This document shows positions 1-64,000 of a DNA stretch of 64,000 nucleotides, in pieces. Position numbers and translations under genes: made by a program. The stretch's first letter is position 1. Every line of letters begins with the position of its first letter. The stretch comes from Hydractinia symbiolongicarpus (Eukaryota > Cnidaria > Hydrozoa > Anthoathecata > Hydractiniidae), in assembly GCF_029227915.1 (NCBI RefSeq), contig NC_079887.1, forward strand, positions 22,751,650-22,815,649, read 5' to 3'. The notes beneath the pieces were generated by a model. The model saw only the letters and a list, made by a program, of their open reading frames with translations, searched no databases and had not been told where the DNA came from.

Positions 1-130
1 TTTCGTGCCTAATCAATCTACGTAACGGATAGACCCTCTGTTTCTATTGGGACGAACTGCGCCTAATCAATTTACGTATCGGATAGCTTTTGGGCCGCTT
101 TCAAAAGTGATATGTTTCGTATCGGATAGC
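1..130. repeat. Short degenerate tandem repeat
   Basis: Three imperfect copies of a motif ending CGTAACGGATAG or CGTATCGGATAG occur near positions 20-31, 74-86 and 117-129. The first two are preceded by GCCTAATCAAT. The spacing is about 55 and 43 bp. No function can be assigned. It may be the edge of a longer array outside the window. Confidence 0.4.
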
Positions 131-535
131 TTCTTCTGTTGTTATTCTGTACTTTTTTTATTATGACGTAAATGATGTTTATACGTTTATGGAAACAGGT
201 TTGTGCTGGCACAGTTCGTATGTGTTTTCATTATGCCAGATCATAAATTGATTCTGCGCAATAATCTATCCGATACAATGGACACATGGTCTAAATATAT
301 AAAGGTATATATGAGGTATTTCAAAGTCTGTCTGTCCCGTTGTAAAAGCAAGCAAGGAATTCTGGGAACAAAGTTGTATGTACTGTCAGCAATTTATTTG
401 ATTGAACTTTTAATGTATACTGAAGCCACCGTGTTATAAACAGACGCATTTCCGTCGCGTAATTTCATGTTTGTTACCTGCAAATCAAATGGATTGAAAA
501 ACATCAAACGCTTCGATGTTCTGTCACCAAAAACC

Positions 536-622
536 AACCTCGTCCCCAGGGGACTTCTACGCCTATTGAGACGGGATGGGGAATATCATAAGCGTAGAAG
601 AGCCCTGGAGACAAAGTTGGAT
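536..622. repeat. Fold-back repeat, AACCTCG family
   Basis: The left arm begins AACCTCGTCCCCAGG and continues to CTTCTACGCC. The right arm carries GCGTAGAAGAGCCCTGG, so the two ends can pair as an imperfect hairpin. Related fold-backs occur at 866-955, 5962-6034 and in several other places. It looks like a short dispersed palindromic element. Confidence 0.6.
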
Positions 623-662
623 GAAAGCCTTTTCTATAAATATTTTTTCTTCATTTTTATAG

Positions 663-1932
663 CGGTGGTAAAAAGTCAAGACAATGAATATACGAAAGAA
701 GAAGATTTTAACACTGGGAAAGGTAATTATCTTTTTAAAATTTTGAGGTTTTGGGAAGTGGTAACAAAAAGAGAATTTTTTAACATCGTGTAAGTTCTTT
801 ATACTACAGTTGGCTATTACAATAACTGTTTTCAAAAAGATTCCATCCACAGTTGATGAGCACCGTATGTAACCTCGCCCTCAGTACCCTTCCACGCCTA
901 AATTATCCTGGCGGGACGGGGTCACCATAGGCGTAGAAGAGCCCTGGGGACAGGGCTGCACCGTGTAAAGATTTGTCTTCTGGTATACATATTAGCTGTC
1001 ATCAGTGTCACTTTTAATACACCTTTACCCTGTTAATGAAGTTGTTGACAATAATATTTTTAGACAAATATACGGAGGGAAATAAGCAATCGAACGCGTA
1101 TAGTAATGCAATCAAATTTGACTTCAATGCTGTGACTGGCCAACTTACTGGAGGTTTGTCCTTCTTAAATCTTACTCTGATTTTCAAGACCGTATACAAC
1201 CTTCTCGTTTTAGGTGTTCTTGTCGTTTGATGTACTCCCTTAAGGAAATAAATATTTAGCGAAGTTTGTTCTTGCGATTTTATCCCTCATTTGCGGAGTT
1301 CTGCAAACTTGCAATTTTTAGAGCAAACTTCAGAATAATTTTCGCAAAAGTAGGCGAAAGTTCTTCAATCCTAAAAATAAGTTACAAAATATTTCTTTCC
1401 TGAAAGTATTAAAAATGATTAATAGTAACAAAAGTTTTGCCTTGTGTATATATACAAGCAATGAAGGTGATAAATTTACGTTAGTCATTTTTCGCCACTA
1501 CTTGCATGCTACTTGTAAGCATCAACCTCGTCCGTCGGTCTATTTACTTCTCAACGGCGCTGCACAATAAAAGGTGCTGGGGTCGAGCTTGGCTTTGCAT
1601 AGCTTTATAGCCGAATCTCTTGTTGCCGTTTTTTCGTCATCTCAAATTTTCGTTGACCGTAATTTTTTTGATTATAAATTTTTGCTTAATAAAAAGAGGA
1701 CCAATTGTTTTTAGGTTGTATATGGCAAATCGGGGAAGGTAGAAAAGATGGAGTCTACTCTAAAGTATCTGTTGGAACAGTTACTAGTGGAACACAGTGT
1801 ATGTTTCTCTGCACGCGCAGCAGTACTACATACAATGGTGCGATTTTGCGATACAATAACGCGTGCTACTGCATTGCCGGAATGGATGGTCGCGACAACG
1901 ACAGCAATTATCTCACGTGTTCAATAAGATAA
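663..1932 (+). CDS. 3' exons of secreted six-cysteine (PAN/apple-like) protein, partial
   Basis: Three exons with matching phases are visible: 663-722, 1064-1153 and 1715-1932 (stop). Introns follow GT-AG, and exon ends in phase 1 join exons that begin with the other two bases. The last exon has six cysteines, including a C-x3-C pair and a CYC motif with YNGAIL before it. That pattern resembles the PAN/apple-like or WSC-like cysteine modules common in cnidarian extracellular proteins. The first exon of the gene, and therefore any signal peptide, was not found and may lie outside the window. The family call is from memory of cysteine spacing and is weak. The splice model is better supported than the function. 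The gene runs towards C1QBP, with about 780 bp between stop codons. Confidence 0.45.
866..955. repeat. Fold-back repeat, AACCTCG family
   Basis: This is a second palindromic copy in the same intergenic or intronic stretch as the one at 536-622. It opens with AACCTCGCCCTCAG and closes with GCGTAGAAGAGCCCTGGGG. The middle differs from the first copy, which fits independent insertions or decay. Confidence 0.55.
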
Positions 1933-2712
1933 ACTAAGTTACCAATTCGCAACAGTAGTGCTTTGATTACAGCCCGTTTTCTCTCTCATCGAAATGGTAA
2001 AAGGTCTGGAAACGAGGGTGGCTTTGATTAATCTTCTGAGATTTTTATTTGCAACTCATCTGCTTATGTTTGATGTAAGGTAACACTCGCAAATGAAGAA
2101 ACGCCCTTTTGAGGTAAGTCGTATTAAAACGGGCGTTTACACAGATGGCGGTAATTTTGAAATCTAAGAATCTGTTTATTCATATTGAAGCGACTTTTTA
2201 AAAGTCTTTTAATTTAAGTTTTGTTAATTTTTTATTTACTTTTTTATATATATATTTCTGCTACTTCATTCTTTGCTCTTTGTAAACGATTTGAATAGAT
2301 TCTAGAATATAAGTTACTTTTGAGCGCTAGTCGACAGTTTTTCTCACTCTCTTTCTCGCAAAAACGCATTATCACAGGTTTCCACTTAATATTTCACCTG
2401 TATAAGATGAGACACATAAAATGACACATGAGTCCGACGTCATCTGTTCCTAGGACTCTTTTATCACTTCTTGGTACAAGACAAAGGCCAACTGTGTGAA
2501 TAAGGCAAGATGTTTTCGTTGCTGATCTCAGATTTTTACCAGACTCTTGAATTTGTGCATAAAAAAATTGATTAGAAAATATTTCTTTTATTATTTTAAA
2601 AGTAACTATAACAAAAATATTGATAAAAGTTACAAACGATACAATATTCGCAGTTCTGTCAATCGAAAAAGTTTATGCCTCGTAGCCGCCAGTTTGGAGT
2701 GTTCGCCAGTCT
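1933..2712. other. Convergent 3' intergenic region
   Basis: This stretch lies between two convergent stop codons. It is AT-rich and has no coding exon that I can support. It probably holds both 3' untranslated ends. Confidence 0.5.
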
Positions 2713-5700
2713 TCATTTTCCCGCCATAAAGCTCTGTAGTGTCTTCAAAAACGTTAAATAATGCCGATGTTCGACCGACGTGCTGAGATCTATTAGATCG
2801 TTGATAAACACGCCATTTACACCACGCTCCAGTAAAGTTGTCATCAGCATACTGTACAATTCCTAAGTAAAAAAAAAGTAAACAAACAAATTAGAAATCC
2901 AAATTTTTTCGCTTAACAAGAAAAGATGCACTAATTAAGTCCAATACTGCAACATATAGAATAGCGACAAACATTGACTCAGAATTCCTTACCGCATATG
3001 TCAACGGGCTAGAGGAACATGCTGTATGTCCGCCAAATACATGAAAATAAAGTGACTTTCATGGTTAATAAACTTATTTTAGAGAACCAGCTAGCGAAAA
3101 AAAATCAAAGGTAAATTTAAGATTTTTTCTGAAAGATTTGAAATATTTTAGGTCCCTATGATTACATTAAGGGGTAGGCTACAGAAACCCGAAATGACTT
3201 TCCAGTACGAAATTTAGAAGAAGAAAATTTCACGACTATGCGAAGCTTGTAGTGTTTAACGACCTTACTGTTGCCGAATGAAGATAAGAAAAACTCAATT
3301 ACAATGTAGAAACTCCTACCCCGTCCATCGTTTCAGTGTCGGCTTCAAATACAGACTCGTTTTGTGACGTTTTATCGTAAATTTTGACATTTTCGAATCG
3401 AAACAAATCGAACTGTTCGTCTTCTGCAGTTTCGCCTTCCAAATCCTCTTCACTAAGATTGGTGTTACACGAGCAGTTGAAATGCAATGTTTTTCCGGAA
3501 GGTTTTGTAATTTTTACAGTAAATTGTGGATACGATACAATCTACAAATAAATAAAATGACATGCCTATCAATTAACACAATTCAACTATTTTATTTTCA
3601 AAACTATAGATCCTGCTATGATAACAAAAAGTTAAAAGTGATGTCACCTAGAGAAAGTGTACACTGGTGGTCAAAGAAAACTTTACGAAGGTCCTACTGG
3701 TTAAAAGAGGACTCAGATGACTTTTTTCCTGTCACAAACCTGCAATATGTTCTGCAAAAAACATTACATAAACCTCACATCAGGTGTATCAACATCAATC
3801 TCTTCAGGATTCTCTACGCTAATTTCTTCATCAACATTTAGATTTTCATTCACATCAAAAGATATCTCGACTCTAAATATGCAAATAATTTTGTTGACTA
3901 ATGGTACTATATACTATCCTTACAGCAGTAGATACAAAGGCACTATGTTAAAAGCTTGTCATAGCAGGGGCTTGCGGCAGATGTTAAGATACTGCAGGGT
4001 CATGATTCAGAACTGAACCAGTCTAAAATTGGGATATGTTAGAGTACTTGTTTACTAGACTTTGTTTACTAGACATAACTTGAAAGTGAAACACAGGTTG
4101 TGAAACACTTTTTACTTTAAAATATACATATATTTAGAGCAAACCCTCCATTTTACTCTAAGTAAAACTTTTTATTATGAAAAAAACTTTATAACATGTA
4201 AATTTTACGTTTGAATTTTTCATTTAGTTAATTTAACAAAATCATAAGCAAAATTGTCACAAATAGTCATGCAACAGTTTCAACTGTTATAGAGGCCCTA
4301 CATGTTTACACACAAAATTTGATTGCAAGCCGACATGCAGAACCCAAGTTTTGGGGTCATCAGCAAAAAATTAAGAGACCTGGGACGAGTAAAATTTTTT
4401 ATGTTAATTAATTCACATTTATAATATATTTATCCATTGATAAAGTTTAAATGCACATCCCTCAACGGACTAAAATTACTGATGACAGAAAATGTCCAAA
4501 TTTGCCATTACGTAAATATCTATATAATAATACGCTTGTGTGAGTAACCATGTGAGTCCACGACACGCAAACTATGGGTCACTTTTTTAGAAGGTGGCGT
4601 TACGCTAAAATTTACCAAGTTTAAAAAAAGCACAAATCAGGGGGTTACTATTTAAACTTTTAATTCTTTTTTTAGTTATTTTAAAAAATAAAACTCATTT
4701 TTTTTATTTTAATAACACTAAATTTTTATTTTTATTTTTAAATGTTTCTATTTGTTGTTCTTTTTTGTTTTAAAAGCCCCGTTGGTCGTTATAGATAGAA
4801 TAATTTAATTTTACACTGGATTAATGTGCACGCCGTATCTAACGGAAACAAGTTGTTTATCAATTGAAAAAAAAAAAAAGCGGAGCGAAGAAGGTTGTCT
4901 GTTTTTTAAAGTAATCCTGGAAAAAGTTATTTCAAACAATTTACTCATCATAAGGTTAGATTAGAGCTTATATTTGTATTTCTATATTTTCCATTGTGTT
5001 CTGGGACCGAGGTTGCTTCCTTTTATAGAAATTCTATCGGATTCGAATATGAATGTAATTCGAATCTAAAATGTAAAAAACAAAAATGTTATGTTGTTGT
5101 CGAACGAAGGTGTTAGTTAGAAATTTAAGCACTTATTTTGTAAAACGGGTCAGAAGTTTAGAATATCCTAAAAATATGTCTCTAAGCTTAATAGTTTGTT
5201 TTAAATATGAATAGCAAAAAACTGATTAAAAGTTTACTTTTTTTATTGTATATCAAACGAACTGAAATTTTTTTTGTCCAAGCAAGGGGCTGTTACATGT
5301 AGTAGAATTGCCGTTAAGTTAAGAACATCAGGCTGAAACTAAAACACACTATTCTTATAAAAACAGCCTGTATATCCTAGAAAAGAACTTACATAAACTG
5401 TAAAACGTAATTTTTCCGTTGTTACTGTTTTTAAGATTACAGACTGTGTGATTCAGTGTTGATGTCGTTATAAAAAACCTAAACCTAAAACCTAAAGTTA
5501 AATCAATGTTTACATCTGTTACATTGCCGTTTGAAATATATTTGATTCTTAAATTCAAAAACGATGCATTTTTATCTTCTTTGATTTTATGCGTGATTTT
5601 CTTAACTATAAGTTTGGGTCTGTTCTTTTAATATTTTGGATTGAAATATTTCGGTAGTTATATAACAACATACAAAATGATTCAAGTTTTTATATTTCCC

Positions 5701-8700
5701 TTTTGTGTTTTCATCTATAAATTTCTTATACCTGGAGTATAACTTTGAAAGGTTTGCAGTTTGCAATAGACTTAACAGCTGATTTTTTATGACGTTGAAA
5801 AATGATGGATTTTTTTTAATGTTTGGTATACTTTTTTCCCCTGGTGTACTTCTTGAATGGCAAAGCAAGTATATAGTTTTTACGTAACGGTTTTTAGCCA
5901 CCTGTGATATTTTTGGACATTTTGTTTAAGCGGTTCTAAACATAGAATTATGCATATTTGGTCAACCTCGGTCCCAGGGCTTTTTTCTCTTTCTGCCATC
6001 CCGTTATAGAAGAGACAGAGAGCCAGGGTGGAGGATGAAATGTGCGTTTTGAAAATTCAAATTGCTGTGTTGTATGTTTTTGTTTGGTATCCCTTACATC
6101 GGTTAAATGAGAGATTCAATGGATTCTTTCACGGGAATTCAGATAACTGTTAATTTATTTTTTTGTGTAAAACCTTGAAAGTGTTACTGTATGCAATAGA
6201 CTGAATATCTGATTTTGGTATGACGTGGGACAAACTGTACAGTGTGGAAATTGTGCAATAACTTTTTTGTATAACTTGGTAAAATATGATGGATTTTTTA
6301 AATGTCTGATATACTTTTTTCCCTGGTGTACTTTCGGCACGGCTAAGCAAATATATATTTTGCATTTTGTATTTTTAATTATTAATTTTTTTTTGTTGCA
6401 CGTGCTTATATTTTCAACATTTTGGTTTCAACTGGTATAAATATAAAGTAATGCAGACTGTGAGCAACCTCGATTCCAGGGCTTTTTCTCTATTTTTTCC
6501 GTCCTGTTCGGTCTGCCCAGAGGCAGACCGAGAAAGACTTGGCAGGAGGTTATAAGGACAGACTTGATACAGAGGAAGTTGAGTTTAGATCTAACACAGT
6601 CTAGATCAGATTGGAAGAGGGTCATTAATATACCCCGTCCAACCCATGCTAGCATGGAAAACGGACGTTAAGCCGAGAATGATGATGATGATGATGATGT
6701 TAAAAAAAAGACAAACACTCAAGGTTGGATTGTAAGTTTTAAAAATTCAAATTACCATATGCTGTATGTTTTGTTTGGTATCCTTTACACGCATTTCATG
6801 GAGACATTCAGTGGGTTCTTCCACGGGAATTTGGCTTGATGACGTCAGCAAAAATTTAAAACCTTTATATTTCCTTAACTGTTCTTCAAAAGCACATGAT
6901 TATGTACATTTTCCTGATCACCGCTTTAAGCTCTACACAATAGAAGAAACGTGAAAACAAGCTTATAAATTTATTTTTTGTGGATGGGTTGCTGACGTCA
7001 TCAAAACTCAAATGACAGTTCTTTTTCATTTGTATCCTGCCTCAGTGGATTTTTCCACGGACTTTCTCGACTAGTGACATTATAATTTATATATTATAAA
7101 AGTCAATCAATCTCTTAAACATTTGTTGTACACCATGTGTTGTGGTGCTTTGTTGTGTACCATGTGTTTTTAATAAAGTTGTAACAGCGACTGTTGTACA
7201 ATGTTTGCTTAACACTTATGTTAATGGAAAGCGACTTTAAGGGAATTATGTTTGGTTGGCATCAACTCAGATGCAAACACATCAGATTAAAGCACCTACT
7301 TTTCACCATTGAACTTCCTGGATAAGCCAACATGTGTTCCATTCATTTCCACCTGAATAAAATAGGAGAAAAAATAAATAGGTATGGCATTTTCTCTGAT
7401 TCAAAAATTGCTGACAACATCACAAAAAATGCTGAGATAAAAATAAAATAACTTATTTATTTCGTATTATACTACAGTTGTGCTAAAGATCAACTCTGTA
7501 AAATTTATGGACAGGAGGCGATTTATGGCTTTCTCTAATACCTGCAAGAGCAAAAAACTCTCATACTAAATAGGTTTAAATTTCAACATTTTTGACAACG
7601 CCGACAAGCTAAGAAATTAATGGAAATTAGCATACAACATTTATAGACATTTTTTAAACAAATTCTAAATAACCAAGAAGATTTAAAAAGAGAAGGAGGG
7701 ACATCTCAGCAGTTTTTTGGAAACCAGGCCTATAGTCTTTGTTTTATTTTGATGTGATTGTTTACTTTATTTTATTAATTTTATATATTTAGTTTGTACA
7801 GATATTTCCAAGTTGAAACATGCGAGTCAGCTTCATCAAATGTAGTGGCGTTAAAAAAAGGGATTGGGACCTTGTATATTTTCAGAACTTCAATGAATTG
7901 GGAAATAAAATTTTATTTACATGATTCTTCCGAAAAACTTAGCTTTAGTACCAAATATCATGAAATTTGGTAATAGTGAGTGTCAAAATTCCATCTGTTA
8001 ATCTTTTTTTTAAAAGAAACATACATTTTGAATTCAGCTTGAATGTTTCTTAGCATTAAAGGACATGTTCTAAAAATTTATAGATCCTTGTGTGATATCT
8101 CTAAAATGCTATGTAATCAGCAAGAGACTGTCAATCATTATCATTATCCATATTCTTATTAATTTTTTTTTAAAATATCATGCAAATTAGGAGTTGAAAT
8201 TACCTATTCTTGCGGTCAGATTTGCGTCATAACACTGGTTGAACCAATCACGGGCGAGTATTTAGGTTAAACAGCCATTAAGAAATGGTGTACAAATGCC
8301 GCAATCATGTTTTTGTGGTGAAACCTTCATAATTACAATACTGGATTTTTCAAGGAATTCTTTTTTTAGTCAATTTTTAATATGTTTTAGATTCTGCTTA
8401 ATTTTTGCCATTTTGCTACATTTTAACGTCGTTTTGCTTGTGAATTCTGCTTAATTAAGGTTGCTACTGTGAAGGATCATGAAAAGTCCACTTTGTACCC
8501 CATCAGGGAGCAAGGAAGGAGAACATTCCGACTGCAAGAATAAGCTCAGTTAAGCTAAAACATAAGGGTGTCATCTCAATGAAAATCTTGTGCACATTCA
8601 TACACATTTTTAAATAAAATGAATGCCCTTTAAAAACTTTTACACTTTCCTTTAAAAAATTTGATTTGCAGCTTATCATTAACTGTGTGTTGTTATTATT

Positions 8701-9932
8701 TGACCACATGAGCAAAAAACAATAGCTAGCGTATGATCCGCCAACTCCGTGATTCGATAACTCCGTGAAACTGCTTTCAAAGCCTACAACAACTTACCAC
8801 AGCTCTGTCTACCATTTTTAATGAATGAATTCGATTCAGGGGGTTTGATACTACCACTTAATCATTTTAGGGGTGTCGGAACTCGCGCATGACAAAAATT
8901 TGGCGGTAAGTTCAGCTGGCTACACCTTTTTGTGATTTTTAAGTGAAGCGCGACGGCGGTCATTTTTGATATATATTGTTATCTCAGTTAATTGATTATA
9001 ATTATGGTCATGTTATATATAACTTTTCTGAGGGTCCAATGATTTGAGAATGTTTTCTAATGAATATTTTAATTTTTAAAATATTTTTGCTAGTCATCAA
9101 AAAACAAACGTGTTTTTCAAATTTTACGGAGTTGAAGGATCCATCACGGCATTATCGGATGATAGTACATGTCGGATCCGGCTTATTTGTCCACAAATAA
9201 ATGTATTTTTTTTCTTATCATACCCCCCGAACGGTCCGCGACAGATAGCGCTACGATAATAAAAGTTTGAAATAACCGATATGTTGACGATATGGATATA
9301 AGGACGTTAAATGTGTTTTTTTTACGGAGTTGGCGGATCATACGCTAGTATTCAAACAATAAAAATAGACAATATTCCAACTGCATAAAATTTCTTTGTA
9401 AGCCGGCCAGTACTTTGAACTGGAAGGGGTTAGAAAAACTATGCTGAGTCTCCTAGACAAGATCTGTATCTTTATTTTTAAAAACATATATAATTATAGC
9501 TACCTTAAAATCTTTGAATTCTGGAACCTCCATTACATTTTCTTGCTCATAATTTATTTCTTCTTGCAAAAAACTAACTAGATCTTTGTCACCTAATCAA
9601 ATATACAAATAAAATTTAGATGTAAACAATTATTTGAAAATCAGCCTGTTAGCTATCTAGATATTTTTAAAAACCCTGAAAACAAACTTACCATCTGTTT
9701 GATTATGTGTCCCGTGTGTGAGATGCAATGATCTTTGGTGCCTTGTTTTGCTGTTGACTTGAGGAAGTCGACATTTTATAGAAGCGAGAGAAGAAAGACA
9801 TCTCTTTTCTGTCAAAGGCATACACACGCTGGACTTATAAGCCGCGTTACTGCGAACAAGTTTGACAATACTTCTCCCGAAAGACATTTTGTACATACTT
9901 GACTTTTTAAAAAAATAAGTGATGCAAGCCAT
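2713..9932 (-). CDS. C1QBP: Complement component 1 Q-binding protein (p32/MAM33 family), mitochondrial
   Basis: Six exons on the minus strand: 9932-9692, 9592-9504, 7352-7300, 3872-3779, 3541-3320, 2862-2713 (stop TGA). All junction phases agree and give about 282 residues, the usual family length. Exon 1 is a basic, Arg/Ser-rich leader typical of mitochondrial import. It runs into TDGDKDLVSFLQEEI, the family's first conserved helix. Exon 3 has VEMNGTHVGLSRKF and exon 4 VEISFDVNENLN, matching family beta strands. An acidic loop rich in Glu/Asp follows. Exon 5 holds the core strands, and exon 6 ends with ELYSMLMTTLLERGV and the final helix. The family forms doughnut-shaped acidic trimers in the matrix that support mitochondrial translation. 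ATGs at 9896 and 9887 are alternative starts. Introns 2 and 3 host repeats, including a MITE. Confidence 0.9.
4312..4525 (+). repeat. Dispersed repeat, copy A
   Basis: This stretch, inside intron 3 of C1QBP, is clearly similar and co-directional to 14781-14992. Shared blocks include CAAAATTTGATTGCAA, GGGGT-ATCAGCAAAAAA, TTGATAAAGTTTAAAT and GATGACAGAAAATGTC. No ends or coding capacity were recognised. Confidence 0.65.
5962..6034. repeat. Fold-back repeat, AACCTCG family
   Basis: The sequence opens AACCTCGGTCCCAGGGC and closes with GAGAGCCAGGGTGGAGG, which can pair with the opening. A related half copy, AACCTCGATTCCAGGGC, begins near 6469. Confidence 0.5.
6522..6700 (+). mobile_element. 5'-truncated LINE 3' end
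   Basis: The frame from 6522 to the TAA at 6669 reads GRPRKTWQEVIRTDL and then a W-containing tail. This is the typical C-terminus of many non-LTR retrotransposon ORF2 proteins. It is followed by a short 3' UTR and a (GAT)n tail at about 6679-6699. Only the last 50 or so codons remain, so this is a dead-on-arrival copy in C1QBP intron 3. Confidence 0.7.
8729..9345 (+). mobile_element. MITE, copy 1 (617 bp)
   Basis: Terminal inverted repeats of about 24 bp begin GCGTATGATCCGCCAAC and end with its complement. The element is flanked by TA on both sides (8727-8728 and 9346-9347), as in Tc1/mariner-type MITEs. It lies in C1QBP intron 2. An inverted and diverged copy is at 60093-60706. No transposase is encoded. 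Confidence 0.85.
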
Positions 9933-10210
9933 GTGCGAGCTGGCCTTTTTAGATAGCCTCGTTTTTATTTGTAAATTCTTGGAATTTTATTTGCGGGACT
10001 TGGGAAAATAGGGGATTTCATCATTTTTTTTTGTACTCCCGCGAAGAAACAATTGCTGGGAAATTTAAAATTTTTTGTAGACAGATAGCTTGCTAACAAA
10101 AAGGAAAGCAAATAGAAAAAATTACGACTGTCAATTTATTATAACAGAAACGCAATTATCTAGCTAAGCTAACAAAAAGGAGAAATTGCTGACCAGCGTT
10201 TATTCGCAAA
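9933..10210. promoter_or_regulatory. Divergent start region of C1QBP and MED15
   Basis: Only about 278 bp separates the C1QBP initiation codon (minus) from the MED15 initiation codon (plus), so both 5' UTRs and core promoters must sit here or overlap the first exons. I see no convincing TATA box. Which bases act as promoter is an inference from layout. Confidence 0.6.
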
Positions 10211-13200
10211 ATGGCGGTCAACGAATGGGCATCAAATAATTTGAGGCAAATGGTCATACAGCAAATGTAAGTAACCCTCAACCTTAAGTAAATTCAACCC
10301 AGCAAGAACATAAATGAGATTATTCTACACAACAAGTCCTTCTAATTTTTGCTCTCTCTATCTCTTAACATTATAAAAGTACTGTCTTTACAAAACACAA
10401 AACTGAACAAAAAGCCAAAATTACAGTTCTTGCCATAATTTCTGAAATTTTACTCAATTAATCCAAACTTTAACAAAAAATAAAATATATATTTCTTATA
10501 CATGTGGATGAAAGCAGAATTGTCCAAAAGATCCAATGCACCAATGGCAGAAAAAAATAAGTGCTGTTGTGATGTTCTAGTTTTTCCAATGAATAAGTTG
10601 TTACCAGGGAACTAATTAACTATAATAAATTAGATAACCTGCAGCAGGCAAAAAATGTTTCAGCATTAATTTAGAGGGCATTTTGAACTGTCCAATGAGA
10701 CAACCGCCCTTTAACGCCCTCTGATCGTCAAAACAGCTAAAAGATCATCCCCTGAACGACTCATTGATAAACCGCTTAACTTCTCATTCTTAATTCAAGT
10801 CATGTAAATTTTACTTTTTTTGTACAGCTTTGAACAACATCAAATTTTCTTGTGTTTTTATTCAAATTAAGTATTACATTTACATCTTAAATATTACATA
10901 AAATCTTGGACAAAGTTAAGTTTCTTCAGTGTCGGGTATATATAGTAGATGTATATTCGCATTGTTTATCGAATTAGTTACAGTTAATACCACTACTCCA
11001 TTGTTTTTTAAACCAATCAGCTTGATTTCATGAGAATTTAAACCAATCAGGATGTTTTAAAATCATAACAAATATTTTAATGTACATGTGAGGTGAAGTA
11101 AACTTTATATGAAAACTAAAATCAATTTTAATAGAAAACTAAAATCCCTACAAACCTATGAAGCTAACAAAAACAAATAAGTTGCTTAACCCGTTCGGTA
11201 GACAGACAGACAGACAAACAGATATTTTATTTATCAAAGTTTGTACAATTAAAATTAAAATAAAAAATATATAAAGAAAGAGACACCCTTGGACAATTAC
11301 AGTAAACGATATGAGACGCACAAAACAACGCACACATAATAGTGGGTCAAATGATAAGCAACAACATTAACAACAATATAGAAGATGTAAAAATAACTCA
11401 ACGGAAATTTTAAGCTTGGACCCTATTTAAAATGTAAAAATTTTACAACTTTTTGCTAACGAAATGCAACAAATTTTGTGGACAGTACTTTAAAAATAAA
11501 CGCTAGAAATTAGATAAACAAAAAATGTAGCAAAAGCTGAAATTACATATAGCGAAACTTCCCACAAAATAAACGGAATATTGCTCTTCACGATCTCATG
11601 TATATTGTCTCCCACTTCACTATTAGCTCTACCAACAGCTACCTAGAAGCAATTTGAAATATCCAACAACAAAATCTGATCCACGATGTAAAAATACGAT
11701 ATAAAAATATTGCAAAATAATGTTAACAAACGTGTACCAATCAAGTGTAAAAGTTTGCTACGACGATTAACAAGCTTCACTAAGATTACGCTCCTTTTTA
11801 GTTGAGGTAACAAAATTCTCTTTGTTTTTAAGTCTACGCGATTTTTACCTGCATGTTAGTCCTGGATTGTTCTGCCTTACAGTTTGCATATTACACCAGT
11901 TGCCTGCACCAGAGAGATTCTTGCCCTGCACGATGGGCAGCTTTCACCAGCAAAACTGATGTAAAAAGTGAAGCTGGCACCGACATGGATAATCAAATAT
12001 TTTGCAGTACGAAAGAGCGGTGATTTGTATCTTTTGATAGAAACAAGATCATCGAACCTGGGGACAGAGAGTGGGGACTGCCAAAACCAGTTTTACAGGC
12101 AAAGGCGTGTGTATCATGCTTTGTTTAGACTTTGGGTGTAAAATTTTAAAAAAAACAGGCTCACTGAGATACACCATGACTTTTTGGAGATAAATTTTTA
12201 CTAGTGTATATACACCACTACGCCATAGCTAAATCCGCGCCTGATGTCAAGGGACCTACCTAGACACCAATTCCATCCCATGATATAAGTGAATTGGCAT
12301 GGAGATCATATTTTTATTCGAAATACATTTTCTGCTTGATACATTTGTAATGCAGTGCAATAATATTTATATAATGGTTTCAGGGGCAGTTCTACAGTTT
12401 TACAGTTCTTGTTTAAATGTAGTATGATGACCAATTTAGTGGCTGGATTATAACTAGTACTCCACATCAACAATGCTCAAAAGCGAATTGATACATAGCG
12501 AATTGATATTTATCAATCCCGCCACTTCAAAGAAATAAGCATAGATAGGGGACCCAGTTTGCATATAAACTCTTTACACAGTGACACATCCATTCTCATT
12601 TACACACAATCTAATGAGAGAGTTAAACTTGGTACCAAATAATGTTGTTGTACATAGTTCTTTGACTAATAATAAAGCAGCTAGATGTATAGAATAAGTA
12701 AAGTACAAAGCCCGAACCTTTGTCTCCCCGTGCATGGAGGAGATGTATGATTCAAAAACTTGTGTTATGTTTTGTTATATTTTATTAGGATTAGGAAAGA
12801 TTTGGTCTTTGAACCTTTGACTTAGCAATTTGTTATTTGGTATTCTGCACAGTCAAACAGTCTCTTAGGAAAAAAAATGAAACAAATATATAATATTGAA
12901 TTTTTTTCAGCTAATAATCGCAAGGAAAACATTATGTCAAGGGCATGCAATAACAGATTTTGAAATGGTCTCTTCAATGTTTAACAAATAATAGGAAAAA
13001 AATCAAAATATAAAGTTTCCTCTGAGTACTAAAACTTCCTCCCATATTTTTATATGTATATTTGATGTTTCACTTTTTACCTTTTTTATTACATCCTTTT
13101 ATATTAAATTATCAAATCAATCTTTTGTTTTGTTTCTATATAGTGAAGAAACATACAGTAATTATGGAAACCCAACACGCAAAAGCAGTCAAGAAGTTGA

Positions 13201-16200
13201 AAAACATATATTGGCGAAGGCGCATTCAAGAGTAAGTATTTTATTTATGGATTTTTCGTATCGTTCTCTGACTTTTTCATTAATTCATAGACACTGTAAC
13301 ACGAACTCTCTTTCTCATTAAGCTTGTTGTTCCTTAAATTAAAAAGAGGTTTGCTGAAAATTTGAAATATTTTCAGGAAGATGCTTTTTCAATTTATAAT
13401 TATCTTTTTTAAATTTTTTCATTTCACAAGTTCTATGTAGCTGTATTGGTTCAGAAGGGAGGGAGGGATATATTTTATATATATTTTATTGCTATTATAT
13501 ATTTTTACTGTTTGATTTTATTTTTTGATTCTTCTTTTTATAGCTTGTGGTTATTAGTCACATTTTTGTTATAAGTCAACCTGGAAAGGGTTGAGGTAAA
13601 TATTAAGTAATTGGAAAGAATTTTAAAAAAGGATGAATCTGTCAGAAAGTAGCAGCATCAATTACTTCTGCAATTTCTCGTTTTAAGGGCTATATATGTG
13701 CATGCGGAAAACATTCTCTATTGAGAATGGACACACCAATGTGCCTTGATAAAGATTCTAAATGTAAACCTAAAAGTGTCTTATATTTTTTCTAGGATGA
13801 CTATCTCCAGATGGTTGCCAGGCTAATATTGCATATCAAAGAAGTGCGTAAGTAATAAATATACATATTTAGGACAAATGATGATATTGGATTACTTGTA
13901 ATAATCCTTCTAATCAGCACACTTCCCCTTTACTTGTCTCTCTAAATTACAACCCCTCCTAAATGAATAACATTATATGCCTTTCTCTTTTAAAGGCCTT
14001 CTTTCGATAACTGCTTTTATTTATATAAAAATGTCTTATACTTGTGTTAAATTAAGAAATTAGAGTATATAAATTAGAATTTCCGTAAATGAAAGTGACA
14101 TTTTAAATGTATAAAATGTCTCCTCAGGCCTCCAAATGTTTTGTGATTTATTCAAAGTTTCCAAAGCTATTAAATACATGAAACAATAAGATGAGCTTGT
14201 GGAATGTATGCTTCAGTGGAAGTCGGGTATGTTGCTAACCAATGTGTTACTTGTGGCCTACACTCAACTATATACCTCCCTGCACTGCCCAGCCCTCAAA
14301 ATTAGACAAAAAATATATCAGCATAAAATCACTGATTAAAGTGTTTTTTCTTCCATAGAAAAGCAGCGAAAATGTAATGGAGAGACGAGATAATTGTTTT
14401 TCTTAGGATAGTGTGTTGCCTCATAGGGAAGTGCATTAAGCATATAACCAAATCAACCAAATAGTTTCGGCTTCTACTGCATCATTAAAAAACACTTTGG
14501 AATCACTTGTGGGTAAATTAACTTATTGTTAAAGACGCTAAAATACATTTTTTACTTTCATGGAAAGTTTATTATTAGTTCAACGTAATATGAATTTATG
14601 TGGGTGTTTTTAATAAATTATTTTTTATTTATTTTATTTTATTATTTTTTTTATTTTTAATAACTTTTTCTCCAGGAAGAAAAGCAATACTGTCAGTGTA
14701 GCCAAAGGGTAAAAACGTTTATAACTTCATCCTAATATTATACATATTATACATTTGTAAGCTTGTATAGACCTTACCCGCAAAATTTGATTGCAAACTG
14801 AATTGCAGATCCAAGGTTATGGGGTTATCAGCAAAAAAGTTAAGAGGCCTTAACGTGTCATTTTGGCAAAAAAAAAAATTATGTTAATCAATTCACCTTT
14901 ATAATATCTATTCTTTGATAAAGTTTAAATCCCTTACCATGTTTAAAATTACTTATGACAGAAAATGTCAAAATTTGCTATTACTTAAATATGACATCGT
15001 AATTTTGCAGCATAAATAAATCTGAAATTTTTATGTGAATATCTTGAGAATGAAAAAAGCTTTTTGAAAAAATTATAAAGACTGTTAACCTATTTTTTAA
15101 GCTCTATGATATGAGTCCAACATCATTTTATACTTTGAGTTTCCTTTAACCCCGTTCTTTGTATGTCCCAATACTTACCTATAAAGTTTGCCAAACTTCT
15201 TTCAAACTAAAATTGATAGCCTTACTGACTTTGCCTATGAACACCCTTCCTCATTGAGACTCAAAATGATGCTTTTTTTTTACATTATTGATTGACGAAA
15301 GGTGGAAGGCAAAAATCTTCTCACTGCTTTTTATGACCCGGTTTTTATTCCTAGTTAATTGTACACACTTCAATAATAGCAGTCTACCAGTGTAAATGTT
15401 TTAACTTGTATTTTTTATGTTTGTGTTTAATTTCTATTCCTCAGATGTTTTAAAGTAGCGAAATAATTTAGATAAATTACATTTTTTGGAAAAAAACAAA
15501 AAAAACAAGATGTGTTTTTTGGAATTTTAGTAAAATTACTTGTTGCTATTTTGCATGTACTTGGTTTTGCAGCGAAATTATTTGCCATGAAAAAAATGCT
15601 TTATGTATGAGAACGGAATAAAAACAATTTCAAGCTGACAATAATTAAAAAACCCTTAGGCTGAATACAAATTTCCTGTCTGGTTTAATATGTAATAGTG
15701 TAGTTTTTATAAACATGGTTAATTTAAGGGACATTGAATTTCAAGTTAGTAGAAACTAGGGCTGAAATTTGGTGGGGAGGAGAAGGAGAGTGAGTTATTC
15801 TAAGTTAGATAAAAATAAAAAAGTTTGGTTTAGTATTCCTAAAATAATATAATTCACTACTTTCGTTAACACACTTGAGGTAAATTCGGAACAGTCCTTT
15901 CTAAAAACAGAAACATTCTATGCAGAATTCGAAAGTCCCTGTACAATAAATTCTTGTTAGCAAAACATTACGAGTTCGGCTCTTACAGAAGAATTTGAAA
16001 AGTTAAATGTGCAACTAAAATTTAGTTAGAGCGAATATTGAAGTAAATTTTTCAACTAGGTAGCTAGCTAGCTTGCCAAGAATAACATGGTCTTTGGTAA
16101 TTTAATATATTGACTGAGTAATTAAAAAGCAGAAGGAATGAGTTTGAAAATGGATATCAGATAGTTGTTTTTTATCAACAATGTAGCTGAGTTAACTGAT

Positions 16201-19200
16201 GTTGAAGAAGCATCCAGACAATGTTGCTAACTCTGGTTATTTTAACAGTTAAACAATTTTGTTGTTTCTATCCTATGAAATTTTTTTTTTGATAAATGTA
16301 TTGTAGGAGTTAGATGTATGATTATATATCTAACTCCTACAATACATTTATCGATAAAAAATTTTCATAAGATAGAAACAACAACATTGCTTTCCAATGC
16401 TTCTTAAAACTTTTTTTTTCTTGCTCGCGTTTTAAGCTACCATTTTTTTTTGACGGACGGCATTGCTGCTCCATATCCATATAACAAAATTTACGATAGG
16501 TTTTTAATATACGGGGAGGGTTGAGGGGTGTTAATAAATTTAATTTGGGTGATGAAATTTTCCGCAATTGGGTGTTGTCTTCCCACCTGCCCTACAATTA
16601 GGTTACCAAGAGTACAATTCATAATAGAAATCTCTTCACAAGTCAGTCGTATTTAATTTATCAGCGGGTAGTTGTACAATTTCTGTCAATTTCTTATTCT
16701 TTGCTGTTTTATGACTTCAATAATAAATCTTTAAAAGTAAATATGGTATTTCTTTTGCGAATTCTTGTTGCGAAAAATTATTGAATCATGAAGTAAGGCA
16801 TCCTTTGTTTTTGTTTTTAAGAGTTTTTTAAATGGCACTACCTCTTAATATAATATTCTTGACATACTTTGTCATGCTGGAATTGTATTATGCTTTTTAC
16901 AGTGACATGTTACCTCTATTATATATTTTTACCCCTCTAATGCAACATAAAGTGTTAATGCCCCTTATATGGTCTTTTTGAGTGATTTTGAATCGAAATT
17001 TGTGTCTAGAGTTCTTATTAGAAGATTTTGTGGCTATGAGTGTGTGGATTATAGATGATGTAGGTGCTTGGAACAGGATGTCTCAATGAGGCTTGGGCTT
17101 TACATAGTAGCTACTAAAACTTTTTTTTAATGATTCATGGAACCTCGATTTGAAAATGAATATAGATGTAGCCTACTTTTAAATTTGTGTGGAATGTGAA
17201 ATTTACATATATAATTCAATTTTTTTAAATTAATGCTTAACTTAGAAGGTAAAGAAAGTGTTTCGTATACAACAGTTTCAAATACAACAATTCTTTAATT
17301 TTCTTTAATTTCACACACTAATTTTTTTGCTTACTTGCTTTGGATTAGAATAATTTGTCTGCTTCCTTACTTCAGATTTGAATAACTGTATGTATCTCAC
17401 TTGTTATGCATAAATTTGTTCTTATATAAACAAAGGTTTTTTCTAATATTTCGTTTTCATCAAAAAAGTTTTTTTATTTTTACCATAAGTACTTACTATA
17501 TCAAGCGCACAACCCTTTGTTCTTGCCACTGTTTCTTGCCAATGTTCGCTGAGAGTGTTATTTTTGTTGAACCAGTAATATTGTTGCTGAGGTGTCTCCT
17601 TTACCCCAATTTTGGGACTTTAGCATGTCATTTACACATTTTATTTAGGAGGGGCACATGTGGTACAACAAGATGGACAATATATAGGTAATTTTTGTGT
17701 GATTAAAAAGTTGGTTTAATGCTGGCAGAGAATATATTAGTATCCTATTACATTTTGCAGAAGGCTTTTATTTAAATGTGTGTAAGCACAATGTCAACTG
17801 AAAAACTAAATGATGATTCAATATCGAAAGAGTAGAAGTGCCAAAGCTTATCCACTTTAAGGTCAAGGAAACATTGTTTATCCACATGTATTAACTACAA
17901 TTCTCAAATCTGCATTTGACTTATTTTTCCCCTTTTTAATTTTTATAAGAAATATCTTTATCATCAGATAGAGATTGTAAGTACTGTTAACTGCTCGCTA
18001 AATGTGGGATATTAAAGAAATTAAGAAGTGACTTTATAATTGAAATATATAATTATAAGTATAATATAAAGTATTATAAATATATAATTATAAGTATATT
18101 TGTGAGGACATACAAGGCGACAACTTCCCATACAACTATTGTATTATTTTTTTGTGTGTATAAATAAGGATGTAAAATGAGAAATCTTCCTTGGTTTCTG
18201 AGTATATCAGATAGATATATAAATTTGTGAATATGGGAAGATGTATCAGTGGTGTTAAGTTGATCTTCTCGGACATTACATACTTACTAGCCGAAATGGC
18301 CAGTAGAAAAATCTACTTAAGCGAAAGAACAAAAGGACTGCCTTTCAGGAGATGGTGTCAGACTCATTTCCAATTTTTTTGGCCTCCAACTTAAAAGTGC
18401 ACTGCAATGGCTTCACTAATTTTAATAATATTATTGATGTCAATCATTGTAATTAAGTAATGTTTAAATAGCTGATAAACAAATTCTGATAAATCATTTC
18501 CTTTGGAAGGGACAGATTTTAGCCTAGTTCAGTATTTTCAGTCATAGACAAGCTTGAAAAGTGAGCAACACATCCATATGATCTGTGGACGTAGTGCTGC
18601 AATGAAGATTTTTTTTTACACAAAGAATACAATGTATTAACTACAATTAATTTAGGTAAAAATTTTTCTAAACTAAACTTTTTGTGCAACCAATTTTTAC
18701 AAGATTGAACAAAAGTTCTGTTACAGTTAACCAATGATATTTTTGTTTTTGCTTTTGTATTTATTTTGCTGTCACACTTTTGAATAGTTAAAGTAATCTG
18801 AACAAAAATGTTTACTCCATTGTTATAATTTAACGATATAATACTGTTTCAGTGTTTGAAACACTGACTTCAAGACTGAATGATCTACAAAAGTAAAGGG
18901 AATTCCCCTTTGTTACAATATGAAACCAGGAGTCGTTGTTTTTGTATTGTATGTTCTGTGTGTACGTGAGAAGTGGGTTATAAATAATTGAAATACTTTC
19001 AGTTTTCATGCAGGCAGAATGTGCACTGAGGAGAAATTTTATGAGAAGCATTGTTATCCTTTGGAGTTAATGAAAACATAATGGTTATGAAAAGCTTTCA
19101 CGAAAAACTACACTCAAAATGAGCACGCGATATTTACTTTTGTTGCAAAAAGTTAAACAAGATGTAAAAGGTCAAGTCATTTTGATAAGCTGATTGTAAA

Positions 19201-22200
19201 CAAAGAAAAATTGGATGTATCTACTGTAATCCTCTCACCTCAAAGTATTTTAAAATCACTATCATCCTCCCTCATACTTTTTAATGACAGCTCATTAAAT
19301 GCTTTTGTGTGTTAGAACTGGTTGCTATTTTAATAAAGCATTACCAATTATTTTAATGGTAAACTACCTTTTAATGTGAATGTAAAACACAAGTGCTAGT
19401 AAGAACCAGGCATCCACGTTCCCAGAATTTTTAATAATGGTATTTACCTGGTAGATGGTTTCGTACTTTTAAAACTTTAAATGAAAGAAGTAACGGAATA
19501 TTGTTGTCACTAAATGTTAACCTGATAAAGTGTTGATTTTTTTATTACATCTTTTTTATATTTACAAATACACACTAATTTGTTGGAAGCTGCAACGGTT
19601 TAAGAAGTTGGGGTGTAGAAAGGATTTGTAGTTATGGAGGCTTTTTAAAACTTTTATTAAATAGCTATTTCAAATTGAATTCTACTGTTCAGATTTTAGA
19701 TGTTGGCTTTCATGCTAAAAGATTATTTTAATGTTTGAAACCTGTCATTTTTAAGCATTATTAAAACTGGACATTATTTAATGTTTAAGATGACATGTTA
19801 TCTTTCTCAAATGTTTTTTTGTTACCACAAATTTTCATGTTTTATTTTAAAGCAGGAAAGTGTATGGCTTACATTAACTTAAGGGCAGATGTTCAGAGTT
19901 GTTATATTTTTGTTTTGTTTTTAATAGGTTTTTATTTCACCTCAAAAACATTCAAAAATTAGCATTCTCTTTTTTTTTAAAAAAAACAGGAAAATATTTT
20001 AGGTTTTACTGTCTTAGTTTTTAAAAACAAAGACACAATGTGTGTGTATTTTTATCTTCATTGTTTTGAAAAGAGTAAAATTTTGATTGTAAGGTTGTTG
20101 ATAAACCCTAAATGATCTCTTTAAGATTTTTCAATGAGTATTGAGAATGTTATTATGTCTTATTTGGCTAACAGAAGTTTGTTTTTTCACTGCATGGCTG
20201 CAGAAAAAAAGATGATAAAGTATTTGATCTTTTTATTCCGGATAGTTCGTGCAATATTTATTTGCATGAAAGAGCATGGATACATCCACGTTAATGAGTA
20301 TCACAATTTAAATAATAACTTTCAGTGTGTACTCATGTTGCTGTTGGTGTTGCCATGGCGTTGTATGTAACTTTTAGATGAATGACGTTAATTTCATGAC
20401 CCTTTAATCTGACATACATTCTAGAGTGATGATGTTATAACTATATGTTAGGAAAAAAGATTTTTTTGGAAATTTGGTTTTTAAGGAATTCTTTATAGAT
20501 GATTGTTTTAAAATGAATATGTTATGTTTTGTAATTAATTCTGAGCACATGGTATAAATTATTTTATGTCCTTGTGTTGGACAGTAATAAATTCAGGATG
20601 GATTGCTCATACTATTTTTCTCTATCTAGCATATCATGACTGGAATTCTCATAGTCCCTGGTTTTTGTTGATTTTCTCTTTAAAATAGCTTTTCTAAAAA
20701 GCAAATATAATGTTTTATTGTATTTGTAAAGAGAAACTAGAAAGTATAATATAAGGATTGGAGAAATAGATATTCCTGGCAGATTCACGATGAGGATTAG
20801 AATTCCAAGAGGTGAAATTTTTTAATAATATTTCTGTCAATACTTATAACTTTTATCAGTTTGTTGTCTTGACCAGGGTGGTCACATCCTCTAATAACCT
20901 AAAATTTTGTACTCAAAATAATGATTCTTTCTAAAATCTCATGAAATTGTTTACGGTGACGTCCATTTTTTTAAATAGTTATTACCTTTAATGTGACAAA
21001 AAGTTACAATATTCAGTAGGGCTTATGATGAAGTGCTTTTTCAGCGTTTTGCATAAAAGCAAAATGTTTCTTTTATGTTCCGCAAAATTTAAAAATCGGC
21101 CTAAAGAACCAAATATGGAATAGTTTTTATACATTTTTTAGTGTTTTCTCCTAAAATTTTAACCCTCCTAAAATATCTTAAAGTTATAAAGTATTCGATC
21201 TTTGGCCACCACGGTTCAACACATCCGTATGTCAGTGAAATAGAGTAGGTTTTAATTTATGCGCATAAAACTATTAACTATATTAACACAATTATTACTC
21301 CTTTTTTGTTTTTTTGCAAGTTTTTGCTTAAAACATACACTTCCCTAGGACAGACGACCATCAGTGTAAGCTTTTGAGAGGGGAAAGTAGTAGTGATGTT
21401 ACATGGTTTGTGACATGCTCATAACAATTGTCAACTGTTAAAATGACTTGACTGATACAAATTTGACTTGTTTTCAAAGTTCCTTCATGTCTAGTGTACA
21501 GGCTCAGGAGTTAAATAGTTAGAAAACTTCCCTTGCCTTTTTTCGAATTTGTTCTTGCACCATAGTTTTGTTGATTGTGGGTTTGTTATGTTGCAAAGTA
21601 AATGTGTTTTTTGTAATAATCAACTAATATATTGGACTCTTGGTGCTAAATAGCTAACTCCTACAATATTGAGAAAAGTTGAAGAACAGGGTTCTTAAGG
21701 GTATCAAAAGGGTCCTGCTATAAAAATTTTCAAAAATATCTGTTAAAGTTAAGAAACACCAAGGTTAAACTGAAAAAGTATGCATTCTGTTTGTCAGTGG
21801 TTTCAAGTTTAGTATACTAGTGCGTAGCTTCGTAAATATCAAATAAACTGATTTTAGCATTCACTTCCCTTAAATTTGCTTGATTTTAATTTTCACCCTT
21901 TGTTTATTTTCTTGACAGGTTCTATGGTTAATCCAGGTGGCACTGGTGCCAATCCACCTTCAATTCAACAATCAGCAATGAACACCTCCACACCACAACA
22001 ACAAACAATGAAAGCTTTACAAAACAGTCTGGTTCAACAACTTAACCAGAAAGCACAAAAAAACGCACAAAATATAGCGCAGTCAACGAGTCAACCAATG
22101 CAAGTGACTATGCAAGGAAGTCAAATTATTAACCGTGGACAAAATATGATGACGCAACAACAACCGCAGCAAGCACCACAGCCTACTATGCAAAAACAAC

Positions 22201-25200
22201 ATATACAAGCCAATCAACCATTCTCGATTGGTAACCCACTACAACAAGGTTTAGCTGGTGTGAACATGATGGTCAATGTGACATCAGCAATGGTAAGACT
22301 GTTAAAACTGAAATGTTGAGAATACAACTTATAGATAATAATTTTTGTGACACAACTCTTTCCGTGAAACTCTTGTGGCTTTTGTCGTTGCTTAGTAGGA
22401 ATGAAAAATGATTAAATTTTTTTGTGCATGACATCAAAATTACTACGTTAAATTGTTAAGGTAATAGAGTATATACTTTCGATATGTATTATTTTGATAT
22501 TGTTGTAATGTGTAAAAATTTAATAGATTTTCAACTTACATCAATACTAAACATTTTAAGCTTTTTGACTTCTCACTAATGTTTCACCCACGCTTTATAT
22601 TTTTAAAACACCTCCATAAGATTGCACTTTCAGTGTTGTTTAATGTGCATCGTTTTATTCGTTAATACTTTGGCATTGAACTAATCACAGTATGTGCTAC
22701 ATTTCGCTTTAGAAGATCGATAAAACAATATCATTTCAGCTTAAAAAAATCACCTGTTTTGCTATTAACTTTCAAAAGGTTGTGTTATGAATCTAAAAGC
22801 TTAAATGACATGTTTTGTAATAAAAAGCAGAGTACGATGCAAATAGGCATCCCAATGTTTGAACTGCATTGATACACAACTGCACCAAAAACTGCAATAC
22901 TGATTTTTTGCAAAGAAATAGATCCTTTCTTCTTTTAACAAAATTACCCGCTGTTTAGCTTTTGTTGCATTGCAACAAGATTACAGAAGCAAAAATTACT
23001 TCTTTTGTAACCTATTTTCTTCAAGTCAACGCAACCAATGCAGCTGCAACAACAGAAAATGCAACAAGTACAGCATCTTTCTCAGCAACAACAAATGCAG
23101 TTACAACAACAACAGCAACAGCAACAACAGAATCAACAACAAAAAAATCAGCAACAACAACAGCAACAGTTGCAACAACAACAACAACAACAACAAAATA
23201 CATTAATGCAACAGAAAGAACGTTTGATCATGAAGAAGGTTCAGCAATTTAAAATTCAAAACCAAATGCCAGGTGCACCGTTTTCTCCTTTTCTTTACTA
23301 TGTACTGAATGGTGTATGATTCTTAAAGTTGATAATTTATGAAACAAATAATTCAGATCTGCGTAAAAAGAATTTTCTCAAACAATCGAAATGCATGTAT
23401 AATTTATTCAAATCTTGATAAAACCCTATATAAATCCTTTTAAATCTGTACTTTGTGCTGAAGTGTGTGTAGTGATACTTAAGTATATACGATGAAAGCT
23501 AAGGACTCATTTTAATACCAATATTCTGTTCAAAATGGGGTAATTTTTGTGCTTTTCACTGGCTAACGACTCACGGTTAATGCTTTGCGCTACAGGCTAG
23601 TAGTTTTTTGTAATATTTGTTTAAACATTCACTTATTTTAACAGGTGTAAGCCAGGGTAATGTTATGTCTTCGAATCAGCTACTAGCATCACAGGGATTT
23701 ACGGTACCTTCCATAAAGACTTCAGCTCCCACCCAACAGCCCAAAGCGCAACCGCAAGCTCCACTTTCCAAACACATGTCCGCACCATCCCCACAAACGA
23801 GTATACAACCTGCACCATCTCCACAGCAGGTTTGTTCCATTTCATAGTATTGGAAGGTTCATTCAATGTCCAAAAATATAGTGCTTTCTTAATAAATGCT
23901 TTGTTTCTATTAGCCCACTCCATCACCTGGCAGTTACAACCCTCCATCTGTTGGTCCTTCTCCTAGTCCACTGACACCTGCAGAGGAACAACAATACTAT
24001 GAAAAGGTAACTTCTTGCTTGTAACCTGAAAAATTACTGAAGAGTGAACTCGTTGTCAGAAATGCAATTCTTTATTGTTTTTTTTAGTTAAGAGAGATGA
24101 GCAAGTACATAGATCCCTTGACAAAATTGATCAACCAAATGCCTACTGGCGATGGTTCGTTGCTTTTGTTGTTATTGTTGTTATTATTGTTGTTGTTAGT
24201 GTTTTTGTGTGTATTATTGTTGGTATTGCTGTTGTTGTTGCTGTTTTTGGTATTATTGTTTTTATTATTGTTGTTCTATGCCTGCTTTTTTGCCAGACAA
24301 AACTACCAATTTTATAATTAGCTGGTTATTAAACGTTGCGTGGGAGGTGATTAAATAGTTTTTCAAAATAAATGAACGTTACCTAATATTTCTCCTAGAC
24401 CACAAAAGAGATCGTGATAAAATGAATGGTTTACTGGATATGTTGAAAAATAACAAAAGGTATAATAAAATTCTTGGCTGACAGACTACCTGTAACATGT
24501 CCGGTCAACAATCCTAGCATTTATGGAACCTCCCGGGGCTAGTTGTCTTCACAATACTTTTTTTCTCCTGCTCCTCTTACAATGATACTTTTTAAATTTG
24601 CTTCATCTGTGGTATGTTTGTTCTGCTAACAAAATAAATACCATAAGTAATGGTATATATTATATAATGAAGTTAAAATAAGTGAAACGTTATCTTCAAA
24701 TACACTCCCTTTTTATGACAAAAAAGAATAATTTTGCTAAAAAACGCAGTAAAGGGTTTGAAACAAAATTTGTAAGAGATAAAAACTGTTGGTACCAGGC
24801 TCCCTTTGCTATTTTTCTTAGATGCATTTGTTCTACAAGACTTTTAACTTTAATGCAATGATGCTTTGAATGTACACTGAAAGAGTTTATTGAATTTTTC
24901 AATTTTAAGAGGATGGATCTATATGAGAAGAGGAGTTTAATAAACATTTCTATTTGTTTTCACTTTTCGCATAATGTCCAAATTTCAACATTGGCATCGT
25001 TGACCACATCTTACAGTATTTGGAATCGTTTTTCATGAAAATCATCAATTGGGAAATTCAACATTTGTAAATGTTTCAAATAAGCGCCCCTTGAAATGAG
25101 GGCGTTTTATTAAGGGGGCGCCTAATAGAAAGGTGTTTATTCAAAGCATTACGGTGATTGATCCTGTTACTGTTACAATAACGTTCTTTTCAGATAATAC

Positions 25201-28200
25201 TGCGTGTTTTCTTGTTTTTTTTTTGAATTTCAATAAAGAAGTCTTTAGAATCCATTCGAACTCTGTGCATTTAACACTATTTGGATGTTCTCCTTTTATT
25301 TGAGTTAATCTATTGAGGTAAAATTTTATGACATCACGTGCATTTTCATATTCGTTGTTTTTTTAGAACGCGACTAACCGTGCTGGCAAGATGTGAACCT
25401 GTTCTTGTCCGACTGTTCCCTGTGAGTCAACATGTAGCTACAGTCAATTATTTTTGAAATTTTTACCGCAGAGTTCTCTGTTTTCAAATTTTTTTCTCTT
25501 ATGGATACTGAAAACCTTTTAACTTTCAAAATATTTCATTTTCATTATTTTGGGACTAAAAAAGTTGCTCAAAGGTTTTCTTTTTTCCAACATCACGTTC
25601 TCATTCGAGCCTAACTTTTCAAAAGTTTTCGTTGTATTTTTTTTTATGATCACCGTGAGCTTTTTAGCCTTGATTTATCATTTTCTGAATGTTTTTTTCT
25701 TTTTATTTATAGGATGTGAGTTCAAATACGTCAAGCATGCAATCAACACCTCCAAAAATACCAATGCCACAGACGGGAGAGGTGGTGAAAAATGTCATGT
25801 CCTCATCACAACTTATGACTGAGACAAGACAAAATATTCTACCTGGTATGCTAGCGCTGAATGCACCCATGATCAGGTACATAAAATCACTTTCAACCAA
25901 TCAAATACAAGTTATGCTAATTAATAATTCCACTAAATGACCCATGATCAGGTACATAAAATCACTTTCTTTCAACCAATCAAATACAAGTTATGCTAAT
26001 TAATAATTCCACTAAATGCACCCATGATCAGGTACATAAAATCACTTTCAACCAATCAAATACAAGTTATGCTGTGTAACAGTTCCACTAAATGCACCCT
26101 TAATGGGCTTTTCCCCAGCATTAAGAAGATACATGTCTGAAATTGTCTTTCAACGCGTACACAACACGAGAAACATAGTAGTGGTATTTTTTCTTTCTTT
26201 TTTTGGCCTGAGATGTACTCTTTATGTGATGAAACAAGCAGGGAGGGGTGGGGCGGGGTTTAAGGGGTGTTTATTAAATTTTTAAATTAAAGAGACATTT
26301 TACTTTCTTTTATTCAATATATTTGTTTTTTATATACTCCACTACAACATGAAAAACCACAGAATTTCTTCGATCGTCACCTTTTTAGCATGACAAAATA
26401 AGACACCAATATGACGTCATCTTTCTAATCTTAGTGTCCCTCATTATGAAGTGTTTTTAATACGCTGTTATAATTGCTATGTTATATTTTTGAAAAGCTA
26501 TTTGTTTGGTTGATAATGCTTGGTGACGTCATCTTTTTTTCTAAATCGTACAATTAAGATTTAACACGAAAACGAAGCTGTTGTTGTTTTGTTGAATTTG
26601 ATTGTAGATCGATTGTGTGCATTTCGTGGGAGAACTTTTTATTTATTTATCTCTTTTGTTGATGATTACTGCAAATACATTTAATTTCCAAGTAATTATA
26701 TATTTTGAAAACATTATCCCCGCTTTTATTTTCAGTCCGCCTCCACCACCACCTAAATCTCGCAAAAGACAATCCTCGTCACCAGACTCCCCTCCAGCCA
26801 AGAAGTCTCCTCTCCCGCGAGCTCTACAAATGGAGATTGTTCACTTGTTTGAGAAATTCAAGATTAGTTTGGACCAATCACAGGCTGTCGACAGGACAGG
26901 CGTCACCGTTCTGTGTCGATGCAGTAAGTTCTAAATACTTTTTTATGGCACAGAATGTTGGGGCGTGGCATTTTTCGAATCTAATAAATTTAAAGTCATA
27001 ATAAATATTCAGATGCGTGAGAAGTGTGTTGCGTTTAAAATGTAAGATTCAGATTAAACGCTCACCCGTGGTTTATTTATTCTTATCGTCCTGAAAGTGT
27101 TTATTTTTAAATGGAACGAACTGTTGATGTGGGACCTACTATATCAGTCGAAGTTAGCAGGGACAAAATGTGTTTGTTGCCACATGTACCCACTGTGCTA
27201 GAATTTTACAGTATAGATGAAAAGAATAATTTAGGCGTACTGTCAATTTGTTTTATAGTCTTGAAATTTTTACTCTTAAAATAATTTACTCTTTGCTCAC
27301 ATTGTATTTTTTTTAATATACGGTCATTGATACATAAAAATTATTGGAAAACATAACTGTACGTTACTATGTTTTAGGAGAAGAAAATATGTCTCAGAAA
27401 TCTGGTACCTTATCAGTACGCATTCCTGGAAATTACCCCAAGAGTGAACCCAACTATACGCTGAACACTTTCAGTAAGTAATTTGTCATTTGGTTTTTTT
27501 TTTACTGGCACAGTGTTTTGGTCTCAGTTTAAATGAGTACTAAATTGCAGAGCGGCTTCTGGACACTGGAAATATAAACACATTAGGCCTAGATAAATTT
27601 TAAAACCTTGGATATCTAACATTCTCTAGAGAAGCCTTGAAAATTTTGAAATATTATTCCACAAACATTTTTGTTAAAAACGATAGTGCTATTTTTTTTC
27701 GCATCTACTGGAGATGTACATAGATTTTTTCATACCGTAAATTTGCTAATAAACGCCCTTCTTCTTTTTGACGCCCCCACCCCCACCCCCCTTGAAAGCA
27801 AAATATTAAATAGACGCCCCTCTCTAATTAACGTCCCCTCTTTTTTATCGCCTCCCTCCTTAGGAGGGGCGTTTATTAGAAATATATTTTCAGCAGAATT
27901 TTCTCATATATGTTGTCATACAAAGTATGACATTTTTCGATAATAAAAAGGCTATTATACCATAAATTAATTTTTAAATGAACGCCCTCCTTTTATCAAC
28001 GCCTCCATAAATAAACGCCCCGGGCGTTTATTAGAGGATTTACGGTATTTGAATGATTTTAGGAAGTTTACAGCGTTGGTTTTACATACATGTCTCTGTA
28101 TGAGAAGCTGAGTATCTAGGCTACAATAACTTAAGTTGTGAGGTGAATTGCAACTTAAAAGAAAGCTTTCTTGGTCTTTTTGATCAGGACAGCCAAAAAA

Positions 28201-28714
28201 ATGAAGTAATTTCGAGGTTATGGAAGTGTGAGGGAAACGTGAAATATTTTTTGCTGTTTTAAACTAAACAAGCTGGCTATTATGTAGTTAGATTCGAAAC
28301 TTTCGCAGGTTTGTAAACGTTCTCTTCTTTTAGACCAATCCGATCAAGTATCCGATATTGAAAATCGGATGACAAAGAAACTGATGAGATTGCATCACTC
28401 CGTCACATTTTCGTCCATTCTGACGGCTTGGGTAAGTGACCATGTTAATGCTCGTAAATATTTTACAACGTGGAAATTTATAAAAGCTAAAAGTGTCTTT
28501 TCGATTTAAAGAAAGAAATAATAATCACGAAAAAAAAAATATTATTGTTTTGAATAAACAATAAAAAACGTTCGTGTAAATATTTCCGTGAATTTTGTGT
28601 CAACCAATTTTACAAAAATTTACTTCGAAATGTATTTATTTATTTATTTTTTGTTCGATAATTTTTGTGTTTGTTTTCTAGGAACAAAGCATTCGTGAAA
28701 CACTCGTTACGTAG
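10211..28714 (+). CDS. MED15: Mediator complex subunit 15
   Basis: Sixteen exons: 10211-10266, 13144-13231, 13796-13847, 17649-17687, 21919-22292, 23026-23272, 23645-23829, 23914-24006, 24088-24154, 24399-24459, 25367-25421, 25713-25876, 26736-26923, 27378-27473, 28334-28431, 28682-28714. All phases agree and give 631 residues. Residues 5-66 form the KIX domain (EVEKHILAKAHSRDDYLQMV), which binds activator peptides. Residues 80-345 are Gln, Pro and Ser rich, with a polyglutamine run in exon 6. EEQQYYEKLREMSKYIDPL opens the conserved C-terminal region that anchors the protein in the Mediator tail. The protein ends like other MED15s, with a Trp and a short helix. The join of exon 3 to exon 4 across 3.8 kb is phase-consistent but rests on a 39-bp exon and is the least certain step. 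Confidence 0.9.
10267..13143 (+). other. MED15 intron 1
   Basis: This 2.9-kb AT-rich intron contains no exon or mobile element that I can identify with confidence. A (GACA)n-like patch lies near 11201-11220. Confidence 0.6.
14781..14992 (+). repeat. Dispersed repeat, copy B
   Basis: This is the second, diverged copy of the repeat at 4312-4525, in the same orientation, inside MED15 intron 3. Shared blocks are interrupted by small indels, so both copies look old. Confidence 0.65.
16254..16389. repeat. Long near-perfect inverted repeat (hairpin)
   Basis: Two arms of about 60 bp (16254-16313 and 16330-16389) are almost exact complements around a loop of about 16 bp. The inner part of the stem carries GTATTGTAGGAGTTAGAT and its complement. 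The transcript of this MED15 intron could fold into a strong stem. A short related block, CTAACTCCTACAATAT, occurs near 21654. It is probably a foldback MITE. Confidence 0.8.
23038..23206 (+). repeat. CAA-rich polyglutamine tract in MED15 exon 6
   Basis: Most codons here are CAA with scattered CAG, ATG, AAT and AAA. In the MED15 frame they give runs of up to nine glutamines. The mixture of codons makes it less prone to slippage than pure CAG. Long open frames in the other phases and on the other strand are by-products of the triplet repeat. Confidence 0.85.
24157..24290 (+). repeat. Imperfect (TTG)n/(TTA)n microsatellite
   Basis: The tract starts a few bases inside MED15 intron 9, directly after the donor of the exon ending at 24154. 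It gives poly-leucine or poly-valine frames that are not coding. Its closeness to the splice donor could influence exon definition. That is an inference. Confidence 0.75.
25078..25154 (+). mobile_element. CCGTAA-type MITE remnant
   Basis: The right end GTGTTTATTCAAAGCATTAC is the same as that of the element at 29802-30150, preceded by the family's GGGCG-rich blocks. The left end is degraded. It lies in MED15 intron 10. Confidence 0.6.
25858..26097 (+). repeat. Triplicated exon end and splice donor of MED15
   Basis: Three tandem copies of an about 80-bp unit begin at roughly 25858, 25934 and 26012. Each contains CCCATGATCAGGTACATAAA, meaning the last codons of the 25713-25876 exon plus its GT donor, followed by the same intron bases. 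Copies are nearly identical apart from a 4-bp insertion in copy 2 and changes at the end of copy 3. Use of donor 2 or 3 would add sequence with a stop codon (TAA at about 25920). Confidence 0.85.
27735..28045. mobile_element. CCGTAAATTT-type MITE (311 bp)
   Basis: Inverted ends CCGTAAATTTGCTAATAAAC and its near complement are flanked by TA (27733-27734 and 28046-28047). Subterminal AATAAACGCCC blocks recur in both orientations. It lies in the MED15 intron after 27473. It is related to the element at 29802-30150. Confidence 0.75.
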
Positions 28715-29443
28715 AAAATGAAAGATGACAGAAAAACACAATATACTGCTCATTTTTTTGGATTGTAAATAGTGAAAATATTTTGATGTTATATTTATAT
28801 GCTCTTTGGAATTTATAAGAAAATAGTAGAAATCTTTAGTAGAAAAAGTAGAAGTATGTTTCTTTGCGAAAAGTTTTTTTGATGGCCTTACAGTGACTTC
28901 CGAACTCTACACAATTTGAACAAATAACAAAGTCAGTCATTCGCTCTTTTTTTGATTAAAATAGCCATAAGTTAAAGGTAGGCGAGGCAATAATTGTATT
29001 TGTTCAGGCGTTATAAGGATTATAAATTAAGTCTCTTTTTAATTTATGTAGAGTTTTATTTTAAGTTGTACATATGCATCTTTCGATATTTATTTTTCAA
29101 AGCGTTTTTCTATGCATATGGCGGACGAAAATTCGCAATGAATGTCTTGTCAAAGGTTCGTACGAAAATAGAAATAAATTTCGTCGATGTATTTTCTTCT
29201 AATTTAAATTTTCGTACTTTTGAAGTGCGATTTAGGATTATTTCATTTTGTAAAATGTCTTCTGAAAAAAAAAAGTAAAATAAATATTGATGTACAAATT
29301 ATAAATTCCAATGTTTTATTTTTGAAAAAAAAGTTAAGTCAACCCTGGGTATAAGAATGGATATAATGAGTACAATTTAATCTTTCTTGTAAATATACAT
29401 TTTTATCTCTTCTTTGCCTTGTTTGCCTAGATTTAGATTTATT

Positions 29444-31647
29444 ATGTCTCTACCAATATCAAATAAACGTTACAAAGACACAGAGTACTGGGACGAGCGA
29501 TACACGACAGAAGATGAATACGAGTGGTTGAAAAGCTATTCTTCCTTCCGCCATCTTGTTTGTAAACACGTGACTCAAGAAGACAATATTTTGATGGTTG
29601 GGTGCGGAAACAGCACACTGGGAGTGGATATGTATAAAGATGGATATAAAAATATTATCAACACTGATATTTCAACCGTTTGCATCGAGAACCAAATCAA
29701 AAAATACCACAAGGTAAGACTACTTTTGTACTTATTTTTTGTTATTTCACGATTTTAACACCTTTCAACACATTTCCATACATATAGCATATGTAAACAT
29801 ACCGTAATGCTTCGAATAAACGCCCGGGGCGTTTGACATTTTTTGGGGGCGTCTATTCGAGGGGGCGTTTAAAAGAGGGAGGCGTTTATTAAATTTTTTA
29901 CATTTCGTCTATTTTGCAGTTTTTAAGTATACCTATAATATATATCTTCACAACAGAAAATATAAGACATGTTTTAGCCAATGAACCTCAAAAGCGAAAA
30001 ACTAAATTTCCAACCTTAAATCTAGGATTTTGGAAAAAAGTAAGTAAGTTTACTTTTTCTGTCGCCTCGAAAAAACGCCCCTTATGATGGAGGGGCGTCT
30101 ATTAGAGGGGGCGTTTAAAAGAAGGGGAGTGTTTATTCAAAGCATTACGGTAGTATATATGCATATGTGTATTTATGTAGTATCCGCATGTTTCAGCATC
30201 CGTATCATTCGCAAGTTTTTTATATAGTATGTAGGTATATGATGTATATATGTAGTATCTGATGCATTTGTTGATATGTTTCTACATGTCTTCTTAACAG
30301 GTCATGTATGCATATGTTCTTATAGGTGATGTATGTGTACATATAGTGCTTGGGATATAGTAGTATAAGTGCCTATATTGGTTTGGGTATATGCTATATG
30401 CTCTATGCATACCTATATACATATGGTACTGTATGTATAGTATGCTCTTATATATAGTATCTTAATATATACTGCATGTATATGTTTGTACATATAGCAC
30501 TGTATACATAGTATGTCCATGTGTCTATATAGTATCTTGGTATATGACACACGCGTATGTTTATTTGTATCTGTATATTATGATACGGACTGCCTGTTTT
30601 TCCTCAGTGTCAGCCTGACGTGTCCCTCACGTCTGATTCTTCTTGTTCTTTATGTTTTTACTAATCACTTAGAACTTCATTGACTGTCTATGTTTAAAGT
30701 GAGCGTAGGGCGTGATCACGCCCTAAGCGAGACTGTACTTGATTTAAACGCCTCAAATAATATGAAAGAAAACTTTTTTTTGTTTAATCTCCGCTCAGAA
30801 ATAAATTTGATAATAAGAGAGTTCAGAGTTAGTCGACGAAATTGTTAGTGATGTTTTTTTCAACAATATTTGGCTCCGGCTTAGACTTCACGTAGATGAA
30901 TAACAAATTGTATTTCACAAATTGATACGTGTTAGGCCACTTTTAATAAAGTGGCCTAAAATAATAAAGGCTTAATTTGCGTCCCTATGATTTCTTTTTT
31001 ATATCTCGCGAAAAAGTTATCAAGTTTGTTTTATTTATTTTTGAACCTACCTTGTACAGGTGAGGTCCTATAAAATGACCTGTGTCCTTTCGTTACCAGC
31101 TTTTCATTGAATTATGGATTATAATTTTTTCACTTTCACTGGATTCTGTTGTTTTCTTTCTTTCTAGAACTTTCCAGAATTAAAATGGTTGGTAGCCGAC
31201 ATGACCAATATGACGTGCTTTAAAGACGACACGTTCGACGTCGTTATCGAGAAAGCGACTATAGACGCGTTGCTAGTAGCAGAAAAATCGCGCTGGACAG
31301 TATCTGATGAAACGGACGTGTTAATTCGTGACACTTTACACGAAATCAGTCGTGTTTTGAAGGTCGGGGGACGTTTCATTTCGATCACATTTGATCAGCC
31401 TCACTTTCGAATTCCGTTGCTAGCAAAATCAGCGTTTAATTGGAGTGTGAATTTTGAAACATTTCGCGAAGAAGAATCGTTCCATTTTTACTTTTTTTAC
31501 ATGATAAAAGGTGCACCATTAAACGAAGATTTCATCAAAAGAAATACGATTCAGGATAACGTTCAAACTATAGTTTTCTCCCATGACGACGTCGAAAGTA
31601 GCGACAATGACGAAGACACTTTCTTCACAAAGTTTAACGTCGAATAG
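29444..31647 (+). CDS. EEF1AKMT4: EEF1A lysine methyltransferase 4-like
   Basis: Two exons, 29444-29713 and 31168-31647 (TAG), join in phase 0 to give 249 residues. The N-terminus has EYWDERY and WLKSYSSFR, hallmark family motifs. The SAM-binding motif I reads VGCGNSTLG at about residues 47-55. Exon 2 continues the Rossmann fold with ADMTNMTCF, FDVVIEKATIDALL and the GGRFISITFDQPHFR strand. In vertebrates the orthologue (also fused to ECE2 in some transcripts) methylates a lysine of elongation factor eEF1A in the cytosol. A METTL13-like relative is the main alternative. The Asp/Glu-rich C-terminus is longer than in mammals. The gene starts 730 bp after MED15 ends, on the same strand, and a MITE sits in its only intron. 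Confidence 0.85.
29802..30150. mobile_element. CCGTAATGC-type MITE (349 bp)
   Basis: The ends CCGTAATGCTTCGAATAAAC and the complement are flanked by TA on both sides (29800-29801 and 30151-30152). Inside are repeated GGGGCGT(C/T)TATT blocks. It lies in the EEF1AKMT4 intron and carries no coding sequence. Confidence 0.8.
30152..30580. repeat. Degenerate TATG/TAGTAT simple-sequence region
   Basis: The stretch is dominated by alternations of ATATG, GTATA and TAGTAT with no exact period. It directly abuts the MITE at 29802-30150, as though microsatellite expansion began at its edge. Confidence 0.6.
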
Positions 31648-31969
31648 AAATTGTCCATTTTACCGACGAAATGTCGACGTAAAGTTATCCGACTAAAACA
31701 TGGAAGCAACAGCGCCGACTTGTTGAATCTTAATTTAAGCTTCAGCTTTCACATGTTAGATTCTGCGCATTGCGCAAAAGGCGCATGCGCAAAAAGTAAT
31801 ACCAACAGAGATGAAAAGAAATTGTATTTATTTTTATTTTAGATATTTTTATAATTTTAACATGTAGTGCTTTGAAACACTCCACAATGGCGTTAATCCT
31901 ACACAAGCAATTTTTAATATATAATTCCATATTCATAAACAGTGTTTTTCTGCACATGACATGGTAAAT

Positions 31970-32560
31970 GTTGTCATCAAAATTCCGTCCGTCATACATA
32001 TCCTGTTCATGTTGTCTTCAAAATTCCGTCCGTCATACATATCCTGTTCATTAGATTTTCGTCTATCGTACATATTCAGTGCATTAGATTTCCGTCCGTT
32101 GTACATATCCTGTTCATTAGATTTTCGTCCGTCGTACATATCCCGTGCATTAGATTTCCGTCCGTTGTACATATTCTGTTCATGAAAATTCCGTCCGTTG
32201 TACATATTCCGTTCATTAGATTTTCGTCCGTCATACATATTCCGTTCATTGGATTTTCGTCTGTCGTACATATTCTGTTCATTAGATTTTCGTCCTTCTC
32301 ACATATTCCGTTCATTAGATTTTCGTCCGTCATACATATTCCGTTCATTGGATTTTCGTCTGTCGTACATATTCTGTTCATTAGATTTTCGTCCTTCTCA
32401 CATATTCCGTTCATTAGATTTTCGTCTGTCGTACATATTCCGTTCATTAGATTTTCGTCCGTTGTACATATTTCGTTCATTACATTCTCGTCAGTCGTGC
32501 ATATTCTGTTAATTACATTTTCGTCCATCGCACGTATCCCCGTCATTTGATTTTCTCCGT
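31970..32560. repeat. 33-bp minisatellite, about 18 copies
   Basis: The unit is close to GTACATATTCCGTTCATTAG followed by ATTTTCGTCCGTC. Because 33 is divisible by three and the unit lacks stops in several frames, it yields open 11-residue peptide repeats on both strands. A higher-order unit of 99 bp is duplicated at about 32224-32322 and 32323-32421. It follows the EEF1AKMT4 stop by about 320 bp and could lie in its 3' UTR. I do not call it coding. Confidence 0.9.
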
Positions 32561-35500
32561 TGTGTAAAATGCGGAATAAAAAAATTGCGAATACGACATT
32601 TTTATTGAAATGGCGGAAAGAAAGATGGAAAATGAATATGCTTAATAAGATGTTCTTTTGCTGATATACTTTTTCTGAAATGAGTTTTCAGCTTTATAAG
32701 TTAAAAAAACGGAAAATAAAAGATGGCGAGTTTCGTCCTTGTTTAAAAAAGCTTTTCTTCCCTTAAAGTGGGTTTCTTAAATTTTTCTTCAAGTAAGAAA
32801 AACGTTTGCGGCAACCCGTATACGTCTGTCACGCAAAATGGTACCGCGAGTAGCGAGACGCACGCAATTCGGTACAAAAAGGACGGGCGAACCCATGGAT
32901 TTTTTCACGAGCCACCGACTAGTTATGCTTATATTCTTTTGTCCTTTTTTATGATTTACAAAAATGGTACAATTTTTCCTCGTCACTTAAAGGGAACAAA
33001 TTTTGGCGGGAAAAGATTTTGATTTGAAATTTTATCTCTTTGCAACGACATTTGTAATTTACAATAGTAACCATGAATTTTGATACAGAAAGTTACTTGT
33101 TATAGCATGCTGGTTAAAATCCTTAGCGAAGAAAAAATCCGAAAGTCCAAAAATCCCAATTTTTTTTCTCATACAAAATTTCACTTCCTTATTCTTGACA
33201 AGACGATGAAGAGACGAGGTAGGAAAGGTTTCCCTATAGTTGTTTTTTTTGCAACAAAATCCAGACCAGAAATGTTTTTTTTGATTCAGCTATTGCCATC
33301 CAGGTTCAGCATATTTTTATCCAGGCTTAGAGTTTATAAATTCAGGTTCGTTAGTATACATTTCTTATTCATCAAGTACCGAGTTCATTTTCGCCATGGA
33401 TTTTTATATTTTGGTTCAGCAGACACTCAAGGTTAAGCTTTTTCTAATATTTATTATACTTTTGAATATAGTAATTTTGCTTAATATCTTATATGCTAAC
33501 CCTTTCAAGCCGCTTGATTTTAAAGTGTAATTATTCATATATTTTTAGAAAAATCTTTTAAAATACAAATTTGTGGTTTTTGGTCCGCAATTTCCACAAT
33601 TCACAAAAGTAAATTTTATTAGAAGTGAAATTATTTCTAATATTAGCTATGACACGAGTTAGTCACGCTTCAGAAAAACTATAAAAAAAACAAACTAAGA
33701 ACATAGTGCAATAAATTATAAATAAGATAGAAAAAAACACATGCAAAAACACGACGTGGAAATAATGATAAATATTTAAAATGTCAAGAATAATATAAAA
33801 GAAAAAATGACTAAAGAAAGGATGTAGAAGGCATGCTATACTTTTATTAAGATCTTTTGTAGGTGCTCGCCATAAAAATAAAGTTTTGTCTTTAAAAGTG
33901 GATTTATTGCACCGAAGACGAAGAAGCAAATTAATTAATAAAGAAATGAGTCATTATTTTTCAGTTCAAGAGTTGTCAAGATCAATGCAGTGGAGGATAG
34001 AACTTCTATTTTCCAGATTTGTTATGGATTTCGTTTAACAGGAATGGTAGTCACATTGCAACGAGGAGAGATGATTTTTAGTTTATTTATGTGAAAAAAG
34101 TGTTTTGTTTAAATTATTATTGTGGATTCGCCATTACATAATGACAAGACGTTTTTATTTATAAACAACTTTATTTTTGTAGCCTCTTGATTGCTGGGGA
34201 AAAAATTGTAGTTTTGCTAAAAATTGCTTAGTTCACACCTGCATCCCCAGGGGTCTTTGCCTTTTTGATATGAGGGATGGAGAAAACAAGGGTTGCTTAG
34301 TCCAATATCAAAATTGGGCCTTAAATATCTGTTTAAAATGTTTTTTCTTAAAAGGGTGTAAGTCGTTTTACTTTTCATAAATTTTCAACCTAGCCAGTTG
34401 CTCAGCAATTGCTTAGGTTTCAGATTGAATTCGGGGTTTGCTCTGAGAAAGTTTTTGTGTTTATTGGTGGATTTGAATTAGTTTTCGTATGAGAGACACT
34501 AATTTTTGATAATTTTTGACAACATGAAGAATGAAAGCTTGTCAACTAGACAAATAAGAGTTTCGTAATTATTTAGGCTTTTATAAGATGCGTTTTAGGA
34601 CAAAAAAAAAGTAAATTGATACGATTTTTATCCGCACCTCGAATACTTGCTTTTTTGAAATACAGAATGTTCTTAAACAATCCGACGCAACACAAACGTT
34701 TGACTGATTTTTTAAATATAACACGTTCTGAAAGGGTTCTTGCTTGACCCTCCAACTGTCATTTCTTTCGTAAGCTCTGTTTGACAACCTTGACCACAGG
34801 TTGTTTTCTCTCTTTGTGGTACCGGGACAGCTTCTTGGTACAGAGGAGACAAAAAGGCCTGGAATCGAGGCTGTCTCCATAAAGCTGTTACTTGCAAACA
34901 AATATTTTTCCATGCTATAAAGAGGTATATGTTTCAGAGAGGTGTTTACGCAGTAACTGATAAAAAAAAGTTAGCCAAAGAGAATATACAATTTTTGAGA
35001 CCTCTTCTGTCATTATTGCTTGAAGGGTCAAACGAAGGCTATTGACTTGATAAAAAATAAAATAAATAATATTTTAAACAAGTATATAGCTGTAAATGTG
35101 TTTAAATAGGCAAAAACATGTTCACACGGAACCGAAAATGATGTCCGCTTCATAGATACGACATAGCGCTGTTAGAGTTTTTTAAAGAATTATACAAACT
35201 GTCTGTCTTGAGAGGTGTCACATTTAGAGAGGTTCCGCCATATATAAAGAGAGTTATTTTGGTGGATGTATTTTGCAGCTGGATTTACATACTGAATTCA
35301 AATAATTAAATATTGCAACAGTTTCGCTTTCATACTTTCACTTCCACTCTCAAATTTACCGCCGTTGGTAATTCTGATTATATTTAGTCACTTGCTCCCC
35401 ATTGTTTAGCCTCTTTTTTGTATGTAAACGATGAAAACAAACAAACCCTGTTGTTCACTTAGTTCGAAATTTCCGCCATATTGTAAAGCCAGAGCTGCGA

Positions 35501-35588
35501 TAGCGCGGGAACTAATTGCAGAAAAGAACTAGTTATTGGTTCATTTAGTCTACATTTTTTTTTTTTAGTACGATAAATAATATCTACG
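32561..35588. other. Intergenic stretch without recognised genes
   Basis: This is AT-rich DNA between EEF1AKMT4 and the next gene. Open frames are short and show no family resemblance or matching splice sites. A fold-back-like block with CTGCATCCCCAGGGGTC lies near 34240-34300, and a GAATCGAGG block near 34863. Confidence 0.5.
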
Positions 35589-38510
35589 ATGACCAGTTTG
35601 TTTAAAAAAACAAAACATGATAAGGAGGAGACTGAGGTGAGGTTGCTTTATTTTTAACAATGTTAAAATTCGTTTCACTTCTTTAGGAGACTAGAAACAA
35701 GGTTGGTTCTAAATTTATTCTCACGATATTCTTTTGGATAAATAAGAAAACATTTGTTAGTCTCCTCTTTCCTTTGATTCGCTTCAGGATTTAAGGTTAC
35801 CTTCACAGAGCTTTTTTTGCCTTTATGAGAGATGTTATAGTGTTCATGGGATAAAGACTCTAGAAAAGGGAGCCTGGGAGGAGGATGGCATTTAATGCAT
35901 TAAACTAATGCCAATTTCGCCATCTTGGTTTACGATTGTTAATTTTTTTTCTTTTTACAGTTTTTCGAATCAGTGTCAAAACAAAAAGGAAAAAAGATGT
36001 TACCGGTCACCTATCCATCAAACCATCCATCCGGTAATGACAATACACACCGATATTATCCAAACGCGCCGAGAAAAAAGGTGAACTTTGTTCTTTATCG
36101 TATTAAAAAAATAACCTAATTTGAAGCGATTCTTACCTTATATAGCAACTTTCAGACGCTAGACAAGAATAACGAAACTACTAAGAAATCCCGATGAGAT
36201 ATTTATATTCTCTCGGTAATTGATATACAAATATATATACAGGCTTTTACCAGCTTCTTCACTTGGCAACGAAAACGACCGACATTGGTGTTGATCCTGA
36301 CCTACATTTGTGTGTTCACTATCGGTGCAGCTGCAGGGTTTAGTCCGTTTATTAAAGAATTTGTCAACAGATGCAATGGTAAGCCACAACTTTTTTCAAC
36401 CGCCTGAACAGCCGGTTACTGCTTGGCGTTGTTTTCGCTAGGCGGAGTTCTTTAATGGCGGTAAATTTTATGTCGTGGTGTTAGTGGAGGGCGCTACTTT
36501 TCGTGTCGTAGTGTTATTATTTTGAATATTTATATAGGATAGCAATGTTAGTGCTTAAACACTAAATATGGGTCCTGTTGTCTGCATGTAAACATTAGAT
36601 ATACATTGGCATTACCATCCCCTTTTCTTCGCATGGCATGAGCTGACCCGTAGCTGAAGTGATGGCAATTCTTAAACATCCCTGCGCCGTGGACTGGGCC
36701 ATCGACTTTTGGACTACGAAGAAAACCCCATAACCATTTATTTACGCGCCACTACCGGCGTTTTTTGTGCAACAAGGAGTTAAAATGGCCGTCGTGAGAT
36801 ATTTATTTGTAAGAGTTTGAAACAAAATGTCGAAAAAGAAATAATGAGGTTTTTAGTAAATTTAAAATTGCCGCTTAACTAGCATCTGCTTAAATAGAGA
36901 ACTTTCTAAATTATTATGTCGTTATCAGCGCTGCCGAAGGTTTTCTAATTTTCTTGATACAGGGTCGGTCATTCTCTACCCCAGAGCTCTTTGAGATAAA
37001 CCTGAAAGAGCTCTGAGGACGAGAAGGAGGGTCGGTGCGACAAATGCCCTGGGAACAAGCTGTATAAATCTGGCGGTGGAAACCGGGTCATGCTAAACCA
37101 TGCACGAAATTTTTCAGCTAACAATAACAAATACCGTATATTTTTAGCTGATCGAGATTATGCTAATCAACTGAGTACATTGTTAGCAAAACAAAGGGAG
37201 ATGATCATGAAGCAACAAGTTCTACAAACGAATATAACGCAGCCAGTTGTAGGTGAGTTCATCTTCAAGGGTTAAATTTTTAATTAAATTATTACTTACG
37301 AATATTAATAAAAAAATTAACTAAATTTCTTTTTACAAAATTCGAGCAACTAAATGTTCCGGTAACTGGATCATTTAGTTACTCGAACCCTTTTTTATCG
37401 TCTGGATGTTCGAGTTATTCAGAATAACTGTGTGTATCCCTGGAATTTTGCGCAAAGGAGATAATTTGCAAAAATTAATTCTGCAAAATATTCTAAAAAA
37501 CTTATTGTTGCACAAGTAAAATTTGCAAAATTATGTTAATTAATATTTTTTTTAAAAAAATTTTTTTAAAGAAAATTTCTGTGCGCGAAAACTTCTTTGC
37601 ACACGCCTATAACTTCGCTTCTTAATTTCAGCACTGTCACATTAAAATAACATGAAATTTTTCAATTGTGTTTTATCATTTTTTTATTTATACCCATGGC
37701 GTCATGAATATGACATCTTTTTACAGGTCCTAACACGGGTGCTCTTGAACCATGGTTAATTGACTTATTGAAAAAAATAAATCAACAAGTGGAGAAAAGT
37801 CATGTTCAGATCAAGAAAGGTGGGTTTCATGTTTATCTGACACGGGGTCACTTAAAAGACACTTCGTCTAAGACGTTCGTTATCCTAGTTCCCAGGTCCT
37901 TTTAACTAAAGCCAGTATTAGAGTTATGATGAAGGCAAAATGACCTGAGAACGAGGTTTGAACGCAGACCTCCAAACTACACAGCCCTTTTTTATTTATG
38001 GCGAAAACAAGACCTTTTTTTAAATGGCGAAAAGATTTTAAAATTGTAATCCATGCAAAAATTTTGACATTGTGGTAAAGGGCGTGTAAGAAACAGAGAA
38101 AGCTTGCTCGATTAACTGAAATTTCGAGATCAAGATTCCAGATAACGAGATTAGTATAGCTTTTGGATCAGGTTCAGGCAACAAACCCTGGAGGGGACGA
38201 TCGGGAAAGTACTATAAAAAAATCTCTGTTCTTTTAACAATTTCCTTCTTTTATAGCTGTAGGCAAAGACGACAATGATATAGTGTTGACGTGCATACGA
38301 GGTAACGTCCAAATAACAACCGTACATCATGGCGGCATAAAAGCTGACAAAGCGAGCACAGAAAAAGTAAACAAATATTGCAACCAGAACATTAAGATGT
38401 CTCGATTAACTCAACGTTGCATCGTCAGTTTAAAATCCGTATTTCAATCATCGTTTGAGAACTCGATTACTGAAATCACTTACGTATGCGTGAGTAGAAG
38501 CACAAAATAA
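35589..38510 (+). CDS. Type II membrane protein with lectin-like cysteine domain
   Basis: Six exons with agreeing phases: 35589-35636, 35961-36080, 36243-36378, 37148-37252, 37727-37819, 38257-38510. They give about 251 residues. The first 70 residues are basic and polar (cytosolic if type II). RPTLVLILTYICVFTIGAAA then forms one membrane span at about 68-88 with no earlier signal peptide. A Gln-rich stalk with an NIT glycosylation sequon follows. The last exon has VLTCIRGNVQITTVHHGG and later cysteines ending in ITYVCV, spaced roughly like a SUEL/galactose-binding lectin domain. That domain call is tentative, since the usual YGR motif is not preserved. The gene is convergent with MED25 (about 380 bp between stop codons). 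A role in surface binding is only an inference. Confidence 0.65.
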
Positions 38511-38889
38511 GCGAGACAACAACAACAACAGAATTCATCTATTTTATCCTTAAATAAATATAACGGTTAAAGATGCTGAAGACTTTAATTTAAAAAATAA
38601 CGATGCGTCAGTTGGAAATGCACCGACATGTCGGAGTTGAGAAGAATATATAGTAACCATGTCGTGATTTTCCTCGCGCAACTTAAACAGATTGGAAGAA
38701 AAAATTCTACAAAACAGTTATTAAAATATTTACCATTTATTAATTTACCTATATCTATAAAATATTTAAATACAAAGTTTATCCCGCAGTTTATAAATAT
38801 CTCGCAGCACACTTCATCAAGTGGTGCGTTTCAACCCCAAAGGAGTGTCATTTTCTCTCACAATATTTCTAATCTAGGCATTACGTTCC

Positions 38890-41800
38890 TCACCCAGTTC
38901 CGAGAAAATCGGAATAAATAGGGTCGGTTAACTGTTGTTGTTGCGGTTGTTGTTGTTGTTGTTGTTGCGCAAGCGCCATTGCAACTTGTCTCTGCTGCTG
39001 CTGCTGTTGTTGTTGTTGTTGTTGAAGCATGTACTGTTGTCGAAATTGTTGTTGTTGTTGCTGTTGGTTGCTCCATGGTAACTGTGACACCATCTGTTGT
39101 GTTTGTTGTGGCAACGAAACTTGTTGTTGTTGAGATTGTTGTTGTTGCATAAGGAGCTGTTGTTTTGAAGCCATCAGGTCTCCACCAGTGAGAAGATTGC
39201 GAAGAGGATTAGCAAACTAAACATAACGTTAAAAACAAATAAACATTGGATTTACCTACGGGCTAATGACTAGTCTCTCATGTTAATACCCGCATTCTGT
39301 CCCTGCACGATTTCATAGCCGTGCTACGGACACACGAGGTGCGATTTTAGGGTTTTAGTCAGACCTCAAGGAAAAAGAAGATAAAAAGTCATATTTTTAG
39401 TAAAAGAAAGTTCGTGAAAGTAGACTGAAGTATGCAACAAAGAAGTTATTGTATTTTTCTTTTCCCAAAGTTTGATTTCTTTTGTTTTAAAAGTGTCTCT
39501 TTTTATTTTTGGGTAGTTGGTGTTTATACAAAAGTGTATGGAACTGAAGTTGATTTTGTCAAACACAGTTTAGTTGCTTTTAAAGCTTGGTCCCCACTGC
39601 GCAGTTAAGTGCGTATAAGTGCATTTAAAATGTTAAACGCAATTATACGCACTTATACGGCCACCCTAACTTTTCAAAAGTTTTTTCTGAGTTGAGCCAA
39701 CATCTAGGAAAGCCGCATAAGTTTACCAGGTTTTCTCTTGGTTGGTTAAATTCCTTTATTTTACCTCAACTTTCCCGTCCCTTGCTTTATTTAACTCCAG
39801 TTTTCGCTGGCTTAAAGAAAAATTAGTGGGTGTTGCCAGCATTTCAGCAACCATTCTATAAATTACCTGTAGTTGATGCTGGCGAGCAAGAAGTTGTGCT
39901 GGATTCATCTGAGGGTTGCTTGAAGGGATTTGAGGATTCATCACTGGAGCTCTAACATTTCGAGTCTAAATGAGAGTCACAGGAATTTTATAAAGGTTTG
40001 CGTTAAGTTGAGCAAACTGGCCCATGTAAAATACAGTCTGTGTTAAAGTACGCAAAATACGCCCCGTGTATCGTAAGGTTTGGGCCAAGTTGTGCAAACA
40101 GCGCCCTATTTAACCTAAAGTTTGTGTGAAGTTAACAAACACCGCCAAATGTAACCTAAAGTTTGTAAAATATAGTGCATACAGCGCCCCATACAATTTA
40201 AAATTTACAGTAATTGTGCGAACAGCGCTCAAGGTAAATTACAGTTGATGTAAGTGTGTAAATAGCGCTCCATTTAACAAAGTTAGTGAGTACTAAAATG
40301 TGCAAACAGATGCGCGTGTGAAAAAGTAAATACCAACCATCATGTTCATATCATTGGTTTTATTCGTCATTTGATTTTTATCTTGACTGATGATGGCCTA
40401 AAAATGAACACAAGAATTAAATGGGGGGACAATTGTGCCCTTGAATTCTTTATAGATGACTTGATTGGAACCTCGTTCAGCACACTGACTGTAGAAATAA
40501 AAAGAAAACTAGCTTAGAATAAACTTACCCCAAGTCTATTAACAAAGTTTTGCTGAAAGAAATAATATGATATATATTAGTAATTATACTTTATATACAT
40601 CTTAGTTTCTTAGAAGAAAAATACTTGAACTGGAAGAGATTGAAATAGATTACGTTTTTAGCAAATATATCTCTAACCGATCAAGGTTACCTGTTGTTCC
40701 GGAATGATACCAATAAAAGCCTTCTTTTTCGGAGAATACATGAGAAGCAAAACACGTACATGGTTCGGATCAGGAGGACTTGGAGGTTTCAGAATCACAC
40801 ATCCTGCCTACAGTAACAGTAATAACAACCTTTGAGGCATCCTACTTTACATACAGACAGACATTTCCACATAAGACTCCTTATGCGAAATCAGCGAGAT
40901 TCAAGGATATTGAAGAAGGAAAAGTTTGAGAAAATTTATGAACTTTTGAAACAAAAGATGCCTGACAAATTCAAGAAATATACAGGAGAATTGACAAATT
41001 TTAAGGGGAACAAAAAAAAGTTTAAAAAAGGGGAAGAACTTTTGTTAAAAAAACAAGCTTGTTTATTCCAAAACTGTGTGAACTTACAAACTTTTGACCA
41101 GTCCCTCCACCAGGATTACCAGCCGGTCCTGCGCCATTCATAACACGATACATCGCCTGTAGTGTCTCACTGTCGCTTGATGTGAAGTGGAAGATGATAA
41201 TTTTAGCATGTTTAAGAAAGTCCGATAAAGTTTGCTGAACGAAAACAAAAACAACAAGCTATTATATCGTATTCAAAAGAGGCGAAACATGACAACCAAT
41301 AATCACAATGACAGGTATTGTCGTATTAGCCAATCAAATAAAGGAGCTTATCCAATCACGTGATGCAAAAACACTGCTTTTTAATAAGGCAATCAATTAG
41401 TCAGGGTGTAATCAAGACTTCCCAGCAGACGTGAAACAGCATTTCTTAACTGAAATTTATAATGAATTTCCCAATTTATTAGAGAAGCTCACTATCTTTA
41501 CTTATGGGACTTTTAACTTATAGAAATTATAAATGAAAAATATTTCATTATCACCTGAAACCAACTTGATGAAATCTCCATTTATGTATTACAGCCATTA
41601 TTTTAGAATTCTAAATTACCCCCTGGAAAAGTAGAAGGCTATTTTCTTATTAGCCAATCATGTGAAGGCAAACTAATACTGCATTCGAATTTTACGTTTT
41701 CTCACGCTAAAAATCTGTCAACGTGAGATCGGCAACTATAAAGTGTTTTAAACTTTATGGATTTTTTCACAATATTGGTGGTACACAGCGATTTTACAAA

Positions 41801-44800
41801 GATGCAAGAACGGCGATTACAGCGATTAAACTTTCATACCTAGGCTCCTTGAAGGCAAACAACTGCTGACATGATTGTCACATCAACCGCCATTACAGTA
41901 ACAGTTAAAAACAACGCAACATTTGAAGAATGCAATATTGTTAGCACGTTTTAATTAATACCAAAAATAGTCATGGGTCACACTTACCAAATAGGTTTGT
42001 GGAATAAGTTGCATGTGCAGCACTTGTGGCCAAACATCTGTTTTTCTATGGTAAACAAGGTCATTACAATAACAACCGTGGTTTCACATACTTACTGTTT
42101 ATATTGTGTGACATACTGAATATCCTTATCGCAATTTGAAAGTTAATAATATTTAAGCATTTACGGCGATATATGATGAAACACCTATTACCCATAGTGA
42201 GAATATGGGTATATCTTCTAACAGCGAAAACAAAACTATTTCATGCTACCCCGTTGTACTTCTTCACATTACACTGTAATAATATCTAAACAATTCAGTT
42301 TTTAGAAAAAAAAAGACATCGTTAGAGATAATAAGAATAAAAGCAAATTACATTTTATTGGAAAGAACTGAGGAAAAAATGTTTGATTTATATTTTTCCT
42401 GTTAAAAATTCCTTTTTTACTTAAAATAAATATTTTTTAAATTATAAGCTTTCCAAATGATATAAAAATAAAAAAAAATAAAAATATAAAAATTTTAGTG
42501 TTTCATGTATCCTTAAAATTAAACAAGAGTGGAACTAGACTTACAATTCCTCATTCTTTGCTATTGTCGCTTTGCATTCCAGTAACCTGGAAATACTTTT
42601 GCCTGATTCGTTTCCACTAACAGTCTAAAATGTCGACAACATTTGGATTAAAATAGCAACATACATAAAAATCCGAGTTCAAAATTGACATCTCGTACTC
42701 ACAGTTTCTTGCCATTGCAATCTGCCTATCCATGCTAGTTTTCTTTCTCCGTGCTGCGGAACTTGCTGTGCTGGTTGGTGCGGTTGCGGAATTAATTGTG
42801 GTTGAACTAGTGCTGTCCGTACCAAGGGAGTATCACCCGCTGAGATGTTTATGGTTTGTGATGAAGAGACAGACTGGGTTTCAAAGGAAGGTTGTAATGG
42901 TCTATTCTAGATACAAACAAGAAGAATAAAATACACAACTTATTTCTCAGCTGAGAATATGTGAGGTCCTTCACAATGTTCTAAAGAACTATCTAATGTA
43001 GGCAACGTGAGGGAGTTCTATACAAAATGTACATTCTGTGTGAAGAAAAAGCAATGTGGAGGAGCTCACACGTATTATGTGCTTTATGTTTCAATTGACC
43101 TTTTAGGACAGAGATAGGCACAAGTGGAAACCAATAATATCCTCGCAATCGAGGAATTTATATATACTTCCCTTGTCGCAAAATCTTTAAATCAATTTTA
43201 CAACAAGGTTTGATACATTCACATCCATGAGTTTTATTTGTAACATGTCTTTTCACAAAACAAATTTTTCACGTTTAGTAGAGCAGGTGCAAGCAGCATT
43301 TTAAAATCACTATTACCCTAACTTTAAACCTAGCTCACAAACGTCCTGTCTCGTTTAAGGCCTATGGAAAACTTAATTCTAGGCACTCATTGACATAGTA
43401 ATATATCCTTAGGGATAAAACAACAAGAATCTTATGCTAACCGTTTTTGCAATATTTGTCATAACTTCAGCTGTCATGGCACCTTGTAAAGACGCTGAAT
43501 TGCCAGTCTGTAAATATGCACTCATGTTAATATTTCCGGGAGGTTGATTGGAATTGGGTTGCATGAAACTAGTTTGAACAGGTTCTTCTTGTTTCATTCT
43601 TTTCTGCGGGTGAGGATTAGGATCTAACAAATATAAAAACGATCCGTGTCTAAATGCGATGAAAACTATTTTATCAAAAACATGTGTTTGAAAATTTAAC
43701 AAGCAGCTGATATGAAGTGATGTTTATACCGTCGTAATAAAAATAAGCCTCAAAATCAGAACTATTAACATAAACAAACCTAGTTCAACTGGTTAAAACC
43801 TGGTGTCCTTTACCGATTGGCTCACAAAGAAACCAAAAGTTTTATAAAGTTTACAAAGAACCTAAAATGGAGTAGCTCCTTTTTGTCAACTAACAATCAT
43901 TACTGATATTGTTCTGCAGTGGTTACTGTACTCAAGAGTAACATATTTTTGTCTCAAATTTTACAAACAAATTTTTAAACTAAGGCCGGAATAGACCAAG
44001 AATAGCTGTTTTATACTCAGACAGTACAGCAAACTATCTCTTCTAACAAATTGTGAAGGACAATCACCAACCTTGTTCAGTATTTTTATTTTTGGTTGCA
44101 AAGCTAGGTTCTAATTTTACAGTTTGATCACTGACTGATGTATCTTGCACTGAAAAGAAACACAAATGAAAATGTAATGTTAGAAATAAAATATATATTC
44201 AAGTTGCCATCATAATATCATTATCAAATTATCATACCACATTTCGCTACAACGTTTATTTCGCAGCGGTAAATAGAGGGCTGCATTTATCATAGGGGGT
44301 GTTTATTAAAAAATTTGGTATTGCAGTAGTTAAAATCTCAAAATCATCAAAAGTCAATCTGTGTACCGTTTCTTTTATATGGTAAATAAAATATTTATTA
44401 TAATTTAGTGTCTTGGTAACCTTTCGTTTACGATAAGAAAGTGGACATAGTAGCGAACTTAGCAAAGTGGATACTTGTTACACTAACATGGTAGTTTGAT
44501 CCCTTTCAAAAATACCATGTGATTGCTGTGAGTGGCATACTTTGAAGACTGAGATATAACTTCAGCAGCATCATTGCGAGAAGTCTAAATAATTAACACA
44601 TCGTCGTTAATGTAAACAGTCTACAGAATAAAATTAGGTTGCACTTTTGAATATTCATGGATAAATGTTAGACTCAATTCAATAACACGTTTTCAATATT
44701 CAAAGTTTATTATACTTTTGTGATACATTCACCAAATTTTAAGGAGGGCTCTAAATCGTGAGGGGCGATAACTGAAAGAAGCACTTCTTAATTTTCTTCT

Positions 44801-47800
44801 TATGCAATTTTTAAGTGTTTAAGCTAAATATAAACATTACCTTCATAACGAGATCTTTAAATTGTGGAACACAGCGAGAACATATTAATGACAAATGTAT
44901 TGATCTCTTAAACACAAAAGGTACAGTTTCTAAGATTGCTGAATAGAGCACATTAACAAAGGACAAAAATACCATGAAGGCTTGTTTCCATTCGACTGCA
45001 TTATTTTTAGTGCAAAAAGCCTTAAATTTTACAAAATCTCTGATTTTTCCATAAAATGCACACCTTAACAAAAAACTTTCATGCTATAGCATACAACGCA
45101 GTCAAAAGCTTTAACAATAAAAAAAGAAAGAAAAAAGCTAGATTCAATGCTTAATTAGGATGAATGCTTTAGTCAGCAGTCTAAGCCATTAAAATTTGAC
45201 GATTACTGCAGTAAATTGTAAAAAATCTCTTACTTTTACAAACAAATCAAGAAGCGAATCAAAGCTTGTTCCGTTGTACGCATTATTCCCCAACACAGGA
45301 AGGTTATATGGAGGAGCATTTGCCACAACTATGCAATGTCTGACAATATTTGAATTGCTTAAAGACAACAAAACAACAAAGATATCATGATAGCTTCTCT
45401 GTTTCAAAAAAACACAAAACAAGTTGATTTTAACTAGCTTGACATTATTTATATGTATAAATGTCCATTTTTTAAATTTTCATGCCTATTATTAAGTTTA
45501 AAAAAAATTCTCTTAAATACAAGTACTTATTATTTTTTGAGAAAAAGGAAATAAATAAATAATCTCTTGATAATCTTAGAAATTAATGTAAATTTAGCTC
45601 TTGTAATGGACTCCTCTTATACTTATGTATACCACAATCTTCATGTAAAATATTTAGATTGAAGATGACATCTTGAAGATGACATCTTGAAACATGAATC
45701 GAATACAAAAAAATGTTTAGTTTTTGTTAGAATTTTTGTGATTTTTAAATACATGATAGAACAAGTAGACCATAAAAGAGAAAAAGATAGTGAAAGAAAT
45801 AGTGAAAGAAATTGATGTCAAATGACCTAGCTAAGGTTGAATTTGATAGTAAAAAATTGATAGTGAAAAAATAGCAGGTGATACTAATGGTTGACATACC
45901 TCTCTCTTGGTTTGGCGATATCTTCAAAAGTCTAAATAAACCATAATTGCCTAGTTCAAATTTCATAAAAAAGATGAAGAGGAATTTATTATTGTTCATA
46001 CGGGGGAGAGCTGGCCTGGTCGGGTATCTCACTTAGCTGAAGTCTCACAGTTAGTGAAATTGATAGTGAAATTGATTGATTGGGTTGCCTTTATATATCA
46101 TCGTACGATTGTTTCTTGGCAAAACAATGCGTAAAATCATCCAATATAAACATTCTCCAGCCTGGCGAAGTAAGAAGGGGGAGGAAATATGAACATTGAG
46201 TGAATTTAATCTGAGGTATGCAAGCCTAGGATACAAGGCCATCTCACCTTACATAAACAACCCCTGAAAGTAAATATATAATTTTACAACTGTAAATGTG
46301 CAAAATGTATGTATATACCTGCAATGCAACTGCCAAACCTTCACCAAGCAACGAACAGTTTGTAAGACCACCACCATCCAACCTAAAAGGAAAGTACTAG
46401 TACACACCCACAGACAACAAAACTAAGGGATATTTGACCAATGCAGCATACCTGAAAGTATACTGACCAAAAACTACCTGATAAAGATATTCACAGCATT
46501 CCCTGCCCTCCCCTACCCTACAGATATAAATTTTATGCTTAGCACATAGGTTTTAACTTATAAGTGTGGTCTCATCCCGGTCTGTGAAGGCTACACAATA
46601 AACAATTACTTTATTTTGTTGATCTGATTTTTAAAATCATATGCGTTTCTCGTTGCTTTTCTTCGTGTAACGTTGCATCCAATTTGAGGTTTATTTACAA
46701 ACGTCAACAAACAAAATTGTGTAGCAGCGCTCTGAAGAATCAAAATAATAAATGATAATTATATACATATTTTGTACTTGAATTTAAATATATATTTCAC
46801 CCTGGGTGGAGATTTTGACAATATTGATATATTTAAACTTGTCAATTGTTGTTGTGATTTTTGCAAAATAACCAAACTCAACCTAATTGTACTTTGAAAA
46901 GTTCGAATAATCCAGTGACGTATCCAGGGGGGATATTGATAACAGTAGGCACAAAAATTAGGATTGCCAAAAAATAGTTTCTACTGCTCTTGAAAAGCGA
47001 TATAGTTAAAAATCTTTAAAAAAATACAACTTTTTTTATATTAAAGCACATGTTTCGGATTCTTTATGAGCCCATTGGTAATTAATTTATTACAAAAATC
47101 TTATAATTTTAGTTGTTGTGTCATTTGATTTATGCAGATATTTTATACTGATATGACACCATCATAGTTCTGATACTTTTGTGCTGCATTTTATTTGTAA
47201 ATCTTTCCTACAGGTCACATTTACATTTTACTGAATTCACTTGTGTAATAAAAGTTATATATATATATCACAATGTCTTGTAAAAATATTTTAAATATTT
47301 TGGAAACATTATCAAAGATATAGTTAAGCTGTTTGGTAAAGTAAATATTTAAAGAGGCAACATTCAGCATCTCTCCCCTATGCACTTTTCTGTGGAAGCT
47401 TGTATCACCTAGATACGTCGCTGTAATTTCTACACATTTGACATCTCAAAAATAATTCCCAGTCTTCTTTTGGGATATACAAATACAAATTCTGAAATAA
47501 AATTTATTTATAACCTCTGCACCAAGCCAGTCTGTTTCCATTGGTTGTACACCTCCATTAAAGAATCTGAAATTAGGAATAGATGTAGATACAGTCAAAC
47601 CTGCCTTCCCGGTCACTTCTATAAGACAACCACCTCTTTACCACAACCACTACTGATTCTATTTCAGTGCACATCACTGTATAAGATTTTACCTCCAATG
47701 GGCAACTTTTAAAGTACAAAATAAAAAAATATTTTTCTGAAACAGTAACACAAACATTTGTGAAAAAGCATTTAAACAAGAGCAATCACTCTCTCCGTAT

Positions 47801-48106
47801 TGATGGGCCTGGAATAACTTTTTTTTGTTGAATTTTGAAATCCTCTTTACACAAAATATTTAATTCACTATTGAGCATTCGCTTTTGTGACAGTAAAACA
47901 CCAAAGTTTGGAAGTCAATAAATGTTGACTGGCTGTTATTTCATTGAGCAACGAATTATGAACAAGATTTATTTAAGCCAAAAAAAATGCACTTACGTGA
48001 TGATAGGGAATAGGTAAGACTTCTTTATTTCCTCAAAATGTTCTCCATTTATCACACTGGATTCAATCACAAATATAACATCATGTAACTTTTCCGTGAT
48101 TAACAT
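38890..48106 (-). CDS. MED25: Mediator complex subunit 25
   Basis: Exons on the minus strand: 48106-47997, 47566-47515, 46731-46610, 46382-46319, 45931-45900, 45357-45234, 44906-44841, 44584-44516, 44149-44072, 43623-43442, 42906-42703, 42624-42545, 42045-41988, 41234-41088, 40807-40691, 40552-40529, 40397-40338, 39965-39867, 39216-38890. They encode about 670 residues. The N-terminal VWA domain (DVIFVIESS, GGGLTNCSLLGEGLAVALQ, HCIVVANAPPYNLP) docks on Mediator. The ACID/PTOV domain (RLQWQET, WPQVLHMQLIPQTYL, KIIIFHFTSSDSETLQAMYR, RVLLLMYSPKKKAFIGIIP) binds activators. The last exon carries an LRNLL nuclear-receptor box and polyglutamine. The 44516/44149 junction is out of phase by one base, so a small exon is probably missing there. 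The initiation codon is tentative, because no in-frame stop lies just upstream. Confidence 0.9.
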
Positions 48107-48186
48107 TATAAATGACAATGAATCAACTAGCTTTAAAATTTAAATCATACTGTTACCTAAAAAAATTAATCTTGTGTCAAAATGAT

Positions 48187-49413
48187 GTATATGGACATGT
48201 TCAAAAATGGGTGGCAAAAAATTGCCTAAAATTGGACACTTTCATTTTTGTGAGTTTTTTATCTCTGGTTTGCAAGTACTATAAAATTTCACCATTATTT
48301 TTTGTAATTATTATTACCCTATCAGGACATATATTTCAAATCCTTTTTAGGTCAATCATTCACAAAGATATAGCCAAAATGCTTGTGGAAAAAAAAGGAC
48401 AAAAAAATCACACCCCTTAAAAAGTCAAAAGGATAAAAATGTTTATAACATCTTTTGAAGTTGGTTTTAAGCTATAATTTTCAACTTGTGGATAAATTAT
48501 AACATCATGATCTTTATTGAGCTAAAAAAATTCTAAAAAATCACAAAAATGATAAAATATCACACTTCTTTTCTCAGAATTTGTTACTTTTTACCTCTTC
48601 ACTGTCTAATATGCCAAAACATATGGGGAAATTTAAAGAAATACTGAAGTTGAACAATAATTCCATAATTAACAAATTAGATTCAGAAATTTCATTCATG
48701 AACGAAAATTGATAAAAAACTCAACTGATATCAAAATATTTCTTAAAATAAGCTACTTTATAATTAAAAAACAAATATGAATGATTACTGGTTAAAATGT
48801 TCAAGATGGGTTTATAAAAAATAATTGCTCAAGGTAACTGAATTTTAGTGAGAAGACAGCACTCAAGGGAAGAAAAAGGGTTAAATTGTCACAAGCTTGA
48901 GAAATTAATAAAAAAAATACCAAAAAATGTTAAATTATCAATTTTAACTAAAAAACATTATATTTACTGTACCTGATATAAGTATTTAAATCCATAAAGT
49001 TTTTATAATAACTTATAATGGACTTATCAGTATAAATTTTACGTTTTTTGATATATATGATAAAGTTATCATTATTTTGTAACAAAGTATGTGAACTTAC
49101 TGCCCTGAAAAGAATTTTCTATTACTAATATATTACTGATATGATCTGCACTATCATTTTAGAAAATTTACTAACTGATTTCAAGAAATGGGGTAAAAAA
49201 GTCACAATGTGATATTTTTACCATGTTTCTGTTTCTGATAACTTTTCAGCTAATATTCTGGTAACAATCGATTTCAAATGTGCAATGCTATATTTTCTGA
49301 AATTTTTAAAATGATTAAACAAAAATCAATAAATTTTTCAAAAAAAAAAAAAAAAAATTGGCAATTTTGTAATGTCCAACAGACTGCCACCCATTTTTGA
49401 ACATGTCCATATA
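48187..49413. mobile_element. Non-autonomous element with 30-bp terminal inverted repeats
   Basis: The 5' end starts GTATATGGACATGTTCAAAA and continues ATGGGTGGCA. The exact complement closes at 49384-49413, so 30 bp match with no difference seen. The 1.2-kb interior is very AT-rich, has a poly-A run near 49340-49357 and shows no transposase. Flanks could supply a TA target site. The element lies just upstream of MED25. The superfamily is unknown. Confidence 0.75.
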
Positions 49414-50279
49414 CGGAACACACACAACACTATGGAACACATATAAACACAGGTTTTGGCATAGGTCATCCTGATTAAAAATGCTTTGCAAGGATGGCCA
49501 TTTCTAATCCAATTATAAACGAAACACAGAATATATATACGCACATTTTCATAAGAAATATATAAGCATCTAGTTGTATCCAGAATTTTCTAAAAAATGC
49601 AGTTTATTTTTTCCAATTTTTTGGCAAATTGGATCAATTACATTAACAAAAATGCTTTGCATGGCACATCCCAATTAAAACTACTTGCGAAAATTATTAT
49701 TAAAGCTTTTTAAAACAAACATTTGCAAAATAAAATTTATCAGTTTAAGAAGAATTATATAAAATTAATACAAATAGTAAACATTAAAATAGATATTCAT
49801 TTCATATAATGTAACTGTTCCAGAAAAAATAAATACTAGTGCCCAATTCCTTTTTTTAAGCAAATATTTTAGCATTTGTAACTTTTTATAATATGGTCTA
49901 AAATTTACGAGAATTTGTACCTGACTTTTTTAAGATCAGCTAAGTTAATTTTTGATTCTAAAAATAATTAAATTTAACGCAGTCCATTTTATTACCGAAA
50001 CTTTTACAATAGCAATTTATGACTGTATTTCAGTTACAAATTAAAGAAACACTTTTTATCTTAATCTGGAATTTTTAAAATGAGTTAAGCACATTTATTG
50101 AGACATATAATTTATATGAAAACTTTATAAATAAAAAGATACTAGTGTTTGAAAATTGAAGTTAAGGTTGTTGTCATGTGGTGCCCAACATTGTTCAACA
50201 CTGAAATGCCAGCAATAAGGTGATAAATATAATCTTTTATCCTGTACAATTTCTGTCCAGTGCAGCTCATCATAAAGGC
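49414..50279. other. AT-rich intergenic stretch
   Basis: I see no gene, exon or clear repeat here. Confidence 0.5.
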
Positions 50280-50575
50280 ATGTGTGGCGTCAAAGATTAG
50301 TTGCTATAGCTTTCACACTCTGTGCAGGAGACTGCGGTTCGATTCCTCTTGACGACGATTCAACATGGGCAAGTGAATGTTACTATAGCCCTGGGTTAAC
50401 TCAAGCCATGTGAGTTGTCTAGTAAAGCCCTAATTGGATCTGCGTAGCTCAAAATGAGCATTAAATACTCTAAGACTCTCTATCTAAGCCATGGCACCTC
50501 CTGGAAATAATAGACAAGGTATATCCTTCGATATTTGTGAGGCTAGCCATGTAAAATATGCAATGTATCTATCTA
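50280..50575 (+). mobile_element. tRNA-derived SINE, copy 1
   Basis: A perfect RNA polymerase III B box, GGTTCGATTCC, lies at 50336-50346, downstream of an A-box-like stretch. The body and tail (ATCTAAGCCATGG, GATATTTGTGAGGCTAGCC, ATGTAAAATATGCA) recur at 52645-52765 and 63535-63785. The tRNA-like head does not fold as a complete tRNA, so I call it a SINE and not a gene. Confidence 0.75.
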
Positions 50576-50630
50576 AATATCATGTTATACTATTTGTGAT
50601 TGAACATTATAGGAATGTGGCGTTGTAGCT

Positions 50631-52439
50631 TTGTGTGTGAGACAGGGTTTAAAGGATATTTTAAATAATAAAGATAACAACAGTAGATCTAGCACTTCTT
50701 CCTTAAAAATAAATGATAAAATAATCTCTGAAAAATTAACTGTAGCTAATGCTTTTAATGAACATTTTACTTCTGTTGCAGATAAAATTAGAAACCAAAT
50801 TCCACATAACAATACACACTTTTCTTCTTACCTAAAAAATAATAATAGTAACTCATTATTCTTTAACCCTGTAACAATAGAAGAAGTTTTAAAGATCATA
50901 AATAACCTTGATTTAACCAAAGCATCGGGCCCAAACAGTGTCCCTAATCTTATCTTAAAACAAGCCAACATAGCAATTTCTGCAATATTAACCAAACTTT
51001 TTAATCTTTCCCTACAACAAGGTGTATTCCCAAACATATTAAAGATGGTTAGTGTCATACCAATCTACAAGAATAAAGGGTCTCCTCTTGATCCAAATAA
51101 TTATAGACCCATATCATTATTAAGCAATTTGGATAAGATCTTTGAAAAAATAATTAAAAACCGATTAATTTCTTTCCTAGATTCTAATAAAATTATAACC
51201 AATAAACAATTTGGATTTAGGACCAAACATTCAACCACCCATGCACTAATTAGTCTCACTGAAACTATTCGACAAAATTTAGATAATTGTAAGTTTGCAT
51301 GTGGAATCTTCATAGACCTTCAAAAGGCCTTTGATACTGTATCACACGAAATTCTCCTTTCAAAGCTTGAACATTATGGAATTAGAGGTGTAACAAACTC
51401 CTGGTTTCGCTCCTATCTCAGCGATAGGGTACAATATGTCTCCCTAACTAACACCAAATCTAAAAAACTTTTTATTAAACATGGAGTTCCCCAAGGTTCC
51501 GTTCTTGGTCCTATTTTATTTTTACTTTATATTAATGATTTAATTAACTCAATAACTTTTTCAGAAATTTTTCATTTTGCAGATGACACTTGCATGTTAT
51601 ATGCTAACCATAATCTGAAAAAAATGCAGAAGCATTTAAATATAGATTTAAAATGTATATATAAATGGCTAACTGCAAATAAAATAGCATTAAATGTAGC
51701 AAAGACTGAAGTCATCCTATTTAGGCAAAGAAATAAAGCAGTCAACTATGATATAAGGCTGAAATTAAATGGAAAAAAACTTGAATTCTCATCTCATGTA
51801 AGATATCTAGGTATATTAATAGATGAATTTCTAGATTGGGATTTCCACATATCTTATATTGGCAATAAATTAAGAAAAACAAATGGAGCTCTTTGCAAAC
51901 TAAGATATTATGTGCCTAAGGATATCCTACTTTCAATTTACCATGCATTATTTTCTTCTCATATTTCTTATAGTCCGCAAGTGTGGGGTCTCACTTCAAA
52001 GTCGTGTAGAATTTTTCGCTTACAAAAAGCTGCTCTCCGAATCATTACTTTTTCTAAATTTAACTCACCATCAAATCCTATTTTTCTTAATCTTAATATT
52101 CTTACTCTTTCAGATCTTATAAAATTTCTCAACATTATTTTAACTTTTAATATTATAAATCTGCATTCTCCAGGTAATATTTGTGATATTTTTAAATTGG
52201 TCTGCCATTCATCTAATCATTCAACAAGAAGTAAATCCATTAAACTTCTAGCTAGACCTTCTGTTAGGACTACCTCATTTGGTCTCAAATCTATACGTTA
52301 CCAATCTATTATTAATTGGAACAATATCCAACAACACTTTCACCAATACGACCTAGCCTCTCTCACTCTAAAACAACTAAAAAAAATCTGCAAAACTTAT
52401 CTTCTGGATTGCTATAACACTAATCTCTCCACTGCATAA
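50631..52439 (+). CDS. LINE reverse transcriptase ORF2 fragment
   Basis: This 602-codon open frame has the non-LTR reverse transcriptase motifs in order: NNYRPISLLSNLDKIFEKII (about residue 156), GIFIDLQKAFDTVSHEILL (about 225), GVPQGSVLGPILFLLYINDL (about 286), the catalytic FADD with following T-C-M (about 316), then thumb and C-terminal regions (HVRYLGILID). The endonuclease that precedes these in intact ORF2 is absent, because the copy is 5'-truncated near 50636. The listed start is therefore only the first open codon, not a real initiation codon. It resembles the Jockey/CR1 group, but the clade is not certain. The uninterrupted frame suggests a fairly young insertion. Confidence 0.9.
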   Translation: MCVRQGLKDILNNKDNNSRSSTSSLKINDKIISEKLTVANAFNEHFTSVADKIRNQIPHNNTHFSSYLKNNNSNSLFFNPVTIEEVLKIINNLDLTKASGPNSVPNLILKQANIAISAILTKLFNLSLQQGVFPNILKMVSVIPIYKNKGSPLDPNNYRPISLLSNLDKIFEKIIKNRLISFLDSNKIITNKQFGFRTKHSTTHALISLTETIRQNLDNCKFACGIFIDLQKAFDTVSHEILLSKLEHYGIRGVTNSWFRSYLSDRVQYVSLTNTKSKKLFIKHGVPQGSVLGPILFLLYINDLINSITFSEIFHFADDTCMLYANHNLKKMQKHLNIDLKCIYKWLTANKIALNVAKTEVILFRQRNKAVNYDIRLKLNGKKLEFSSHVRYLGILIDEFLDWDFHISYIGNKLRKTNGALCKLRYYVPKDILLSIYHALFSSHISYSPQVWGLTSKSCRIFRLQKAALRIITFSKFNSPSNPIFLNLNILTLSDLIKFLNIILTFNIINLHSPGNICDIFKLVCHSSNHSTRSKSIKLLARPSVRTTSFGLKSIRYQSIINWNNIQQHFHQYDLASLTLKQLKKICKTYLLDCYNTNLSTA

Positions 52440-52621
52440 AAAAGATTTTACTAAAAAAATTTTTTTTGTAGTGTCATACTGCTTATTGCAATCGTTTGAT
52501 CTTATATAGGTGGCCATCACCTACATTAGTATTTATACTATCTGATGGTCTCCCCGTAGGTATTTATTTAATGTAAAATATACAGTTATCTCACACAAAA
52601 TAAATACTACTACTACTACTT
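50636..52621 (+). mobile_element. 5'-truncated LINE with (CTA)n tail
   Basis: The element comprises the reverse transcriptase frame, a 3' UTR of about 165 bp and a terminal (CTA)n repeat at about 52604-52620. Truncation at the 5' end is the usual result of incomplete reverse transcription. Flanking target duplications were not recognised. SINE copies lie on both sides within 100 bp. Confidence 0.8.
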
Positions 52622-52644
52622 CCTGTCTAAAAAAAATGTGCATT

Positions 52645-52765
52645 ACATACTCCATAACTCCCCATCTAAGCCATGGGTTACCCTGTAATAGAAATTATAG
52701 CTAGCTAGTTTATCTCTCGATATTTGTGATGCGGCTAGCTAACCATGTAAAATATGCATAGGTAA
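52645..52765 (+). mobile_element. SINE, copy 2 (3' part)
   Basis: This partial copy matches the last 120 bp of the SINE at 50280-50575, including CATCTAAGCCATGG, GATATTTGTGATGCGGCTAGC and CATGTAAAATATGCAT. The tRNA-like head is missing. It is not the other half of copy 1, because both contain the same 3' part. Confidence 0.7.
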
Positions 52766-53343
52766 CGTAGCTATCTTTTTATTCTAATGATAAAGCTATT
52801 TTACATTAATAGCTAGCTTTGTTTGCTTCACATCTGCTAAGATCTGAAAATTGTTGCCTAGATAAAAGGATAACAAAAGGCATATAGCTAGTAGCTACAA
52901 TCTTTGTCAAGCGTGTTGAGACACCTTTTGAAATTCCAATTATTCACACACTTTCACCCCCACCACCCCTACCAGACAATGTTGCACTCAGGTTTTTTAA
53001 CAATAGAAGTTTGCTATGACTCTCCAGCATTGTGTAAAGGGGGAGGGAATAAAAAGAATCGTAATTCTCTATTTATTGCCTTTTCTGCCACTAATGGTCA
53101 ATTTTTGCATTTGTCTCAAAACTACTTTTAGCAATGATATTGCAGCTAGCTGCTACACAAATAGCAACAATTTATTATTTCTAATAATTTTTTTCAGTCA
53201 TTTCCAGTTTGTCAAAGTTCTTTAATTAGCTAACTAGTTAGCTGCCTGCCAACTGCAACATCCAACAACTCAAAAACGAAAGTTTTTAAAAAGAAGTAAA
53301 AACATCTTTGTTGGACTGTCATCTTTTATTTGCGAAGCGCATA

Positions 53344-53612
53344 CTACCGCAAGCTTAGCTCACATGCTACATAAATCGCGCCGTCAAAGTTTAAATGATG
53401 AAAAAAGCCATCGCAGTACCCTTTGATTTGGCAGCGGACAGGAAGTTCGATATCAGAAGGAGCATAAAGAGTGAACACTCGCATAGCGAAACTGATTATG
53501 CTTAAGGTAGCATCGCTGTTTAAGATGATAGCTACTTTAAAACCTTCTTGCAAACATCCTTTATTAGCGGCAACCTCTTTAAAACGCACAGATAAAATGA
53601 CGGTCAAAATCT
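53344..53612 (-). CDS. Possible terminal exon of an unrecognised gene
   Basis: The minus frame from 53612 opens after an acceptor-like TTTGTTAG and runs 89 codons to a TAG at 53344. It contains SVRFKEVAANKGCLQEGFKV, and a later segment reads PVRCQIKGYCDGFFHHLNFD. A minus-strand AATAAA at 53330-53325 lies 14 bases after the stop, as expected for a gene end. Amino-acid use is ordinary and not low-complexity. I do not recognise the family and could not find upstream exons with a matching phase. It could be a chance frame. Confidence 0.3.
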
Positions 53613-54225
53613 TCTAACAAAGCCCCTATGTAGCGGACAGTGTATAGCGGATACCTTTCTACATAGGACGCCGTTTTAAAGTTCCAATTTACATTATCCC
53701 TTAAAATTACCCCCTGAAATACAAAACATTTCAGCGCTAGGACAAAGCAAAATCCAAAAGTTTTTTGCAAAGTCTTTTCTTGGGTTTGTTTTAGTCTTTT
53801 TGAATGAAAGATAGCTTATTAAGAATATATATCGTCTTTAAGTACACGTTTACGTGTGATTTCCCTACCTATACCCTCAAGTTATAAAATAAAAATAAGC
53901 CAATTTGGTAGAAAAATCTCCATGTCAATCCTGCTCTTACCCAAGATCTTTTTATTTCGCTTTCTAATAGGTTTCGCATGTCAGAAAGCGAAAAAAAAAC
54001 TTGGGGCGGGATTGTCACTGGTGGTAGACACTTTTTTGTCCACTGTAGATACCATGGCAGAACTTTTCCGGCAAAATCGAGTATCGAGATATGAGTGCCT
54101 AGATCAAGCTCGAACCCAGCACCTTTTACTGTGGCGTCGAAAAGGAAAAAGTCTATTTCGCTAGATCTATCAGAAAGCGCAGCGCCGTTGAGAAGCAAAT
54201 AGTCCTGGGGACGAGGTTGTGCCTA

Positions 54226-54385
54226 GATTTACCTTTTAAACTCATAGATTTACCTTTTAAACTCATAGATTTAAATTCTCAGATTCATTTTTAATTTCTA
54301 AATTTCTGAAAAAGACTTCTCAGTTTTAGTTCTCAGATTTGATTCTAAGATTTGATTCTAAGATTTGATTCTAAGATTTGATTCA
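54226..54385 (+). repeat. Two adjacent short tandem repeats
   Basis: A 21-bp unit (ATAGATTTACCTTTTAAACTC) is repeated twice, with a partial third copy. It is followed within 80 bp by about four copies of a 13-bp unit with the core GATTTGATTCTAA. They lie just upstream of the integrase-type pseudogene. Confidence 0.75.
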
Positions 54386-54589
54386 CTGAGATAAGCTTCT
54401 TGGATTCGCTTTTCTATTTTTTCACACGAACTTATCACAGAGCAAGAAATTCTTCCGTTACTTTTAAAATGGCGGCCCTGGAGGAGGTTGCTGATATCGA
54501 TTTTGAAAAATAATTTAGTGCGTAGAAGCTAATCACATCGATACATTTCTGAATTTTATTTTGCCTTATACCCGGATCTACTTGGTTCG

Positions 54590-55425
54590 AGTGAAAGAAG
54601 TGTACGGCATTATTGCAATACTTATGGTGTTACAAGGATATCCGACAACGAACTTGATCATATGGTAGAAAACTTTGTTCAACAATACGGGTATGGATAT
54701 GGACGAGCTATGATGCAAGGCAGCATTCGCTCCGTTATGGGTGTGACCACTGGGGGAATATCACAGAGGCGCGTTGCAAGGTCTTTAAGACGTGTTGCTC
54801 CTAACGAATACGACGCAATATCACGTGATATGATGGTGAGGACAAATTCAATACCATACTATACTCTATATTTTAGCTACAAAGTCCATATGGACCAAAA
54901 TGAAAAAAATTGACAAGCCTTTGGCTGCACTCACGTTGCATTAATTGACGGCTGCTCACGTATGATTTGCGACTACGCATCGATGGAAGTCAAGAACCCT
55001 ATTATTATTTATATGAACTTGTATATTGTCCAGCCTTAATAAAATGCGGACTTTGAGAGCAACTTAGGGTGGATCATGGTCAGGAGTTTGTACTTTGTAT
55101 TTTTGTCCAGGAGCTTAAAATGGTATCGTAGTTGTCAAAATAGACAAGCCTGCGAAAAACGACATCAACTAAAAATAACGTCATTGATAGATTTTGGCCA
55201 GAAATGAATTCGCGTGTAAATTACCCGATGAAACGTGCAATGATTAGAATAACTGAAAAGAACGAATACGATATGCCCAATCCCGTTTCAAAGTACTGCA
55301 TTTCTTGGGTCACGTTATACATGGTAGCCGACGCAGCACGTCATTTGATAAATTCATGGAATCACCATGGGGTAGCAGGTCCAATCAAAGTAAAATTAAG
55401 AATTAATTTGTCGGAATATTTATAA
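54590..55425 (+). pseudogene. Broken integrase-core (DDE) transposase
   Basis: The frame opens near 54590 with LGSSERSVRHYCNTYGVTRI. It continues through GYGRAMMQGSIRSVMGVTTG and SQRRVARSLRRVAP, and through YKVHMDQNEK, in which the D is the likely first catalytic residue. After an in-frame TGA at 54912, the same frame gives CTHVALIDGCSRMI (a second D). Later, LRVDHGQEFVLCIFVQE matches the D/E region of integrase cores. A further frame gives NSRVNYPMKRAMIRITEKNE and CISWVTLYMVADAARHLINS. At least two stops and a frameshift break it. The family is one I know from repetitive integrase-like proteins in marine invertebrates. The recognition is from memory. Confidence 0.75.
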
Positions 55426-55721
55426 AAATCTAAACGCTAACAAGAAAAATATAAGTTTAACCCACTGTCTCTCGTTATTAAACACTCTTTGGTTTTGTTG
55501 CAGAGCTAAGCCAGCGAGCGAAGCGAAGCCCTTTTGCTATTTAAACAAGCAAAAATATTTCTTACCAGGGAACTTTTTTAAAACATTATTCAGGTGTCCA
55601 CTTATGACCTTCAGTCCACTTCCGCTATAACCTCCAGATTAAAAAGTATTTTACATACTGGCGTATTTCAAAGAAGATTTTTTTTCTTGCTGGGTCTAAA
55701 GTGACTTTTTGGCGCGAAAAA

Positions 55722-55795
55722 GTATACCGAACATGATGGTGACATTAAAATTTTGATTTTTTATCACCTAAATGTCAATTTAGGCCAAAATTGAT
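55722..55795 (+). repeat. Palindromic flank repeat, left copy
   Basis: AAAAAGTAT, then GATGGTGACATTAAAA, and TTTATCACCTAAATG are shared with 58072-58135 in direct orientation. The core can fold on itself (GGTGACAT versus TCACC). The two copies bracket the TTAA-flanked element at 55842-58065. Confidence 0.75.
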
Positions 55796-56254
55796 CCGAA
55801 ATTAAAGCTATTTTATTGTCGACAAAATTTGGCACATTTAAAGGGGACCTCCCACTTCAAAAAAACTTTTTCTTGTATCGTGGATAATGGTGACTTATTA
55901 AAGAATTCAATAATTATTTTGAACCATTCCTTAGTATAACTTAGAAATATTGCATTCTTTCTTACCATTTTTAACAAAAGTGCTAGACAGTAATGGCGGT
56001 CTTCCTCTCCAAAACGGTCTAGTGCAGCGAATGCGAGAAAAATGTAAATAAATGACGTAGAGCCGGCTATGAAGCAGACTGCCTTTGCGGAATTAAACAA
56101 CCCCCTGTTTTTATAAAGGAAATGTGTTCATGGCGCGCCGCGGGTTCCTATTTTTTCGAATAAAAAATTATTTTAAAAGTAAAAAATTTACAAAATTTTC
56201 TTGCAATATAACGAAAGACGTGGCAAAGTTTCGTAGAAAGTTAACTTTTTAAGA

Positions 56255-57050
56255 ATGGATGCGTCTTGCGCTGCCGTAGGCTGTTCAAACCATAGAAAAA
56301 GGAATCCGGAATTATCATTTTTCCAAATTCCGCGTGATAAATCTACCGCTGCTACTTGGATAGCAAACATGAAAAGAACTGATCTTCCCAAAATCTATTT
56401 ATTTATGCAAGGAGCACTTTCAAACCAACTGTTTTGATAAGTCCATCGATTTAAGAAATCAACTAATGAAAGGTAAGGATAGTATACAACGTTTTTTCTT
56501 TGTGTTAGTACAGTTACTTTTTTATTACTAGAGGCGCTGTTTAAACATGCCATCGAAACGGTGAAGAATTACAGGAGCAATTTTTGTCTATCATACACCA
56601 CATCACCAACAAGCATCCCTTTCCAGGAAACAAGTTTTTTAAGAAGTGCGAACACGACAAATTAAACGAAAATATTTTTACAACCTACTTGGAAGTGTTT
56701 CATTCATTAAAAATTCGTTATATGCCGAAAAGTATATTTTACGAATATGAAAAGATGATATCGGGCGTGCAATCAGCTGCTTTAGATCATAACCGTAACA
56801 TTGATAGACCGCAGGTTTGTTCTTTTTTTTTATCTTAGAGCACTACCTGTTTTAATAAATTGCCTCAACTTTCAGGTCCACAAAAACATCAAGGAAGGAA
56901 TACCGATCCCGCGGTTTATAATTTCTTATTAAAAACCGTCGAAACGATTCGTTGCAAAGAAAGTCAAAACGGAGAAGTCATATCACTACTTGCGAGATAT
57001 CGCCTGATATTTATTATCGCTCGCAAAGTAACAATGAGGAGGATAGGGCA
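56255..57050 (+). pseudogene. THAP-domain transposase-like gene, broken
   Basis: Exon 1 (56255-56472) starts MDASCAAVGCSNHRKRNPEL. It has the C-x4-C pair, the FFQIPRDKS segment and the W of THAP zinc fingers. A one-base loss in an A run near 56390 shifts the frame, after which CKEHFQTNCFDKSIDLRNQL supplies the C-x2-H of the finger. Exon 2 (56532-56814) encodes HHITNKHPFPGNKFFKKCEH, then LEVFHSLKIRYMPK and GVQSAALDHNRNIDRPQ. These are motifs of a repetitive THAP-linked protein family that I recall from fish and invertebrates. Exon 3 from 56876 gives PSKRFVAKKVKTEKSYHYLR but is broken by stops. The gene sits just inside the left end of its element. Confidence 0.75.
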
Positions 57051-57326
57051 AGTCGATCGGTATGTATTGCTCTCATTAAACGATCAGACCTAAAGAAATC
57101 ATTGAACTTCACACTAAATATTCACGCATGTAAGACGGTACTCAACATTTACGTTACACATTTTTATAAAATTACTTACATTATTATTTACATGACCTAC
57201 CTTGTCGGGGAAAAAAACCGGGGTTAGCTTATTCAGGAAAAATTAATAGTCGAGCCACCAGCCCTCAAATTTACTCACTTTTCCCGTTTTCCCTTATATT
57301 TATGTTTATCGGACACAATCGAATGT

Positions 57327-57970
57327 TCATGACAACTCCACTTTGCTTCCTTGAATAGCCTCCTTGAAGCCAACGTAACTATCATTAGGAGATAGGAACT
57401 CTCGTCTAATTCTAGAGGCACAAGATGGGATAACTCGCCGTATTTTTCTCTCTGTGCGAACATGTACACACCAGGGGAAGTGGCGATAAGCAGCATACCG
57501 ATATGTTCTACAAAAAAAGTTTAGGAATAATAATATTGATGTTATGAAATCTGAATAATATTTACATACTAGTAACTTACAAATTGGATGCATGTCCTTT
57601 GTTTGTTAGAAAGGTACTCTCTCTGTCGTGCATGCTAACCAAAGTTGTCCAAAGTGCGTCTTTTAAAAGGACGATGTATTTGAAGTTTTTTATGTTCAGT
57701 GATACATTTCTTATCTAGAATAAAATGATAACTTTTTACATTAGGATAAATTGCGTAATAATATCATCCGCGTTGTTCCCTGGCATTTTTGCCTCTTTTG
57801 ATACACGCCGCTTCTCTTATATCAAAAAGGCAAAAATCCATGGAAAAGAGAGTGCTAATAATACTATAATTACCTTTCATCTCTGTCATCTGAGAAATTT
57901 CTAACTCCCTGCAACATTTGCACTCACACTCTCACAGCATCCTCTCACACTTCTCACAAGAACACCGCGA
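57327..57970 (-). pseudogene. P2X7 ballast-domain (P2RX7_C) protein gene, broken
   Basis: Three minus-strand exons with matching phases: about 57970-57874, 57714-57581 and 57507-57327. Exon A gives SRCSCEKCERML, a TGA, then ECECKCCRELEISQ, the metal-binding cysteine cluster of the domain. Exon B gives KKCITEHK, then after one extra A in a six-A run, NFKYIVLLKDALWTTLVSMH. Exon C gives TYRYAAYRHFPWCV, IRRVIPSCASRIRREF and SYVGFKEA, matching the P2X7 C-terminal region (AYR, LPSCCRWRIRKEF, YSGF). There is no P2X channel domain, so this is a stand-alone ballast protein, as found in many invertebrates. It starts just inside the right end of the element. The original role inside the transposon is unknown. 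Confidence 0.75.
57781..57841. repeat. Hairpin in the P2RX7_C pseudogene intron
   Basis: GGCATTTTTGCCTCTTTTGATA is followed, after a short loop, by TATCAAAAAGGCAAAAATCC. The arms of about 20 bp pair with one bulge. It is similar in form to the AACCTCG fold-backs. Confidence 0.6.
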
Positions 57971-58071
57971 TCAATCGGGAAAGGAATTAATAATCATTGA
58001 ATTCGTTATCCACAGCAGATATGTTTTCGATGTAAGCAAAGTGTTTTTGAGGTGGGAGGTCCCTTTTAACA

Positions 58072-58135
58072 AAAAAAGTATGCAGAAAAAGATGGTGACA
58101 TCAAAGTTTAGATTTTTTGTCACCTAAATGCCATT
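58072..58135 (+). repeat. Palindromic flank repeat, right copy
   Basis: This is the direct counterpart of 55722-55795. It has AAAAAAAGTATG, GATGGTGACATCAAAG and TTTTGTCACCTAAATGCC. It begins a few bases outside the TTAA of element 1. Confidence 0.75.
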
Positions 58136-59740
58136 TAAGAAAATGAAAGTTTCAATCACGCGACTTTCAACCATGAATGATAGGCTGTATTTTTTGTTAG
58201 CAGAAATTGTAGAATTGGGTCGTATTGTGGATGTTTCATAGTTGTGCATTTTTAATAGCGAGATAGTTTTGCAGCGCCTGCATCTTGTTTATTTTTTAAA
58301 AGCCAAGATAAGTCTTCAAAAGCTTTATTTAACTAATTGGAAAAGTAAAGGTGTTTCCACCAAAGTTTTCGAAAGTGAATGTATGCAGAGAGTTAAGGTC
58401 TACCCAAATGCCTGCAAGATAGTCTTCGAAAAAAAAATTTCCACAACAATACTTAAGAGAAAAACAAAGACGCTCCACTATATATAAATAATGACAAGAA
58501 CGAAATTCTTTTCGCTACACTAGACACGCCAACATAGAGAAATATGATTTCAGAATCACTTCAAAAAAACGTAAATTCTCCTATTACCTGCTTCTTATTT
58601 GTTTCCGCGCCATAAGTGTACATGATTCTTTTTAACGAAGTTTGCTGTTTGTGACAGTTCTGGTAGTATATTTTTTAACTGCAGCTATTTCTTTTTTTGA
58701 ACAATTAAGATCGTATATTATTTTTTTTAATTTGCTTTTTCTCACTGAGTGACTTTCTTATACACCGTTTTTGTTTGTTTGTTTATTTGTTTGTGTTTTT
58801 TGGGGGGAGGGGTACTGAGTTACTGAATTTCGCAAATTTTAGGTGGGGCTTGTGGTTTTTCTACTTCCTACAGTCAGTTAACCCCAGACTGACCCAATGA
58901 AAATTGAAATTTGGAGGAATTTTTCGCTCAAGAAGATCTCACAAATCAATTTTGAAAAATAACTGCGTAGTACGTAACGAATATTATTGCCTATCTGAAT
59001 ACAATTTGATAGACAGCTTTTTGTAAACTTTATTCGCGAGGTAGTTTGCGTGTATCATACGTCTTGGTTCTCTTTACACTACAATAAAAACATTTATATT
59101 TTAGATTACTCAAACAGTGCCAACGAAACGCTGGCGGATAGTAATATAAAGAAATATTCCTTAACAAATATTGTAAAAAACTTTAAATATGCTTGCCGTT
59201 AAAGAAAATATTTAAAACTCCCTTTTCTTCTACCCTTTTCTTTGTAATTTAACTTAGTTTAGCGAACGAAATGTTATTTTTACATAATTCTTTGTAACGC
59301 GTTTATGCCGTTTGCACTTGCTAAAAAAACATGCAGAATGCAACAGAAGTGCTCTGCCACCTTGACTTCTTTCGCAAAAAGAAAAAAACCCCGGGGCGAG
59401 GTTGCCTGGGGACTTGTAAATTGTTATAAAAATTTTCGCTTGCGAGCATAGGGGATCTCTTTTCCCGCTCCGCAACCCTTTATATATTGATTTATTAAGT
59501 TAAGGATCCTGGGTTTGGTAGTATTTTTCGGTTTGTCTTTGGTCCCAGGATCCGGGGTCTCATTTATTTCACATGCTTATAGCGCGGGAAATATCCTGAA
59601 ACTGCTTTGAACCAGTTTACAGCCATCTTTTTAAAACAAGATTGTGTCGAAATTAGGATTCGTATAATACGAGAAAGAATTTATCCATCTTTATCTTTAG
59701 AATCCTCATCAAAAAGGAAATATTATATTAACCTAGCATT
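58136..59740. other. Intergenic stretch upstream of RAN
   Basis: No gene was recognised. A fold-back-like block (CCCCGGGGCGAGGTTGCCTG) lies near 59390-59412, and a palindromic GGATCCTGGG/CCCAGGATCC pair near 59503-59552. The RAN promoter should lie in the last few hundred bases. Confidence 0.45.

Positions 59741-64000
<4,260 letters not shown>

Follow-up and report, generated by a model that had tools for sequence, protein, structure and literature searches.

How does a gene for the P2X7 ballast domain (P2RX7_C) come to lie beside a THAP gene, between inverted ends and two TTAA tetranucleotides, in the genome of the hydroid Hydractinia symbiolongicarpus? The locus was recognised in the window, by which we mean the whole stretch of 64,000 nucleotides that was analysed (C13:22751650-22815649), and genome searches were made in the 481-Mb assembly. 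A preliminary description of this DNA took it for a Kolobok-type TTAA transposon carrying P2RX7_C as a cargo gene, an identification that is correct, the same plan being found both in a relative from this genome, here termed L059, and in a published lineage (PMC9587614). The segment at positions 55842-58065 is a DNA transposon of 2,224 bp and almost certainly represents a dead, internally deleted Kolobok copy of the Kol0 lineage, the complete form of which encodes a THAP-DDE transposase and a second protein, KolX, in convergent orientation. Its placement in Kol0 is based on the KolX gene and on motifs.

The Kol0 lineage was described by Kojima and Bao in 2022 as encoding a DDE transposase together with KolX (PMC9587614). 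According to that paper, KolX resembles residues 476-595 of human P2X7, zinc cysteines included, and P2X7 is itself a fusion of a P2X4-like gene with the KolX of a Kol0 Kolobok, a link that is described there as not pointed out before. The cargo gene, which the preliminary description did not know from the literature, had therefore already been published, and categorical novelty was rejected since both the cargo and the origin of P2X7 are stated in that paper. The further suggestion, that a transposon could explain the spread of stand-alone ballast proteins and the fusion to a P2X channel, is supported as well, the P2X7 fusion being in print (PMC9587614). In our literature search for a link between Kolobok or KolX and P2X7, no report besides this one was recognised among the papers listed. 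The Hydractinia elements provide independent support for the published transposon origin of the P2X7 ballast domain, and place near-identical, open-frame carriers of it in a hydroid used in the laboratory.

A TTAA target-site copy stands on each side, at 55838-55841 and 58066-58069, as had been claimed, and the inverted ends are 28 bp each: the left terminal repeat (55842-55869, plus strand) reads 5'-AGGGGACCTCCCAC and the right (58038-58065, minus strand), which was placed by repeat search and by the ends of other copies, reads 5'-AAGGGACCTCCCAC. With the TTAA included, the arms at 55838-55869 and 58038-58069 span 32 nt and are 91% complementary, their 29 matches out of 32 lying above the best arms in each of 60 Markov resamplings of this 3.2-kb region, which reached 22-26 out of 32; the inverted ends first noticed by inspection thus stand. 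The termini are AG on the left and AA on the right (minus strand), and both these and the duplicated TTAA agree with the Kolobok superfamily, for which 5'-RR ... YY-3' termini and a C/DxxH motif between the second D and the E are given (PMC9587614).

It had also been proposed that empty sites be aligned to confirm the TTAA duplication, and insert-free sites were indeed found. A query made of the joined flanks, with the insert left out, gave at least 88 genome matches (40 of 1,468 candidates were scored), the first 40 of which cross the junction without an insert, their alignments starting at query base 18 or 20 and ending at 272. Six of these 40 were aligned as empty sites, and the junction holds TTAA once in four (L064-L067) and ATAA in two (L062, L063). 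The flanks themselves (55717-55783 and 58073-58139) belong to a dispersed host repeat with a unit of about 128 bp and many genome copies, the period being calculated as the spacing of 2,356 minus the element and one TTAA. Directly left of the element, at 55144-55425 on the plus strand, lies a fragment of an integrase core (Pfam rva_4, PF24764, E 2e-6), which may be left over from a different mobile element.

Kolobok transposases are known to bear a THAP domain, and the left gene of the window copy, which had been described as a THAP gene reading inward, is confirmed as such by a plus-strand match to PF05485 (E 2.6e-8, 34.9 bits against a cut-off of 23.9), although its frame shifts near 56403. 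The match covers profile positions 1-44 of 87 and lies in a THAP exon that probably extends from 56255 to 56472, with a GT at 56473; the CxxH pair of the C2CH zinc finger is found only past the frameshift, where the other frame, at 56403-56471, matches the THAP exon of L059 (E 0.006). An intron would separate this exon from position 56536, at which a C-terminal part of the Kolobok transposase begins (56536-56823, plus strand; tblastn with L059 residues 420-552, E 2.3e-12). Within this part lies the counterpart (LEVYHS / LEVFHS) of the residue presumed to be the last catalytic E, and a further C-terminal remnant, containing a stop, follows at 56912-57001 on the same strand (tblastn, L059 residues 558-587). 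Of the presumed catalytic residues, the copy has thus lost the regions of both D and kept that of the E, and stops interrupt what remains of the transposase.

The right gene lies on the minus strand. Its last exon (57357-57509) is open and matches P2RX7_C (PF20478) with E 1.3e-4 and 22.3 bits, slightly under the cut-off of 23.5; compared with L059, it matches a KolX exon at E 1.8e-9. Two further exons were recognised by eye and their limits are approximate: a middle exon at 57594-57709, read in frames 2 and 0 with a frameshift near 57690, and a cysteine-rich (zinc) exon at 57872-57970, in frame 2, which translates to RCSCEKCERML*ECECKCCRE, the asterisk marking an in-frame TGA at 57934-57932. 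No Pfam profile matched the cysteine exon by itself. The spliced P2RX7_C gene reported to run inward from the right is upheld as regards the domain match on the minus strand, and the accompanying statement that its exons join in phase is not supported, given the TGA and the frameshift. With the THAP frameshift, the loss of both D regions, and a stop and a frameshift in the P2RX7_C gene, we regard the window copy as dead; it could at most move by means of proteins made elsewhere.

The family has further copies in the genome. The element as query gave at least 74 genome matches (40 of 77 candidates were scored), in several cases more than one from a single copy, and among 20 loci chosen from these matches THAP exon sequence was found in 13, the P2RX7_C tail in 11, the cysteine exon in 11 and the transposase C-terminus in nine. 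Both ends were recognised in seven loci (L009-L012 and L016-L018), of which L009 is a composite and L017 has a left end that starts only at element base 18. The expectation that genome copies encode both genes is borne out to the extent that six of the seven retain both the THAP exon and the P2RX7_C tail, in whole or in part, and fails in L018, from which the tail is absent. Across the 20 loci and the window, 19 ends were recognised with at most three mismatches; TTAA precedes 13 of them and is absent from six, two of which are the ends of L016, where ATAA stands on both sides. At L009 (C13:24280600-24286000), sequence nearly identical to the right flank of the window copy adjoins the inner right end and is followed by a second element fragment, an arrangement that is nested or duplicated.

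The complete plan is seen in L059, where TTAA and 29-nt inverted ends bound about 4.1 kb. One strand carries an open transposase frame of 633 residues and a THAP exon (PF05485, E 3.9e-9), the other two P2RX7_C exons. The transposase contains, in the right order, the motifs GDGRCD (from residue 293), VTDR (359), DVWH (382) and LEVYH (508), from which the catalytic residues were assigned by motif only, as a D in each of the motifs beginning at 293 and 359 and the E in that beginning at 508, with DVWH as the DxxH between the second D and the E. L059 has near-identical copies on several chromosomes, the comparison extending over 2.5 kb. Two other loci carrying KolX were studied alongside it. L061 (4413-6193), a derivative of 1.8 kb, carries KolX exons between ends that likewise start with TTAA-AGGGG, and its transposase match extends over no more than 40 residues. 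L060 belongs to a separate family and has frames for KolX on one strand and for the transposase on the other; TTAA-flanked inverted ends were sought in 9.9 kb of it and not found. The search for inverted ends at P2RX7_C loci covered these three, and such ends were found in L059 and L061. A second gene with similarity to the P2X7 ballast, as expected of Kol0, is thus present in these three loci and in the window, PF20478 being over the cut-off in all three relatives and slightly under it in the window.

The domain is abundant in this genome. A search with PF20478 gave at least 150 exon-level matches over the cut-off (150 of 465 candidates were scored), of which one gene can yield several. From the 150 scored matches 30 P2RX7_C loci were taken, and transposase or THAP sequence (E up to 0.01) was found in 28 of the 30, which are not independent, at least ten being copies of one family. 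In the remaining two, L037 and L058, no transposase or THAP sequence was found in the 3.4 and 3.2 kb examined; each is 97-98% like a family member with transposase (L036, in which it is weakly matched, or L057). Three matches on contig C6, at 11542348, 11547338 and 11552328, are spaced by exactly 4,990 bases, which suggests a tandem array of one element.

Could the P2RX7_C exons instead be a host gene or pseudogene that a THAP transposon entered, or landed next to, by chance? The window copy alone, decayed as it is, does not allow a judgement, L060 shows no inverted ends in its 9.9 kb, and NCBI gives an intact Hydractinia protein (P0001) the name 'P2X purinoceptor 7-like', all of which would fit such a view. 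Residues 11-171 of P0001 are, however, encoded exactly in L030 (contig C11), where the gene adjoins transposase sequence, which indicates that the gene so annotated is a transposon gene and not a receptor. More generally, the P2RX7_C gene lies within inverted ends both in the window and in L059, its exon-level matches number at least 150 and include near-identical multi-kilobase copies, and transposase or THAP sequence accompanies it at 28 of 30 loci. A host P2RX7_C gene, contradicted by L059 with the gene inside its ends, was therefore rejected as extremely improbable. An equally slim chance is given to the element being a piggyBac, another superfamily that targets TTAA and in which a few families bear a KolX-like C-terminus (PMC9587614). 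Those piggyBac proteins lack most of the conserved cysteines (PMC9587614), whereas the KolX relatives aligned here keep W-C-x-C-x2-C and CC; the ends are 5'-RR (AG/AA), a THAP domain is present, and the L059 transposase has DxxH between its presumed second D and E. Its single Pfam match is to Mutator PF20700, and the test for a piggyBac transposase, applied to L059, was negative. With ends, THAP domain and transposase motifs all differing, piggyBac identity was rejected.

A third reading, which we consider quite unlikely but less so than these two, is that the 2.2-kb form is a stable two-gene non-autonomous element, encoding a THAP-only protein and KolX, that was amplified as such. Several two-ended copies of about 1.8-2.6 kb do retain THAP and KolX sequence. 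Against this, the limits of the deletions vary from copy to copy, L023 keeps more of the transposase, and the genes in the window are broken. We thus return to a decayed, internally deleted derivative of an element with the plan of L059. In the complete form the THAP domain would bind the element ends, the DDE core would cut and join at TTAA, and KolX may act as an accessory protein in transposition.

Compared with Kol0 as represented by its type element, Kolobok-1_XT (PMC9587614), the Hydractinia elements share the TTAA duplication, the 5'-RR ends, a KolX that resembles the P2X7 ballast and, in L059, a DDE transposase with DxxH as judged by its motifs; the window copy differs in being deleted and mutated, while L059 shows no detectable difference from the plan as outlined in that paper, in the main text of which the term THAP does not occur. 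The ballast domain was described across animals by Rump et al. in 2020 (PMC7016195), and the stand-alone ballast or ZCD proteins of invertebrates reported there are like KolX in having the same domain, in their zinc cysteines and in keeping R546 and R578. They differ in number, with one or few (<10) genes per species against the at least 150 exon-level matches in Hydractinia. In a tick protein noted in the same paper, the cysteines are preceded by a 'TAHP' domain, by which THAP is probably meant; the main text of the paper contains no instance of 'transpos'. Compared with the cytoplasmic ballast of the P2X7 receptor, KolX of L060 matches residues 469-595 of P2X7 chains in the PDB (E 2.5e-12), but has no channel part, and its gene lies beside a transposase.

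Conservation within KolX was assessed in an alignment of ten rows, comprising four of seven homologues and otherwise exons or frames of the Hydractinia genome; P0001 (identical to L060 bar a few residues), P0004 (cut short) and P0007 (without the first cysteines) were left out. The W-C-x-C-x2-C and CC motifs are nearly invariant in the ten rows, the exception being a row that holds the second exon only, and all eight rows that cover R546 and R578 have counterparts of both. The P-element THAP transposase requires GTP. This, together with the retention of the two arginines, led us to the idea that KolX gives guanine-nucleotide sensing to a THAP transposase, in which case the nucleotide site of P2X7 would derive from a transposition cofactor. 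Both arginines belong to the guanosine-nucleotide site of P2X7 and are retained outside vertebrates (PMC7016195). The near-identical, open-frame Hydractinia copies would make the idea testable. We hold it to be unlikely, as P0007 lacks the R546 counterpart as well as the first cysteines and KolX of L060 does not retain the remaining contacts of P2X7 with the nucleotide.
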